A DNA stretch of 53,605 bases, taken from NCBI GenBank assembly GCA_012839215.1, contig DUNV01000022.1, positions 1 through 53,605 on the forward strand, in the 5' to 3' direction. The notes below the pieces were generated by a model, which saw only the letters and a list, made by a program, of their open reading frames with translations, ran no database searches and had not been told where the DNA came from. The stretch comes from Bacillota bacterium (GTDB lineage Bacteria > Bacillota > Dethiobacteria > DTU022 > UBA8154). The stretch's first letter is position 1. The number at the start of each line of letters is the position of its first letter. Position numbers and translations under genes: made by a program. Positions 1 to 53,605 of the stretch are shown here, one piece after another.

Positions 1-219
1 ATCAAGCTGACGCCGGCAATGAAGGCAGCAATGACATGACTGCGCATCCACATTCCCCATCATCTTCCTTCCTTTGGTATGTTGCTATTTTAATATTTCG
101 GCGAAAGCCATTTAGCTCCTCTCGTCAATTATACTATAATACGTATAACAAGCGCCGTCAAAGCATTTCGTCTAAACATTTATATGACAGGAACCCCAGG
201 AACTTCCCAGAAATTATTA

Positions 220-264
220 CGGGCTGCGCCTGCCTAGTTAAATTTACTAGGACTGCGCAGCCCG
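220..264 (-). terminator. Hairpin terminator-like inverted repeat downstream of tRNA-Leu
   Basis: ACGGGCTGCGC...CCTAGT-taaattt-ACTAGG...GCGCAGCCCGT inverted repeat just 3' of the minus-strand tRNA. Confidence 0.6.
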
Positions 265-275
265 TATTTATCACA

Positions 276-360
<85 letters not shown>

Positions 361-490
361 TTAACGATTATTACTATAGCATATTTTTATTTTTTCTTCA
401 ACGCATCGTACCCCCATTTTCCGTGATATTTCTTTGATTATTTTAAAGATATTTTTCATGGGCTTGCCTTTAAAAGGGATAAAATGGTAT

Positions 491-523
491 GGTAGCCAAT
501 AGGTAGCCAATAGGTAGCCTATA
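491..523. repeat. 11-bp tandem repeat (GGTAGCCAATA x ~3, degenerate continuation to about 560)
   Basis: GGTAGCCAATA GGTAGCCAATA GGTAGCCTATA seen directly. Confidence 0.8.
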
Positions 524-587
524 GTTAACCTAGAGATAGCCAATTAGGTAGTTAATAGGTAGGAAGTTGTGCAAAGGCGGTGAAACA

Positions 588-1283
588 GTGTCCCTTTTTG
601 CTATTAGCGATTTGCATCTTTCCCTTTCGGGGGAAAAACCCATGGACGTTTTCGGCACGACATGGGAAAACCATCATCTTAAATTGAAACAAAACTGGGA
701 AAGCGTTGTTCGGGAAGGCGATACGGTGATCCTTGGCGGAGATCTTTCCTGGGCGATGAGACTGGAGGAGGCAGCCATAGATTTTCAGTTTGTTGATGCC
801 CTTCCGGGTTCCAAAATTTTATTTAAGGGTAATCACGACTACTGGTGGCAGAGTTTTTCCAAAGTGAAAGCAGCGCTGCCCAAAAGCATGATAGCTATTC
901 AAAACAATTATGCACCCTATAACGATAACGTGGCTCTTTGCGGAACGCGCGGCTGGACAATTCCCATGATCCGGGAAGCCCCGGGGGATGATGAAAAAAT
1001 TTATAAAAGAGAGCTGATACGCCTGGAACTTTCGCTAGAATCAGCCCGCAAGGATGGTTTTTCCCAGTTTATCGTCACCCTGCACTACCCTCCCTTTTCC
1101 CCATCGTTAAACGATAGCGGTTTTACGGAAATCATGCAGCGTTACGATGTAAAAATTTGCCTTTACGGCCATCTTCATGGCAAGGATCATAGCCGGGCCT
1201 TTACAGGGATAAGGGATAACATCAGATATTTCTTTGTTTCCAGTGACTATCTAAACTTTTGTCCATTGCGCATTGATCCCTAG
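588..1283 (+). CDS. Metallophosphoesterase
   Basis: DLHLS...GGDLSW...KGNHDYWW...LHYPP...YGHLHG motifs; GTG at 588 preceded by AAAGGCGGTG is a better start than TTG 567. Confidence 0.9.
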   Translation: MSLFAISDLHLSLSGEKPMDVFGTTWENHHLKLKQNWESVVREGDTVILGGDLSWAMRLEEAAIDFQFVDALPGSKILFKGNHDYWWQSFSKVKAALPKSMIAIQNNYAPYNDNVALCGTRGWTIPMIREAPGDDEKIYKRELIRLELSLESARKDGFSQFIVTLHYPPFSPSLNDSGFTEIMQRYDVKICLYGHLHGKDHSRAFTGIRDNIRYFFVSSDYLNFCPLRIDP

Positions 1284-1427
1284 GCCTATTTTGTTATTTT
1301 TCATTGATATAATGGTTTGAAGCACTAGACCGACAGGTGATGCAAAAACAAAGTGATTTATTTGCTTTCTTTACAACTCCTCCGGTCGTGTTATAATGTT
1401 TTAAGCGTTTAAAAGGGAGGGAATAGC

Positions 1428-2357
1428 TTGCTAAAAGCAAGGGCCAAATATCTAATTTTTAGTGTGGGTGTTTTAATTATTATTTCTGTCATTGTTTTTA
1501 CAGGTAGTTTATCGGGTCACAATAGGGAGGTTGTGGCCAGGGTTAATGGGGAGGCAATTAAAAAGGCTGAACTAAACCAGTATTTGAATCTTATTTATCT
1601 TTACTGGCCTGCCTACCAGGAAATTTTTAGCGAGGGTGAGCAAGCCGAAGAATTTGAGCAGGAAATGCTCTGGTTATTGGTTGAAAACAAAATTTTAAAA
1701 CAGGAAATAAAGAGAATTGGACTGGAGATCGACGAGGAGGAAATCGAAAAGCGCACCAGGGAAACCAGGGAGGAACTTATTAATAATATTTATAATACGG
1801 AAGAGGAGTATGCAGCACGTTTACAGGAACTCGGCCTGAAAGAAACCACCCTTGGATTGATCTTCCGGGATGTGCAAATGAGGAACCTGCTCTATAAACA
1901 TATCGGGGACGGGGTGACGGAAAATGATGCCCGGCAGTTTGTGGAAGAGCATCCGGATTTCTTAGAGAAGGCGCCCCGTGTTCACGCTTTCCATATCCTG
2001 GTGGATACGGAGGAAGAGGCGGAGGAAATTATCCAACTCCTGGATGGAGGGGCCGATTTCGTCGAACTTGGCATGGAACGTTCCAAAGATCAGCATGTGG
2101 AGCTTGGGACAATCAGTTCCGATATCAACTTTGATCCACTTTTCCTGGAGGCCGCTTTTGCCCTGGAACCAGGAGAGGTAAGTTTGCCCGTTGAGACTAG
2201 TTTTGGTTTTCATGTTATCAAAATAACGGATAAAGAAGAGGCCGGGGTGTTAGCTTTCGAGGATGTCCAGGGCGAAATTACAGAGATGTGCAAACAGGTG
2301 CGTTTCCAGGAATATTTCGATGAATTAATAAAGGACACCCCGGTGGAAACCTTTTGA
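1428..2357 (+). CDS. Membrane-anchored SurA/PrsA-like parvulin peptidyl-prolyl isomerase
   Basis: N-terminal TM, SurA_N-like region, VHAFHILVDTEEEAEEI...SFGFHVIKI rotamase motif. Confidence 0.85.
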   Translation: MLKARAKYLIFSVGVLIIISVIVFTGSLSGHNREVVARVNGEAIKKAELNQYLNLIYLYWPAYQEIFSEGEQAEEFEQEMLWLLVENKILKQEIKRIGLEIDEEEIEKRTRETREELINNIYNTEEEYAARLQELGLKETTLGLIFRDVQMRNLLYKHIGDGVTENDARQFVEEHPDFLEKAPRVHAFHILVDTEEEAEEIIQLLDGGADFVELGMERSKDQHVELGTISSDINFDPLFLEAAFALEPGEVSLPVETSFGFHVIKITDKEEAGVLAFEDVQGEITEMCKQVRFQEYFDELIKDTPVETF

Positions 2358-2366
2358 TTAGAGAAA

Positions 2367-2397
2367 TGAATAAAACCCCTCCCTTAGTTTAATACTA
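2367..2397 (+). promoter_or_regulatory. Putative sigma-G-like promoter of spoVT
   Basis: TGAATA - 18 bp - AATACTA, close to the sigma-G consensus GAATA-N17/18-CATNNTA. Confidence 0.45.
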
Positions 2398-2447
2398 AGG
2401 AAAAGTCTTTAAGATTAACTTTAATAAGGAAAAGAGGGGAACAGCAA

Positions 2448-3002
2448 ATGAAAGCAACGGGTATCGTCAGACGTATCGATGATCTTGGCAGGGTTGTGAT
2501 CCCCAAGGAAATAAGACGGACGCTTAGGATCAGGGAGGGTGACCCCCTAGAAATTTTTGTCGATCGTGATGGGGAAGTTATCCTTAAGAAATATTCTCCT
2601 ATCGGCGAGCTGGGGGACTTTGCCCAGGAGTATGCCGATTCTTTGTATGAGGTCATGGGGCATGTGGCTTTAATTGCCGATAGGGATACGATTATTGCCG
2701 TTTCCGGTGCCCCTAAGAAGGAATTCTTGGATCGTCCTTTGAGCATGGCCGTGGAAAAGATTATGGAAACGCGTCGTAGCGTGCTGATCAATGATACATC
2801 GCAGCATGAGATGTATGAGAATGCTGATGAGGATAATGTGTCGAAGTTTTTTGCCGAGGCGATTGCACCTATTATATCCGAGGGGGATCCCATTGGAGCC
2901 GTGATCATGGGTACAAGGAATAGCGAAGTTACCCTGGGCGACATGGAATTAAAACTTGTCGAGACGGCCGCGGGTTTCCTCGCCAAACAGATGGAACAAT
3001 AA
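2448..3002 (+). CDS. spoVT: Stage V sporulation protein T, AbrB-family regulator
   Basis: MKATGIVRRIDDLGRVVIPKEIRRTLRIREGDPLEIF plus GAF-like C-terminus; synteny. Confidence 0.95.
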   Translation: MKATGIVRRIDDLGRVVIPKEIRRTLRIREGDPLEIFVDRDGEVILKKYSPIGELGDFAQEYADSLYEVMGHVALIADRDTIIAVSGAPKKEFLDRPLSMAVEKIMETRRSVLINDTSQHEMYENADEDNVSKFFAEAIAPIISEGDPIGAVIMGTRNSEVTLGDMELKLVETAAGFLAKQMEQ

Positions 3003-3251
3003 AACTGAGGAGACTTTCCCGATGGGTATGCATTATTAACAGATGCTTAGCGTTTCCGGAATTACTATTATATTTTAAAAAGGGCCATTCTGTTTACTAA
3101 AGTAGTAACAGCGCCATGTTACTGCTTTTTTTATATGTTCAATGGATAGACAAACGGTTACTTTTCCTGTAATCGCTGCGTAAACCTGACTTGCGCCATC
3201 GGATCATATGATATAATGAACCAGTAAAATAGAGAAACGGGGGAAGAAGGC

Positions 3252-4877
3252 TTGTCAAGAGGCCAATCCTTTCTGAAGGGGGCTTTAATCCTTAGTGCAG
3301 CCGGGCTGGGCGTCCGTTTGATGGGAGCCGGGCTCAAAATTTTTCTGGCGGCTGTGATGGGCGATGAGGGAATTGGCCTTTACCAGATGGCCTATCCTGT
3401 CTATACGACGCTTCTGGCCATTTCAACTGCCGGTATTCCTATTGCTGTTTCCAAGCTCGTTGCCGAGAGCCTGGCGCAAAAGGATTTTCGGGGTGCCTAC
3501 CGGGTTTTTAAGGTGGCTCTCGCCATCTTGACAATTCTCGGTTCGGTTTTTACCTTGCTGTTGCTTCTGGGTGCTAACTTTTTTGCAAGCAGCATTGCCC
3601 AGGATCCCAGAGCCTACTATCCCCTCATCGGTATTTCCCCGGCTATCTTTTTGGTGACGATCATGTCCGTTTTTCGCGGCTTTTTCCAGGGGCAACAGGA
3701 AATGATGCCCACAGCGTCTTCCCAGATCGTGGAGCAAGCGGCCAGGATTGTCGTTGTTATTGTTTTAGTATATTTGCTGCTACCCAGGGGCCTGGAATTT
3801 GCTGCTGCCGGTGCGGCCTTTGGTGCTGTGGCCGGGGCGCTGTTTTCCTTGCTGTTTTTGCTTTTTCTTTTCTTTAGGAGCAGGAAGGCTTTTCTGGGGA
3901 AGATAGAACGTCAGATTATTCTTAAGGATTTTAGCTGGCAGCAGGTTCTCTACCGCATCTTTGCCCTATCGATCCCTATTACTTTGGGCAGCCTTGTTCT
4001 TCCTCTTATCAATTTGCTCGATCTTAGCATCGTGCCCCTCAGACTCCACCAGGCGGGTTTTTCCACTGTGGAGGCGACGAGCCTTTATGGGCAGCTCACC
4101 GGTATGGCCAACTCGGTCATCCAGTTTCCAGTTCTTTTAACCATTGCCCTGGCTATGAGTCTGGTACCGGCTATTTCTGAAGCTCAGGCGCTCAGGAGCA
4201 CTACCTTGATCCGGGAAAGGACAGGGTTGGCCCTTAGAGTAACACTGTTTTTTGCCATACCGGCTTCCCTGGGCCTGTTTATTCTCGCCGAACCAACGAC
4301 CCTCGTTCTTTTTGACAATGTGGGAGCCTCCTACCCCCTGGCGGTGCTTTCCTTTGCCGTGGTTTTTCTTTCCCTCTATACGGCAACATCGGGAATTCTG
4401 CAGGGTTTGGGGCGGACGTTGGATCCGGTCAAAAACATGGTGTTCGGGGCGGCGATAAAATTTGTTTTAAGCTGGATATTAACAGCAATGCCTGCGCTGC
4501 ATATTGGAGGGGCCGCCTTTTCGACTGTGGCCGGTTTTTCGGTGGCTGCATTTTTTAATATTCGCCAGGTGTCCGTTTTAACCGGCTGGCGTTTTAGCTT
4601 TGGCGATCTGCTTGTGAAGCCCCTCGTGGCGGCGTTTTTTATGTCCTGGGGTGTGCTGCTTACCTCCGGATTGTTGGGCCCTTTTTTGGGTTCCCTGGTG
4701 CCGGGAAGGCTGGCCGGAGGTTTGCTCCTTATTATAGAAATTCTGTTGGGTTTGGTCATCTATGTTCTGGTTTTAATCCTGATCGGCGGTTTGACGGAGG
4801 CAGACCTAAAGGCAGTTCCCCGGCTGGGAAATCCACTTTCGCGCTGGGTAAGGCGTTTTAAGCTTATTAGGAAGTAG
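3252..4877 (+). CDS. SpoVB/YabM-type polysaccharide biosynthesis/flippase (MOP) membrane protein
   Basis: ~14 TM protein, FLKGALILSAAGLGVRLMG N-terminus; located between spoVT and mazG. Confidence 0.85.
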   Translation: MSRGQSFLKGALILSAAGLGVRLMGAGLKIFLAAVMGDEGIGLYQMAYPVYTTLLAISTAGIPIAVSKLVAESLAQKDFRGAYRVFKVALAILTILGSVFTLLLLLGANFFASSIAQDPRAYYPLIGISPAIFLVTIMSVFRGFFQGQQEMMPTASSQIVEQAARIVVVIVLVYLLLPRGLEFAAAGAAFGAVAGALFSLLFLLFLFFRSRKAFLGKIERQIILKDFSWQQVLYRIFALSIPITLGSLVLPLINLLDLSIVPLRLHQAGFSTVEATSLYGQLTGMANSVIQFPVLLTIALAMSLVPAISEAQALRSTTLIRERTGLALRVTLFFAIPASLGLFILAEPTTLVLFDNVGASYPLAVLSFAVVFLSLYTATSGILQGLGRTLDPVKNMVFGAAIKFVLSWILTAMPALHIGGAAFSTVAGFSVAAFFNIRQVSVLTGWRFSFGDLLVKPLVAAFFMSWGVLLTSGLLGPFLGSLVPGRLAGGLLLIIEILLGLVIYVLVLILIGGLTEADLKAVPRLGNPLSRWVRRFKLIRK

Positions 4878-4880
4878 GGA

Positions 4881-6365
4881 ATGATTTTATGGAGGCACAA
4901 AATGCGCAGGCTATTGATAGTTGGCATGGGGCGGGAGCAGAATCCCGCCAGGGTATTGCAAAAAGGTATCGTTTCTTCTTCATCTTTAATAGCTGTCTAT
5001 CGGTTGACGGAAGGCCCGGAAGGTATTGAAAAAGGCTTGCCGGGTTCCGGGAACGAGATTATTTTTCTGGAGGAAATAGAAAGATCCCAACCGGGGCTTT
5101 CTTTGATCGAATTAAGGAAAAAGATGGCCGAAGAAATTCTCGGCAGCGTTGAAGACGGGGGGGAGGTGGCCTGTCTTTTACCCGGAAGGCCCTGGCCCGG
5201 CGATGGCCTTTACCTTGAATTGCTGGCGCAGACCGGCGGGGATGCCTGGACGGTGGATATTTTTCCGGGGGAAGATTTAAGCAGCCCGGTGCTTGAATTC
5301 CTGCAGAAAAACAATCCGGGCATAAATTTTTCACGCGGAGTAACATGGATCGACAGCCTCAATCTTGGTGAGCTCCGGGAGCCGCCCCGGGGGGAACTTT
5401 TGCTCACCCATTCGGGCAGCAGATATGTTTTACGGTGTGCCTGTGAAGTACTCAGGACCCTATACCCTTCACATCATCCTATTGATATTCTCAGGCTGGA
5501 TGAAAAGGGTCTGCTGTGCCATTCTGCAACCGTTTTGCTGCAGGATCTGGGTAATGAGGACGATCCTGGCTTTCTTATTTTACGTGTTCCTCCCCGTCCG
5601 TATTACTACCTTGGCGATATGGTGTATTTGCTGGGCGAACTTCGCTCCCCGGAAGGGTGCCCTTGGGACCGGGAGCAGGATCACCAATCCCTAAAGCCCT
5701 ATCTTCTTGAAGAATCTTATGAGGTGCTCGATGCTATTGACGGCGGCGATCACCTGGCCCTTTGTGAAGAACTGGGCGATCTGCTCTTGCAGATAGTTTT
5801 TCACAGCCAGCTTGCCGCAGAAAAGGATATATTCTACCTTTGGCAGGTTATTGACGGAATCTCCCGCAAAATTTACCGGCGCCATCCCCATGTTTTCCAG
5901 GGCGAAAAAGCCAGGGATACACAGGATGTAGCTGTCATCTGGCAGCAGGCCAAGGATCAGGAAAGGGGCGGGGCAAAAAAAGATCGTTTCGCCCTCCCGG
6001 CCAGTTTTCCGGCCCTTTTTCGGGCGCAAAAAATACAAAAAAAAGTTTCGCAGCTTGGTTTTGATTGGCCCGACGCACGGGGAGCAGTAGAAAAACTTTT
6101 CGAGGAACTTGAAGAATTTTCCCAGGCCCTGGAGAGCGGGCAGAAGGAAAACATTGCCGAGGAGCTGGGGGACCTTTTCTTTTCTCTGGTCAATGTGGCC
6201 CGTTTTGTTGGGGTTGAGGCAGAAATAGTTCTGGGCGATGCCACTGAGAAATTTATTCGGCGTTTCCGCTATGTAGACGCCCAGGTGCAAAAGCGGGGCG
6301 GTGATTATAGATGCTTTACCCTGGAAGAGCTGGACGTTTGGTGGGATGAGGCTAAAAAGCTTTAA
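4881..6365 (+). CDS. mazG: MazG-family NTP pyrophosphohydrolase with divergent N-terminal tetrapyrrole-methylase-like domain (YabN)
   Basis: LRSPEGCPWDREQDHQSLKPYLLEESYEVLDAI...EELGDLLLQIVFH and a second MazG repeat EELGDLFFSLVNVARF. Confidence 0.9.
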   Translation: MILWRHKMRRLLIVGMGREQNPARVLQKGIVSSSSLIAVYRLTEGPEGIEKGLPGSGNEIIFLEEIERSQPGLSLIELRKKMAEEILGSVEDGGEVACLLPGRPWPGDGLYLELLAQTGGDAWTVDIFPGEDLSSPVLEFLQKNNPGINFSRGVTWIDSLNLGELREPPRGELLLTHSGSRYVLRCACEVLRTLYPSHHPIDILRLDEKGLLCHSATVLLQDLGNEDDPGFLILRVPPRPYYYLGDMVYLLGELRSPEGCPWDREQDHQSLKPYLLEESYEVLDAIDGGDHLALCEELGDLLLQIVFHSQLAAEKDIFYLWQVIDGISRKIYRRHPHVFQGEKARDTQDVAVIWQQAKDQERGGAKKDRFALPASFPALFRAQKIQKKVSQLGFDWPDARGAVEKLFEELEEFSQALESGQKENIAEELGDLFFSLVNVARFVGVEAEIVLGDATEKFIRRFRYVDAQVQKRGGDYRCFTLEELDVWWDEAKKL

Positions 6366-6546
6366 AGGTCTGCCGGGGTAGCTGCCGATGCGGCCTTTAT
6401 CTAAAAGGTTGAAGCGGATCCCCGGGGTTATCCGGCGACCTGTCTATTTGCCACCAGATGGCCTGCAGTTTCCAGTGCATGTTTTTTTTCCCGGTAGTTG
6501 CTAATAATAAGGTAGTCGCCCCCAAAATACTACCGGGAGAAAAATA

Positions 6547-7749
6547 TTGCCTATGTTAGATAAAAAACCTAGCGTTTTGATCCTCAGCCTGGTTCCCTTC
6601 CTGATGGTTCTGGGAAATTCGATGTTGATACCGGAATTTCCCGCCATCAAAGAGGCCCTGAAGATCGATCAGTTTCAGGTCGGGCTGCTCATTACATTTT
6701 TTTCTGCGGCCGCTGCACTGGCTATCCCATTTTTAGGCTATCTGTCGGATAGAATTGGTCGAAAAATCATCATTGTTCCTGCCCTGCTGCTCTATGGCCT
6801 GGGCGGGGCTGCCTCTGGTTTTGCGGCCATTTTGCTGGAAAATCCTTATGGCTATATCCTTGCGGGGAGGGTGGTGCAGGGGTTGGGGGCGGCTGGCACT
6901 GCGCCGCTGGCTATGACTCTCGCCGGCGATCTTTTGCCGGACGGGGAACGCAGTTGGGGGATGGGTACCCTGGAGGCCGGTAACGGGATTGGCAAGGTGT
7001 TCAGCCCCATTATCGGTTCCGCCGTGGCACTGATCATCTGGTATGCGCTTTTTTTTTCCTATGCAATCTTATCTATCCCCGTGGCCCTTCTGATTTGGTT
7101 TCTTGTGCAAGAAAAGCAGGGGGAGGATCAGGGCGTTCCATTTAAAAAATATATTAGCGATATGAAAGATATATTTGATAAAAAGGGTGTCTCGCTGCTA
7201 CTGACTTTTGGGGGCGGTCTGGTCATCCTTTTTATTTTGTTCGGCGTTCTTTCCTATACCTCGGATATTCTTGTTTCCACTTTTAAGCTAAAAGGGATCA
7301 TTAAAGGGTTAGTGTTGTCAATCCCTTTGCTAACGATGTCTATCCTCGCCTACCTTTCCGGCCTTTATCTTAAAAGGAAGGGGCGAAATTTTAAGCTGTT
7401 TTTCCTGCTGGGGTTGGTTATTGCTGCCGTGGCCATGGGTATTCTGCCCTTTTGTAACCGCAGCCTTATTGTTTATCCACTGGTACTGGCCGTGCTCGGT
7501 TTCGGGAGCGGGATGATGCTTCCGGCTGTTAATACAATGGTTACCAGTTCGACTAAAAGCAGCCGCCGGGGAGGGGTTACATCCCTCTACGGCAGTATTC
7601 GTTTTTTGGGGGTGGCCTTGGGGCCTCCTACCTTTTCATTGCTTTTTAAGGGAGGCGTTTATTTAATGTTTTTTAGCGGGGGGGTGCTGGCATTACTGGC
7701 GGGCATCACCGGTTTTTTGTTTATTAATGAGGATAGTTTACTGAAATAA
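6547..7749 (+). CDS. MFS transporter
   Basis: 12-TM pattern, GYLSDRIGRKIIIVPALLLYG motif A, RVVQGLGAAG. Confidence 0.85.
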   Translation: MPMLDKKPSVLILSLVPFLMVLGNSMLIPEFPAIKEALKIDQFQVGLLITFFSAAAALAIPFLGYLSDRIGRKIIIVPALLLYGLGGAASGFAAILLENPYGYILAGRVVQGLGAAGTAPLAMTLAGDLLPDGERSWGMGTLEAGNGIGKVFSPIIGSAVALIIWYALFFSYAILSIPVALLIWFLVQEKQGEDQGVPFKKYISDMKDIFDKKGVSLLLTFGGGLVILFILFGVLSYTSDILVSTFKLKGIIKGLVLSIPLLTMSILAYLSGLYLKRKGRNFKLFFLLGLVIAAVAMGILPFCNRSLIVYPLVLAVLGFGSGMMLPAVNTMVTSSTKSSRRGGVTSLYGSIRFLGVALGPPTFSLLFKGGVYLMFFSGGVLALLAGITGFLFINEDSLLK

Positions 7750-7857
7750 AAATGGTAGTTGTCCCGGCCAAAGAGTTTTGCCGGCAGGCAAAGAACTGAC
7801 CAGGCGACAAGACACACAAAAACAAGGAAAACCAGCGCCAAGGTTGTTTGCTCCTTT

Positions 7858-8313
7858 CTAGCGGGAAAACAGGTTGATGAGATGGAGGAAAAAGGCAGCG
7901 ATCCCACCGGCCATCAATGGCCCTACGGGGATACCCCTCAGGAAAATAATGCCGATAATCGATCCGATGACCAGGCCAAGAATAACCTGGGGCTGGCTTT
8001 CCAGCAATTGGATGCCCATGTTGTTTAGCCTGGTGGCGATTAGGCCCCCGGCGATGGCCAGCAATCCGGGCAGGGAACTAAAAGCAGCCATGATTTCCTT
8101 TGTGCCGATGCGGCCATGGGCCACGGGGACGAGGACGGCCAGCATAAGAAAAAGCAGCCCGATTTCCACGCCTCGTTCTTCGAGCAGGGGCGGCAGGCTT
8201 TTAATATTGAGGATTTTGATGGCCAGAAGCAACCCTGCTGCGATGCTGAGGGAGTTGGATTTCGCCAGGATACCCAATAGAAAGATGACAGCGATAAAGA
8301 CGAGTCCATTCAA
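7858..8313 (-). CDS. DUF441 (YtwI-like) membrane protein
   Basis: AKSNSLSIAAGLLLAIKIL...ERGVEIGLLFLMLAVLVPVAHGRI typical of DUF441. Confidence 0.85.
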   Translation of the reverse strand: MNGLVFIAVIFLLGILAKSNSLSIAAGLLLAIKILNIKSLPPLLEERGVEIGLLFLMLAVLVPVAHGRIGTKEIMAAFSSLPGLLAIAGGLIATRLNNMGIQLLESQPQVILGLVIGSIIGIIFLRGIPVGPLMAGGIAAFFLHLINLFSR

Positions 8314-8389
8314 ATTGGCCGGCCCCCATCAAAAAATAATTAAATGTGTTTCCGCAGCTAAGGTTATATATATGTTGGGCAAATTTGGG

Positions 8390-9226
8390 TTAGTCATCCC
8401 TGCCCTTTGTTCCCCTGTATTTATTCTCCAGTGACAGGCGGAAGGTATCGCTACGCAGACCCCTACGCAGCGATTCAAGGGCAAGAACGTCACGCCCCCG
8501 AATATTTCCCAGGTTGACGTTGGAACCAAATGCGGTAATAAATTGTATTTGCTGGGTTTTTAGCGGTGCTTCCCAGATAATCTGCTCGGGGCTGGGTGCC
8601 TGTGCTATCAACTCGGCCAATTGTTCTTTTTTGATCTCCCCCTTTTCTGTAAAGATCGTCACATTTTTGCCGGATTCTCTGGCCTCAAGAATAACCTTGA
8701 AAGCTCCATCTTCTAAATCCCTGCCGATTTGCTCGGCCATTGATCTGGGCCGAAAGGTTTCACCGGTTTCCTTTTTCCCTACCTCTGCTAAAACTAGAAA
8801 TCCCATTCTGATTGCTGTCTGGATTGCCCTGCTTCTTTCCCTGGGGGGCAGAAATATGGTCCCATCCGATATCTCAATGGTGGTAAACCCCAGTTCCCTA
8901 GCTCTGACTAGAAATGAGGTAAATTTGCCCTGGGTGAGGGCAATTTCGGCAAAAGTCCCCCCCGGGTAAATCCTGATTCCTGAAGAATTGATGATCCCAA
9001 TTTTTTGTTTTAAAAAGGCCTGATCATAAAGAGCAGAGGTGCCAAACCCCAGCTTCCAAAAATCTATGTACCCGGCACCCATCTCCAGCAGATCCCTTGT
9101 TTCCCCCGGGCCCATACCCATGTCAATGATCATTGTCAGGCCGCTTTGGCGCGGCTTGATGGTCCTATTCCCCAGGGGGAATGAAAAATCAAGTTCCCAG
9201 CCATTATTTATTTTTTTTTCATCCAA
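8390..9226 (-). CDS. Phosphosulfolactate synthase-like (ComA family)
   Basis: MIDMGMGPGETRDLLEMGAGYIDFWKLGFGTSALY...PGGTFAEIA...EISDGTI. Confidence 0.85.
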   Translation of the reverse strand: MDEKKINNGWELDFSFPLGNRTIKPRQSGLTMIIDMGMGPGETRDLLEMGAGYIDFWKLGFGTSALYDQAFLKQKIGIINSSGIRIYPGGTFAEIALTQGKFTSFLVRARELGFTTIEISDGTIFLPPRERSRAIQTAIRMGFLVLAEVGKKETGETFRPRSMAEQIGRDLEDGAFKVILEARESGKNVTIFTEKGEIKKEQLAELIAQAPSPEQIIWEAPLKTQQIQFITAFGSNVNLGNIRGRDVLALESLRRGLRSDTFRLSLENKYRGTKGRDD

Positions 9227-9395
9227 GGTTACTTCTCTCCTTTTTTAGCTTCTATTTCTATCTGGTTGACAGAGCTATTTTATTCCTTCAGCAGTAGAAG
9301 GGTGCCAGGGGGATGAAAAATAGCATCGCCGGCTGAATAAATTTTCCTACATAAAGCTAAACTAAAGCAGGATAAAGGAAGGGAGAAAAGATAGA

Positions 9396-10391
9396 ATGGA
9401 AAATTCAAACAAATTTGTAGCGGTCAAAGCATTAGTTTTTTTTGTTATCACAGTTGCCTTGTTTTCGATATTAATCTTTTTGGCGGGGTGTAATGCCATA
9501 GGAATGGGGGGTAATGCCCAGCCCTCCCTTCCGGGGGGATTGGAGGCGGACGAGGGGAAGGAACCCCGGATCTCAGTTTATATTGCCGAAAAAGAGACTG
9601 TGGAGGAAATGCCCATAGAGGAGTACATTGCCGGGGTTGTTGCCGGAGAAATGGACCCCAATTGGCCGCTGTCAGCGCTTGCCGCCCAGGCCATTATTGC
9701 CAGAACATTCACCCTGCAACAAATTGATGAAAAAGGAGGGGTGCCCGGGCGGAATGCCCATGCTTCGACGGATACTGAAGAATTTCAGGCCTACAGCACC
9801 GCTGATATCACGCCTAGGGTTAGGGAGGCAGTAGAATTGACACGCGGCAAGGCCATCTGTTATCGAAATCAATTTATCAGAGCCTGGTTTAGTGCCTATG
9901 CGGGCCCCAGGACGGCCAGGGCAGATGAGGGCCTGAGTTTTGAGGGGAAAAATCCTCCCTATATACATATCGTTGCCAGCCCCGGGGAGGAAATAATTCC
10001 TTCGGAGGAGGCCAATTGGTCGGCAATCTTCCCCCTGGAAAGGGTCCGGGAAGTGATTGGGGAGGCAACGGGGAGGGATCCGGGGGTTGTCGAGCGTGTG
10101 GAAATAAAGAAAAAGGGCCCTTCCGGCCGGGCCGTTACCTTTGCCGTTAACGATCAGAAAATTTCCGGGCCGGGGATGCGTCTGGGGCTGGGGAGCAAGG
10201 AGATGCGTTCCACATATATTGACGAAATGAATGTGCAAGGAAATATGCTGCATCTATCGGGGACCGGTTTTGGCCATGGCGTTGGCATGTGCCAATGGGG
10301 TGCCAGGGCGCTGGCCGAACAGGGTAAAACTCCGGAGGATATTATTAATTATTTCTACCGCAAAATAAAAATTATCAAGCTTTGGGATTAA
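9396..10391 (+). CDS. SpoIID/LytB-domain protein
   Basis: EEYIAGVVAGEMDPNWPLSALAAQAIIARTF...GFGHGVGMCQWGARALAEQGKTPEDIINYFY. Confidence 0.9.
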   Translation: MENSNKFVAVKALVFFVITVALFSILIFLAGCNAIGMGGNAQPSLPGGLEADEGKEPRISVYIAEKETVEEMPIEEYIAGVVAGEMDPNWPLSALAAQAIIARTFTLQQIDEKGGVPGRNAHASTDTEEFQAYSTADITPRVREAVELTRGKAICYRNQFIRAWFSAYAGPRTARADEGLSFEGKNPPYIHIVASPGEEIIPSEEANWSAIFPLERVREVIGEATGRDPGVVERVEIKKKGPSGRAVTFAVNDQKISGPGMRLGLGSKEMRSTYIDEMNVQGNMLHLSGTGFGHGVGMCQWGARALAEQGKTPEDIINYFYRKIKIIKLWD

Positions 10392-10496
10392 CGGCATGAC
10401 TGCCTTGCTGATTAATGTATTCTTTTGTATGTAATTTTGCTATGGAATATATCTTGAACCTTTCCTATATAATGTACTAAAAAGGAGAGGTTTTTT

Positions 10497-10796
10497 ATGG
10501 AGGAAAAGTATATTTCCAAACAGATGACAAACCGGCATAGGCTGCTGATTGAAAACCGGGAAAAAATGGAGATCAACGGTGTTTTGCATGTGGACAGCTT
10601 TGATGATCGGGAAATTATTTTAGAGACCGATCAAGGCTTGTTGGCTATGCGCGGGGAGGAGTTACATATTAGAAATTTGAACCTTGAACAGGGCGAACTG
10701 ACAGTAGAAGGTTTTTTACTGGAGCTGGCCTATTCTGAGATTAGGGGTTCTCGCAAGGATCGGGGAAAAAGTTTTTTCGAGCGTCTTTTCAAGTAA
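10497..10796 (+). CDS. yabP: YabP-like sporulation protein
   Basis: NRHRLLIENREKMEINGVLHVDSFDDREIILETDQGLLAMRGEELHIRNLNLEQGELTVEG; synteny. Confidence 0.9.
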   Translation: MEEKYISKQMTNRHRLLIENREKMEINGVLHVDSFDDREIILETDQGLLAMRGEELHIRNLNLEQGELTVEGFLLELAYSEIRGSRKDRGKSFFERLFK

Positions 10797-11231
10797 ATGC
10801 CAGATTTTTCCGTTGGCCAGCAGGTTTTTGTGTTTTTTCTAATTCTTTTTACTGGGCTATTTTCCGGGATTATCTTCGATTTTTTCAGGGTTATGAAAAA
10901 TGTACTTTTCCTTCCCTCCAAATTTCTTTTCCTAAGCGATCTTATTGTTTCCCTGGTGTTAACCCTGCTCGTCTTTAAACTGCTGTTAGTATACCATTGG
11001 GGTGAAATGAGGGCCTACATTTTTATATCTTTTTTTGGCGGAATTATACTATATTATCTTTTTTGGGGCCGGTATTGTACCAGAGTTTTTTATCGCTATT
11101 TTAGAAGATCTTTTAAAATTGTCATGAAAATTATTTCTTTTATGAAGGATTTTTCCGGCCGGGGCAGAATTAAAATAAGGCAGATGATAAAATATTTTGG
11201 ATCCCTTTTTCGAAAGGAAAAACAATTGTGA
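10797..11231 (+). CDS. yabQ: YabQ-like spore cortex membrane protein
   Basis: Multi-TM, GLFSGIIFDFFRVMKN; located between yabP and divIC. Confidence 0.85.
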   Translation: MPDFSVGQQVFVFFLILFTGLFSGIIFDFFRVMKNVLFLPSKFLFLSDLIVSLVLTLLVFKLLLVYHWGEMRAYIFISFFGGIILYYLFWGRYCTRVFYRYFRRSFKIVMKIISFMKDFSGRGRIKIRQMIKYFGSLFRKEKQL

Positions 11232-11536
11232 AAGAAAAAGTTATCAGGTATCCAGTCCCCCGCCGGAAAAAGGTGGGCCAAAGGCTAGTTTTGGGGCTTA
11301 TTTTTTGTTTTATATTAGCGGGTGCATGTTTATGCCTAGGACAAACTTTAAACTTTCGCGAAGCTAGGGACGAATTGGCACGTTTGGAAAGGAAGCGGGA
11401 TATGCTACGGGAGGAAACAGAGCTATTAAGGGAAGAAAGCTTGATGTTGCACGATCAGGAATACATTGAGATACAGGCAAGAAAACATCTGGGGATGGTG
11501 CGCCCTGGGGAAATTCTTTTTTTTGTCGGGGAATAA
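11228..11536 (+). CDS. divIC: DivIC/FtsB-type septum formation initiator
   Basis: Single TM plus coiled coil, ...YIEIQARKHLGMVRPGEILFF. Confidence 0.9.
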   Translation: MKEKVIRYPVPRRKKVGQRLVLGLIFCFILAGACLCLGQTLNFREARDELARLERKRDMLREETELLREESLMLHDQEYIEIQARKHLGMVRPGEILFFVGE

Positions 11537-11570
11537 GAGGCTATTTTATATCACTTAGGGCCCGAATATC

Positions 11571-11598
11571 TTGACAATTTGCCAAGAGTAGATATAAT
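11571..11598 (+). promoter_or_regulatory. Sigma-A-type promoter upstream of yabR
   Basis: TTGACA-16 bp-TATAAT. Confidence 0.7.
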
Positions 11599-11646
11599 CT
11601 AGCAATAGAACCATTTATCTTTAAATTTAAGGAGGATAATTTTTAG

Positions 11647-12060
11647 ATGTCGTCGCTTCAGGTTGGGAGTATCGTGGAAGGGGTGGTTACAGGGATTACA
11701 AATTTTGGTGCATTTGTTCTCTTACCCAATGGGGAAACGGGTTTGGTGCATATTTCCGAGGTTGCTGATTCCTACGTTAAGGATATCAACGAACATTTGC
11801 AGAAGAAAGATAAGATTAAGGTAAAAATTCTTTCAGTCAATGGGGATGGCAAGGTGGGGCTTTCCATCAGGAGAGCTTCCCCGGTTGAAAGGAAAGAATA
11901 TGCACGCAGGGGTTCACGGATGTCCGGTTCCATGAGAATGTCTTTTGAAGATAAGATCAGCAAATTTATGAAGGAAAGCGATGAGAAACAACAGGATTTA
12001 CGGAAAAATACCGATTCTAAAAGGGGTGGCGGTCGGAGCTATCGGCATAGTTTCGATTAA
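11647..12060 (+). CDS. yabR: S1-domain RNA-binding protein (YabR-like)
   Basis: VGSIVEGVVTGITNFGAFVLLPNGETGLVHISEVADSYVKDI. Confidence 0.9.
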   Translation: MSSLQVGSIVEGVVTGITNFGAFVLLPNGETGLVHISEVADSYVKDINEHLQKKDKIKVKILSVNGDGKVGLSIRRASPVERKEYARRGSRMSGSMRMSFEDKISKFMKESDEKQQDLRKNTDSKRGGGRSYRHSFD

Positions 12061-12154
12061 TTTTTTTTATAGTTCAGGCACTTATAAGTATTTTTAAATA
12101 TGCTAAATTCGTTGCAATTTTTATTTTTTATAATTTTAATTATAAAAAACGATC

Positions 12155-12180
12155 AGGCACCCTTTGGTGCCTTTATTGTT
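12155..12180 (+). terminator. Rho-independent terminator of yabR
   Basis: AGGCACC-cttt-GGTGCCT followed by TTATTGTT. Confidence 0.8.
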
Positions 12181-12226
12181 AATAAATAAAGGGAAAAAGG
12201 GTAACCTTGGCGAAGTTAAATATAAG

Positions 12227-12253
12227 GAGGCGATCTGTCGCCTCTTGTTTTAT
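12227..12253 (+). terminator. Second terminator/attenuator-like hairpin in the IclR leader
   Basis: GAGGCGA-tctg-TCGCCTC followed by TTGTTTTAT. Confidence 0.5.
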
Positions 12254-12279
12254 CTATTTATGTAGGAGAAAGGTAGGTA

Positions 12280-13071
12280 GTGCCGTTGGGGAAGTTAACA
12301 GTTACAGCAAAAAAGCCGGAAAAGAGATACAGCGCCCCTGTATTATACAAGGCTTTTGCTATTTTGGAGGAAATTGCTATCGATCAACATGGCCTGGGAA
12401 TAAGCGATCTTGCCCGTAAGCTAAATATGTCCAAAGGTACAGTACACGGGATTATACAGGCTTTTCTCGATCTGGGAGCTATCCGGGAGAATACCCATAA
12501 GAAATTCAGGCTGGGGCCTTTGCTCATTAAACTCGGTAATATGGCCCTCGATGGTGAGGATCTTAGAATTATGTCGCGTCCTTATATGGAAGAATTATAT
12601 AAAGAATTTGGGGAAACTATCTTTTTGGGCACCTTTGATGGCCGGAGGGCAACCATCATCGATAAGGTTGAAAAACCTTACGCCTTAAAAATTTCTGCCC
12701 CGATAGGGGCCAAAATACCCCTTTTGGCCGGAGCCACGGGTAAAATATTTTTATCAAGCCTGGAGGAAGAGGATATACAAAGACTCCTGGCTAAAAAATC
12801 CTTTACAAAATTTAACCAGGATTCTTTTGCCAATGCAGAGGATTTTTTAAAGGAAATAAAGAAGGTAAAAAAGCAGGGCTTTGCCACGGATTATGAAGAG
12901 TATCTTCAGGGTGTCAATGCTGTTTCCGTTCCGATCAAGGATAGCTATGGCCGCATTGCGGCAGCTATTTGGATGGTGGGGTTTTCCAGTGCTTTTGATG
13001 CTGCTAAGATTGAACGTGCTAAAGAGGCCATGATTGCTGCTGCAAAAAAAATTAGCCATTATAAGGAATAA
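12280..13071 (+). CDS. IclR-family transcriptional regulator
   Basis: N-terminal wHTH (GISDLARKLNMSKGTVHGIIQAFLDLGAIREN) and C-terminal IclR effector domain (GATGKIFLSSLEEE). Confidence 0.9.
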   Translation: MPLGKLTVTAKKPEKRYSAPVLYKAFAILEEIAIDQHGLGISDLARKLNMSKGTVHGIIQAFLDLGAIRENTHKKFRLGPLLIKLGNMALDGEDLRIMSRPYMEELYKEFGETIFLGTFDGRRATIIDKVEKPYALKISAPIGAKIPLLAGATGKIFLSSLEEEDIQRLLAKKSFTKFNQDSFANAEDFLKEIKKVKKQGFATDYEEYLQGVNAVSVPIKDSYGRIAAAIWMVGFSSAFDAAKIERAKEAMIAAAKKISHYKE

Positions 13072-13092
13072 TAGACGGACCTAACTTGCGAG

Positions 13093-14040
13093 GTGTGTCA
13101 GTTGAAATATTCCCTATGTCGGGAAATTGCCGCGAATATTTCTACCGTGATTGTGGGGAAATCCACTTCTCTTGAGCTTTTGTTGGTGGCCCTTCTGGCC
13201 GAGGGGCATGTCCTGTTGGAGGATGTTCCCGGAGTTGGCAAAACGTTATTGGCCAAATCATTGGCCCGGGCCATCGGGGGCTCCTTTAAGCGTGTGCAAT
13301 TTACACCGGATTTGTTACCTTCCGACATTACCGGTTTTAATATTTATGATCCCAAGGCGGGGCGGCTCACCTTTCAGCCCGGTCCGGTTATGGCCAATGT
13401 TCTACTTGCCGATGAAATCAATAGGACAATCCCGCGTACACAATCCAGCCTACTGGAAAGCATGGAGGAAAGGCAGGTAACTATCGATGGGGTAACCATG
13501 CCCCTTCCTAGCCCTTTTTTTGTTATTGCCACGCAAAATCCCATCGAACAGGAGGGGACTTTCCCACTGCCCGAGGCCCAGATGGATCGTTTCCTTTTGC
13601 GCGTAGATCTTGGCTACCCCTCCAAGGCCGAGGAAAAATTAATTCTGGAGCGTTTCCAGGAGGGGGATCCCCTGGAGCGTCTGCAGGCTGTGGCCACCCC
13701 CGGGGATGTCAAGGTGATGCAACGGGAAAGAAAAAGTATTGGCGTGTCGCCAGGCATTAGGAATTATATTGTCGATATTGTCAGTACGACACGCCGGTCA
13801 CCCTTTCTCCGTTTTGGGGCCAGCCCCCGCAGTTCCCTGCATCTTATGCGTGCCGCCCAGGCTTATGCTGCCCTTTGTGGCAGGGGATATGTTCTTCCAG
13901 ATGATGTGAAATTTCTTTCTAAACCAGTTTTAGCTCATCGACTTATACTTAAAAATGAAGAAAAAATACGTGGCATGACTGCTGGAAAAATTCTTGACGA
14001 GGTGGTAGCCGGAGTGGTTGTGCCCGGCGCGGAGGTATAA
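13093..14040 (+). CDS. MoxR-family AAA+ ATPase
   Basis: LLEDVPGVGKTLLAKSLARAIGGSFKRVQFTPDLLPSDITGFNIYD...ATQNPIEQEGTFPLPEAQMDRFLL. Confidence 0.95.
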   Translation: MCQLKYSLCREIAANISTVIVGKSTSLELLLVALLAEGHVLLEDVPGVGKTLLAKSLARAIGGSFKRVQFTPDLLPSDITGFNIYDPKAGRLTFQPGPVMANVLLADEINRTIPRTQSSLLESMEERQVTIDGVTMPLPSPFFVIATQNPIEQEGTFPLPEAQMDRFLLRVDLGYPSKAEEKLILERFQEGDPLERLQAVATPGDVKVMQRERKSIGVSPGIRNYIVDIVSTTRRSPFLRFGASPRSSLHLMRAAQAYAALCGRGYVLPDDVKFLSKPVLAHRLILKNEEKIRGMTAGKILDEVVAGVVVPGAEV

Positions 14041-14041
14041 A

Positions 14042-15244
14042 GTGGAAAACCCCGCTGGCAAGCCGGTGGAAAGGGAGCTGCCTTCACTTTTTGTAGAAAG
14101 ATTTTTTCAATTTCTGGCCCTGTTGCTTCTGTTCATTTCCCTTCTTTGGGGCCAAAACCACCTGATCTATCTCTCAGTTCTTCTATTGACGATGATCAAT
14201 GGGGCCAAACTATGGTGCAAACTGGGTGCCAGGAATGCTAGCGCCGTGGTGGAAATTGATCGCCAAAAGGCCTTCCCCGGAGAAAAGATCCTACTCGGTT
14301 GCCGCCTGCAAAACAGCAGTTGGCTGCCAATTTGGCTGCAAATCGAAATCCCTCTGGCCCGGGGCTTTTTTAATTCCGGGGTAAGCCTGCTCCGTGGGGG
14401 TGGCGGGCTCATCTGGAGGGAAAAAATTGCCTGGGAATGGGAGCTGGTGGCACCCGGCCGGGGTTATCATAAGGTAGGCCCCCTGAATTTGATCAGCGGG
14501 GATCTGCTGGGTTTTTTCCAGCAAAAGAGGGAGGCGGTGCCCTCCCTTTGGCTGACAGTTTATCCACGCATTGTTAATCTCAGGCCGCTTTCGGTTTCCA
14601 TGAAGGAGTTTTTTGGGGACCGAAAGGGGAAAAGCCCCATCGAGGATCCGGCCTATCCGGTGGCAACGAGGGATTACCGCCTGGGTAGCCCGGCCAGGCA
14701 TATCCATTGGAAAGCTACTTTGCGCCACAATCGTTTGCAGGAAAAAGTGTTTGAGCATACCCTGCGTAAAAAAGTTTTTTTAGCCATCGATGTCGAACAG
14801 TTTCAAAAGCAGGCGGATGAGGAGGGTTTTGAGGCTGTTCTGGAAGTGGTTGCCAGTCTGGTTCTGCAGTTACATGCCCAAGGCTGTTCGACCGGGCTTG
14901 TTTCCAATGGCTTGTCATTTCTACCGGGGCCCGTTGTTTTATCATTATCGAGGGGGGAGGAGCACCTGCAATCCCTTTTGCAGGCACTGGCACTATTGCG
15001 TCTGGAAACCGGAAAATCTATGGCGGGGATGTTCCGTGGGTTACCGGATTTTTTAAGGGGTTCCGTGGGCCTGTGTTTTGCTCATCACCGTGGCCTGGAA
15101 GTGGAGGAATTCGCAGAAATATTGCAGATTAATAAGATTTCGGCGGCTTTTATATTGAATAGCTCCCCGGGCGGGCATCTGGAAAAAACAGGACACAGCA
15201 TTTATAATTTGGAAGAGATCCGTGGGGGTGCAGCCGATGTCTAG
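14042..15244 (+). CDS. DUF58-domain protein
   Basis: EDPAYPVATRDYRLGSPARHIHWKATLRHNRLQEKVFEHT; GTG start just after moxR stop. Confidence 0.9.
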   Translation: MENPAGKPVERELPSLFVERFFQFLALLLLFISLLWGQNHLIYLSVLLLTMINGAKLWCKLGARNASAVVEIDRQKAFPGEKILLGCRLQNSSWLPIWLQIEIPLARGFFNSGVSLLRGGGGLIWREKIAWEWELVAPGRGYHKVGPLNLISGDLLGFFQQKREAVPSLWLTVYPRIVNLRPLSVSMKEFFGDRKGKSPIEDPAYPVATRDYRLGSPARHIHWKATLRHNRLQEKVFEHTLRKKVFLAIDVEQFQKQADEEGFEAVLEVVASLVLQLHAQGCSTGLVSNGLSFLPGPVVLSLSRGEEHLQSLLQALALLRLETGKSMAGMFRGLPDFLRGSVGLCFAHHRGLEVEEFAEILQINKISAAFILNSSPGGHLEKTGHSIYNLEEIRGGAADV

Positions 15245-16637
15245 AACAAAAAATGTATTTATTGCATTTTTTGCCGGCAGCATGGAACTATGCTGGTTGT
15301 ACTCCCTTGTTTTCTTCTTTTTCTACCAGCTTACCGCCAGACAAATTCCTCCCATGGGGGGGATTTTCGCCTTTGGGCTAGCGGCGACGCTGCGATTTTT
15401 TACGAGGAATAAAGGATGGAGGGTCATTTATATTCTTGGTCTTCACCTAACCGGTTTTTTTCTGACAATGCTGGCAGCCGTATATATGGGCGATAACTGG
15501 TCGGTACCTTGGAATAACCTTGGCTGGTTGGCTGAGGCCGGGGCAAAATTTGGCGATTTTTCGGCAGGGGCATTCCTTGTTGCCGTGGCCTCCCTTGTTC
15601 TTTTCTCCTGGATTTCCGGATTATGCTTTGCCGGGCGAAGGCCAGTTTATTCGACGGTGACTTCCCGTTTTGATCTTGGTATTATTGTCTTCTTTTTCCT
15701 GTTTCTTATCGAAGGTGGTTTGGGGGAGCAAGTGCCTGCCATGTCATCCTGCCTCTTTATGTTTTTTCTTTTCGGTATGCTTTCCATTGCACTGGTCCGC
15801 AGCCAGGGAGATGGTAATAAAGAATCCCCTTTCTATTTTGGAAGATTGGGTTTTATCTTTATGCTTTCCTCGGTAGTGCTGCTTTTGGCGGGTGGAATTG
15901 TTTTTTTCTTTTTGCCGGGTATGTCTTCGCTGGCTGACACAGGTTATCTTTGCGGTAAAAAAATTTTTGCCCCCCTACTAAACCTCTTCCTGAAGATTCT
16001 ATCCTTTCTTTTTTGCCGCCGTGCCCTGCGGCAGGAACCTGTGGGCCCCGGCGCATCCGGGGGAGGCCTTTCTATCCCGGAAACAATTATGGGGGCCGGT
16101 AGCCCCCTATGGGAAAAAATATTCACCCTGGGAGTTTTTGTCCTTGTTGGCATTGCCATTATCGTTATTGCCGGATGGGGTTTTTACCGCTTTTATTCCT
16201 GGCTTTTTTCCCATACTGCCGGACGGAAAAAAACCGGTTCCGCCTGGGATGCATTATTCATGCGTTTGATTATCATAGGGCAAAAATGCCGGTTCTTTCT
16301 ACTTTATTGTCTTAGAGTCTTCTCCAAACCTGTACAACGGAAGGATGGGGCCCGGATCTACCAAAAACTCTTGTCCTGGGGTAGAAACGGGGGTTTCCCC
16401 AGACGTTTTGCGGAAACGCCCGGGGAATATGGGGCAAGGCTAGGCAGGCATTTTCCCCCCCTTAGGGGAGAAATTAGTCTGATTATTGATGGCTATCATG
16501 ACGAGACATATGGTGAGCAGGAACTGGACAAAGCCAGTGGAAAGAAAATCCAGCGGGCCTGGCGCAGGCTGGCCAGTCCCTTTTGTTGGGTACTCCGGTT
16601 GAAAACAAGATTTTTAACAGTAATCAGGGGTGGATAA
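15237..16637 (+). CDS. Multi-TM protein with DUF4129-like C-terminus (TgpA-like position, no transglutaminase core seen)
   Basis: TM-rich N-terminus; FAETPGEYGARLGRHFPPLRGEISLIIDGYHDETYG C-terminus; ATG 15237 overlapping the DUF58 stop. Confidence 0.65.
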   Translation: MSRTKNVFIAFFAGSMELCWLYSLVFFFFYQLTARQIPPMGGIFAFGLAATLRFFTRNKGWRVIYILGLHLTGFFLTMLAAVYMGDNWSVPWNNLGWLAEAGAKFGDFSAGAFLVAVASLVLFSWISGLCFAGRRPVYSTVTSRFDLGIIVFFFLFLIEGGLGEQVPAMSSCLFMFFLFGMLSIALVRSQGDGNKESPFYFGRLGFIFMLSSVVLLLAGGIVFFFLPGMSSLADTGYLCGKKIFAPLLNLFLKILSFLFCRRALRQEPVGPGASGGGLSIPETIMGAGSPLWEKIFTLGVFVLVGIAIIVIAGWGFYRFYSWLFSHTAGRKKTGSAWDALFMRLIIIGQKCRFFLLYCLRVFSKPVQRKDGARIYQKLLSWGRNGGFPRRFAETPGEYGARLGRHFPPLRGEISLIIDGYHDETYGEQELDKASGKKIQRAWRRLASPFCWVLRLKTRFLTVIRGG

Positions 16638-16729
16638 TAATTTCGCCCTTTTTTTGTTGCGGAACATTGTTATTGCAGTAGAATCAAGGATGAATTTGTC
16701 ATAAATATAATTTCTTTAACTTACCCCCT

Positions 16730-16762
16730 TTGACAAACTTTTCCTGCCCGGAGGGCTATAAT
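16730..16762 (+). promoter_or_regulatory. spoIIE promoter, sigma-A with 21-bp spacer and an overlapping 0A-like box
   Basis: TTGACA(16730-16735)-21 bp-TATAAT(16757-16762); 0A-like TTTGACAAA at 16729 and TTTGTCATA at 16695. Confidence 0.65.
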
Positions 16763-16790
16763 AGCGTTATTCGGGCAAAATGCCACTTTA

Positions 16791-19010
16791 TTGAAAAAGG
16801 GGATGTTAAGGAAAGTGGACAAGACAGGTACAGGAAAAGAGGTTTACTATTTTCCTTCCTGGAAAAAACGGATTACGGGTAATTGGTTTTCCCACCTCGC
16901 TAGTGGACAGGCTGGCATAAGCATAAATTGGCAAACGATAATTTTGTTCATCATAACCTTTTTTATTGCGCGCGCCTCCCTATTGGGGGAGGTTGCCTCC
17001 TTCGGGTTTATTTTCTGGGCTTTGATGATGCGTGCCTTTCCGGAAAAAAAATTCCTGGTTACCGGAGCGGTTCTCCTCGGGTGGGCTACCCTTCCCTGTG
17101 GACTTTTTCCTCCATGGTTTCTTCCTGCAGCGATGCTCTCTTGGCAAACAGTAGATTTTTTATTGGAAAAGTTGTTTAAAAGGCATCTGGCCCTGTTTCT
17201 TGCGTTGCCGCTGATCATATTTGCCTTGCGTTTCCCGCTTCTTCTGGCAGCAGATTTTCCTCTCTATGAGACGACGGTGGTGGTGTTGGAAATGGTTCCG
17301 GCGGTTTTTATACCTCCGCTGGTGCGTCCATTACTCGAAGAAACGAAAATAGGCGGGGGTCAGGATGAGTTGTCATCTGAAGGTGCGATAGGGGTACTCT
17401 TGCTCCTTATCCTGGTTTTTTTGGGAATGGATGGAATTGTTCTTTTCGGGAGCATCAGGCTGCTGAATATTTTACCTCCTTTTCTTGTTCTTTTAGGGGC
17501 CTATCTCTGGGGGCCGGTGTTGGGTATGCTTGGCGGGATGGTAGCAGGCCTAACTCTCAGTTTTAACAACCCTGCACTCCTTTACTATGCCGGTGTACTG
17601 GGGGTTTCCGGTTTTTTGGCGGGTTTGCTGAAACCATATGGGCGTTTCTGGCTGTCTATTAGTTATTTGCTCATCTTGCGTTTTTTTTCCTTTTTTGGAA
17701 TAGAAGGGGGTTACCCTTTAACGGGTATTGGGGAAGAGCTAATCGTTGTGGCTCTTTTTTTGCTTATTCCCATAACCTTCTGGAGCGGGATGCAGGAGAT
17801 AAGCATTTTGTTTCCATGGAAACTTGATAATGGGGGGGCTTTGCGTTATAAGACAGCCTCCCGCATTAAAGAGTTTGCCGAGGTTTTTGGGGAATTGGCG
17901 ATGACCTTCCAACCCATCAATCGGGAGGAAGCAGCCGTTTCCCAACGGGATTTTACTCCACTGGTGGAGTACTTTAGCCGCAATGTCTGCAAAGCCTGTG
18001 GTTATTATCTGCGCTGCTGGAAAGGGGATGCGGATAAACAGGGCTCCCGGGTGATAGCCATGTTGGCAACGATGGAAGAAAAGGGGTATTTTACAGAAAA
18101 AATGATACCGGCTAAATTGAAACGCTATTGCCCTAGGCAGGCGGAGATCGCCAAAACTGTGGGAAAAATGAAAGAGATCCACCGCCTCAATTGTTATTGG
18201 CAGGAAAAAGTGCGATGCGGAAGAATGATGGTTTCCGAACAACTGCAAGGTGTTTCCTTGATGATGCATGATTTATTGCAGGAGCTAAAAACTAAGGTTG
18301 GTTACCAGGCCGAGGTAGAAAAAAACAAAAAAGTGTGTTTTTCATTGGAGGTGGGTATTGCCCAAGTTGCCAGGGAAGGATATCATATTTCTGGGGACAG
18401 TTATGCGGTCCTGCCTATGAAGGAGGGAAAACAGGCCCTCCTGCTCAGCGATGGGATGGGCAGCGGTAAGCAGGCACGACAGGCCAGTCGTTCGGCGGTA
18501 AGGTTGATGGAGCGCCTCCTGGAGGCCGGATTTCAGCAGGAAATAGTGATCAGCACAATTAATACGCTCCTGCGCCTGCGTTACCCGGCGGAAAGATTTG
18601 CCACAATGGATCTGGCCTTGCTCGATCTTGCCCAGGGCGAGATTGAATTATATAAATTGGGGGCACCCCCCAGCTTTTTTAAAAATGGTGCCTCGGTCAG
18701 GGTGCTTGGAACAGGTTCCTTGCCCATGGGTATTCTGGAAGAGATCGCTCCGGAGAGGGAAACTTGTTCACTAAATGGGGAAGGTGCAACTTTTGTGATG
18801 ATTACCGATGGGCTTTGGGAAGATCGGGGCGGGGAGGAAAACTGGCTGGTTACAGCCCTAAAGGGGATCCGCCATGATCACCCGCAGATAATTGCCGATC
18901 GCCTGATTGAAGAAGGCTGTAACCGTTTTCCCGGCGGGGTCAAAGATGACCTGACAGTGCTGGTGGGATCAGTAAGGTCCCTAGGGAAAAAAAGAAAAAC
19001 GTTTAAATGA
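16791..19010 (+). CDS. spoIIE: Stage II sporulation protein E, PP2C-type phosphatase
   Basis: N-terminal multi-TM region; LLSDGMGSGKQARQASRSAVRLMERLLEAGF...ATMDLALLDL...GVKDDLTVLV. Confidence 0.95.
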   Translation: MKKGMLRKVDKTGTGKEVYYFPSWKKRITGNWFSHLASGQAGISINWQTIILFIITFFIARASLLGEVASFGFIFWALMMRAFPEKKFLVTGAVLLGWATLPCGLFPPWFLPAAMLSWQTVDFLLEKLFKRHLALFLALPLIIFALRFPLLLAADFPLYETTVVVLEMVPAVFIPPLVRPLLEETKIGGGQDELSSEGAIGVLLLLILVFLGMDGIVLFGSIRLLNILPPFLVLLGAYLWGPVLGMLGGMVAGLTLSFNNPALLYYAGVLGVSGFLAGLLKPYGRFWLSISYLLILRFFSFFGIEGGYPLTGIGEELIVVALFLLIPITFWSGMQEISILFPWKLDNGGALRYKTASRIKEFAEVFGELAMTFQPINREEAAVSQRDFTPLVEYFSRNVCKACGYYLRCWKGDADKQGSRVIAMLATMEEKGYFTEKMIPAKLKRYCPRQAEIAKTVGKMKEIHRLNCYWQEKVRCGRMMVSEQLQGVSLMMHDLLQELKTKVGYQAEVEKNKKVCFSLEVGIAQVAREGYHISGDSYAVLPMKEGKQALLLSDGMGSGKQARQASRSAVRLMERLLEAGFQQEIVISTINTLLRLRYPAERFATMDLALLDLAQGEIELYKLGAPPSFFKNGASVRVLGTGSLPMGILEEIAPERETCSLNGEGATFVMITDGLWEDRGGEENWLVTALKGIRHDHPQIIADRLIEEGCNRFPGGVKDDLTVLVGSVRSLGKKRKTFK

Positions 19011-19042
19011 TTTCCCCGGATATTTTACCCTAGTGGAAGGAT

Positions 19043-19071
19043 TTGTTATGCTTTTAGAGAAAAGCTATAAT
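19043..19071 (+). promoter_or_regulatory. Upstream copy of duplicated tilS promoter
   Basis: TTGTTA-17 bp-TATAAT within the first ~31-bp repeat copy. Confidence 0.55.
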
Positions 19072-19109
19072 GAAGAACCACAAAATCAATGATTTAAAAA
19101 CGATCTGGC

Positions 19110-19137
19110 TTGACGGGCTTTAGAGAAAAGTTATAAT
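19110..19137 (+). promoter_or_regulatory. Downstream copy of duplicated tilS promoter
   Basis: TTGACG-16 bp-TATAAT within the second repeat copy. Confidence 0.6.
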
Positions 19138-19190
19138 GAAGAACCATGGTATGTAATCAGCAGGAAAGGTGGCTCGTTTTTCGCGAAAGT

Positions 19191-20690
19191 ATGTTTCAAA
19201 ATTCGCCGCTTTATCTATCGGTAAAAAAAACAATTTTGCAGGAACAACTCATAAATAAAGGCGACAGGGTTGTTATTGCTGTTTCGGGGGGTGCAGACTC
19301 CCTTTCTTTATTAATTCTTTTGAACCGTTTGCGAAGGGAGCCGGATCTGCCCTTTTCCCTCCATGTTGCTCACCTGGACCATGGTTTAAGGGGCAAGAGT
19401 GCAGCCGGAGATGCAAAATTTGTCCGGCGGATGGCAAAAAAATTAGGCCTGCCCTGTAGTGTGGGAATAGTTCAGGCGGAGCATTACAAGAGAAGCAGGG
19501 GTCTTTCCCTCGAGGACGCGGCTAGGCAGCTGCGTTATGGGTTTCTAGAGCAGTTGGCCGCCAGAGTGGGGGCCAACTGCATTGTTGTAGGGCATAACCG
19601 GGATGATCAGGTCGAGACGGTTCTGCTTAATTTCCTTAGGGGATCCGGGCCCGATGGTCTGGCGGGGATGAACTACAGCCGGAAAATCGGGGAAAGTGGT
19701 GTGGCATTGGTCCGGCCCCTTTTAAATATTAAGCGCAGGGAAATTGAAGAATTTTGTTGGCGCTATGGCTTCCGCCCCCGCCTGGATGAAACAAATAAGG
19801 ATCCGCGGTTCTTGCGCAACAGGATCAGGAAGGAAATTCTGCCTCTCTTGGAAAAAGTGGTTAATCCCCGGTTGAGGGAGGGAATTTTTCGTCTCTCCCA
19901 ACTCTTTTCGCTCGATAGGGACTGCTGGGAACAAATTACTACCGATCGCCTCCTGGCGATTCAGCGGGAAGGGGGGCCTGATTCCCTGACAATCGATCGT
20001 CAGCTTTTCCTTGGGGAGCATGCCTCCCTGCAGGGAAGAATAATCCGCCTAGTGGTCAAAAAGCTTTTGGGGAGCATTCCCCGGGAGGTGGGCTTTCACC
20101 GCATCCAGGCCACCCTGGATCTTATTAACAGGGAAAAGCCCCGCGGGGCAGTCCATTTTCCTCATGGGCTTATTATAACAAGGGACTATCAGAAAATAAA
20201 GGCATTTCTTCCCGCGGTACACAGGGAGGAAAAGCGTTCCCGGCAGGGATGCCAAACGACGTTCCTGCCTATTCCCGGAGAGGTAGGGATAGCAGGTTAT
20301 CCCCATGTTATTCTCAGGGCCAGCCTTTCCGAGGCCTGCGCTCTCGTTTGGCCCCCCGATGAAGAAAGGGTGGCCTACCTGGATTTTGATAAGGTGTTCG
20401 GGTTGGCCTCAGCGGGGGAAGGCCTGCCCCCCGGGGGAAATAATGATATGGTGCTGTTGGTTCGTCGGCGACAGCCTGGCGATCGTTTCTACCCGCTTGG
20501 TGCGCCGGGTAGGAAGAAATTAAAGGATTTTTTTATCAATCATAAAATTTCCTGGAGAAAAAGAGATTTTGTTCCCCTAGTAATTGCCGGGGAAGAGATT
20601 GTCTGGGTTGTGGGAAGGCAAATTTCCCATCTTTGCAGAATTACAGAGGATACAAAAAAAGTTATCGTCTTGTCTTTAGAAACTGCCTAG
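19191..20690 (+). CDS. tilS: tRNA(Ile)-lysidine synthase
   Basis: VIAVSGGADSLSLLILLNRL...HLDHGLRG...GHNRDDQVETVLLNFLRGSG; start 19191 (ATG) or 19146 (ATG). Confidence 0.95.
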   Translation: MFQNSPLYLSVKKTILQEQLINKGDRVVIAVSGGADSLSLLILLNRLRREPDLPFSLHVAHLDHGLRGKSAAGDAKFVRRMAKKLGLPCSVGIVQAEHYKRSRGLSLEDAARQLRYGFLEQLAARVGANCIVVGHNRDDQVETVLLNFLRGSGPDGLAGMNYSRKIGESGVALVRPLLNIKRREIEEFCWRYGFRPRLDETNKDPRFLRNRIRKEILPLLEKVVNPRLREGIFRLSQLFSLDRDCWEQITTDRLLAIQREGGPDSLTIDRQLFLGEHASLQGRIIRLVVKKLLGSIPREVGFHRIQATLDLINREKPRGAVHFPHGLIITRDYQKIKAFLPAVHREEKRSRQGCQTTFLPIPGEVGIAGYPHVILRASLSEACALVWPPDEERVAYLDFDKVFGLASAGEGLPPGGNNDMVLLVRRRQPGDRFYPLGAPGRKKLKDFFINHKISWRKRDFVPLVIAGEEIVWVVGRQISHLCRITEDTKKVIVLSLETA

Positions 20691-20744
20691 TTTTGTTATT
20701 GTCTAGAACGAAATTAATTCAACGCTGCAAAGGGGGCTTATGTA

Positions 20745-21278
20745 ATGGTTGATGGAAGGATGCGGGTTTTGCTCTCCAACAAGGAAATTCAAAAAAAAGT
20801 TGGGGAGCTTGCAGAAGCTATTTCCCGGGATTACGAGGGCAAGGATTTGCTGCTTGTTTGTGTTCTCAAGGGGGCCGTAGTTTTCCTCAGTGATCTTATG
20901 CGTTATATAAAAGTTCCTTTGGGTATAGATTTTATGGCCGTTTCCAGCTATGGAAGCGGTGCATCCACCTCCGGTGTTGTCCGCATTTTAAAAGACCTCG
21001 ACATGAGCATCGAGAATCGGGATGTGCTCATCGTCGAGGATATTATCGATTCGGGGCTTACCCTGAGCTATCTTTGTGAAAACCTGCTTTCACGCAACCC
21101 TAAATCCCTAAAAATCGTTACCCTTTTAGATAAGCCGGAGCGCAGAAAGGTGCAAATTAGGCCGGATTATTGCGGTTTTAAGATTCCGGATGAATTTGTC
21201 GTGGGATATGGCCTCGATTATAACGAAAAGCACCGGAATTATCCCGATGTTTGTGTTTTGCTTGAGTTCGATTCCTAG
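20745..21278 (+). CDS. hpt: Hypoxanthine phosphoribosyltransferase
   Basis: [19 protein letters not shown]...[21 protein letters not shown] motif. Confidence 0.95.
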
Positions 21279-21327
21279 TTATGATACAATTATGAAACAG
21301 GTGTGTAAAAAAGGGGGGGTTCGGGAT

Positions 21328-23292
21328 TTGAACAGCAGATTTTTACGCCAGGCAACCTTTTATCTGCTCATTTTTATGATTGCCGTGGCTTTAATTCAAA
21401 CATTTAGCAAACCGCCGGAAGTTATACGTGATATTAACTATTACCCTGAATTTATTAATTTAATAGAAACAGGCCAATTAAGGGAAGTGACCCTCGAGGG
21501 AAACAATGTCGAGGGTGTGCTGGAAAGTGGAGAAAAAGTAAGAACCTTCCGGCCCCCGGATGATGACCTGACGGCCAGGCTTATTGAAAATAAGATTCCT
21601 TACGATCCCGGGCCGGAACCTTCACCGCCCTGGTATTCCACCCTGCTGACCTATTTGATACCCTTTATTTTAATTATAGGTTTGTTTTTTTTCTTTATGC
21701 AGCAATCCCAGGGTGGTGGGAACAGGGTCATGAATTTCGGCAAAAGCAGGGCCAGACTGCATGAGGGGGACCGTAAAAAAGTTACCTTTGAACATGTCGC
21801 CGGTGCCGATGAGGAAAAGGAAGAGCTTGAGGAAATTGTCATGTTCCTGAAGGAGCCCAAAAAATTTCTTGAACTTGGTGCCCGTATTCCCAAGGGTGTT
21901 CTTCTTGTCGGGCCACCCGGGACAGGGAAAACGTTGCTTGCCCGTGCCGTTGCTGGAGAGGCCGGGGTTCCTTTTTTTAGTATCAGTGGCTCGGATTTTG
22001 TAGAAATGTTCGTTGGGGTGGGAGCATCCCGTGTACGGGATCTGTTTGAAAATGCCAAGAAAAGTTCACCTTGTATCGTTTTTATTGATGAAATCGATGC
22101 AGTGGGGCGTCAGCGCGGTGCCGGGCTGGGGGGAGGCCATGATGAGCGGGAGCAAACGCTTAACCAGCTTCTGGTGGAGATGGATGGCTTTGATGTTAAC
22201 GAAGGTATTATCATCCTCGCCGCTACGAACAGGCCCGATATTTTAGACCCTGCCTTGCTTAGGCCCGGGCGTTTCGATAGGCAGATTACTGTCAACTTTC
22301 CCGATGTGCGCGGCCGGGAGGAAATCATGCAGGTTCATGCCAAGGGGAAACCTTTCGATAGCGAGGTGGATCTCAAGGTTCTGGCCAGACGTACCCCGGG
22401 TTTTACCGGGGCCGATCTGGAAAACCTGATCAACGAAGCCGCCCTTTTGGCGGCGCGGCGCAATAAAAAATCAATCAGTATGCATGAGCTGGAAGAGGCC
22501 ATCGATCGCGTTATTGCCGGGACTGAAAAGAGAAGCAAGGTTATCAGTGAATTTGAAAAGAAGATCGTGGCCTTCCACGAATCGGGGCATGCCTTGGTTG
22601 GCTACCTGCTGCCCAAAACGGACCCGGTGCACAAGGTGTCCATTATTCCCCGGGGGAGGGCCGGCGGTTATACGCTCATGCTGCCTGAGGAGGATCGCTA
22701 TTATATGACACGCTCGGAGCTGTTGGCCCGGGTGGCGACCCTTTTGGGCGGGAGAGTGGCGGAACAGGTCGTCTTTGATGAGATCAGCACGGGGGCGCAA
22801 AATGACCTTGAAAGGGCCACGTCGATCGTTCGTCAGATGATCATGGAATATGGGATGAGCGATGAGCTTGGACCCATTACTTTCGGGCGCAAGCACAATC
22901 AAATTTTTCTGGGGCGTGATCTGGCCAGGGATCGTGATTTTAGTGAAGAAGTTGCTAAATCCATCGACAAGGAAATCCGTGGCACCGTGGAAAAGGCTTA
23001 CCATATGGCCGAGGATCTTATTGTTAAAAATAGGGATAAGCTGGATTTGCTTGCGACAACGCTGTTGGAACAGGAGACCCTAAATGCGGAGGAAATTGAG
23101 GCTTTGATGACAGGTACAGGCCAGGATGAAGAAAAACCTGAAGAAGAGCCTTCGGGTCAGGGCAGCCCTGCCAGCAAGGAGGCTGGCCGTCGGGGGATCC
23201 TGGAAAAGAAAAAGGATATTGGTGAAAAGGTAAAGGTTGTTTTTCGCCCGGAAAAAAGCCAAATTCACCCAAAACCCGGGGAAGAGGTATAA
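21328..23292 (+). CDS. ftsH: ATP-dependent zinc metalloprotease FtsH
   Basis: [46 protein letters not shown]...HESGH; TTG start after AAGGGGGGG. Confidence 0.97.
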
Positions 23293-23296
23293 TGCA

Positions 23297-25060
23297 GTGG
23301 CACTGGATCCAAAAAAATATGCGGACTGGGAAATAGCAGAAGAAGCCGAATCTAGAATGAAAACTGTTTACCAGCTGGGAAAAGAGCTGGGTTTGGAAAA
23401 CGAGGAACTCCTTCCTTACGGGCACTTTATTGCCAAGATCGATTATAAGAAGGTACTCGATCGTTTAAAGGACAAGCCTGATGGAAAATATATTAATGTT
23501 ACTGCCATAACCCCCACCCCGTTGGGGGAGGGAAAAACTACCTCCCTTATTGGATTGGCGCAGGGAATGGGCAGGAGGGGGAAAAATGTAATTGCTGCTA
23601 TCAGGCAGCCATCCGGTGGGCCGACGATGAACCTGAAGGGTTCGGCGGCGGGAGGGGGTCTATCCCAGTGTATTCCTCTTACAGAATTTTCCCTGGGCAT
23701 GACAGGCGATATCAATGCTGTAATGAATGCACACAATCTAGCTATGGTTGCTCTGACAGCCCGCATGCAGCATGAATTTAATTATAGCGATGCCTTTCTT
23801 AGGAAACTTGGGCTCCGGAGGCTCAATATTGACCCCACGAACGTGGAAATGAAATGGTTAATAGATTTTTGTGCCCAGGCGTTACGCAATATTATAATAG
23901 GCATAGGTGGAAAAAAAGATGGGTTGATGATGGATTCGGGTTTTAATATTGCCGTTTCCTCAGAGGTAATGGCTATACTTGCTGTTTCCAAGGATCTGAG
24001 GGATATGCGGGAACGCATGTCCAAGATAGTAGTAGCCTATGATAAGGGGGGCAATCCCATCACCACTGCCGATTTGGAAGTTGATGGTGCCATGACCGCC
24101 TGGATGATCAAGGCCCTTAACCCCAACCTGATGCAGACTCTTGAGGGGCAACCATGTTTTGTTCATGCCGGCCCTTTCGCCAATATTGCCATTGGCCAGA
24201 ATTCCATTATCGCCGATCGAGTTGCCCTCAAGCTTGGCGATTATGTGGCTACAGAGTCCGGCTTTGCGGCGGATATTGGGTTTGAAAAATTTTGGAATCT
24301 CAAGACACGCATGTCCGGGCTCGTGCCCAGCTGCGCCGTGCTTGTGGCTACCATCCGTGCACTGAAATGCCACGGTGGAGCTCCTCTCCCTATTCCCGGG
24401 AAACCGCTCGATCCCAGCTATAGCCGGGAAAATATCCCCTGGGTGGAAAAAGGTTGTGAAAACCTCCTGCACCTGATTAATGTCATTAAGAAATCCGGTG
24501 TCAGCCCGGTCGTCTGCATCAATGCTTTTTATACTGATACAGATCAGGAAATCAGGGTTGTGCGTCGCCTGGTGGAGGAAACTGGGGCAAGGGTGGCCCT
24601 TTCCCGGCATTGGGAGCTGGGTGGAGAGGGGGCCCTGGAACTGGCAGATGCTGTCATCGAGGCATGTGAGGAAAAGACCCAGTTCAAAATTCTTTACGAA
24701 CTCGATACACCCCTGCGCAACCGCATTGAAATGATTGCCAAGGAGGTTTATGGTGCAGATGGGGTCGAATATGCCCCAGAGGCCATGGAAAAGGCCAAAA
24801 GGATGGAAAAGGATCCGGAGATACGGCAGATGGGTACCTGCATGGTTAAGACACACCTGAGTCTTTCGGACGATCCCCGGTTGAAGGGTGTGCCCAAAGG
24901 CTGGACGCTTTTTGTGAGGGATATTCTTATTTTTAAGGGAGCCGGCTTTGTTGTACCCGTCTGTGGGCCAATCAGCCTGATGCCTGGGACAGGCTCCAAT
25001 CCTGCTTTCCGCCGTATCGATGTCGATGTGGATACAGGAAGGGTCAAGGGTTTATTCTAG
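23297..25060 (+). CDS. fhs: Formate--tetrahydrofolate ligase
   Basis: [21 protein letters not shown]...[29 protein letters not shown] 23297 right after ftsH stop. Confidence 0.96.
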
Positions 25061-25078
25061 TTTAAGTCAGATATTGTT

Positions 25079-25190
25079 AGCAGAGTAGGTGTCATGCGTT
25101 AAGTGCTAAGGGATGGGAAGTTGCCCTTAGACGAAAGATGCCCTGTTTTTAGAAAGGGGCATTTGCGATGTGGCTCCGCGTCCACTGCTA
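25079..25190 (+). ncRNA. Tetrahydrofolate (THF) riboswitch upstream of folT
   Basis: AGCAGAGTAGG...GCGTTAAGTG-CTAAGGG-atgggaagttg-CCCTTAG-ACGAA...TCCGCGTCCACTGCT; P1 AGCAG/CTGCT closes. Confidence 0.8.
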
Positions 25191-25266
25191 CGTGAGAGCA
25201 AAGGATAACATTTCCTTTCTCTTAGATGTGGCCGCGGCCTATCTTAGACAAAGGAGATGTTTTTTA

Positions 25267-25845
25267 ATGAAGAAAATTGAGGCAAAAATGTTAACGCGCA
25301 TGGCTTTGCTGATCGCGTTGAATATACTTTTAAGCAGGATGTTAAGCATAAGGATTCCCCTTGGCGGGGTCGAGGGCTTGCGTATTGGTTTCAGTTCACT
25401 GCCAGTGATTTTCGCCGGCATCTTTCTGGGGCCCCTGGCAGGGGGAATTGTGGGCGCCCTCGGCGATCTGGCCGGCTTTTTAATCAACCCGATGGGCCCC
25501 TATATGCCCCATTTTACCCTTAATGCTGCTCTTCGGGGTATTATACCCGGCCTTGTTGTCCTCTTGCTGATAAGGGGCAGGGAAAGGCGGCAGATTGGCC
25601 TCTTCCCTCTTTTTCTGTCTGTTTGTAGCACATTGATTATCACTGAAATTTTCCTGCTACCTTATTTTCACGAAACGCTTTTTGGCCTAAGCAGGATTGT
25701 TACCGTTCCGCCAAGGATCATTCAAAATGTCATTACTATACCTGTCTATACGGTTTTGCTGTTCAGTTTAGGCCGTGCCGCGGAGAAAATTTTCACAACC
25801 GGGCCGGGCCGGGAAATACCGCATCTATCTAGCAAAATCTGGTAA
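25267..25845 (+). CDS. folT: Folate ECF transporter substrate-binding subunit FolT
   Basis: RIPLGGVEGLRIGFSSLPVIFAGIFLGPLAGGIVGALGDLAGFLINPMGPYMPHFTLNAAL; ATG 25267 with AAAGGAG RBS. Confidence 0.9.
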   Translation: MKKIEAKMLTRMALLIALNILLSRMLSIRIPLGGVEGLRIGFSSLPVIFAGIFLGPLAGGIVGALGDLAGFLINPMGPYMPHFTLNAALRGIIPGLVVLLLIRGRERRQIGLFPLFLSVCSTLIITEIFLLPYFHETLFGLSRIVTVPPRIIQNVITIPVYTVLLFSLGRAAEKIFTTGPGREIPHLSSKIW

Positions 25846-25923
25846 GGCCAAGTTTATATTTATTTTATGGGAAAAAAGTAGTAAACTATAAAGACTGGTC
25901 GGTTGTAGAACTATTTGTAGGAG

Positions 25924-26721
25924 GTGGAACCCTTGCTCCTGGCCATAGATGTAGGTAATACCAATATGATGTTGGGCGCTTACAGATCCGATAAACTAGA
26001 AAGGTGCTGGCGCATTTCTACCAATAGAAATCAGACTGAAGATGAATATGGCGTCATTATTCGCAACCTGTTTCAGCAAAGCGGACTGCAGGCGGAATGT
26101 ATTCATGGCATGATAATTTCCTCTGTCGTTCCTCCGCTGCGTTTTCCTCTAGTCAAAATGGCAGAGAAATATTTTAAGGTGACCCCGCTCATCGTTGGCC
26201 CGGGAATTAAAACCGGGCTGAATATCCTTTATGATAATCCGCGTGAGATAGGTGCCGATAGGGTGGTCAATGCAGTAGCAGGCATTGCCCTCTACGGAGG
26301 CCCACTAATTATTGTTGATTTTGGCACGGCAACGACCTTCTGTGCCATATCAGGGACCGGCGATTATCTAGGCGGTTCTATCGCTCCGGGTATTGCTATT
26401 TCCACCGAGGCACTTTTTGAAAAAGCGGCCAAACTACCCAGGGTTGAGATCGTTAAACCGAAAAAGATTATTGGCAAGGATACGATCAGCAGCATCCAGA
26501 TAGGTATTTACTATGGTTTTGTGGGGCAGGTGGACGGCATTGTCAAGCGCATGATCAGGGAGTTCCCTGAGAAGCCTTTTGTTGTCGCCACTGGTGGTTT
26601 GGCCGGGCTTATTATCAAGGAATCGGAAACGATTGATGAGGTGAATCCTTTTCTGACCTTGGCTGGGTTGAGGGTTATCTATAATAAAAACACTGTTCTT
26701 GAACCTTCACACAATAGATAA
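25924..26721 (+). CDS. coaX: Type III pantothenate kinase
   Basis: [15 protein letters not shown]...DRVVNAVAG...[10 protein letters not shown]...GGSIAPGI. Confidence 0.95.
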
Positions 26722-26834
26722 GCTTTAAGCTATTTTTACAAATTCAGCAGGAATTTATGTCTTTAAGAAGAATCTAAAAAATAGGGAAGGTTCACAGATT
26801 GTGAAAAGAAGAACTATCCCAGGGGGTAAATGGC

Positions 26835-27227
26835 TTGGAAGATTATATCACGAGAACTATATTCCGCTATGTTTTACTTTTTGTTCTAGTGTATGGTGTC
26901 TATATCGTTTTTCATGGCCACCTTTCGCCGGGAGGCGGTTTTGCCGGCGGTGTGGTTATGGGTATGGGCATGATCCTGTATTTTTTAATTTTTGGACTTG
27001 GCAAGGGCAAATATCGGCGGCTGCCCATGGATGCCGCCATCATCGTTATTGGTATCGGGGGGTTTCTTGAGGGGATAAAGTTTTTGCTGCCACATGAACA
27101 CGGGCCGGTGGGACTCCCTGGAACATTATTTAGTGTGGGGATCATCAGTGTAGTTAATTTGGGTATTGGGCTTTTGGTGGCCAGCACTGTACTGAGTGTC
27201 TTTTATTTACTTGTTGGGGAGGCATGA
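26835..27227 (+). CDS. mrpB: Na+/H+ antiporter subunit MnhB/MrpB
   Basis: VYGVYIVFHGHLSPGGGFAGGVVMGMGMI; operon context. Confidence 0.85.
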   Translation: MEDYITRTIFRYVLLFVLVYGVYIVFHGHLSPGGGFAGGVVMGMGMILYFLIFGLGKGKYRRLPMDAAIIVIGIGGFLEGIKFLLPHEHGPVGLPGTLFSVGIISVVNLGIGLLVASTVLSVFYLLVGEA

Positions 27228-27231
27228 TGAT

Positions 27232-27594
27232 ATGAATGCTGCCATTATTTCAACTAATTATCCTTACATCGTGGCAATTATCCTTTTTTGCCTTGGCTGT
27301 CTCTGTATTCTTACGCAGCATAATTTAATTAAGAAGGTTATCGGTATCAATATTATGCAAACGGGTATTTTCCTTTTTTTTATTGCAGTGGGGAATATTA
27401 AGGGCGGCATTGCACCTATCTATGATCCATCGCTGCCGGGGGATATCCTTTATATTAACCCTCTTCCCTCGGGGCTTATGCTGACGGGAATTGTGGTAAG
27501 TTTTAGCGTTACGGCATTTGCCCTGGTGACGATTGTGAAACTCTATCATTACTATGGTACCATTTATGCTCCGGATATTATGCGAATGAGGTGA
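27232..27594 (+). CDS. mrpC: Na+/H+ antiporter subunit MnhC/MrpC (NuoK-like)
   Basis: NLIKKVIGINIMQTGIFLFFIAVG...PLPSGLMLTGIVVSFSVTAFAL. Confidence 0.9.
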   Translation: MNAAIISTNYPYIVAIILFCLGCLCILTQHNLIKKVIGINIMQTGIFLFFIAVGNIKGGIAPIYDPSLPGDILYINPLPSGLMLTGIVVSFSVTAFALVTIVKLYHYYGTIYAPDIMRMR

Positions 27595-27604
27595 ACAGCA
27601 AAGA

Positions 27605-29089
27605 ATGCACCTTTGGGATTCTATGCCATTTTTGCTAATTATTTTTTCCGTGCTTTGCGCTTTTATCTCGCCGGTTTTTGCCCGCTGGAAAAGGGAATAT
27701 TCACCTTACCTTGCTATTTTTAGTGTTACGGTTTCCTTTTTAAACAGCTGTGTTTTAGCCTACCGGGTTTTCTGCGGGGGGATTATTTACTATCATGTCG
27801 CCGATTGGTCCCCCCCCTGGGGGATCGAGATCGTTATTGATGAGCTTTCGGCTGCGATGTTGCTTTTGCTGAGCGGTTGCTGTTTATTGATAACCTTTTA
27901 TAGCATTAGGGCGTTGCCCAAAGAAATTCCCGAGCATGCCACGGGATGGTACTACACGGTGCTTCTTCTAACCCTAACTTCTATGATGGGCATGGTCATT
28001 ACCAATGACATCTTCAATTTCTATGTCATGGTGGAGGTAACGCAAATAGGGGCCTGCGGTCTTGTTGCTGTCAGGGGCGGGAAACATTCAACTGAGGCCA
28101 CCCTGCGCTACCTGATGCTGGCCAGCCTGGGGTCAGGTTTCATCCTCTTCGGGATCGGTTTTCTTTACCAGGTTACCGGCAATCTGAATATTTCCTATAT
28201 TGCTGCCGAGCTGGCCGCTGTTAGGCAGCAGTATCCGTTTTTAATCTGGGCGACGATGAGTTTCATCACCGTGGGGCTAGGGGTCAAGGCAGCTTTATTT
28301 CCCTTGCATATTTGGCTTCCGGACGCCTACTCCTCTGCCCCCTCTCCTTCCAGTGCTATCCTTTCGGGGTTGGTGGGCAAGGTTTATATCGTTTCCATGA
28401 TCCGCATTTATATGCTTGTCTTTGGTTTTCAGGTATTCCATGATACATATATGCGTTATCTGATTATGTTAATGGCTGCGGCGGCGATCCTTTTTGGCTC
28501 TTTTTTTGCCTTTGTGCAGCTTGATCTAAAAAGGCGACTAGCATATTCATCTGTAGCCCAAGTGGGCTATATATTCCTGGGATTTTCCCTGGGGACAACG
28601 TGGGGTATGAAGGCTGCATTTCTGCATATTATCACCCACGCCTTTATGAAGATATGCCTTTTCTTGTCTGCGGGAGCGGTTTATTACCAGACCGAGAGAA
28701 CAAAAGTAATCCAATTTTCCGGTCTAGGCTACCAAATGCCTGTTACTATGGCGGCTTTTACCGTTTCAGCCTTTTCTATGGTGGGCATACCCCTCTTTGG
28801 GGGGTTTATCACCAAGTATGGTTTGGCCATGGGCAGCCTCGAGGCAGGCAACCCTTACTTTATTATTTTGATCGTTATCAGCGGCCTACTCAATGCCTCT
28901 TATTTTTTCCCAATTATCTGGCAATCCTACTTTACATCAGAACACAACACCAAGCTGGTGATGGACAGGGTTCCCTTGTCTATGCTTGTGCCCATTGTTA
29001 TCATGGCCCTGGGGGTTATCTATATGGGGCTTTTCCCCGGTGGACCGCTTTCTTTTCTGGAAAGGACTGTTAATAGGTTTTTGCTGTAA
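27605..29089 (+). CDS. mrpD: Na+/H+ antiporter subunit MnhD/MrpD (ND-like)
   Basis: VMVEVTQIGACGLVAVRGGKHSTEATLRYLMLAS...VGLGVKAALFPLHIWLPDAYSSAPSPSSAILSGL. Confidence 0.92.
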   Translation: MHLWDSMPFLLIIFSVLCAFISPVFARWKREYSPYLAIFSVTVSFLNSCVLAYRVFCGGIIYYHVADWSPPWGIEIVIDELSAAMLLLLSGCCLLITFYSIRALPKEIPEHATGWYYTVLLLTLTSMMGMVITNDIFNFYVMVEVTQIGACGLVAVRGGKHSTEATLRYLMLASLGSGFILFGIGFLYQVTGNLNISYIAAELAAVRQQYPFLIWATMSFITVGLGVKAALFPLHIWLPDAYSSAPSPSSAILSGLVGKVYIVSMIRIYMLVFGFQVFHDTYMRYLIMLMAAAAILFGSFFAFVQLDLKRRLAYSSVAQVGYIFLGFSLGTTWGMKAAFLHIITHAFMKICLFLSAGAVYYQTERTKVIQFSGLGYQMPVTMAAFTVSAFSMVGIPLFGGFITKYGLAMGSLEAGNPYFIILIVISGLLNASYFFPIIWQSYFTSEHNTKLVMDRVPLSMLVPIVIMALGVIYMGLFPGGPLSFLERTVNRFLL

Positions 29090-29114
29090 ATAATAGGCAA
29101 AAGGGGTTGTAACA

Positions 29115-29648
29115 TTGTCATTTAATCGTCTATTAAGGGACTCTTTAAAACGGGATCCTACTGGTTCGATCGTCATTTTTTCCCTGTTGCTGGCTTTTTG
29201 GCTGTTTATTTCCGGTTGTGCCGACTGGCAGCACTGGCTGACAGGCATTCCCCTGGTTGCTTTTCTGACAATTTTTTGGAACCAGCTTTTTAGCGATGAA
29301 CGGGCAAAAACTAAAATTACCTGGCGCCAATCGAAGCTGTTTTTGCGTTATTTCATTTTCTTGCTGGTGGAGATAGTCAAGGCTAATTTTGCGGTTGCCT
29401 TGATCGTTTTAAGCCCCAAGATGAATATTTCGCCGGGGTTGATCGTCCTGAAAGTTACACTGGAAAAAGATATGCCCAAGGCCATCTATGCCAATTCGAT
29501 TACCATGACCCCCGGCACAATTACAGTGGATCTTGATGGCGATAGGATGCTCATCCACGGCATGACTAGGGAGCATGCTTTTGGTGTGCGCAGCTGGTAC
29601 ATGTATGACATTATGAAGGACATTGAGGAGGCGGGAAGAATTGATTGA
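29115..29648 (+). CDS. mrpE: Na+/H+ antiporter subunit MnhE/MrpE
   Basis: VEIVKANFAVALIVLSPKMNISPGLIVLKVTLEKDMPKAIYANSITMTPGTITVDLDGDRMLIHGM. Confidence 0.9.
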   Translation: MSFNRLLRDSLKRDPTGSIVIFSLLLAFWLFISGCADWQHWLTGIPLVAFLTIFWNQLFSDERAKTKITWRQSKLFLRYFIFLLVEIVKANFAVALIVLSPKMNISPGLIVLKVTLEKDMPKAIYANSITMTPGTITVDLDGDRMLIHGMTREHAFGVRSWYMYDIMKDIEEAGRID

Positions 29649-29907
29649 GAAGACTTTGCAATTTATCATTACCGGTCTTCCTTTTCTAGGTATTGCCGCG
29701 CTCTACCGAGCCTTTAAGGGCCCTTCTACATTAGATAGGGTGGTGGCCATGAATATGATTTCTGCCATGGTCATTGTTTACATTCTCATTTTTTCCTACC
29801 TGACAGAGGCATATTTTTATCTCGATGTGGTACTCGTTTTTAATTTGGCGGCATTTATCGCTACCCTCTGTGTTCTGAAATACCTGCGTGAAGGAAGGCT
29901 TTTTTAG
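29642..29907 (+). CDS. mrpF: Na+/H+ antiporter subunit MnhF/MrpF
   Basis: AFKGPSTLDRVVAMNMISAMVIVYILIFSYLTEAYFYLDVVLVFNLAAFIATL; TTG start ~29642. Confidence 0.9.
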
Positions 29908-30301
29908 GTTTTTTAAAGGAGGGCAGGATGGTATGCTCATAGTAATCAGGGATATTTTGGTAGTAATATTTTTGCTTGGTGGTTTCTTCTTTCTGGCCGT
30001 GGGCATTGTTGGCCTTATACGTCTTCCCGATTTGTTTAACCGCCTTCATGCCTTGGGGAAATGTGATACGCTGGGCTCCGGCCTGATTATTCTGGCTATG
30101 TTGCTCATTTATCCCGGGGTAACAAATATTGCCAAATTACTTTTGATGGGAGCCCTAATGTTTATTATTAACCCTGTTATGACACACCTCATTACCAAAA
30201 CAGCATACGTGCGGGGTACTGAAATGGTTAAGGGGAGCTTTACGGTGAGTACCTATTATGAGGAAGAAGGGGAGTTCCTGGCTGGAGAGGGTGAAGAATA
30301 A
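29888..30301 (+). CDS. mrpG: Na+/H+ antiporter subunit MnhG/MrpG
   Basis: FFLAVGIVGLIRLPDLFNRLHALGKCDTLGSGLII; true start may be ATG ~29934. Confidence 0.9.
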   Translation: MKEGFFRFFKGGQDGMLIVIRDILVVIFLLGGFFFLAVGIVGLIRLPDLFNRLHALGKCDTLGSGLIILAMLLIYPGVTNIAKLLLMGALMFIINPVMTHLITKTAYVRGTEMVKGSFTVSTYYEEEGEFLAGEGEE

Positions 30302-30547
30302 GTGGTTCTTTCCGAATTTATGATTATTGTTTTGCTCATATTTCTTGTACTTGCCGCTTTTTCAATCTTTTTTTTCGAGGATCTGCTTTATGTGCTGATA
30401 ATTTTTGGGGGTTACAGCACAGTAATGTCCCTCGTCTGGCAGCAATTTAACTCTCCCGACCTAGCTATTACAGAGGCGGCGGTGGGGATAGGGACGACCG
30501 TATTATTGATTACGGTGGTGACTAAAGTGGGGAGGCGTCCGAAATGA
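30302..30547 (+). CDS. DUF4040/MbhD-like subunit (equivalent to part of the MrpA C-terminus)
   Basis: FEDLLYVLIIFGGYSTVMSLVWQQFNSPDLAITEAAVGIGTTVLLITVVTKVGRR. Confidence 0.85.
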   Translation: MVLSEFMIIVLLIFLVLAAFSIFFFEDLLYVLIIFGGYSTVMSLVWQQFNSPDLAITEAAVGIGTTVLLITVVTKVGRRPK

Positions 30548-30843
30548 AACATCGGCAAACATTTTACTTTGTCTTTCTTACTTTGCTAGTGGCCATGGTA
30601 GGTATGATTCTGTTTATTACTGTTACAGAGATGCCTCCCTACGGGGAAGTCACAAATCCCACGAATAATTATGTTATGCAGCGTTATGTTGATGCCTCTG
30701 TGGAGGAAAGTGGAGGCTACAATTATGTCACCAATATTATCCTTGATTACCGGGGTTATGATACTCTCCTAGAAACCACAGTTTTGTTTACTGCTGTGAT
30801 GTCCATTATTGCCCTTTGGGGTGTGGAAAGCACTAAAGACTAG
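30544..30843 (+). CDS. MbhE-like subunit (equivalent to part of the MrpA C-terminus)
   Basis: Two TM; YVTNIILDYRGYDTLLETTVLFTAVMSIIALWG. Confidence 0.8.
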   Translation: MKHRQTFYFVFLTLLVAMVGMILFITVTEMPPYGEVTNPTNNYVMQRYVDASVEESGGYNYVTNIILDYRGYDTLLETTVLFTAVMSIIALWGVESTKD

Positions 30844-30910
30844 GCACGGGGCCTATCCCAAACGCCTCCCCCTCCGTTTCCAAACGACCTGAAGATCTTC
30901 CATAAAGAAA

Positions 30911-30957
30911 TCCCCCTTGTGTAGTCCTTTTTTTATTTAGGTTCTACCCAAGGGGGA
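30911..30957. terminator. Inverted repeat between convergent mrp operon and clpB
   Basis: TCCCCCTTG...CAAGGGGGA with additional GTAG/CTAC pairing and internal T-tract. Confidence 0.6.
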
Positions 30958-31013
30958 GTATGTCGGATCAGCCTTGGCCTGTTCCCTTGTTTTTACCCTT
31001 AACCTTTTATGGT

Positions 31014-33608
31014 TTATGAAAACAACAAGGCATCTAGTCCCCTGGTGACGGTGATGGTGTCGCCCGGCTTGAAGACGTCTTCTAGGAGTAGCCTGGCCAG
31101 GGGAGTTTCCAATTCTTTTTGGATAGCTCTTTTCAGTGGCCTGGCCCCATAGGCCGGATCATAGCCTTGTTCTGCCAAAAATTCTTCGGCCTCCGGGGTA
31201 ATATCCAGTTTCAAATGTTGTTCAGCTAGACGCCTGACGAGACGAGCGGCTTGGATCTTGACGATTTCCCGCAGATTTTCCCTGGTCAGGGGATGAAAGA
31301 CAACTATTTCATCGATACGGTTAAGAAATTCCGGTTTAAAGAAAGATTTGAGATTGTCCAGAATCTGATTCCTGGCTCTTGCAAAATTTTCTTTCCTGTC
31401 TATATTGCTGTCCATGAGCAGATCGCTGCCCAGATTGGAGGTCATGATGATAACAGTGTGGCGGAAGTCCACTGTTCTTCCCTGGGAATCTGTCAGCCTA
31501 CCGTCATCAAGCAATTGCAAAAGGGTATTAAAAACATCCTGGTGCGCCTTTTCAATTTCATCAAAGAGGATGACGGAAAAGGGGCGGCGACGAACTGCGT
31601 TGGTGAGCTGCCCGCCTTCTTCATAGCCTACATAACCCGGGGGTGCGCCGATCATGCGGGAAACGGAATGTTTCTCCATATATTCGGACATATCCAGGCG
31701 GACGTAGGCATTTTCGTCATCGAAAAGGATAAAGGCCAAGGATTTTGCCAGCTCGGTTTTCCCCACACCGGTGGGGCCTAGGAAAATAAAGGATCCGATG
31801 GGCCGGGCCGGGTCCTTGATACCGGAACGGGCCCGTAGAACGGCCTCGCTGACTGCTGTAACTGCCTCATCCTGCCCAACAACCCTTTCATGAAGGCGAT
31901 CGTCCAACTGTAAAATTTTCTGCCGTTCGCCTTCCAAAAGCTTGCTGATGGGTATCCCCGTCCAGCGGCTAACGATGAGGGCAATGTCTTCCTCATCGAC
32001 CTCCTCTTTGAGAAGCCAGTTGCTTTTTTCCGCTTGCAGTTTTTCTTCTTCCTCCACTAACTGTTGCTCAAGATGGGCTAGCCGGCCGTATTTAAGTTCG
32101 GCTAACCTGTTTAAATCATAGGCCTGTTCAGCCTTTTCCATTTCCTGTTTTGTCTGTTCCAGTTGTTCGCGTATGGCCCGCAGTTTGGAGATAGATTCCT
32201 TTTCTTCCTCCCAGCGCGCCCTTAATTCAGCGGCACTTTCCTTCTGATTGGCAATTTCTTCTTCCACCTTGGCCAACCGCCCTTTCGAGGCCTCATCAGT
32301 TTCTTTTTTGAGGGCCTCCCGCTCTATTTCCAACTGCAGGACGCGCCTGGTAACCTCATCCAGTTCCGAGGGCATGCTGTCTATTTCTGCCCTGATCAGG
32401 GCCCCGGCCTCATCGACTAGATCGATGGCTTTATCGGGCAGGAAACGGTCGGTGATATATCTCTGGCTTAGGGTCACAGCGGCAACAAGCGCAGAATCTT
32501 TAATGCGGATTCCGTGGTGGATCTCGTAGCGCTCCTTGAGGCCCCGCAGGATGGAGATAGATTCCGGTATCCCCGGTTCCTTAATGACCACAGGCTGAAA
32601 ACGGCGCTCCAGGGCCGCATCTTTTTCGATATGCTTGCGGTATTCAGCTAGTGTTGTTGCCCCGATACAGTTTAATTCACCTCTGGCCAGCATTGGTTTG
32701 AGGAGGTTGCTGGCATCCATCGCTCCCTCGGCGGCCCCGGCCCCTACAACAGTATGAAGTTCATCGATGAAAAGGATGATCTGCCCATCGGAGTCCCGAA
32801 TTTCCTTAAGCACCGCCTTTAACCTTTCCTCAAATTCCCCCCTGTATTTGGCGCCGGCTACCAGTGAACCCATATCGAGGGCAAACACTTTCTTATTCTT
32901 GAGGCCCTCTGGTATATCATTTTTGATGATGCGCTGGGCGAGGCCTTCAGCGACAGCAGTTTTCCCCACGCCGGGTTCCCCAATTAAAACGGGGTTGTTT
33001 TTTGTGCGCCGGGAAAGGACCTGGACAATACGGCGAATTTCTTCGTCACGACCGATCACAGGATCCAGTTTGCCTGCAGAGGCCATCTCTGTCAGGTCCC
33101 TTCCATAGCGGATTAGTGCCTCATAGGTTCCCTCCGGATCCGGCCCGGTGACCCGCTGATGTCCCCGGATAGATTGCAGGGCCTGGAGAAATAGCTCCCT
33201 GCTGAGGCCACTGCTTTGCAAAAGGCGTTTTCCTTCCCCTTGTTCGCCCCCCAGGAAGGAAAGGAGCAAATGTTCCACCCCGATATATTCATCTTTAAAG
33301 GTTTCTGCCTCTTTTTGCGCCTGTTCCAGAAGCCTGGCCAGGCGGGGGCTTAGATATATTTGCTCTGATGATCCCCCTCCGGCATACACCTTTGGTTGCC
33401 TGGCAAGGTATGCCTGGAGATCTTTTACTATTTTTTCTGTATCAAGACCGGCCCGTTGTAAAATACGCGGGCCTAGCCCCTGTTCCTGTTCCAAGATAGC
33501 CTGGAGCAGGTGTTCGCTGTCGACTTGTTGGTGATGAAATCGGGCAGCAATGCTCTGTGCAGTCCCGATGGCTTCCCGTGCTTTATTGGTAAAACGATTT
33601 TGTTCCAT
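31014..33608 (-). CDS. clpB: ATP-dependent chaperone ClpB
   Basis: Two AAA domains ([29 protein letters not shown]), middle coiled coil, [19 protein letters not shown]-terminus. Confidence 0.95.
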
Positions 33609-33706
33609 ATTTCGCTCGGCTTTTGTTGGGCCGAACTTCACCTCCTTAGAAAATTTTATACTACTGACTCCTGGAAAACGAAATATTTGCAGTGTTATCA
33701 TCATTA

Positions 33707-33733
33707 ACCTTTGCAGAAAATTTTTGCAGAGGT
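33707..33733. promoter_or_regulatory. 27-bp near-palindrome upstream of clpB
   Basis: ACCTTTGCAGAAAATTTTTGCAGAGGT; symmetric at 22 of the 26 non-central positions. Confidence 0.5.
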
Positions 33734-33737
33734 AACA

Positions 33738-34127
33738 TCAAGATAGCAGATCATCTAAAAAACGTTTTAGCATTTCCGGTTCCAGGGTTTCCCCTGTGCT
33801 GATAAGGAAACCCTTTTTCCAAAGGGAACCACGACGGCCATAAAAAGTGCGCATTTGCGGAACCTGTTGCAGAAGATGTACCGCAGAAATACTTTTTAGC
33901 GTGCGGATTATGTCCGCCGGGGCGACAAAGGGATCCACCGATAGGGCAATATGGATAAAGTCCTTATTTACCTCCAGGGAGTGAAGCATGTAGCGGTACC
34001 TGGCACAGATGTCCACAAGGATTTTTTTTAAAAGGTTTCCTTCCTCGCTACGGAAATTTCCCGCCTTTCGTTTTGGACACCAGACGAGATGGTATTTGAT
34101 AGAGTAACGGTTGTGCTGGCTGCCCAT
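33738..34127 (-). CDS. IS200/TnpA-like Y1 protein lacking key catalytic residues (putative inactive or domesticated)
   Basis: YSIKYHLVWCPKRKAGN...DFIHIALSVDPFVAPADIIRTLKSISA...LWKKGFLISTGETLEPEMLKRFLDDLLS; HUH reads FIH and VKxY reads LKRF. Confidence 0.8.
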   Translation of the reverse strand: MGSQHNRYSIKYHLVWCPKRKAGNFRSEEGNLLKKILVDICARYRYMLHSLEVNKDFIHIALSVDPFVAPADIIRTLKSISAVHLLQQVPQMRTFYGRRGSLWKKGFLISTGETLEPEMLKRFLDDLLS

Positions 34128-34131
34128 GGGC

Positions 34132-34290
34132 CTATTCTTCCCCGAGACGATATTTCTCTTTGATAGCCCTTCGGATAAGATCGAGATAGGTGAGCGTCTT
34201 TTCTTCCTCCACAGAATAAATCCTGGCCAGGTTTTCAAGTTCATTTTTCCACTTTTGTGGCAGTGAAATATTGATCTGCACATTTTTCAT
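34132..34290 (-). CDS. Ribbon-helix-helix (CopG/MetJ-like) small protein, 52 aa
   Basis: Reverse-strand translation MKNVQINISLPQKWKNELENLARIYSVEEEKTLTYLDLIRRAIKEKYRLGEE*; below the ORF-track length cutoff; 4 nt upstream of the Y1-like ATG. Confidence 0.8.
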   Translation of the reverse strand: MKNVQINISLPQKWKNELENLARIYSVEEEKTLTYLDLIRRAIKEKYRLGEE

Positions 34291-34328
34291 TATCTACGAC
34301 CGCCTTTATGTTTGTATTACACATATAT

Positions 34329-34357
34329 ATTCTACCATAGTAGAAGCCCTATGGCAA
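34329..34357 (-). promoter_or_regulatory. Sigma-A-type promoter of the RHH/Y1-like unit with overlapping palindromes
   Basis: Minus strand TTGCCA-17 bp-TAGAAT; plus-strand palindromes TTCTAC-CATA-GTAGAA (34330-34345) and CCATAG-N8-CTATGG (34335-34354). Confidence 0.65.
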
Positions 34358-34524
34358 GAAAAATCTAGCGTGCCCAGGCTAGGGTTTAATGAAATATGTA
34401 GACAGCTTTTATGGTGAAATAGACTCTTTATCTAGTGTTAAAGCTGCTAAATAAAGGTAATGAATGGCTAGGCGTCGAAATATAGTCCGGGTATCAAAAT
34501 TTAGGATGAGGAGGCCTGTGGACG

Positions 34525-35298
34525 GTGAAAGTTTTTTTTGATGAAAAGTTTTTGCAAACCTATACTGGTGATCCTGCCGCATCTCCGGGGCGCCTTGATT
34601 ATGCTTTTTCACTTGTTAAGGAACAATACCCCCTCGTTGTTCCTGAACCTTGCAGTGAAGGGGATGTTTTTCTTGTACATACTCCTTATCATCAAAGGTA
34701 TGTCAGCCGAAACGAGGGCGTTTATTCCATGGCCAAGCTGGCTGTGGGGGCAACGATTGGCGCGGCGCAATCATCCTTGGCAGGAGAAACTGCCTTTGCC
34801 CTCTGCCGCCCACCGGGCCATCATGCCAGCCCTGATTCATCTTGGGGGTTTTGTTTTTTTAATAATGTAGCCATTGCCGTGCGCAAGCTGATTGCCGTAG
34901 AAAAGGTTGATCGCGTCTTGATCGTGGATTTTGATCTTCACTTTGGCGATGGAACGGCCAATACCTTTGCCGGGGATCCGCATGTATCGTATTACCATGC
35001 CGAGGGCGGTAGCAGCCGGGATCTAATTGAAAACATGAAGGTCGCCCTTCGGGGGAAAAATGCAGATATGTTAGCTATCTCTGCCGGTTTTGATCGGCAC
35101 CGCAATGACTGGGGAGGGTTGTTGTCTACCCCAGATTATGAGGAACTGGGAAAAATACTGGGTTTGTTTGCCGGGGGCAAATGTGGGGGGCGTCTTTTCG
35201 CTGCCCTCGAGGGCGGATATAACTCCCGTTCCCTTGGCGATGCCCTCATGGCCTTTTTCCAGGGCGTGGAAAAGGGACTTGGCGGGGAAGAAGGGTAG
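34525..35298 (+). CDS. Histone deacetylase/acetylpolyamine aminohydrolase family protein
   Basis: CRPPGHHASPDSSWGFCFFNNVAIA...DFDLHFGDGT...ISAGFDRH...EGGYN. Confidence 0.92.
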   Translation: MKVFFDEKFLQTYTGDPAASPGRLDYAFSLVKEQYPLVVPEPCSEGDVFLVHTPYHQRYVSRNEGVYSMAKLAVGATIGAAQSSLAGETAFALCRPPGHHASPDSSWGFCFFNNVAIAVRKLIAVEKVDRVLIVDFDLHFGDGTANTFAGDPHVSYYHAEGGSSRDLIENMKVALRGKNADMLAISAGFDRHRNDWGGLLSTPDYEELGKILGLFAGGKCGGRLFAALEGGYNSRSLGDALMAFFQGVEKGLGGEEG

Positions 35299-35440
35299 GG
35301 AGCCATCCGTTGTTGCCGAAAAGCCTTCTGTTTCCCGGGGTATTATCAGGGTGCCCGGCAACCGTAGCAGCATTTAGAATTGAAGGCGGGAAAATTAATT
35401 TTGTCTTTGAAAACCTGGGCGGAAAGGAGGCCTGATTTAC

Positions 35441-36157
35441 TTGTTGGTCCTTGATGCACATGCACATTGCGGAATAACGTTACCCTTCCAGCGGCTCAAG
35501 CCGCTCTGGGAGGAGGGAGACATCAACGGCGGGGTGCTTTTTTCACCGGTGGAGGAAATTTATGATCGTTATGATCCAGATTTTACTGATACTGAGGACT
35601 ACAGTCTTTCACGGGAAAAGGTGCATACCTATCTGGAATCCCTAATTTCCAAGAAGATCTTTGTTTACTGGTTTGTTTGGAATGATTTTATGCTACCGGG
35701 GACCGGCTTTGAGGGGATAAAATGGCATCGCCATGCCGGTGAACCCCATTACGATTACCGATCTGAAAAGTGCCGGGTTTTTATTGAGCACGTTTGCCGG
35801 CAGCATTTACCGGTTGTTGTCGAGGAGGAATTTAATCTTACTTTGGAGCTTATAGAAAGGTTCAAAAAGAGGACTCCAGTGATTATTCCCCATTTCGGAG
35901 CCTTAAACGGGGGTTACATGCGCCTTAAGCTGGCAGATCTTTTTGAAAATCCGCTGATATATGTGGATACAGCCTTGGCGGATACAGCAGAAATTAAGGA
36001 TTTTGCAGCTGATTATGGTGTCGAGCGCATTTTATTTGGTAGCGATTTTCCTTTTGGTGAGCCTGCCTATGAAAAGTATAAAGTGGAAAGGATCTTTTAT
36101 GGGAAGGATCGCAAAAAGGTTCTTGCCGAAAATCTTTTGGACCTGCTGAAAAAGTAG
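35441..36157 (+). CDS. Amidohydrolase-type TIM-barrel metal-dependent hydrolase
   Basis: LDAHAHCG...IIPHFGALNGG...RILFGSDFPFGEP. Confidence 0.85.
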   Translation: MLVLDAHAHCGITLPFQRLKPLWEEGDINGGVLFSPVEEIYDRYDPDFTDTEDYSLSREKVHTYLESLISKKIFVYWFVWNDFMLPGTGFEGIKWHRHAGEPHYDYRSEKCRVFIEHVCRQHLPVVVEEEFNLTLELIERFKKRTPVIIPHFGALNGGYMRLKLADLFENPLIYVDTALADTAEIKDFAADYGVERILFGSDFPFGEPAYEKYKVERIFYGKDRKKVLAENLLDLLKK

Positions 36158-36234
36158 GCCTAAATAGGACTGTTTTATTCTGTTTACCGGGAAAATACTC
36201 AATTATCCCGGTATGCTTGGGTATACTATAGTCG

Positions 36235-37110
36235 GTGATAACTGTGAAACTAAAAAGGGAATCTATTATCCTTCTCGTGCTTTTACTCCTGCTATGCGGG
36301 GTAGGCTGCGGTGGGGGGCAAAAATCTGGGGAGAAAACCCGGGAACAGGAAAAGGAGATGCCCAAGGCCTTTATGGAAATACACAGCGGCGCGCTGGCCA
36401 TCGTGCAGCAAGCCGATTTGCTACCCGCTGTAAACAGGCTCAAAGGGCAGGCCCAAACAAAGGACAGCGGGGCGGGCAAAGAGGGGGATAAGGGAGGCAC
36501 AAAGGTAGGCGATCTAACTTATGAGGATACCCTCCTGGGGGAGCTTTTAAAAGCGGAGGGCTTTGATACCGGGAACGAGGAGCTACCCAGCGATGCAGAG
36601 ATGATCTGGGACAATATCGGGAGAACCATCATGGGGCTTCACAGCCGCTGGAATGAGTTACAGCCGCAGATTATGAGGGAAAACATTCCCGCGGAGGATA
36701 TTAATACCTTTGAGGGGGAGCTAGACAGCCTAACGCTTTTTAGCAACGAACGAAACTATTTTGCTACCATGGATTCTGCCAACCGGCTGACTGGTAGTCT
36801 GGCTGGCTTAATGCCCCCTTTTGCTGATAAAAAGGTACTACCGGCTTATGAACTCAGCTTCCATTTAAGGAACATTGTCCTCAGGGCAGCAGCCGATGAT
36901 TATGCCAAAGCACAAGAAAGCCTCGATTACATCTTGCGAAGGGCCCCGGCACTGGAGGAATCCCTAGATAAAAAAAAGTTTAGGGCGCTTGAGTCCTCCC
37001 TTGGGGATCTGCAAAGGGTGGTGCAGAAGCAAAACCTAAATCTCATTATTCTCAACTCGGCTGTGGCCATGAAAAACATCGCCGGGGTTGAAAAAGAAGG
37101 TGCCGCCTAA
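36235..37110 (+). CDS. Lipoprotein of unknown function
   Basis: Signal peptide with lipobox LLCGVGC; no recognised domain. Confidence 0.7.
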   Translation: MITVKLKRESIILLVLLLLLCGVGCGGGQKSGEKTREQEKEMPKAFMEIHSGALAIVQQADLLPAVNRLKGQAQTKDSGAGKEGDKGGTKVGDLTYEDTLLGELLKAEGFDTGNEELPSDAEMIWDNIGRTIMGLHSRWNELQPQIMRENIPAEDINTFEGELDSLTLFSNERNYFATMDSANRLTGSLAGLMPPFADKKVLPAYELSFHLRNIVLRAAADDYAKAQESLDYILRRAPALEESLDKKKFRALESSLGDLQRVVQKQNLNLIILNSAVAMKNIAGVEKEGAA

Positions 37111-37166
37111 TCCAAGTAGCTTTCGAACCGTTGCTTTCTGCTATGTTGATATTTCCGGGAGCCCGG

Positions 37167-38426
37167 TTATCTTGCCTGGATCAAAGATCTTAGCATGCTC
37201 CAGGTTTCATTGGAAATGAGGCCCAGCCGCCAAAGGGCAATTCCGCCCAGCTTGTACCGTTTGGCTAATCCTACCTTGGGGATGATGCTTTTTTCTGTTT
37301 CATAGGGAATGGAGATACCAAGGATAATTTTTTCGGCCGGCACATCAACCATGGCCATTTCCACTGCCTCTAGAACAAGATTAATGGGTTCAGGCTTGGG
37401 TCCAAAATCATAGGCCATGATGATGATGCGATCTGCCGCCATGGCTAACTTTCCGTAATCATACCCCTTGTATTCACTGTTGGGGGGATGGACGGTGAGG
37501 GTGAGGCTTTTGCCCAATTTGCGCAGTTTCTCAGCGAGCATCGATACAAACAGGGTATATTTTTGCTGTACCGCCTCTAGCTCCTCTCCGCTTTGTGAAA
37601 GGCCTAACCCTTCGAAATCAAGATTAACTCCACCGTACAGCCCTGCTACCCCGATGGTTGCCTCGATGGCCCGGGTCATTGCATCCCCGCTGGACAGTAG
37701 GCAGGAAATGGTGTTGTCGGCGTCTGTGATATGAATAACCATTTCCGTTTGCAACGTATATTTTTTTGCAGCGGAAAGGATGTCTTCCCAGCCTTCCGGC
37801 CTTTTCCAGCCAGTTCTACTTTCTGTTAGCAAGTTTCCATCCTTGTCCAGACTGTACCAGCCCAGAGCAATTGTTCCCACAATATCCGTGTTGCCCCTTG
37901 TGGCATCTGGGTAAGGCAACCCAAAAAGGTTTGTCCAGCTGCTTGTCCGGCTATCCCCCAAAGCATAGAAACCGATCACCGCCATCTTCGTCGGGGGTGT
38001 GAAAATTTTTATCTCCCTAGAGAGTTCGATCCATTCAACCGCGCAACCAAAGGCGCTGCTAAAAAAGCGCAAGGGTACCAGGGTTCTTCCCGCAATAATC
38101 TGGGGGCCGACTTCCAGCTGGGTGGGTGCCTGATTCAGAAGAGCAGTCTCGCTGCCAATAACTAGTTCGACCTGTACACCTTCGCCCAGAGCGTTTATTG
38201 TTTGCGATCCACTGTCCCAGTTAACCTCAACGTTTAGTGCCTCGGCAATTGGCCGGAAAGGTACCAGTGTTCTACCATCCTGTATGATCGGTTCTACATC
38301 ATTAAAAGATACAGGGAGGTTATCGATAAAAACATCAATATTATCTCCTTGGGCATGGGCCGGCTGCACGGCAATATAAACGGCAAGGATGATGGCAAAT
38401 AAGGCTACGACAAAAATTTTTTTCAT
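37167..38426 (-). CDS. Secreted copper-amine-oxidase-N-like stalk domains plus GH18-like domain
   Basis: Signal peptide; IIQDGRTLVPFRPIAEALNVEVNWD and IIAGRTLVPLRFFSSAFGCAVEW repeats; GGVNLDFEGL GH18 motif. Confidence 0.88.
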   Translation of the reverse strand: MKKIFVVALFAIILAVYIAVQPAHAQGDNIDVFIDNLPVSFNDVEPIIQDGRTLVPFRPIAEALNVEVNWDSGSQTINALGEGVQVELVIGSETALLNQAPTQLEVGPQIIAGRTLVPLRFFSSAFGCAVEWIELSREIKIFTPPTKMAVIGFYALGDSRTSSWTNLFGLPYPDATRGNTDIVGTIALGWYSLDKDGNLLTESRTGWKRPEGWEDILSAAKKYTLQTEMVIHITDADNTISCLLSSGDAMTRAIEATIGVAGLYGGVNLDFEGLGLSQSGEELEAVQQKYTLFVSMLAEKLRKLGKSLTLTVHPPNSEYKGYDYGKLAMAADRIIIMAYDFGPKPEPINLVLEAVEMAMVDVPAEKIILGISIPYETEKSIIPKVGLAKRYKLGGIALWRLGLISNETWSMLRSLIQAR

Positions 38427-38585
38427 AACGCATGACCCCCCTGAATTTACCTATAATAAAACACAATTCGATGGGAGGTTTACCAAATCCTGCAAAGAAA
38501 GGGATAATGTAGACAAGCACATCATTGGGACGGATCGGCCCCTGGTCCCAAGTGGGGCTTACAAGCAGATTCTATTGGCAAATCT

Positions 38586-39764
38586 TTATCGGGGAAAGGC
38601 TTTAGCCTGCCCGGTCAGGATCAACAGCAGGCGGTGAACGAGAAGCCCGGCCACAAAGATGGCCAGGGCGGCGATCAAAAAGATGCTTTTGTAGCCCCAG
38701 TTGATCAGCAGAAATTTATTGATTAGGACACCGCAGCCCCCGCCAACAAACATGTTAAAGGAGGCCAGCGACATGACTGTGCCCCTTTGCATGGGCAGTT
38801 GTTGCTGTGCAGTGAAGATGACTGTGGACTGAATGAGGACGAAGGCAAACCCGAATGCCAACAATATGGGAAGGGTGTAATAAATCCCCGGCCACTGCCC
38901 CAGCGGTGCCCAGGTGATCAGTCCTAAAATTCCGGCCAGGAGTGTCATGTTGCTGCCCAGCTTCAGCCTAATATCGCCGGCTTTCTGTCCGCCGGCATAA
39001 GCGGCGAGCCCGAAGGGCGTCATTATTAACCCCACGTAAAAGATATTCAGGCCGGTCATTTCCACCAGAAAATCACCCAAATAAGTAAAGCTGCCAAAGA
39101 CAGCAAAACCGACTAAAAACAGCAAAACTACCGTTTTTAACAGGAAGGGCTGCGAAAAAGCGTTGGCATAGGCCTGGCGCAGGCCCAGGGTTTTGGCTGT
39201 GCCCGGGGCAAATATGAGATACTTGAACATAAGTAGGGCAATAATCAGTTCGGCTACCCCATAGGCCAGGTAGACCAGCCGCCAGGAACCGATAAAGGAA
39301 AGGCCGCCTCCAATGGCCGTGGCTGCTGCGCCCCCCAAAAAATACATCCCCATGACGCTGCCGATGGCATTGAGCCTTTTTTTGGGTTCTTCAAAAAGAT
39401 CTCCCACATAGGACATGGTCACGGGGAGTATGGCCGCGGCAAGAATACCATTGATGGCCCGGATCGCCGCCAGGGAAATAATATTGAAGGCCAGCGCACC
39501 GAGACAGCTGAATACAGCGGTACCGAAGGCAGCTATGCTGATCACCCTGGCCTTGCCATATCTGTCTCCCAGGGGGCCAAAAAGCAGGGTAAAGAGCCCG
39601 AAGGGGAGCATATAGGCAGCTACCGATAGCGCTGCAGTCCCAATATCGATGCCAAAATCCCTGGCGATATCCACCAGCATGGGGGAGGCCGCATAATTGT
39701 CCCCCATGGCCCAAAATCCCATAAGACCTAGTAGTAAAACGACATGTTTTGTTCTTGGCTGCAA
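38586..39764 (-). CDS. MFS transporter
   Basis: 12-TM pattern, FGPLGDRYGKARVISIAAFGTA motif. Confidence 0.87.
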   Translation of the reverse strand: MQPRTKHVVLLLGLMGFWAMGDNYAASPMLVDIARDFGIDIGTAALSVAAYMLPFGLFTLLFGPLGDRYGKARVISIAAFGTAVFSCLGALAFNIISLAAIRAINGILAAAILPVTMSYVGDLFEEPKKRLNAIGSVMGMYFLGGAAATAIGGGLSFIGSWRLVYLAYGVAELIIALLMFKYLIFAPGTAKTLGLRQAYANAFSQPFLLKTVVLLFLVGFAVFGSFTYLGDFLVEMTGLNIFYVGLIMTPFGLAAYAGGQKAGDIRLKLGSNMTLLAGILGLITWAPLGQWPGIYYTLPILLAFGFAFVLIQSTVIFTAQQQLPMQRGTVMSLASFNMFVGGGCGVLINKFLLINWGYKSIFLIAALAIFVAGLLVHRLLLILTGQAKAFPR

Positions 39765-40009
39765 GGAAAACCCCCCTAAAATAATGTTCCATGATGTAAT
39801 TGCTTTAACAGTTGCTCTTTACCATATAATATTATTATTAGCCACAGAGCTGTTTTTCCCTTCTCTTTTCCAAGGTAAAGGCATGGTATGAAAGTTGCTT
39901 ATTCAAGTTGCTCCTGGGGATTGCGAATTAATTGTCCACAATAAAAAGTTATGTCGGTTGCATTCTTTTCCGCTGGTGCTATAATCGTTTATAAGCTGGA
40001 AGGGGGGCT

Positions 40010-41728
40010 TTGGGGCCAGTGGAAGATCGGGACAGAGAAATAATCGGTTGGGAGGGGTCAACTGGCAGGCAGGTTAGGCGCAGGGCCCTTCTTTTCCCCG
40101 TTACTGATTACAGTCAAAGACTGCTTTTTCGCCTATTTGCATTTTTCCTTTTCATCATCATTGTTCTCATACCACTTACCAAGTATCTGATGTTTGTTTA
40201 TGAGGGCAGGAGGATTACTATCGGCCAGGCAGCTGTCTTCATTGTGCAGTCTATTACTACCACCGGTTATGGGGAACTGCTTCCCTTTAAATCCTACCCC
40301 ATGGTTATCCTTTCTATTTTTCTCATGGTTTCAGGTGTCTTTATGATTTTTATGATTGCCGGGACACTGATGGCAACACTCATTGAAAGCCGTATTGTTC
40401 CCCGGGCTCCATCGTATACAAAAATGGATGGACATATTATTTTTACCGGCTACAATGAAATGGTTGCCCGCACGATCCAGCTTGTCGAACGTTATCGTAT
40501 CCCCTATGTTGTTGCTGCCAGTGAACAACAGGAGGCCGTTGCATTGGTAGAAAAGGGATTACATTGTATTTGCGCCAACCCCAATTATGATGAAGGGTTG
40601 AAAAGGCTAAATGTTAACCAGGCCCGCCTGGTTATCGTTTGCGGTGATGACACGGAAAACATTAATGCTTCGCTGGCTGTATCGACTATGTGTCAAACCC
40701 CCGTCCTAGCCGTGATGGAAAATAATAAGAGGGCACAGCTGGCCTATGCGGCAGGGGCTGGGAAGGTCGTTGTCCTGGAGGAAACGCTTGGCCGGCAGCT
40801 CGTTGGCTGGATCTGCGCCACGGCCATTCCTACTGAGTTCCTAAAACTGATCGATATAGAGATATCCCCCCGGATTATGGAACAGCTCAAACCAAGCATC
40901 ATTCATATCGGTTCCCGCAGCAAATTTGGTAACCAGTCGATCGGTGAGGCCAAGATCCGTACAAAAACAGGGGCTACAATTGCAGCAATCTGGCACCCGG
41001 ATGGAACGGTAACCAGTCCTTCGGCAGATACAAAGATCAACGATTCAACCCTAATTGTGCTCGGCCTGCGGGATAATGTGGATCGATTGGTTTCCTATGT
41101 GGGTGGGGCGGGGCCGGGCAAGCGTGTTATTTTAGTTGGTGCCGGGCGGGTCGGGCAGGAAGCCGGGAAAGAACTCAATAGGGCAGGCATTTTCCCGATC
41201 ACCGTTGATAGGGTAAACAAGCCCCTTTATTTCCGTGGAGAACTGGTCGTCGGCGATGCTACGAAACCACATGTTTTGCAAAAGGCCCGCATTGAAAAGG
41301 CGGACACCCTTATCGTGACCCTGGACAATGACAGCCTTAATATTTTTACCGTATTGGCAGGTCTACATTTAAACCCCCAGCTTAACGTGGTATCCAGAGC
41401 GGTCCAGGCAGAGGCTGTTAATCGTCTGCGTCAGGCAGGGGCCAACCATGTGCTTACTGAATCGCTCCTCGGCTATCAACTCTTGCAGGTGGCCATGGTG
41501 GAAACCGGGGTCCTTCCTAAGCTTTCTGATTATGCCATTCGCCAGGTAGTGTGGCGACATGAACCTGTCAGGATCAGGACACTGGCAGAGAAACACGAAA
41601 GACGTTTTAAAATAATCTGTATATTCAAGGGAGACCGTGCCTTTGAACCGACAGCCGATTACCTGCTACAGAAAGACGACATTTTTGTTGTTCTGGGTTC
41701 ACCGGGGCATATTGAGCAGTTATTATAG
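40010..41728 (+). CDS. 2-TM potassium channel with two TrkA-N/TrkA-C (RCK) modules
   Basis: Selectivity filter TTTGYGE; HIIFTGYNEM, RVILVGAGRVGQ NAD-binding motifs. Confidence 0.88.
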   Translation: MGPVEDRDREIIGWEGSTGRQVRRRALLFPVTDYSQRLLFRLFAFFLFIIIVLIPLTKYLMFVYEGRRITIGQAAVFIVQSITTTGYGELLPFKSYPMVILSIFLMVSGVFMIFMIAGTLMATLIESRIVPRAPSYTKMDGHIIFTGYNEMVARTIQLVERYRIPYVVAASEQQEAVALVEKGLHCICANPNYDEGLKRLNVNQARLVIVCGDDTENINASLAVSTMCQTPVLAVMENNKRAQLAYAAGAGKVVVLEETLGRQLVGWICATAIPTEFLKLIDIEISPRIMEQLKPSIIHIGSRSKFGNQSIGEAKIRTKTGATIAAIWHPDGTVTSPSADTKINDSTLIVLGLRDNVDRLVSYVGGAGPGKRVILVGAGRVGQEAGKELNRAGIFPITVDRVNKPLYFRGELVVGDATKPHVLQKARIEKADTLIVTLDNDSLNIFTVLAGLHLNPQLNVVSRAVQAEAVNRLRQAGANHVLTESLLGYQLLQVAMVETGVLPKLSDYAIRQVVWRHEPVRIRTLAEKHERRFKIICIFKGDRAFEPTADYLLQKDDIFVVLGSPGHIEQLL

Positions 41729-41851
41729 GTATTTTTTATGATATAATAGGAACAGGCAACAAGATGTCTTCGGGGGGAATATTTTCACTGCTGCGGATTG
41801 CGGCGCATGCGGCCCCAAATTTTTAAATCTGGGGGAAGGAGGTAGAACCTG

Positions 41852-42565
41852 TTGGCAAAGGATCTAAAAGAAAAAGTAGAGACGCTGGAGGACACTCTGC
41901 AGGCTTTTATCCGGCATACAGATAGAAGTTTTACCAAAGTTAACAACGCTGTTATTGATTTACATAATGAGATGCAGGACTTCAAGGATGAGATGCAGGA
42001 CTTCAAGGATGAGATGCAGGACTTCAAGGATGAGATGCGGGACTTCAAGGATGAGATGAAGGGTTTCAAGGATGAGATGAAGGGTTTCAAGGATGAGATG
42101 CAGGGTTTCAAGGGTGAAATGGCTCGGAAGTGGGGGGAGCTTGCCAACCGGTTGGGTACCCTCGCCGAGGATATCGTTGCCCCGAATCTGGTCCCTGTGG
42201 CCCAAAAATATTTTGGTTGCCAGGGTGAGCCTTTCGATTTCATGTTGCGGCGGACGAGGACACATAGCAAAGAATCAGGACGCAGCCGTGAATTTGATGC
42301 GATTGCCATTTTTGAGGATACTGTTATTCTTAGTGAAACAAAAGCAACTCCACGTTCAGAATATTTGCAGGACTTTTCCCTTGTTATCAAGGACTTTTTT
42401 GATTATTTCCCGGAATTGGCCGACAAAAAACTAATTCCCATATTTGCCTCTCTAAATATGGGAGATAACATTATTAAACAGGCCACAAAAAACAGGATTT
42501 TTGTGATGGCACTGAAGGGTGATACCATGGAAATCCTTAACTATGACGATATTCAGAAAAAATAA
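41852..42565 (+). CDS. DUF3782-like coiled-coil protein with PD-(D/E)XK-like C-terminus
   Basis: Heptads EMQDFKD x7; REFDAIAIFEDTVILSETKATPR resembles D...ExK nuclease core. Confidence 0.75.
   Translation: MAKDLKEKVETLEDTLQAFIRHTDRSFTKVNNAVIDLHNEMQDFKDEMQDFKDEMQDFKDEMRDFKDEMKGFKDEMKGFKDEMQGFKGEMARKWGELANRLGTLAEDIVAPNLVPVAQKYFGCQGEPFDFMLRRTRTHSKESGRSREFDAIAIFEDTVILSETKATPRSEYLQDFSLVIKDFFDYFPELADKKLIPIFASLNMGDNIIKQATKNRIFVMALKGDTMEILNYDDIQKK
41969..42115 (+). repeat. Seven in-frame 21-bp tandem repeats
   Basis: GAGATGCAGGACTTCAAGGAT x7 with a few substitutions, counted directly. Confidence 0.95.
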
Positions 42566-42614
42566 TTTATTTGGCGGTGATCATAGAATAACTATATTTT
42601 CAGTTCATTACTCG

Positions 42615-42643
42615 TTGACAAAGCAATCTGCCTGTGGTATGAT
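42615..42643 (+). promoter_or_regulatory. Sigma-A promoter of T-box leader
   Basis: TTGACA-17 bp-TATGAT. Confidence 0.75.
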
Positions 42644-42689
42644 TCCCCTAATTGAACATTTCAGGATATCTAAAGCTAATGAAAGGAAA

Positions 42690-42996
42690 TAGTAGGCTGG
42701 AAAGAAGGATTCAGAGAGCTGGGCGGGGGCAAAAAAGCCTGATGCTGTGAGCCCGGCATCCAGATCACCAGTTGAATGGCTCCTAGAAGCGTCTGGCTGA
42801 AACTTTGTTTGGGAAAGTAGGCCAGAACGGGATTCCGCCGTTAAAAGGAACGGGTATCGGAAAGCTTGGAAGGCTTTTAGGCGAGCAGGAAAAGCAATCC
42901 CGTACTTTGTCTAAAAGAGGCCCCCCTTTTTTTAGGGGAGCAAATTTGGGTGGCACCACGAGAAAACCCTCGTCCCTGGACGAGGATTTTTATTTT
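42690..42996 (+). ncRNA. T-box leader, Trp (UGG) specifier
   Basis: AGAGAG stem I start, GAA-TGG-CTCC specifier (TGG 42777-42779), AAAGTAGG, T-box GGGTGGCACCACGAG (42948-42962), terminator CCTCGTCCctGGACGAGGATTTTTATTTTTT. Confidence 0.93.
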
Positions 42997-43040
42997 TTGG
43001 AAACAAATCAACAAAAACCAGCAAGAAGGAGGCTAAAACA

Positions 43041-44420
43041 ATGGCAATGAAAAAAATATTTTTAACAGAAGAGGAGATGCCTAGAAAGTGGTATAATATC
43101 CAGGCGGATATGCCCACACCTATGCAGCCTCCGCTGCATCCCCAAACGCAAAAGCCCATCGGGCCGGAGGACCTGTCTGCCATTTTTCCCATGAACCTGA
43201 TCGAGCAGGAGGTCAGCACCGAGCGCTGGATCGATATCCCGGAAGAGGTTTTGGAAAAATATTTTATCTGGAGGCCATCCCCATTACAAAGGGCGGACGC
43301 CCTGGAAAAATATCTAGACACCCCGGCCAAAATATATTTTAAAAACGAATCTGTCAGTCCGGCCGGAAGTCATAAACCAAACACGGCTATTCCCCAAGTT
43401 TACTATAACAAGGTATCCGGCATCAAAAGGCTGACTACGGAAACAGGTGCCGGCCAGTGGGGTTGTGCCCTAAGTCTGGCCTGCACATTATTTGGCCTGG
43501 AATGCAAAATATACATGGTCCGCTCTAGTTATGATCAGAAACCTTATCGCCAGTTGATGATGAAAACATGGGGCGGGAACTGTGTGCCCTCCCCCAGTCC
43601 GGATACGGCTTTTGGCCGCAAAATGCTGGAAGATGATCCTGGTTGCACAGGAAGCCTGGGGATTGCCATCAGCGAGGCGGTCGAGGATGCCATCAGCTCG
43701 CCAAATACCCGTTATTCGCTGGGAAGCGTTCTTAACCATGTTATGACGCATCAATCGATTATCGGCCTAGAGGCACAAAAACAGATGGAAAAGGTTAACG
43801 AATATCCTGATGTGGTTATCGGCTGTGTGGGGGGCGGTAGCAATTTTGCCGGGCTATCTTTTCCCTATGTCAGGGATAAAATTTTTGGCAAGGAAATGCG
43901 TATCGTGGCTGTTGAACCCACTGCCTGCCCGACCATAACAAGGGGGCCCTTTGCTTATGATTATGGGGATACGGCAGCGATGACCCCGCTGCTGCCCATG
44001 TTTACCTTGGGGCATGGATTTATTCCCGAGCCTATCCATGCGGGAGGGCTGCGTTACCATGGTGTCTCCCCACTGATGAGCCAATTGGTTCTTGACGGAC
44101 TCATCGAATCAGAATCCTGTAACCAATTGCAGGCCTATGAGGCCGGGTTGATTTTTGCCCGGACAGAGGGTCTCGTCTGTGCCCCGGAAACTAACCATGC
44201 TATTGCTGCCGTAATTGAAGAGGCTAAAAAAGCCAGGGAAGAAGGTAAAGCCAAGACCATTCTTTTCAATTTAAGTGGCCATGGGCTGATGGATCTGACC
44301 GGCTATGACTCTTTTCTTGAAGGGAAGCTTACCGATTATTCCCTCCCTGAATCCGAACTTGAAAAGTCTCTTGAGGCATTGAAAGCTTTTCCCAAGCCTG
44401 ATATCCTACCCAGAAAGTAG
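43041..44420 (+). CDS. TrpB2-type tryptophan synthase beta chain-like PLP enzyme
   Basis: [18 protein letters not shown]...TETGAGQWG...[11 protein letters not shown]; long N-terminal extension typical of TrpB2. Confidence 0.92.
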
Positions 44421-44465
44421 GATTCTTCCCCATAAAATCACTATGCCCGCTTAAAAGATGATACC

Positions 44466-44517
44466 AGGCTGCCGGCCGACCAAATTATAGGGATCTGGCC
44501 GGCAGCCTATTATTTTG
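44466..44517 (+). terminator. Strong rho-independent terminator after trpB2
   Basis: AGGCTGCCGGCC-N19-GGCCGGCAGCCT followed by ATTATTTTGT. Confidence 0.85.
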
Positions 44518-44585
44518 TGGGTCTTTTTAAACGGTTGTTTTCCAGGTGTGCTATTGTTATAATGTGGACTAGAGGTGACGGAAAG

Positions 44586-45458
44586 ATGAGAAAACTCAAG
44601 CTTGGCTTACCGGCAGGGAGCCTGCAAAAACCTACGATCGAAATGTTTAAAAAGGCTGGCTTTAATATTCATGTCGGCGATCGCTCCTATTTTCCCTATA
44701 TTGATGATGAGGAGATCGAATGTATCCTTATTCGCGCCCAGGAAATCCCCCGTTATACGCAAAGCGGGATTTTGGATATCGGAATTTCCGGGAAAGATTG
44801 GATCACGGAGACGGGCGCCGATGTTGTGGAAATTACCGATCTAACTTATTCCAAGCAAGGCCTGGGTCCCATCAAATTAGTATTGGCAGTTCCCGGGGAA
44901 TCGGAAATTAACAGTGTGCAGGATCTTCAGGGGAAAAAAATTGCCACCGAATTGGTGGAGGTCACAAAAAAATTTCTTGAAGAAAATAATATCGAGGCGG
45001 CTGTGGAGTTTTCCTGGGGGGCTACAGAGGTCAAGCCACCTGCCCTGGTAGATGCCATTGCCGAACTGACAGAGACGGGAAGGTCGCTCAAGGCCAACAA
45101 TCTCAGGATCATTGCCACAATTCTGACATCGACACCCCGCCTTATTGCCAATAAGGATAGCTGCCTTGTTGAATGGAAAAAAAATAAAATCGATCATATC
45201 TCTATGCTCCTGCAAGCAGCCCTTATGGCCGAGCAAAAAGTTGGGCTGAAAATGAATATCCATAAGGAAAAACTTCCATTGATACTCCCCTTGCTTCCGG
45301 CCCTAAGGAAACCTACCATTTCCCCTCTCGATGAGGAAGGATGGGTGGCTGTGGAAACAGTGATCGATGAAAAAAAGGTCCGCGAACTCGTTAACAAACT
45401 TAAGCAGGCTGGTGCCGAAGGGATTATCGAGTATGCCTTAAATAAAATTATTCCTTAA
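44586..45458 (+). CDS. hisG: ATP phosphoribosyltransferase (long-form HisG)
   Basis: LKLGLPAGSLQKPTIEMFKKAGF...DIGISGKDWITETGADV...KKIATELVEVTKKFL; C-terminal ACT-like domain. Confidence 0.88.
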   Translation: MRKLKLGLPAGSLQKPTIEMFKKAGFNIHVGDRSYFPYIDDEEIECILIRAQEIPRYTQSGILDIGISGKDWITETGADVVEITDLTYSKQGLGPIKLVLAVPGESEINSVQDLQGKKIATELVEVTKKFLEENNIEAAVEFSWGATEVKPPALVDAIAELTETGRSLKANNLRIIATILTSTPRLIANKDSCLVEWKKNKIDHISMLLQAALMAEQKVGLKMNIHKEKLPLILPLLPALRKPTISPLDEEGWVAVETVIDEKKVRELVNKLKQAGAEGIIEYALNKIIP

Positions 45459-45466
45459 AAATGTAG

Positions 45467-46858
45467 ATGGGGGCGGTGCGAATTTCTGTGTTTAAACTTC
45501 CGGGGCTAAGGGAAATTCTTGGGCTGGGAGAACGGGAAATTATCTCCTTTTACGGGGCAGGCGGTAAAACATCATTCCTCTTGCGCCTGGCCGAGGAGCT
45601 TTCCCAGGATAATAAGAAGGTCATCCTGACCACAACTACCAAGATATTTTCGCAACAAAAATATCCCCAAATAATTACTTGTGATGGGGATCTGGCTAGA
45701 GAGGAGCTGCAGCGCCTACTGGTGCGGGAAAATGTCGTTGTGCTGGGCAGTTCCCTGCTTCCCAGTGGCAAGATAGATGGCCCTAAACCCTCCCTGATCA
45801 GCAGGCTTCATGCGGAAGGAATAGCTCCATATATTCTCATAGAGGCGGATGGTGCCAATAGGCGGCCCATCAAAGGGTATGCCTGGCATGAGCCTGTTAT
45901 CCCATCCTTCTCGACGATCATTGTTCCCCTGCTGGGAAGTGATGCTTTAGGACTTCCTATTTCCGAAGAACATGTCCACCGTCCAGAACTTTTGGCCCAT
46001 CAGATAGGTGCTGCAGAGGGTAAAACAATTGGCCTTGAAGAGTTTATTCGTTCCCTTGCCTTTATGCTTGCCCGGGGGCAGAAACAGGCCCCAACGGCAC
46101 GTGCAATTCCTGTTATTAACAAAACCGATTTGCTTGAGGGCGGGGATCTGGCCAGCAATATTGCCAAGGCCTTTTTAGCCTCGCCACCCGGAGATGTTTA
46201 CCGTCTGCTTTTTACAGCCCTGGCCGAGGATTTTCCTGTACACTATATCTGGGAAAAACCCTTTGCCAGGCCTTTTATTTCTTGTGCAGTTCTAGCGGCA
46301 GGCTTTTCCAAGAGAATGGGGAAGGATAAACTGGCCCTCGATCTCAAGGGAAAAACAATTCTTGAACACACTGTGGAAAGTGCCCGGCAAAGTGGTGCCG
46401 ATGAAATTTTTATTGTTACCCGTCCCGAACAGGAATGGATAGGGAGATTATTTTCCACGAGCGGGATCAGGGTCGTGAACAATCCGTACTCTGCGTTGGG
46501 AATGTCTACTTCTGTTCAGGCGGCCATCAGCGCCAGTCACCCCCTTACCCAGGGGATTATTTTTGCCCTTGGTGATCAGCCGCTCGTCGATCCGGGGGCT
46601 TACCAGGCGTTAATTAAAAGCTATAGCGAAGGTTTAGATTTGGTTACCTATCCCCATTACCTGGGGAAAAAAGGCAATCCGCAGCTCTTTGATCGCCGAA
46701 CCTGGCCACTGCTAATGAAGCTGAGAGGCGATCAGGGGGGAAGGGGTATCATTTCCCAGATCCCGGATAAATGGATCTGTGGTGTGGAAATACCCTATTC
46801 CGGTGTTACAGAAGATATAGATACTGTTGAGGAGTACAAAAGGCTTCTTGGGCAGTAA
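45467..46858 (+). CDS. Fusion of YqeC-like selenium-dependent hydroxylase accessory domain and MocA-like nucleotidyltransferase
   Basis: N-term ISFYGAGGKTSFLLRLAEEL...ILIEADGANRRPIKGY; C-term CAVLAAGFSKRMGKDKLAL...FALGDQPLVD. Confidence 0.85.
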   Translation: MGAVRISVFKLPGLREILGLGEREIISFYGAGGKTSFLLRLAEELSQDNKKVILTTTTKIFSQQKYPQIITCDGDLAREELQRLLVRENVVVLGSSLLPSGKIDGPKPSLISRLHAEGIAPYILIEADGANRRPIKGYAWHEPVIPSFSTIIVPLLGSDALGLPISEEHVHRPELLAHQIGAAEGKTIGLEEFIRSLAFMLARGQKQAPTARAIPVINKTDLLEGGDLASNIAKAFLASPPGDVYRLLFTALAEDFPVHYIWEKPFARPFISCAVLAAGFSKRMGKDKLALDLKGKTILEHTVESARQSGADEIFIVTRPEQEWIGRLFSTSGIRVVNNPYSALGMSTSVQAAISASHPLTQGIIFALGDQPLVDPGAYQALIKSYSEGLDLVTYPHYLGKKGNPQLFDRRTWPLLMKLRGDQGGRGIISQIPDKWICGVEIPYSGVTEDIDTVEEYKRLLGQ

Positions 46859-46952
46859 AATTGCCGAATGTCTGCATTTTGCCTTTTTTTAATAGATTGA
46901 TATTTTTATTTTCTGGAAAAAGGGTTTTTGATGGGGAAGGCGAATTAAAAAA

Positions 46953-47288
46953 GTGGGCATGGGCCGGGGTAGGCGGGAACTTTTTTGCCGCATTCCAATT
47001 TACATAGACCAGGAAATCTACGGGATGGTCATCATTTCCCAGGACATCTGTAAAATTCCAAATATGGGGGTGCCCATTCGCAAAAACTCCACAGTAGCGG
47101 ATTGGCCTCATGGTACATTCTTAATTTCCCATCGGTTCTTCACACGAAAGAAAGATTGTTGCATAAAGGGTCGTTTACTTGAAAAACATCAGCTTGTTCA
47201 GAAGGATAAAAAGGCAGAAAAAGGAGGAGGGATTAAAAAACAATACTGCCCGCCGTGTTCAGTTAAAAAAATGGACATGCTTTTTTAG
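46953..47288 (+). CDS. Small orphan ORF, unknown
   Basis: Open frame with a plausible composition core (IYIDQEIYGMVIISQDICKIPNMGVPIRKNSTVADWPHGTFLISHRFF); no clear RBS. Confidence 0.3.
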   Translation: MGMGRGRRELFCRIPIYIDQEIYGMVIISQDICKIPNMGVPIRKNSTVADWPHGTFLISHRFFTRKKDCCIKGRLLEKHQLVQKDKKAEKGGGIKKQYCPPCSVKKMDMLF

Positions 47289-47420
47289 AACGCCCGGGGG
47301 GAAAAGCCGGGGAAAAGTGGAAATGTAGTTTTTGGGTAGCAATGGGGTTGGGTTTTTGTGCAGGTACAAACAGAAATAGGAAGGAGGAGGACCCGGAAGC
47401 AAACACTTCCGGGGAAACAA

Positions 47421-48602
47421 ATGAAAAAACCAGTAATTGTAAGTGCAGTACGGACTATCGCTGGAAGTTTTGGCGGCAGCCTGAAAAGCCTGAGCGCCGG
47501 CGATTTGGGCGCGGCGGTAGTGGCCGAGGTTGTCAAGAGGGCAGGGATTACCCCTGAGGATGTGGATCAGCTTATATTTGGATGCGGATGGCAGGCGGGG
47601 ATTGGCCCCAATATTGCCCGTATCTGTGCTGTGCGCGGGGGGCTTCCCCACAGTGTGCCGGCCTATACTGTCAATGTTCGCTGCGCTTCCAGTATCCAGG
47701 CGATGATCGATGCCTGCCGGTCCATTATGTGTGGTGACAATGATGTCGTCATTGCCGGAGGCACCGAATCCGGTTCCAACGTTCCCTTCCTGATTCCCCA
47801 GGCACGCTGGGGTGCTCGCATGTGGGACTTCCCTGCCTATGATGGATTGCATATGGACGGTTTTAAGTGTGCGCTGGCAGGAATGTTTATGGGCAATACT
47901 GCTGAGCTCCTGGCGGAGAAATACGACATTAGCAGGCAAGAGCAGGATGAGTTTGCCCTGTGGAGCCACCAGAAGGCATCTAAGGCCGTGGCCGAGGATA
48001 AATTCAGGGATGAAATCCTTTCCATCGAAGTTAAGCAAAGGAAAAAAACAGTGATTGTTGATCAGGAAGAAATTCCCCGCCCCGATGCCTCTTTGGAAAA
48101 GATGCTCAGGCTTCCCGCCGTATTCCAGGAGGGTGGAACAGTAACGGCCGGCAATAGCTGTGCCCTTTGTGACTGTGCTTCGGCTGTGGTGATTATGTCC
48201 GAAGAAAAGGCCAAATCCCTGGGGCTTACGCCCATGGCGCGCATTCTTGGATATGCCGAAGCAGGAGTGGATCCCAAATACATGGGCATCGGCCCGGTTG
48301 CTGCTGTTCCCAAGGCCCTGAAAAAAGCCGGCCTTGAGCTGAAAGATATCGATCTCATTGAACTGAACGAGGCATTTTCCGCCCAGTATATTGCCTGTGA
48401 CAGGGAGCTGCATTTTGATCGGGATAAAGTCAATGTCCATGGCGGAGCCATTTCGCTGGGGCACCCTGTGGGGGCTACCGGGACCAAGCTCGTTACGACA
48501 AACCTAAATACGCTGAGGCAATATGATAAGACTTTGGGTTTGGTCAGCATGTGCGTAGGCGGAGGGCAAGGCTTGGCTGTTGTTCTGGAAAGATTAAGCT
48601 AG
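47421..48602 (+). CDS. Acetyl-CoA acetyltransferase (thiolase)
   Basis: VNVRCASSIQAMIDA...NEAFSAQ...GGAISLGHPVGATG...CVGGGQG. Confidence 0.93.
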   Translation: MKKPVIVSAVRTIAGSFGGSLKSLSAGDLGAAVVAEVVKRAGITPEDVDQLIFGCGWQAGIGPNIARICAVRGGLPHSVPAYTVNVRCASSIQAMIDACRSIMCGDNDVVIAGGTESGSNVPFLIPQARWGARMWDFPAYDGLHMDGFKCALAGMFMGNTAELLAEKYDISRQEQDEFALWSHQKASKAVAEDKFRDEILSIEVKQRKKTVIVDQEEIPRPDASLEKMLRLPAVFQEGGTVTAGNSCALCDCASAVVIMSEEKAKSLGLTPMARILGYAEAGVDPKYMGIGPVAAVPKALKKAGLELKDIDLIELNEAFSAQYIACDRELHFDRDKVNVHGGAISLGHPVGATGTKLVTTNLNTLRQYDKTLGLVSMCVGGGQGLAVVLERLS

Positions 48603-48655
48603 ACTATTAATTTTGTTGTTATTTTGTTTGAAAAATATCGGGAGGAGGAAACTGT

Positions 48656-49540
48656 ATGGCCATTAAGAAAGTATTTGTACTCGGGGCCGGGATCATGGGT
48701 ACAGGTATTGCCCACCTTTGCGCCCAGCAGGGGTTGGATGTTGTTTTGGTTGATATTGATGAGGGTATCCTCAAGCGCAGCATAGGTAATATTGAGGGAA
48801 TCCTGAACAAAAGAGTTGAAAAGGGAAGAATAACAGCCGATGAGGCTAAGGGAATAGTTGGAAAAATTAAGACTTCCACCGACAAAAAAGAGGCAGCCAG
48901 CTGCGATTTTGTTATTGAGGCAGTTACGGAAAATATTAAACTTAAGCAACAACTTTTTGCGGAACTTGATGAAATTGTCCCTCCGCAAATAATTCTAGCC
49001 ACCAATACGACTGCCTGTTCTATCTCGGAAGTTGCCTCTGTGACCAAGGATCCCAGCCGGGTGATCGGGATGCACTATTTTAACCCTGCCGTAGTAATGA
49101 AACTGGTAGAAATTATGCCGGGCCTGGCAACCAAAAAGAGTGTAGTCGATACGACCGAGGAATTCGTCAAGTCCCTGGGCAAAGAGCCCGTCGTCACTGC
49201 CAAGGAAGGTATTGCCGGGATCGCCAGCCGTGTCCTGGCAGGGATGCTGAATGAGGCGGTCTGGGTACTGGAAGAAGGAATTGGCACCGCCGCCGATATT
49301 GACAAGGCTATGAAGATGGGTTCCAACCTGCCCATGGGCCCCCTGGCCCTTATCGATATGATTGGTATCGATACCCATCTTGCCAAGACCAGAAACCTTT
49401 ATGAAAAACTAGGTGATGCGCGCTATCGTCCCTGCTATCTACTGGAGAAAATGATGCATGCCGGTTATCTGGGGCGTAAATCCGGCAAAGGTTTCTACGA
49501 TTACTCGCAGGATCCGCCAGTGCCAACAGTTCTAAGATAA
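48656..49540 (+). CDS. 3-hydroxybutyryl-CoA dehydrogenase
   Basis: VLGAGIMGTGIAHLCAQQG...MHYFNPAVVMKLVEI...GRKSGKGFYDY. Confidence 0.95.
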   Translation: MAIKKVFVLGAGIMGTGIAHLCAQQGLDVVLVDIDEGILKRSIGNIEGILNKRVEKGRITADEAKGIVGKIKTSTDKKEAASCDFVIEAVTENIKLKQQLFAELDEIVPPQIILATNTTACSISEVASVTKDPSRVIGMHYFNPAVVMKLVEIMPGLATKKSVVDTTEEFVKSLGKEPVVTAKEGIAGIASRVLAGMLNEAVWVLEEGIGTAADIDKAMKMGSNLPMGPLALIDMIGIDTHLAKTRNLYEKLGDARYRPCYLLEKMMHAGYLGRKSGKGFYDYSQDPPVPTVLR

Positions 49541-49644
49541 TTCCGTCTGCCAAGGCGGATGTTTGCCTGGAAACAAGATCGTTATTTAGCCTGGCCGGTA
49601 ATGGCAGGGCCGATAGAGAAATGGGAAAAAAGGAGGTTTCTTTT

Positions 49645-50796
49645 ATGGATTTTGAACTAAATTCCGAGCAACAAGCAGTACAAAAGATGGTCCGCGAATT
49701 TGTGGAAAACGAGATTACACCTAATGCCAAGCAATGGGATATTGATGAAAAATTTCCCATGGATGTATGGAAAAAAATGGGCGATCTCGGGATTGTCGGT
49801 ACATCCATTCCTGAGGAGTACGAAGGTAGCGGAATGGATTTTATCTCACACGCCATTGTGGCAGAAGAGCTGGGTTACGGATGCTCCTCCATGCGGGGCA
49901 CCTATTCCGTCAATATTTCCCTGGTGGCTAAGACCATTTTGCAATGGGGCAACGAGGAACAAAAGAAAAAGTATGTTGTTCCCATTGCCCTGGGAGACGC
50001 TTTTGGGTGCTATGGCCTCACCGAGCCAGACTCGGGCAGTGATGCTGCCAGCATGAGGAGTACCGCCGAAAAGGACGGGGATTACTATATTATTAATGGC
50101 AATAAAATGTGGATTACCCATGCCAATAGTTCCGATGTCTCCCTTATTTTTGCCAAGACTGACAAGGATGCCGGGGCAAGAGGTATTACCTGTTTCCTGG
50201 TGGATAAAGACACCCCCGGGATGAACCCGTTGCCCATCCATGGGAAGATTGGCCTTCGTGCCCAGGATACTGGCGAAATTAGTATGGAAAATGTCCGCGT
50301 ACACAAGGATCAAATCTTGGGGCCTGTCGGTAAAGGTTTTGCAGTAGCCATGTCGGCCCTTGATAATGCACGTTTTACTGTCTCGGCTGGTTGTGTGGGC
50401 ACCGCCCAGGCTGCCTATGATATTGCCAAAGAGCATGCCAAGGAAAGGGTTCAATTTGGTAAGCCGATTGGCACCCGTCAGTTGGTCCAATCACTTTTGG
50501 CCAATATGATTCTGAATATCGAAATAGGACGGATGCTTGTCTGGAGGGCCGGCTGCCTGAAAAATCAGGGGGTCCGCAATACCCGTGAGACCTCCATGGC
50601 CAAGTACTTCTGTGGTGAAATGGTCAACAAGGTTTGCTATGATGCCATGCAGATACTTGGTGGCTACAGCTTCAACAACGAGTATGATCTGGAAAGAATG
50701 TACCGCGATTCCCGCATTAATACACTTTACGAAGGGACATCCCAGATTCAGCAACTGATTATCGGTAATGCCGAGCTGGGCATGCCTGCCTTCTAG
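49645..50796 (+). CDS. Acyl-CoA dehydrogenase
   Basis: YGLTEPDSGSDAASMRSTA...WITHANSSD...LYEGTSQIQQLIIG. Confidence 0.95.
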   Translation: MDFELNSEQQAVQKMVREFVENEITPNAKQWDIDEKFPMDVWKKMGDLGIVGTSIPEEYEGSGMDFISHAIVAEELGYGCSSMRGTYSVNISLVAKTILQWGNEEQKKKYVVPIALGDAFGCYGLTEPDSGSDAASMRSTAEKDGDYYIINGNKMWITHANSSDVSLIFAKTDKDAGARGITCFLVDKDTPGMNPLPIHGKIGLRAQDTGEISMENVRVHKDQILGPVGKGFAVAMSALDNARFTVSAGCVGTAQAAYDIAKEHAKERVQFGKPIGTRQLVQSLLANMILNIEIGRMLVWRAGCLKNQGVRNTRETSMAKYFCGEMVNKVCYDAMQILGGYSFNNEYDLERMYRDSRINTLYEGTSQIQQLIIGNAELGMPAF

Positions 50797-50985
50797 GAGG
50801 GGAAATCGCAGGCTCTATATTATTTTCCAAAAATGAATGGGGAAGGGGAAAGGGAATTATCCCTTCCTCCATCCCCATTTCCATATAAAATAGGGCCCGA
50901 TTGCACAAACTTTGTTTGTGGAGTATCTTGCTGCCCAGGCGGGCAGTAGGCACCGCGGCATCAATTTAAAGAGGAGGTATTTAGA

Positions 50986-51765
50986 ATGTATAAGTTTATT
51001 AGGTATGAAAAAGAGGCCCCTTTGGCCATTATTACTGTGATCCGTCCAGAAGTGATGAATGCCATGAATAATGCCCTGGTGGAGGAATATGCCCTAGCCT
51101 TTAAAGAGGCCGAAAATGATGACGAAGTTAGGGCGCTTATATTAACAGGCGAGGGCGAAAAGGCATTTATGGCCGGTGCAGATATCAAGGAAGTACAGGA
51201 AAGGGATTTTGTTCTTGGGCGTAAGCAGACACGCCGGCGCCAGGAAGTTTTAAATATGCTGCCTGAGATGCCCAAGCCAGTCATCGCTGCTATTAACGGT
51301 TTTGCCCTGGGAGCCGGGCTGGAGACGGCACTGGCCTGTACACTACGTATTGCCTCGACAAATGCCAAGCTTGGTGCCCCTGAGGTAAACCTGGGGATCA
51401 TCCCCGGTGATGGTGCCACCCAGCGTCTGCCCAGGGTAATTGGCTTTGGCCGGGCGATGGAAATGGTCCTTACGGCACGCATGGTCGATGCCGAAGAGGC
51501 CTATCGTATCGGCCTTGTTAACAAAGTGGTGCCCCTGGAAAATTTGATGGAAGAGGCCAAAAAGATGGCCGGTAGCATTATCAACAAGTCGCCTCTGGCT
51601 ATCCAGTATGCCAAGGAAGCGGTCAACCGTTCCATGGAAATGGGCCTAAACGAGGGTATGGCGCATGAATCCTACCTGCATGCCCTGGCCTGTGCTACAG
51701 AAGATAAAAAAGAAGGCGTAGCAGCTTTCCTGGAGAAACGCAAGGCAGTTTACAAAGGAAGATAA
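50986..51765 (+). CDS. Enoyl-CoA hydratase
   Basis: AFMAGADIKEVQ...PKPVIAAINGFALGAGLETALACTLRIAS...LGIIPGDGATQRLPR. Confidence 0.95.
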   Translation: MYKFIRYEKEAPLAIITVIRPEVMNAMNNALVEEYALAFKEAENDDEVRALILTGEGEKAFMAGADIKEVQERDFVLGRKQTRRRQEVLNMLPEMPKPVIAAINGFALGAGLETALACTLRIASTNAKLGAPEVNLGIIPGDGATQRLPRVIGFGRAMEMVLTARMVDAEEAYRIGLVNKVVPLENLMEEAKKMAGSIINKSPLAIQYAKEAVNRSMEMGLNEGMAHESYLHALACATEDKKEGVAAFLEKRKAVYKGR

Positions 51766-51912
51766 ACAAGCAATTTTGGGGACAATGGAAAAGCATAAAA
51801 GGCCCATGTTTATTGGGCCTTTTTACCTGTACAGGTATTATTTTCGCAATGTAAAAAGAATGTGTTATAATTATTTTTAGTGTATAAGCAAGAATAGTAA
51901 GGATGGTGATAG

Positions 51913-52203
51913 TTGTTGGATATTACCCGGGAAGAAATTATTCAGGCGTCGTGGGATGTTCGCCTGGAATTAACGCCGGAAGAGATGGAGGAACTTGAGA
52001 AACAGGTGATGAATTTGTTCAGGCAGGCAGATTTCCTCGCAGATGTGGCACTCGATGATCTTGAGCCTTCAAGTTTTCCCCTCGTGCAGGAAAATGCTGT
52101 CAGGGATGATACCCCCGCTCCTTCTTTATCACGGGAAACTGTTTTGTCAAATGCTCCTGAAGTCGAATCGGTATATATACAGGTACCGAGGATCGTTGAA
52201 TAG
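51913..52203 (+). CDS. gatC: GatC-like Asp/Glu-tRNA amidotransferase subunit C, divergent
   Basis: LTPEEMEELEKQVMNLFRQADFLADVALDDLEPSSF...AVRDDTPAPSLSRETVLSNAPEVESVYIQVPRIVE. Confidence 0.8.
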   Translation: MLDITREEIIQASWDVRLELTPEEMEELEKQVMNLFRQADFLADVALDDLEPSSFPLVQENAVRDDTPAPSLSRETVLSNAPEVESVYIQVPRIVE

Positions 52204-52226
52204 GTAAAAGAAAGGAGGTTAATAAT

Positions 52227-53605
52227 TTGGATTCACACCAATATGCAGTTCAAAAGCTTGCCGAAAAGGTTAATACCAAAGCAATTACCCTGCAACATCT
52301 AGCCGGGGACATCGCCCGCCGCTCTACTGCTGTACAGGAAAAATGTAATGCTTTCATAAATTTTGATCGCCAAATGTTGGAAAAAGGGGTAGACAATCTA
52401 CAGCAAAAAATTGATCAGAATAAATCATTGCCACTGGCCGGTGTTCCCTTTACCCTCTCCGATGCAATATGTGCCGCGGGGACAGTGACAACCTGTGCTT
52501 CAAGGATTATGGGCTCCTACAAGCCTCCCTTGGAGGCAACTGTAGCTCAAAGGCTGAAAGAGTGCGGGGCTATCCTCGTTGGTAAGACAAACATGGACGA
52601 ATTTAACCTTGGCACTGCCGGGAAAAATTCCCTCTTTGGGGAAATTAAAAATCCCTGGGATAAGCAGTATACGGCCGGATCGGGGGCGGCGGCAGCAGTT
52701 AGCGGCCAGGCGGCAAGTGTTGCCCTTGCTGCTGATGGGTGCGGGGAGCTGCGGCAAGCAGCTTCCTATTGTGGCCTCACCTCCCTGAAGCCTACATATG
52801 GCCGGGTTTCCCGCAAAGGGCTGGTCGATAGCGCACCCTCCCTGGAACAGATAGGTCTAATTGCCCCGACGGTTACCGATCTCGCAGCTGTTTTGGAACA
52901 TATCAGCGGTTATGATGCAGGAGATCCCACCTCATTTAGGCATGAGGTACCGGTATATATATCCTTGCTCGATGGCGAAGAGGATCAGGCGCTTAAGGTT
53001 GCAGTCCCTGAAAACTGGGCAGAAACTCCTTATCTAGAGCAGGGCATAAAGGAAGCATTTATTTCTGCGCAGGAAAATCTCAAGGTAAAAGGTTTTCAGG
53101 TTGAAACGGTAGCAATGCCGAATTTTTTCCATTCCCTCGTTACGACAACAATTATTCGTGCTGTGGAAACATTTTCCTCGCTGTCTAATTATGATGGTGT
53201 GCGTTTTGGGCTGAGAGCAGAAGGGGGCAGCAACCTTCAGGAAATGTATAGAAAAAGCCGGACCGAGGGTTTTGGCAGTAGGGTAAAGCAATTTATCACC
53301 TTTGGATCGCTTATTTCTGCTGGAAAATATTATGATCAAGTTTTCCAAAAAGCGCAAAAGATGCGCACACTTATTATCAAAGAACTTGAAAAGTGTCTAG
53401 AGGCTTATGATCTATTGTTTATTCCGACAGTACCTTTTGCTGCGCCATTGCATGTTAATGATAACGAGGGCGGATTTTTACCCGATCCGGCCGGCTACTA
53501 CACAGCAGCGGCAAACCTTGCCGGTTTGCCGGCAGTATCCTTCCCCATGCCTGCTGAAACTGCCCCAAGTGGATCGGCGGGCATGCAATTTATTGGGAAG
53601 GCCTG
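52227..53605 (+). CDS. GatA-like protein with substituted amidase triad (truncated at window end)
   Basis: Manual translation from TTG 52227, no stop to window edge: ...PLAGVPFTLSDAICAAGTVTTCASRIM...LVGKTNMDEFNLGTAGKNSLFG...NPWDKQYTAGSGAAAAVSGQAASVALAADGCGELRQAASYCGLTSLKPTYGRVSRKGLV... Clear GatA family match. Confidence 0.85.
   Translation, partial: MDSHQYAVQKLAEKVNTKAITLQHLAGDIARRSTAVQEKCNAFINFDRQMLEKGVDNLQQKIDQNKSLPLAGVPFTLSDAICAAGTVTTCASRIMGSYKPPLEATVAQRLKECGAILVGKTNMDEFNLGTAGKNSLFGEIKNPWDKQYTAGSGAAAAVSGQAASVALAADGCGELRQAASYCGLTSLKPTYGRVSRKGLVDSAPSLEQIGLIAPTVTDLAAVLEHISGYDAGDPTSFRHEVPVYISLLDGEEDQALKVAVPENWAETPYLEQGIKEAFISAQENLKVKGFQVETVAMPNFFHSLVTTTIIRAVETFSSLSNYDGVRFGLRAEGGSNLQEMYRKSRTEGFGSRVKQFITFGSLISAGKYYDQVFQKAQKMRTLIIKELEKCLEAYDLLFIPTVPFAAPLHVNDNEGGFLPDPAGYYTAAANLAGLPAVSFPMPAETAPSGSAGMQFIGKA

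Follow-up and report, generated by a model that had tools for sequence, protein, structure and literature searches.

Translation in many bacteria depends on GatCAB, an essential enzyme whose glutaminase and synthetase are, in the textbook account, coupled through an ammonia tunnel. The GatB reaction requires ammonia, and GatA is the usual source. The locus described here raises the question of what such an enzyme does when its GatA subunit has lost the residues for using glutamine. It lies at the end of the window, that is, the whole stretch of 53,605 nucleotides analysed, which is contig C143 of a draft genome (G000) of 2.06 Mb in 156 contigs, 97.4% complete with 0.18% contamination. A preliminary description had reported a GatA-like protein with the amidase triad replaced, next to a divergent GatC, and both observations held. 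The following elements were located:

51913..52203, + strand: gatC*, 96 aa, TTG start, the divergent GatC of a second-type operon (NCBIfam TIGR00135)
about 52211..52218, + strand: ribosome-binding site of gatA*, AAAGGAGG, recognised by sequence
52227..53605, + strand: gatA*, TTG start, open frame, 459 of 483 codons inside the window, with the GatA fold and without the glutaminase residues

Divergent as it is, gatC* passes the TIGR00135 gatC model with 53.1 bits against a cut-off of 47.1, and it stands upstream of nearly every gatA* examined. The gatA* frame leaves the contig end, and its remaining 24 codons were found at the start of contig C40 with an overlap of 8 bases. The joined gene terminates in ...KAWDEVKLLQASMLLKSENPPRFPSV-stop, in agreement with the intact copy of a sister genome, which terminates in ...KAFDEAKLLQAGLLLEKENPPRFPNV, and the join is backed on both flanks by synteny with the sister genome G002. 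Whether gatB follows, a point left beyond the contig end by the preliminary description, is answered on C40, where gatB* comes after gatA*; homologues of gatC, gatA and gatB thus stand in one operon in the order gatC*-gatA*-gatB*, as in a GatCAB amidotransferase. Elsewhere in the window there are a THF riboswitch (25079-25189, + strand, Rfam RF01831, 72.5 bits) and a T-box leader (42670-42980, + strand, Rfam RF00230, 102.5 bits), the latter lying upstream of a TrpB-like gene (43041-44420).

The comparison with S. aureus GatA (structure chain 2df4_A), which served as the residue reference, showed the following replacements in GatA*:

52458..52460, + strand: Ser78 in place of the catalytic Lys79 (by alignment); S, A, G, E or D at this position in the core clade (25 members)
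52671..52691, + strand: shortened cis-Ser loop, TAGSGAA against VPGGSSGGSA, with a 3-residue deletion common to the core clade
52746..52748, + strand: Glu174 in place of the nucleophile Ser178; conserved as Glu throughout the window's subclade (17 of 17)
53292..53294, + strand: Phe356 in place of the glutamine-binding Arg358 (by alignment; role from the equivalent yeast Arg, PMC4027206)
53493..53495, + strand: Gly423 in place of the glutamine-binding Asp425 (by alignment; role from the equivalent yeast Asp, PMC4027206)

In the aligned loop PGGSSGGS is reduced to AG-S-GA, and the deletion is longer in one relative (G023). The last two replacements are additional to the triad changes reported before; their equivalents in yeast GatA are the glutamine-binding R334 and D418 (PMC4027206). 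Neither the Lys/cis-Ser/Ser triad nor the Arg and Asp pair of GatCAB is therefore present in GatA*, and the same changes were found again in 17 aligned sequences, one per genome, which is far beyond chance. The 459 residues inside the window scored 386.8 bits with the NCBIfam gatA model TIGR00132, below its cut-off of 481.1. The GatA fold is predicted to be kept, the AlphaFold2 model (mean pLDDT 85.8) giving a TM-score of 0.93 to 2df4_A. With five glutamine-binding or catalytic positions changed, GatA* is left without a recognisable means of binding or cleaving glutamine.

A triad displaced to other positions was considered and rejected, since relatives have N, K or C where the loop retains a Ser (S152), which is thus not a shifted catalytic Ser. 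It might also be proposed that GatA* continues to act as a glutaminase or amidase through rebuilt chemistry that includes Glu174, a residue found in all 17 members of the subclade. This is very improbable: Lys79, the cis-Ser loop, Ser178, Arg358 and Asp425 are all altered together, and position 174 is Gly, Asn or Ala in the core GatA* proteins outside the window's subclade.

GatB* presents a different picture. It passes the TIGR00133 model with 580.3 bits (cut-off 314.8), aligns with the solved GatB proteins from end to end, the C-terminal tRNA-binding part included, and retains the kinase and transamidase residues E10, H12, K79, E125, D192 and E210 (S. aureus numbering). Among 112 columns invariant in canonical GatB, 92 are unchanged, a count slightly affected by one "canonical" row that is really a partial GatB*. 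From these features GatB* looks active, and by sequence a dead glutaminase part is kept beside an intact synthetase part, as in human carbamoyl phosphate synthetase I (CPS1). Substitutions specific to the clade (S. aureus numbering: P84 to A or C, R120 to Q, D274 mostly to N) were mapped as follows and are possibly tied to the entry of ammonia:

L055:160-1611, residues 86, 122 and 282: clade-specific positions of GatB*, carrying P84A/C, R120Q and D274N

The GatA* form was found in 17 of 40 genomes (that of the window and 39 relatives), as a gatC*-gatA*-gatB* operon. A class-wide search and a scan of 85,462 species genomes added at least eight further core members, among them soda-lake bins, one Dethiobacter bin and a genome in a single contig of 3,558,951 bases (G094), so that the core clade has at least 25 members, all of one class; among 399 genomes of the phylum no strong match was found outside that class. 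In a GatA tree calculated without the catalytic columns, the 25 core sequences formed one group with support 100, outside which the canonical GatA of those genomes fell; the triad-less form is thus a clade, a matter which the preliminary description had left for comparison. The GatB tree likewise placed the GatB* of the same operons in one group with support 100, together with two copies from Desulforudis bins. The GatA beside one of these copies (L068:3122-4543) has all three triad residues, and that beside the other (L065:7027-8511) has lost two of them, Lys to Ala and Ser to Ala; judged from their sequences, the two look like intermediate stages of triad loss. Two other families of the order, f3 and f5 (L168-L176), have a second gatCAB-like operon whose GatA is without the cis-Ser loop and often retains Lys79 or Ser178. 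The GatB of this operon groups as sister to the GatB* clade (support 90), and some of the genomes that carry it also have AsnRS and GlnRS. A possible viral link was dropped, the lone match on a viral contig carrying the canonical triad.

Pairwise comparison of the genes gave pN of 0.12-0.23 and pS of 0.45-0.71 for gatA*, with no frameshifts, and pN of 0.05-0.11 and pS of 0.48-0.74 for gatB*; pS is near saturation in several pairs, so that the exact pN/pS ratios carry little meaning. Since pN lies well below pS, both genes are under purifying selection, which bears out the earlier view that the gene is not decayed but codes for an intact pseudo-amidase. The window stops within gatA* and the genome is a draft of 156 contigs, which could invite the suspicion of a misassembly, or of an incomplete bin in which a canonical gatA was overlooked. 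Such an artefact is scarcely credible: the same features occur in at least 25 independent genomes, including the single-contig genome of 3.56 Mb, which holds the paralogue as well, and the sites that are free of gatCAB are spanned by continuous sequence in six genomes. As an account of the GatA* sequence itself, artefact is already refuted.

The gene content of G000 bears on the role of this operon. The genome holds one gene of the amidase family (PF01425), one with GatB_N, one synthetase gene of GluRS type and two of tRNA-synt_2; the last two, of the class-II Asp/Asn/Lys family, are taken from their lengths as AspRS and LysRS. No AsnRS or GlnRS was found over the cut-off in G000, and in six relatives with GatA* (G005, G013, G009, G015, G023 and G025) neither another GatA-like amidase gene nor an AsnRS or GlnRS over the cut-off was detected. 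The sole GlnRS well over the cut-off among the family genomes searched is that of G011 (contig C37:25857-27458). With AsnRS, GlnRS and any other GatB lacking from G000, the amidation of both Glu-tRNA(Gln) and Asp-tRNA(Asn) would fall to GatCAB*.

The absence of a gene from a draft genome is weak evidence, and for this reason the ligA site was examined. Canonical gatCAB follows ligA in five genomes (G001, G002, G006, G008 and G094). In G000 the corresponding contig, C67, reads purD-ligA-88 aa ORF-fumarase in unbroken sequence and contains no gatCAB, whereas the sisters G001 and G002 hold it at that place. Likewise, gatCAB was not found after ligA in G005, G013, G009, G015 and G023, where the sequence reads on from ligA. 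A canonical gatA hidden in an assembly gap is thereby ruled out for six genomes; in G025 the ligA contig ends. From the trees, canonical gatCAB was lost at least three separate times: in G000, in the group of G005, G013, G009 and G015, and in G023. The search for a second canonical gatA, proposed in the preliminary description, thus found none in G000, and its suggestion that the protein regulates a second GatCAB is unsupported, there being no second GatA or GatB and the canonical operon being cleanly absent from its ancestral site.

Ten relatives carry both operons and five the canonical one only, most of the genomes compared being metagenome bins; the two operons thus act as alternatives within the family. 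The presence of canonical gatCAB alongside in those ten genomes, together with the fixed GatB* substitutions P84A, R120Q and D274N, might be taken to mean that GatCAB* serves a different substrate as a specialised or regulatory complex and is not the general tRNA amidotransferase. We consider this quite improbable, because G000 and six relatives, all without AsnRS or GlnRS over the cut-off, yielded no GatCAB but this one, and because each well-covered genome of the family carries one of the two enzymes or both.

GatCAB* is best explained as a tRNA amidotransferase that probably depends on ammonia, carries a dead glutaminase subunit and has in some lineages replaced the glutamine-dependent enzyme. 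With glutamine out of reach of GatA* and no further enzyme detected for the two tRNAs, the simplest reading is that GatB* takes up free ammonia, for which GatFAB, human CPS1 and single-domain NAD synthetase offer precedents. Of the three roles proposed in the preliminary description, the one in which the protein scaffolds a GatB that works with free ammonia agrees best with the findings. GatB* would use ATP to phosphorylate Glu-tRNA(Gln) and Asp-tRNA(Asn) and then amidate both with the free ammonia of the cell; GatA* and GatC* would be retained as structural subunits and perhaps as an entry path for ammonia, to which Glu174 could attract ammonium. As to origin, a duplicated gatCAB may have lost its glutaminase, the copy later displacing the original in several lineages, a loss of the glutaminase step that anaerobes living at high ammonia could afford.

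Two observations stand against so simple a scheme: the substitutions P84A, R120Q and D274N could change the chemistry of GatB*, and the ten genomes with both enzymes are left unexplained by simple replacement. Moreover, CarA, a glutamine-dependent amidotransferase subunit, is present in G000, which shows that glutamine has not been given up overall. A general turn to ammonia with loss of CarA was dropped as an idea, CarA being present in G000 and in G094.

Alternatively, a separate glutaminase or another ammonia-producing partner may dock on GatA* and feed the tunnel. A glutaminase in a subunit of its own has a precedent in NAD synthetase (PMC3376133), and in G094 the position of the operon between carB and argF, inside an arginine operon, hints at another enzyme of amide nitrogen. 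Nevertheless a docked partner is unlikely, as in about 30 loci no neighbouring gene other than gatC*, gatA* and gatB* is common to the clade, and G000 has no second gene of the amidase family. The arginine operon of G094 (L157:609-14307) and that of a relative (L159) read argJ-argB-argD-carB-gatC*A*B*-argF-argG-argH. No carA adjoins carB there, although G094 has two carA genes at other places; the position between carB and argF is that of G094 and G095.

The habitats of the relatives may be considered next to the proposed use of free ammonia by GatCAB*. Some GatA* carriers come, according to their record titles, from the sediments of soda lakes, in which the high pH shifts the balance towards NH3. 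The names of the records matching G002, G005, G013, G009 and G025 fit a naming scheme for metagenome-assembled genomes from biogas reactors, one name stem being present in that study (PMC7038595). Dethiobacteria have also been reported to occur where total ammonia nitrogen is 3-4 g/L (PMC11932165). These ammonia-rich settings, recorded for relatives, fit the use of ammonia.

If the clade lives without the glutaminase, the coupling of glutaminase and synthetase would be dispensable in nature, and protein synthesis would be tied to ambient ammonia. GatCAB* would then serve as a natural probe for which residues of GatB and of the tunnel matter. It is tempting to go further, with somewhat less than even confidence, and to regard these as the first known bacteria that obtain all of their Gln-tRNA(Gln) and Asn-tRNA(Asn) through a GatCAB obligately dependent on ammonia. 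GatA would there have become a scaffold that gathers ammonium, its nucleophile exchanged for Glu174, and accurate translation would depend on ambient ammonia. No description of a triad-less GatA was found in the literature searched, which covered little subscription literature.

Canonical GatCAB (S. aureus 2df4, A. aeolicus 3h0l) is alike in operon, subunits, GatA fold, and the catalytic residues and full length of GatB; it differs in having the glutaminase and glutamine-binding residues of GatA, both of which are missing from GatA*, a protein that also falls under the gatA cut-off. In yeast mitochondrial GatFAB transamidation proceeds in vitro with NH4Cl once the glutaminase step is bypassed (PMC4027206), but there the triad is intact. 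Single-domain NAD synthetase (NadE) uses free ammonia in vivo, and its relatives use glutamine (PMC3376133); it has no glutaminase domain at all, and the ammonia form is thought to be ancestral in NadE, whereas in GatCAB* it would be derived. Human CPS1 is an amidotransferase that retains a dead glutaminase domain and uses external ammonia (PMC4655335). The two differ in that fold and substrate are unrelated, and that one Cys was lost in CPS1 and the whole site in GatA*; if the proposal is true, GatCAB*, with its own dead glutaminase part retained, would be the tRNA counterpart of CPS1.
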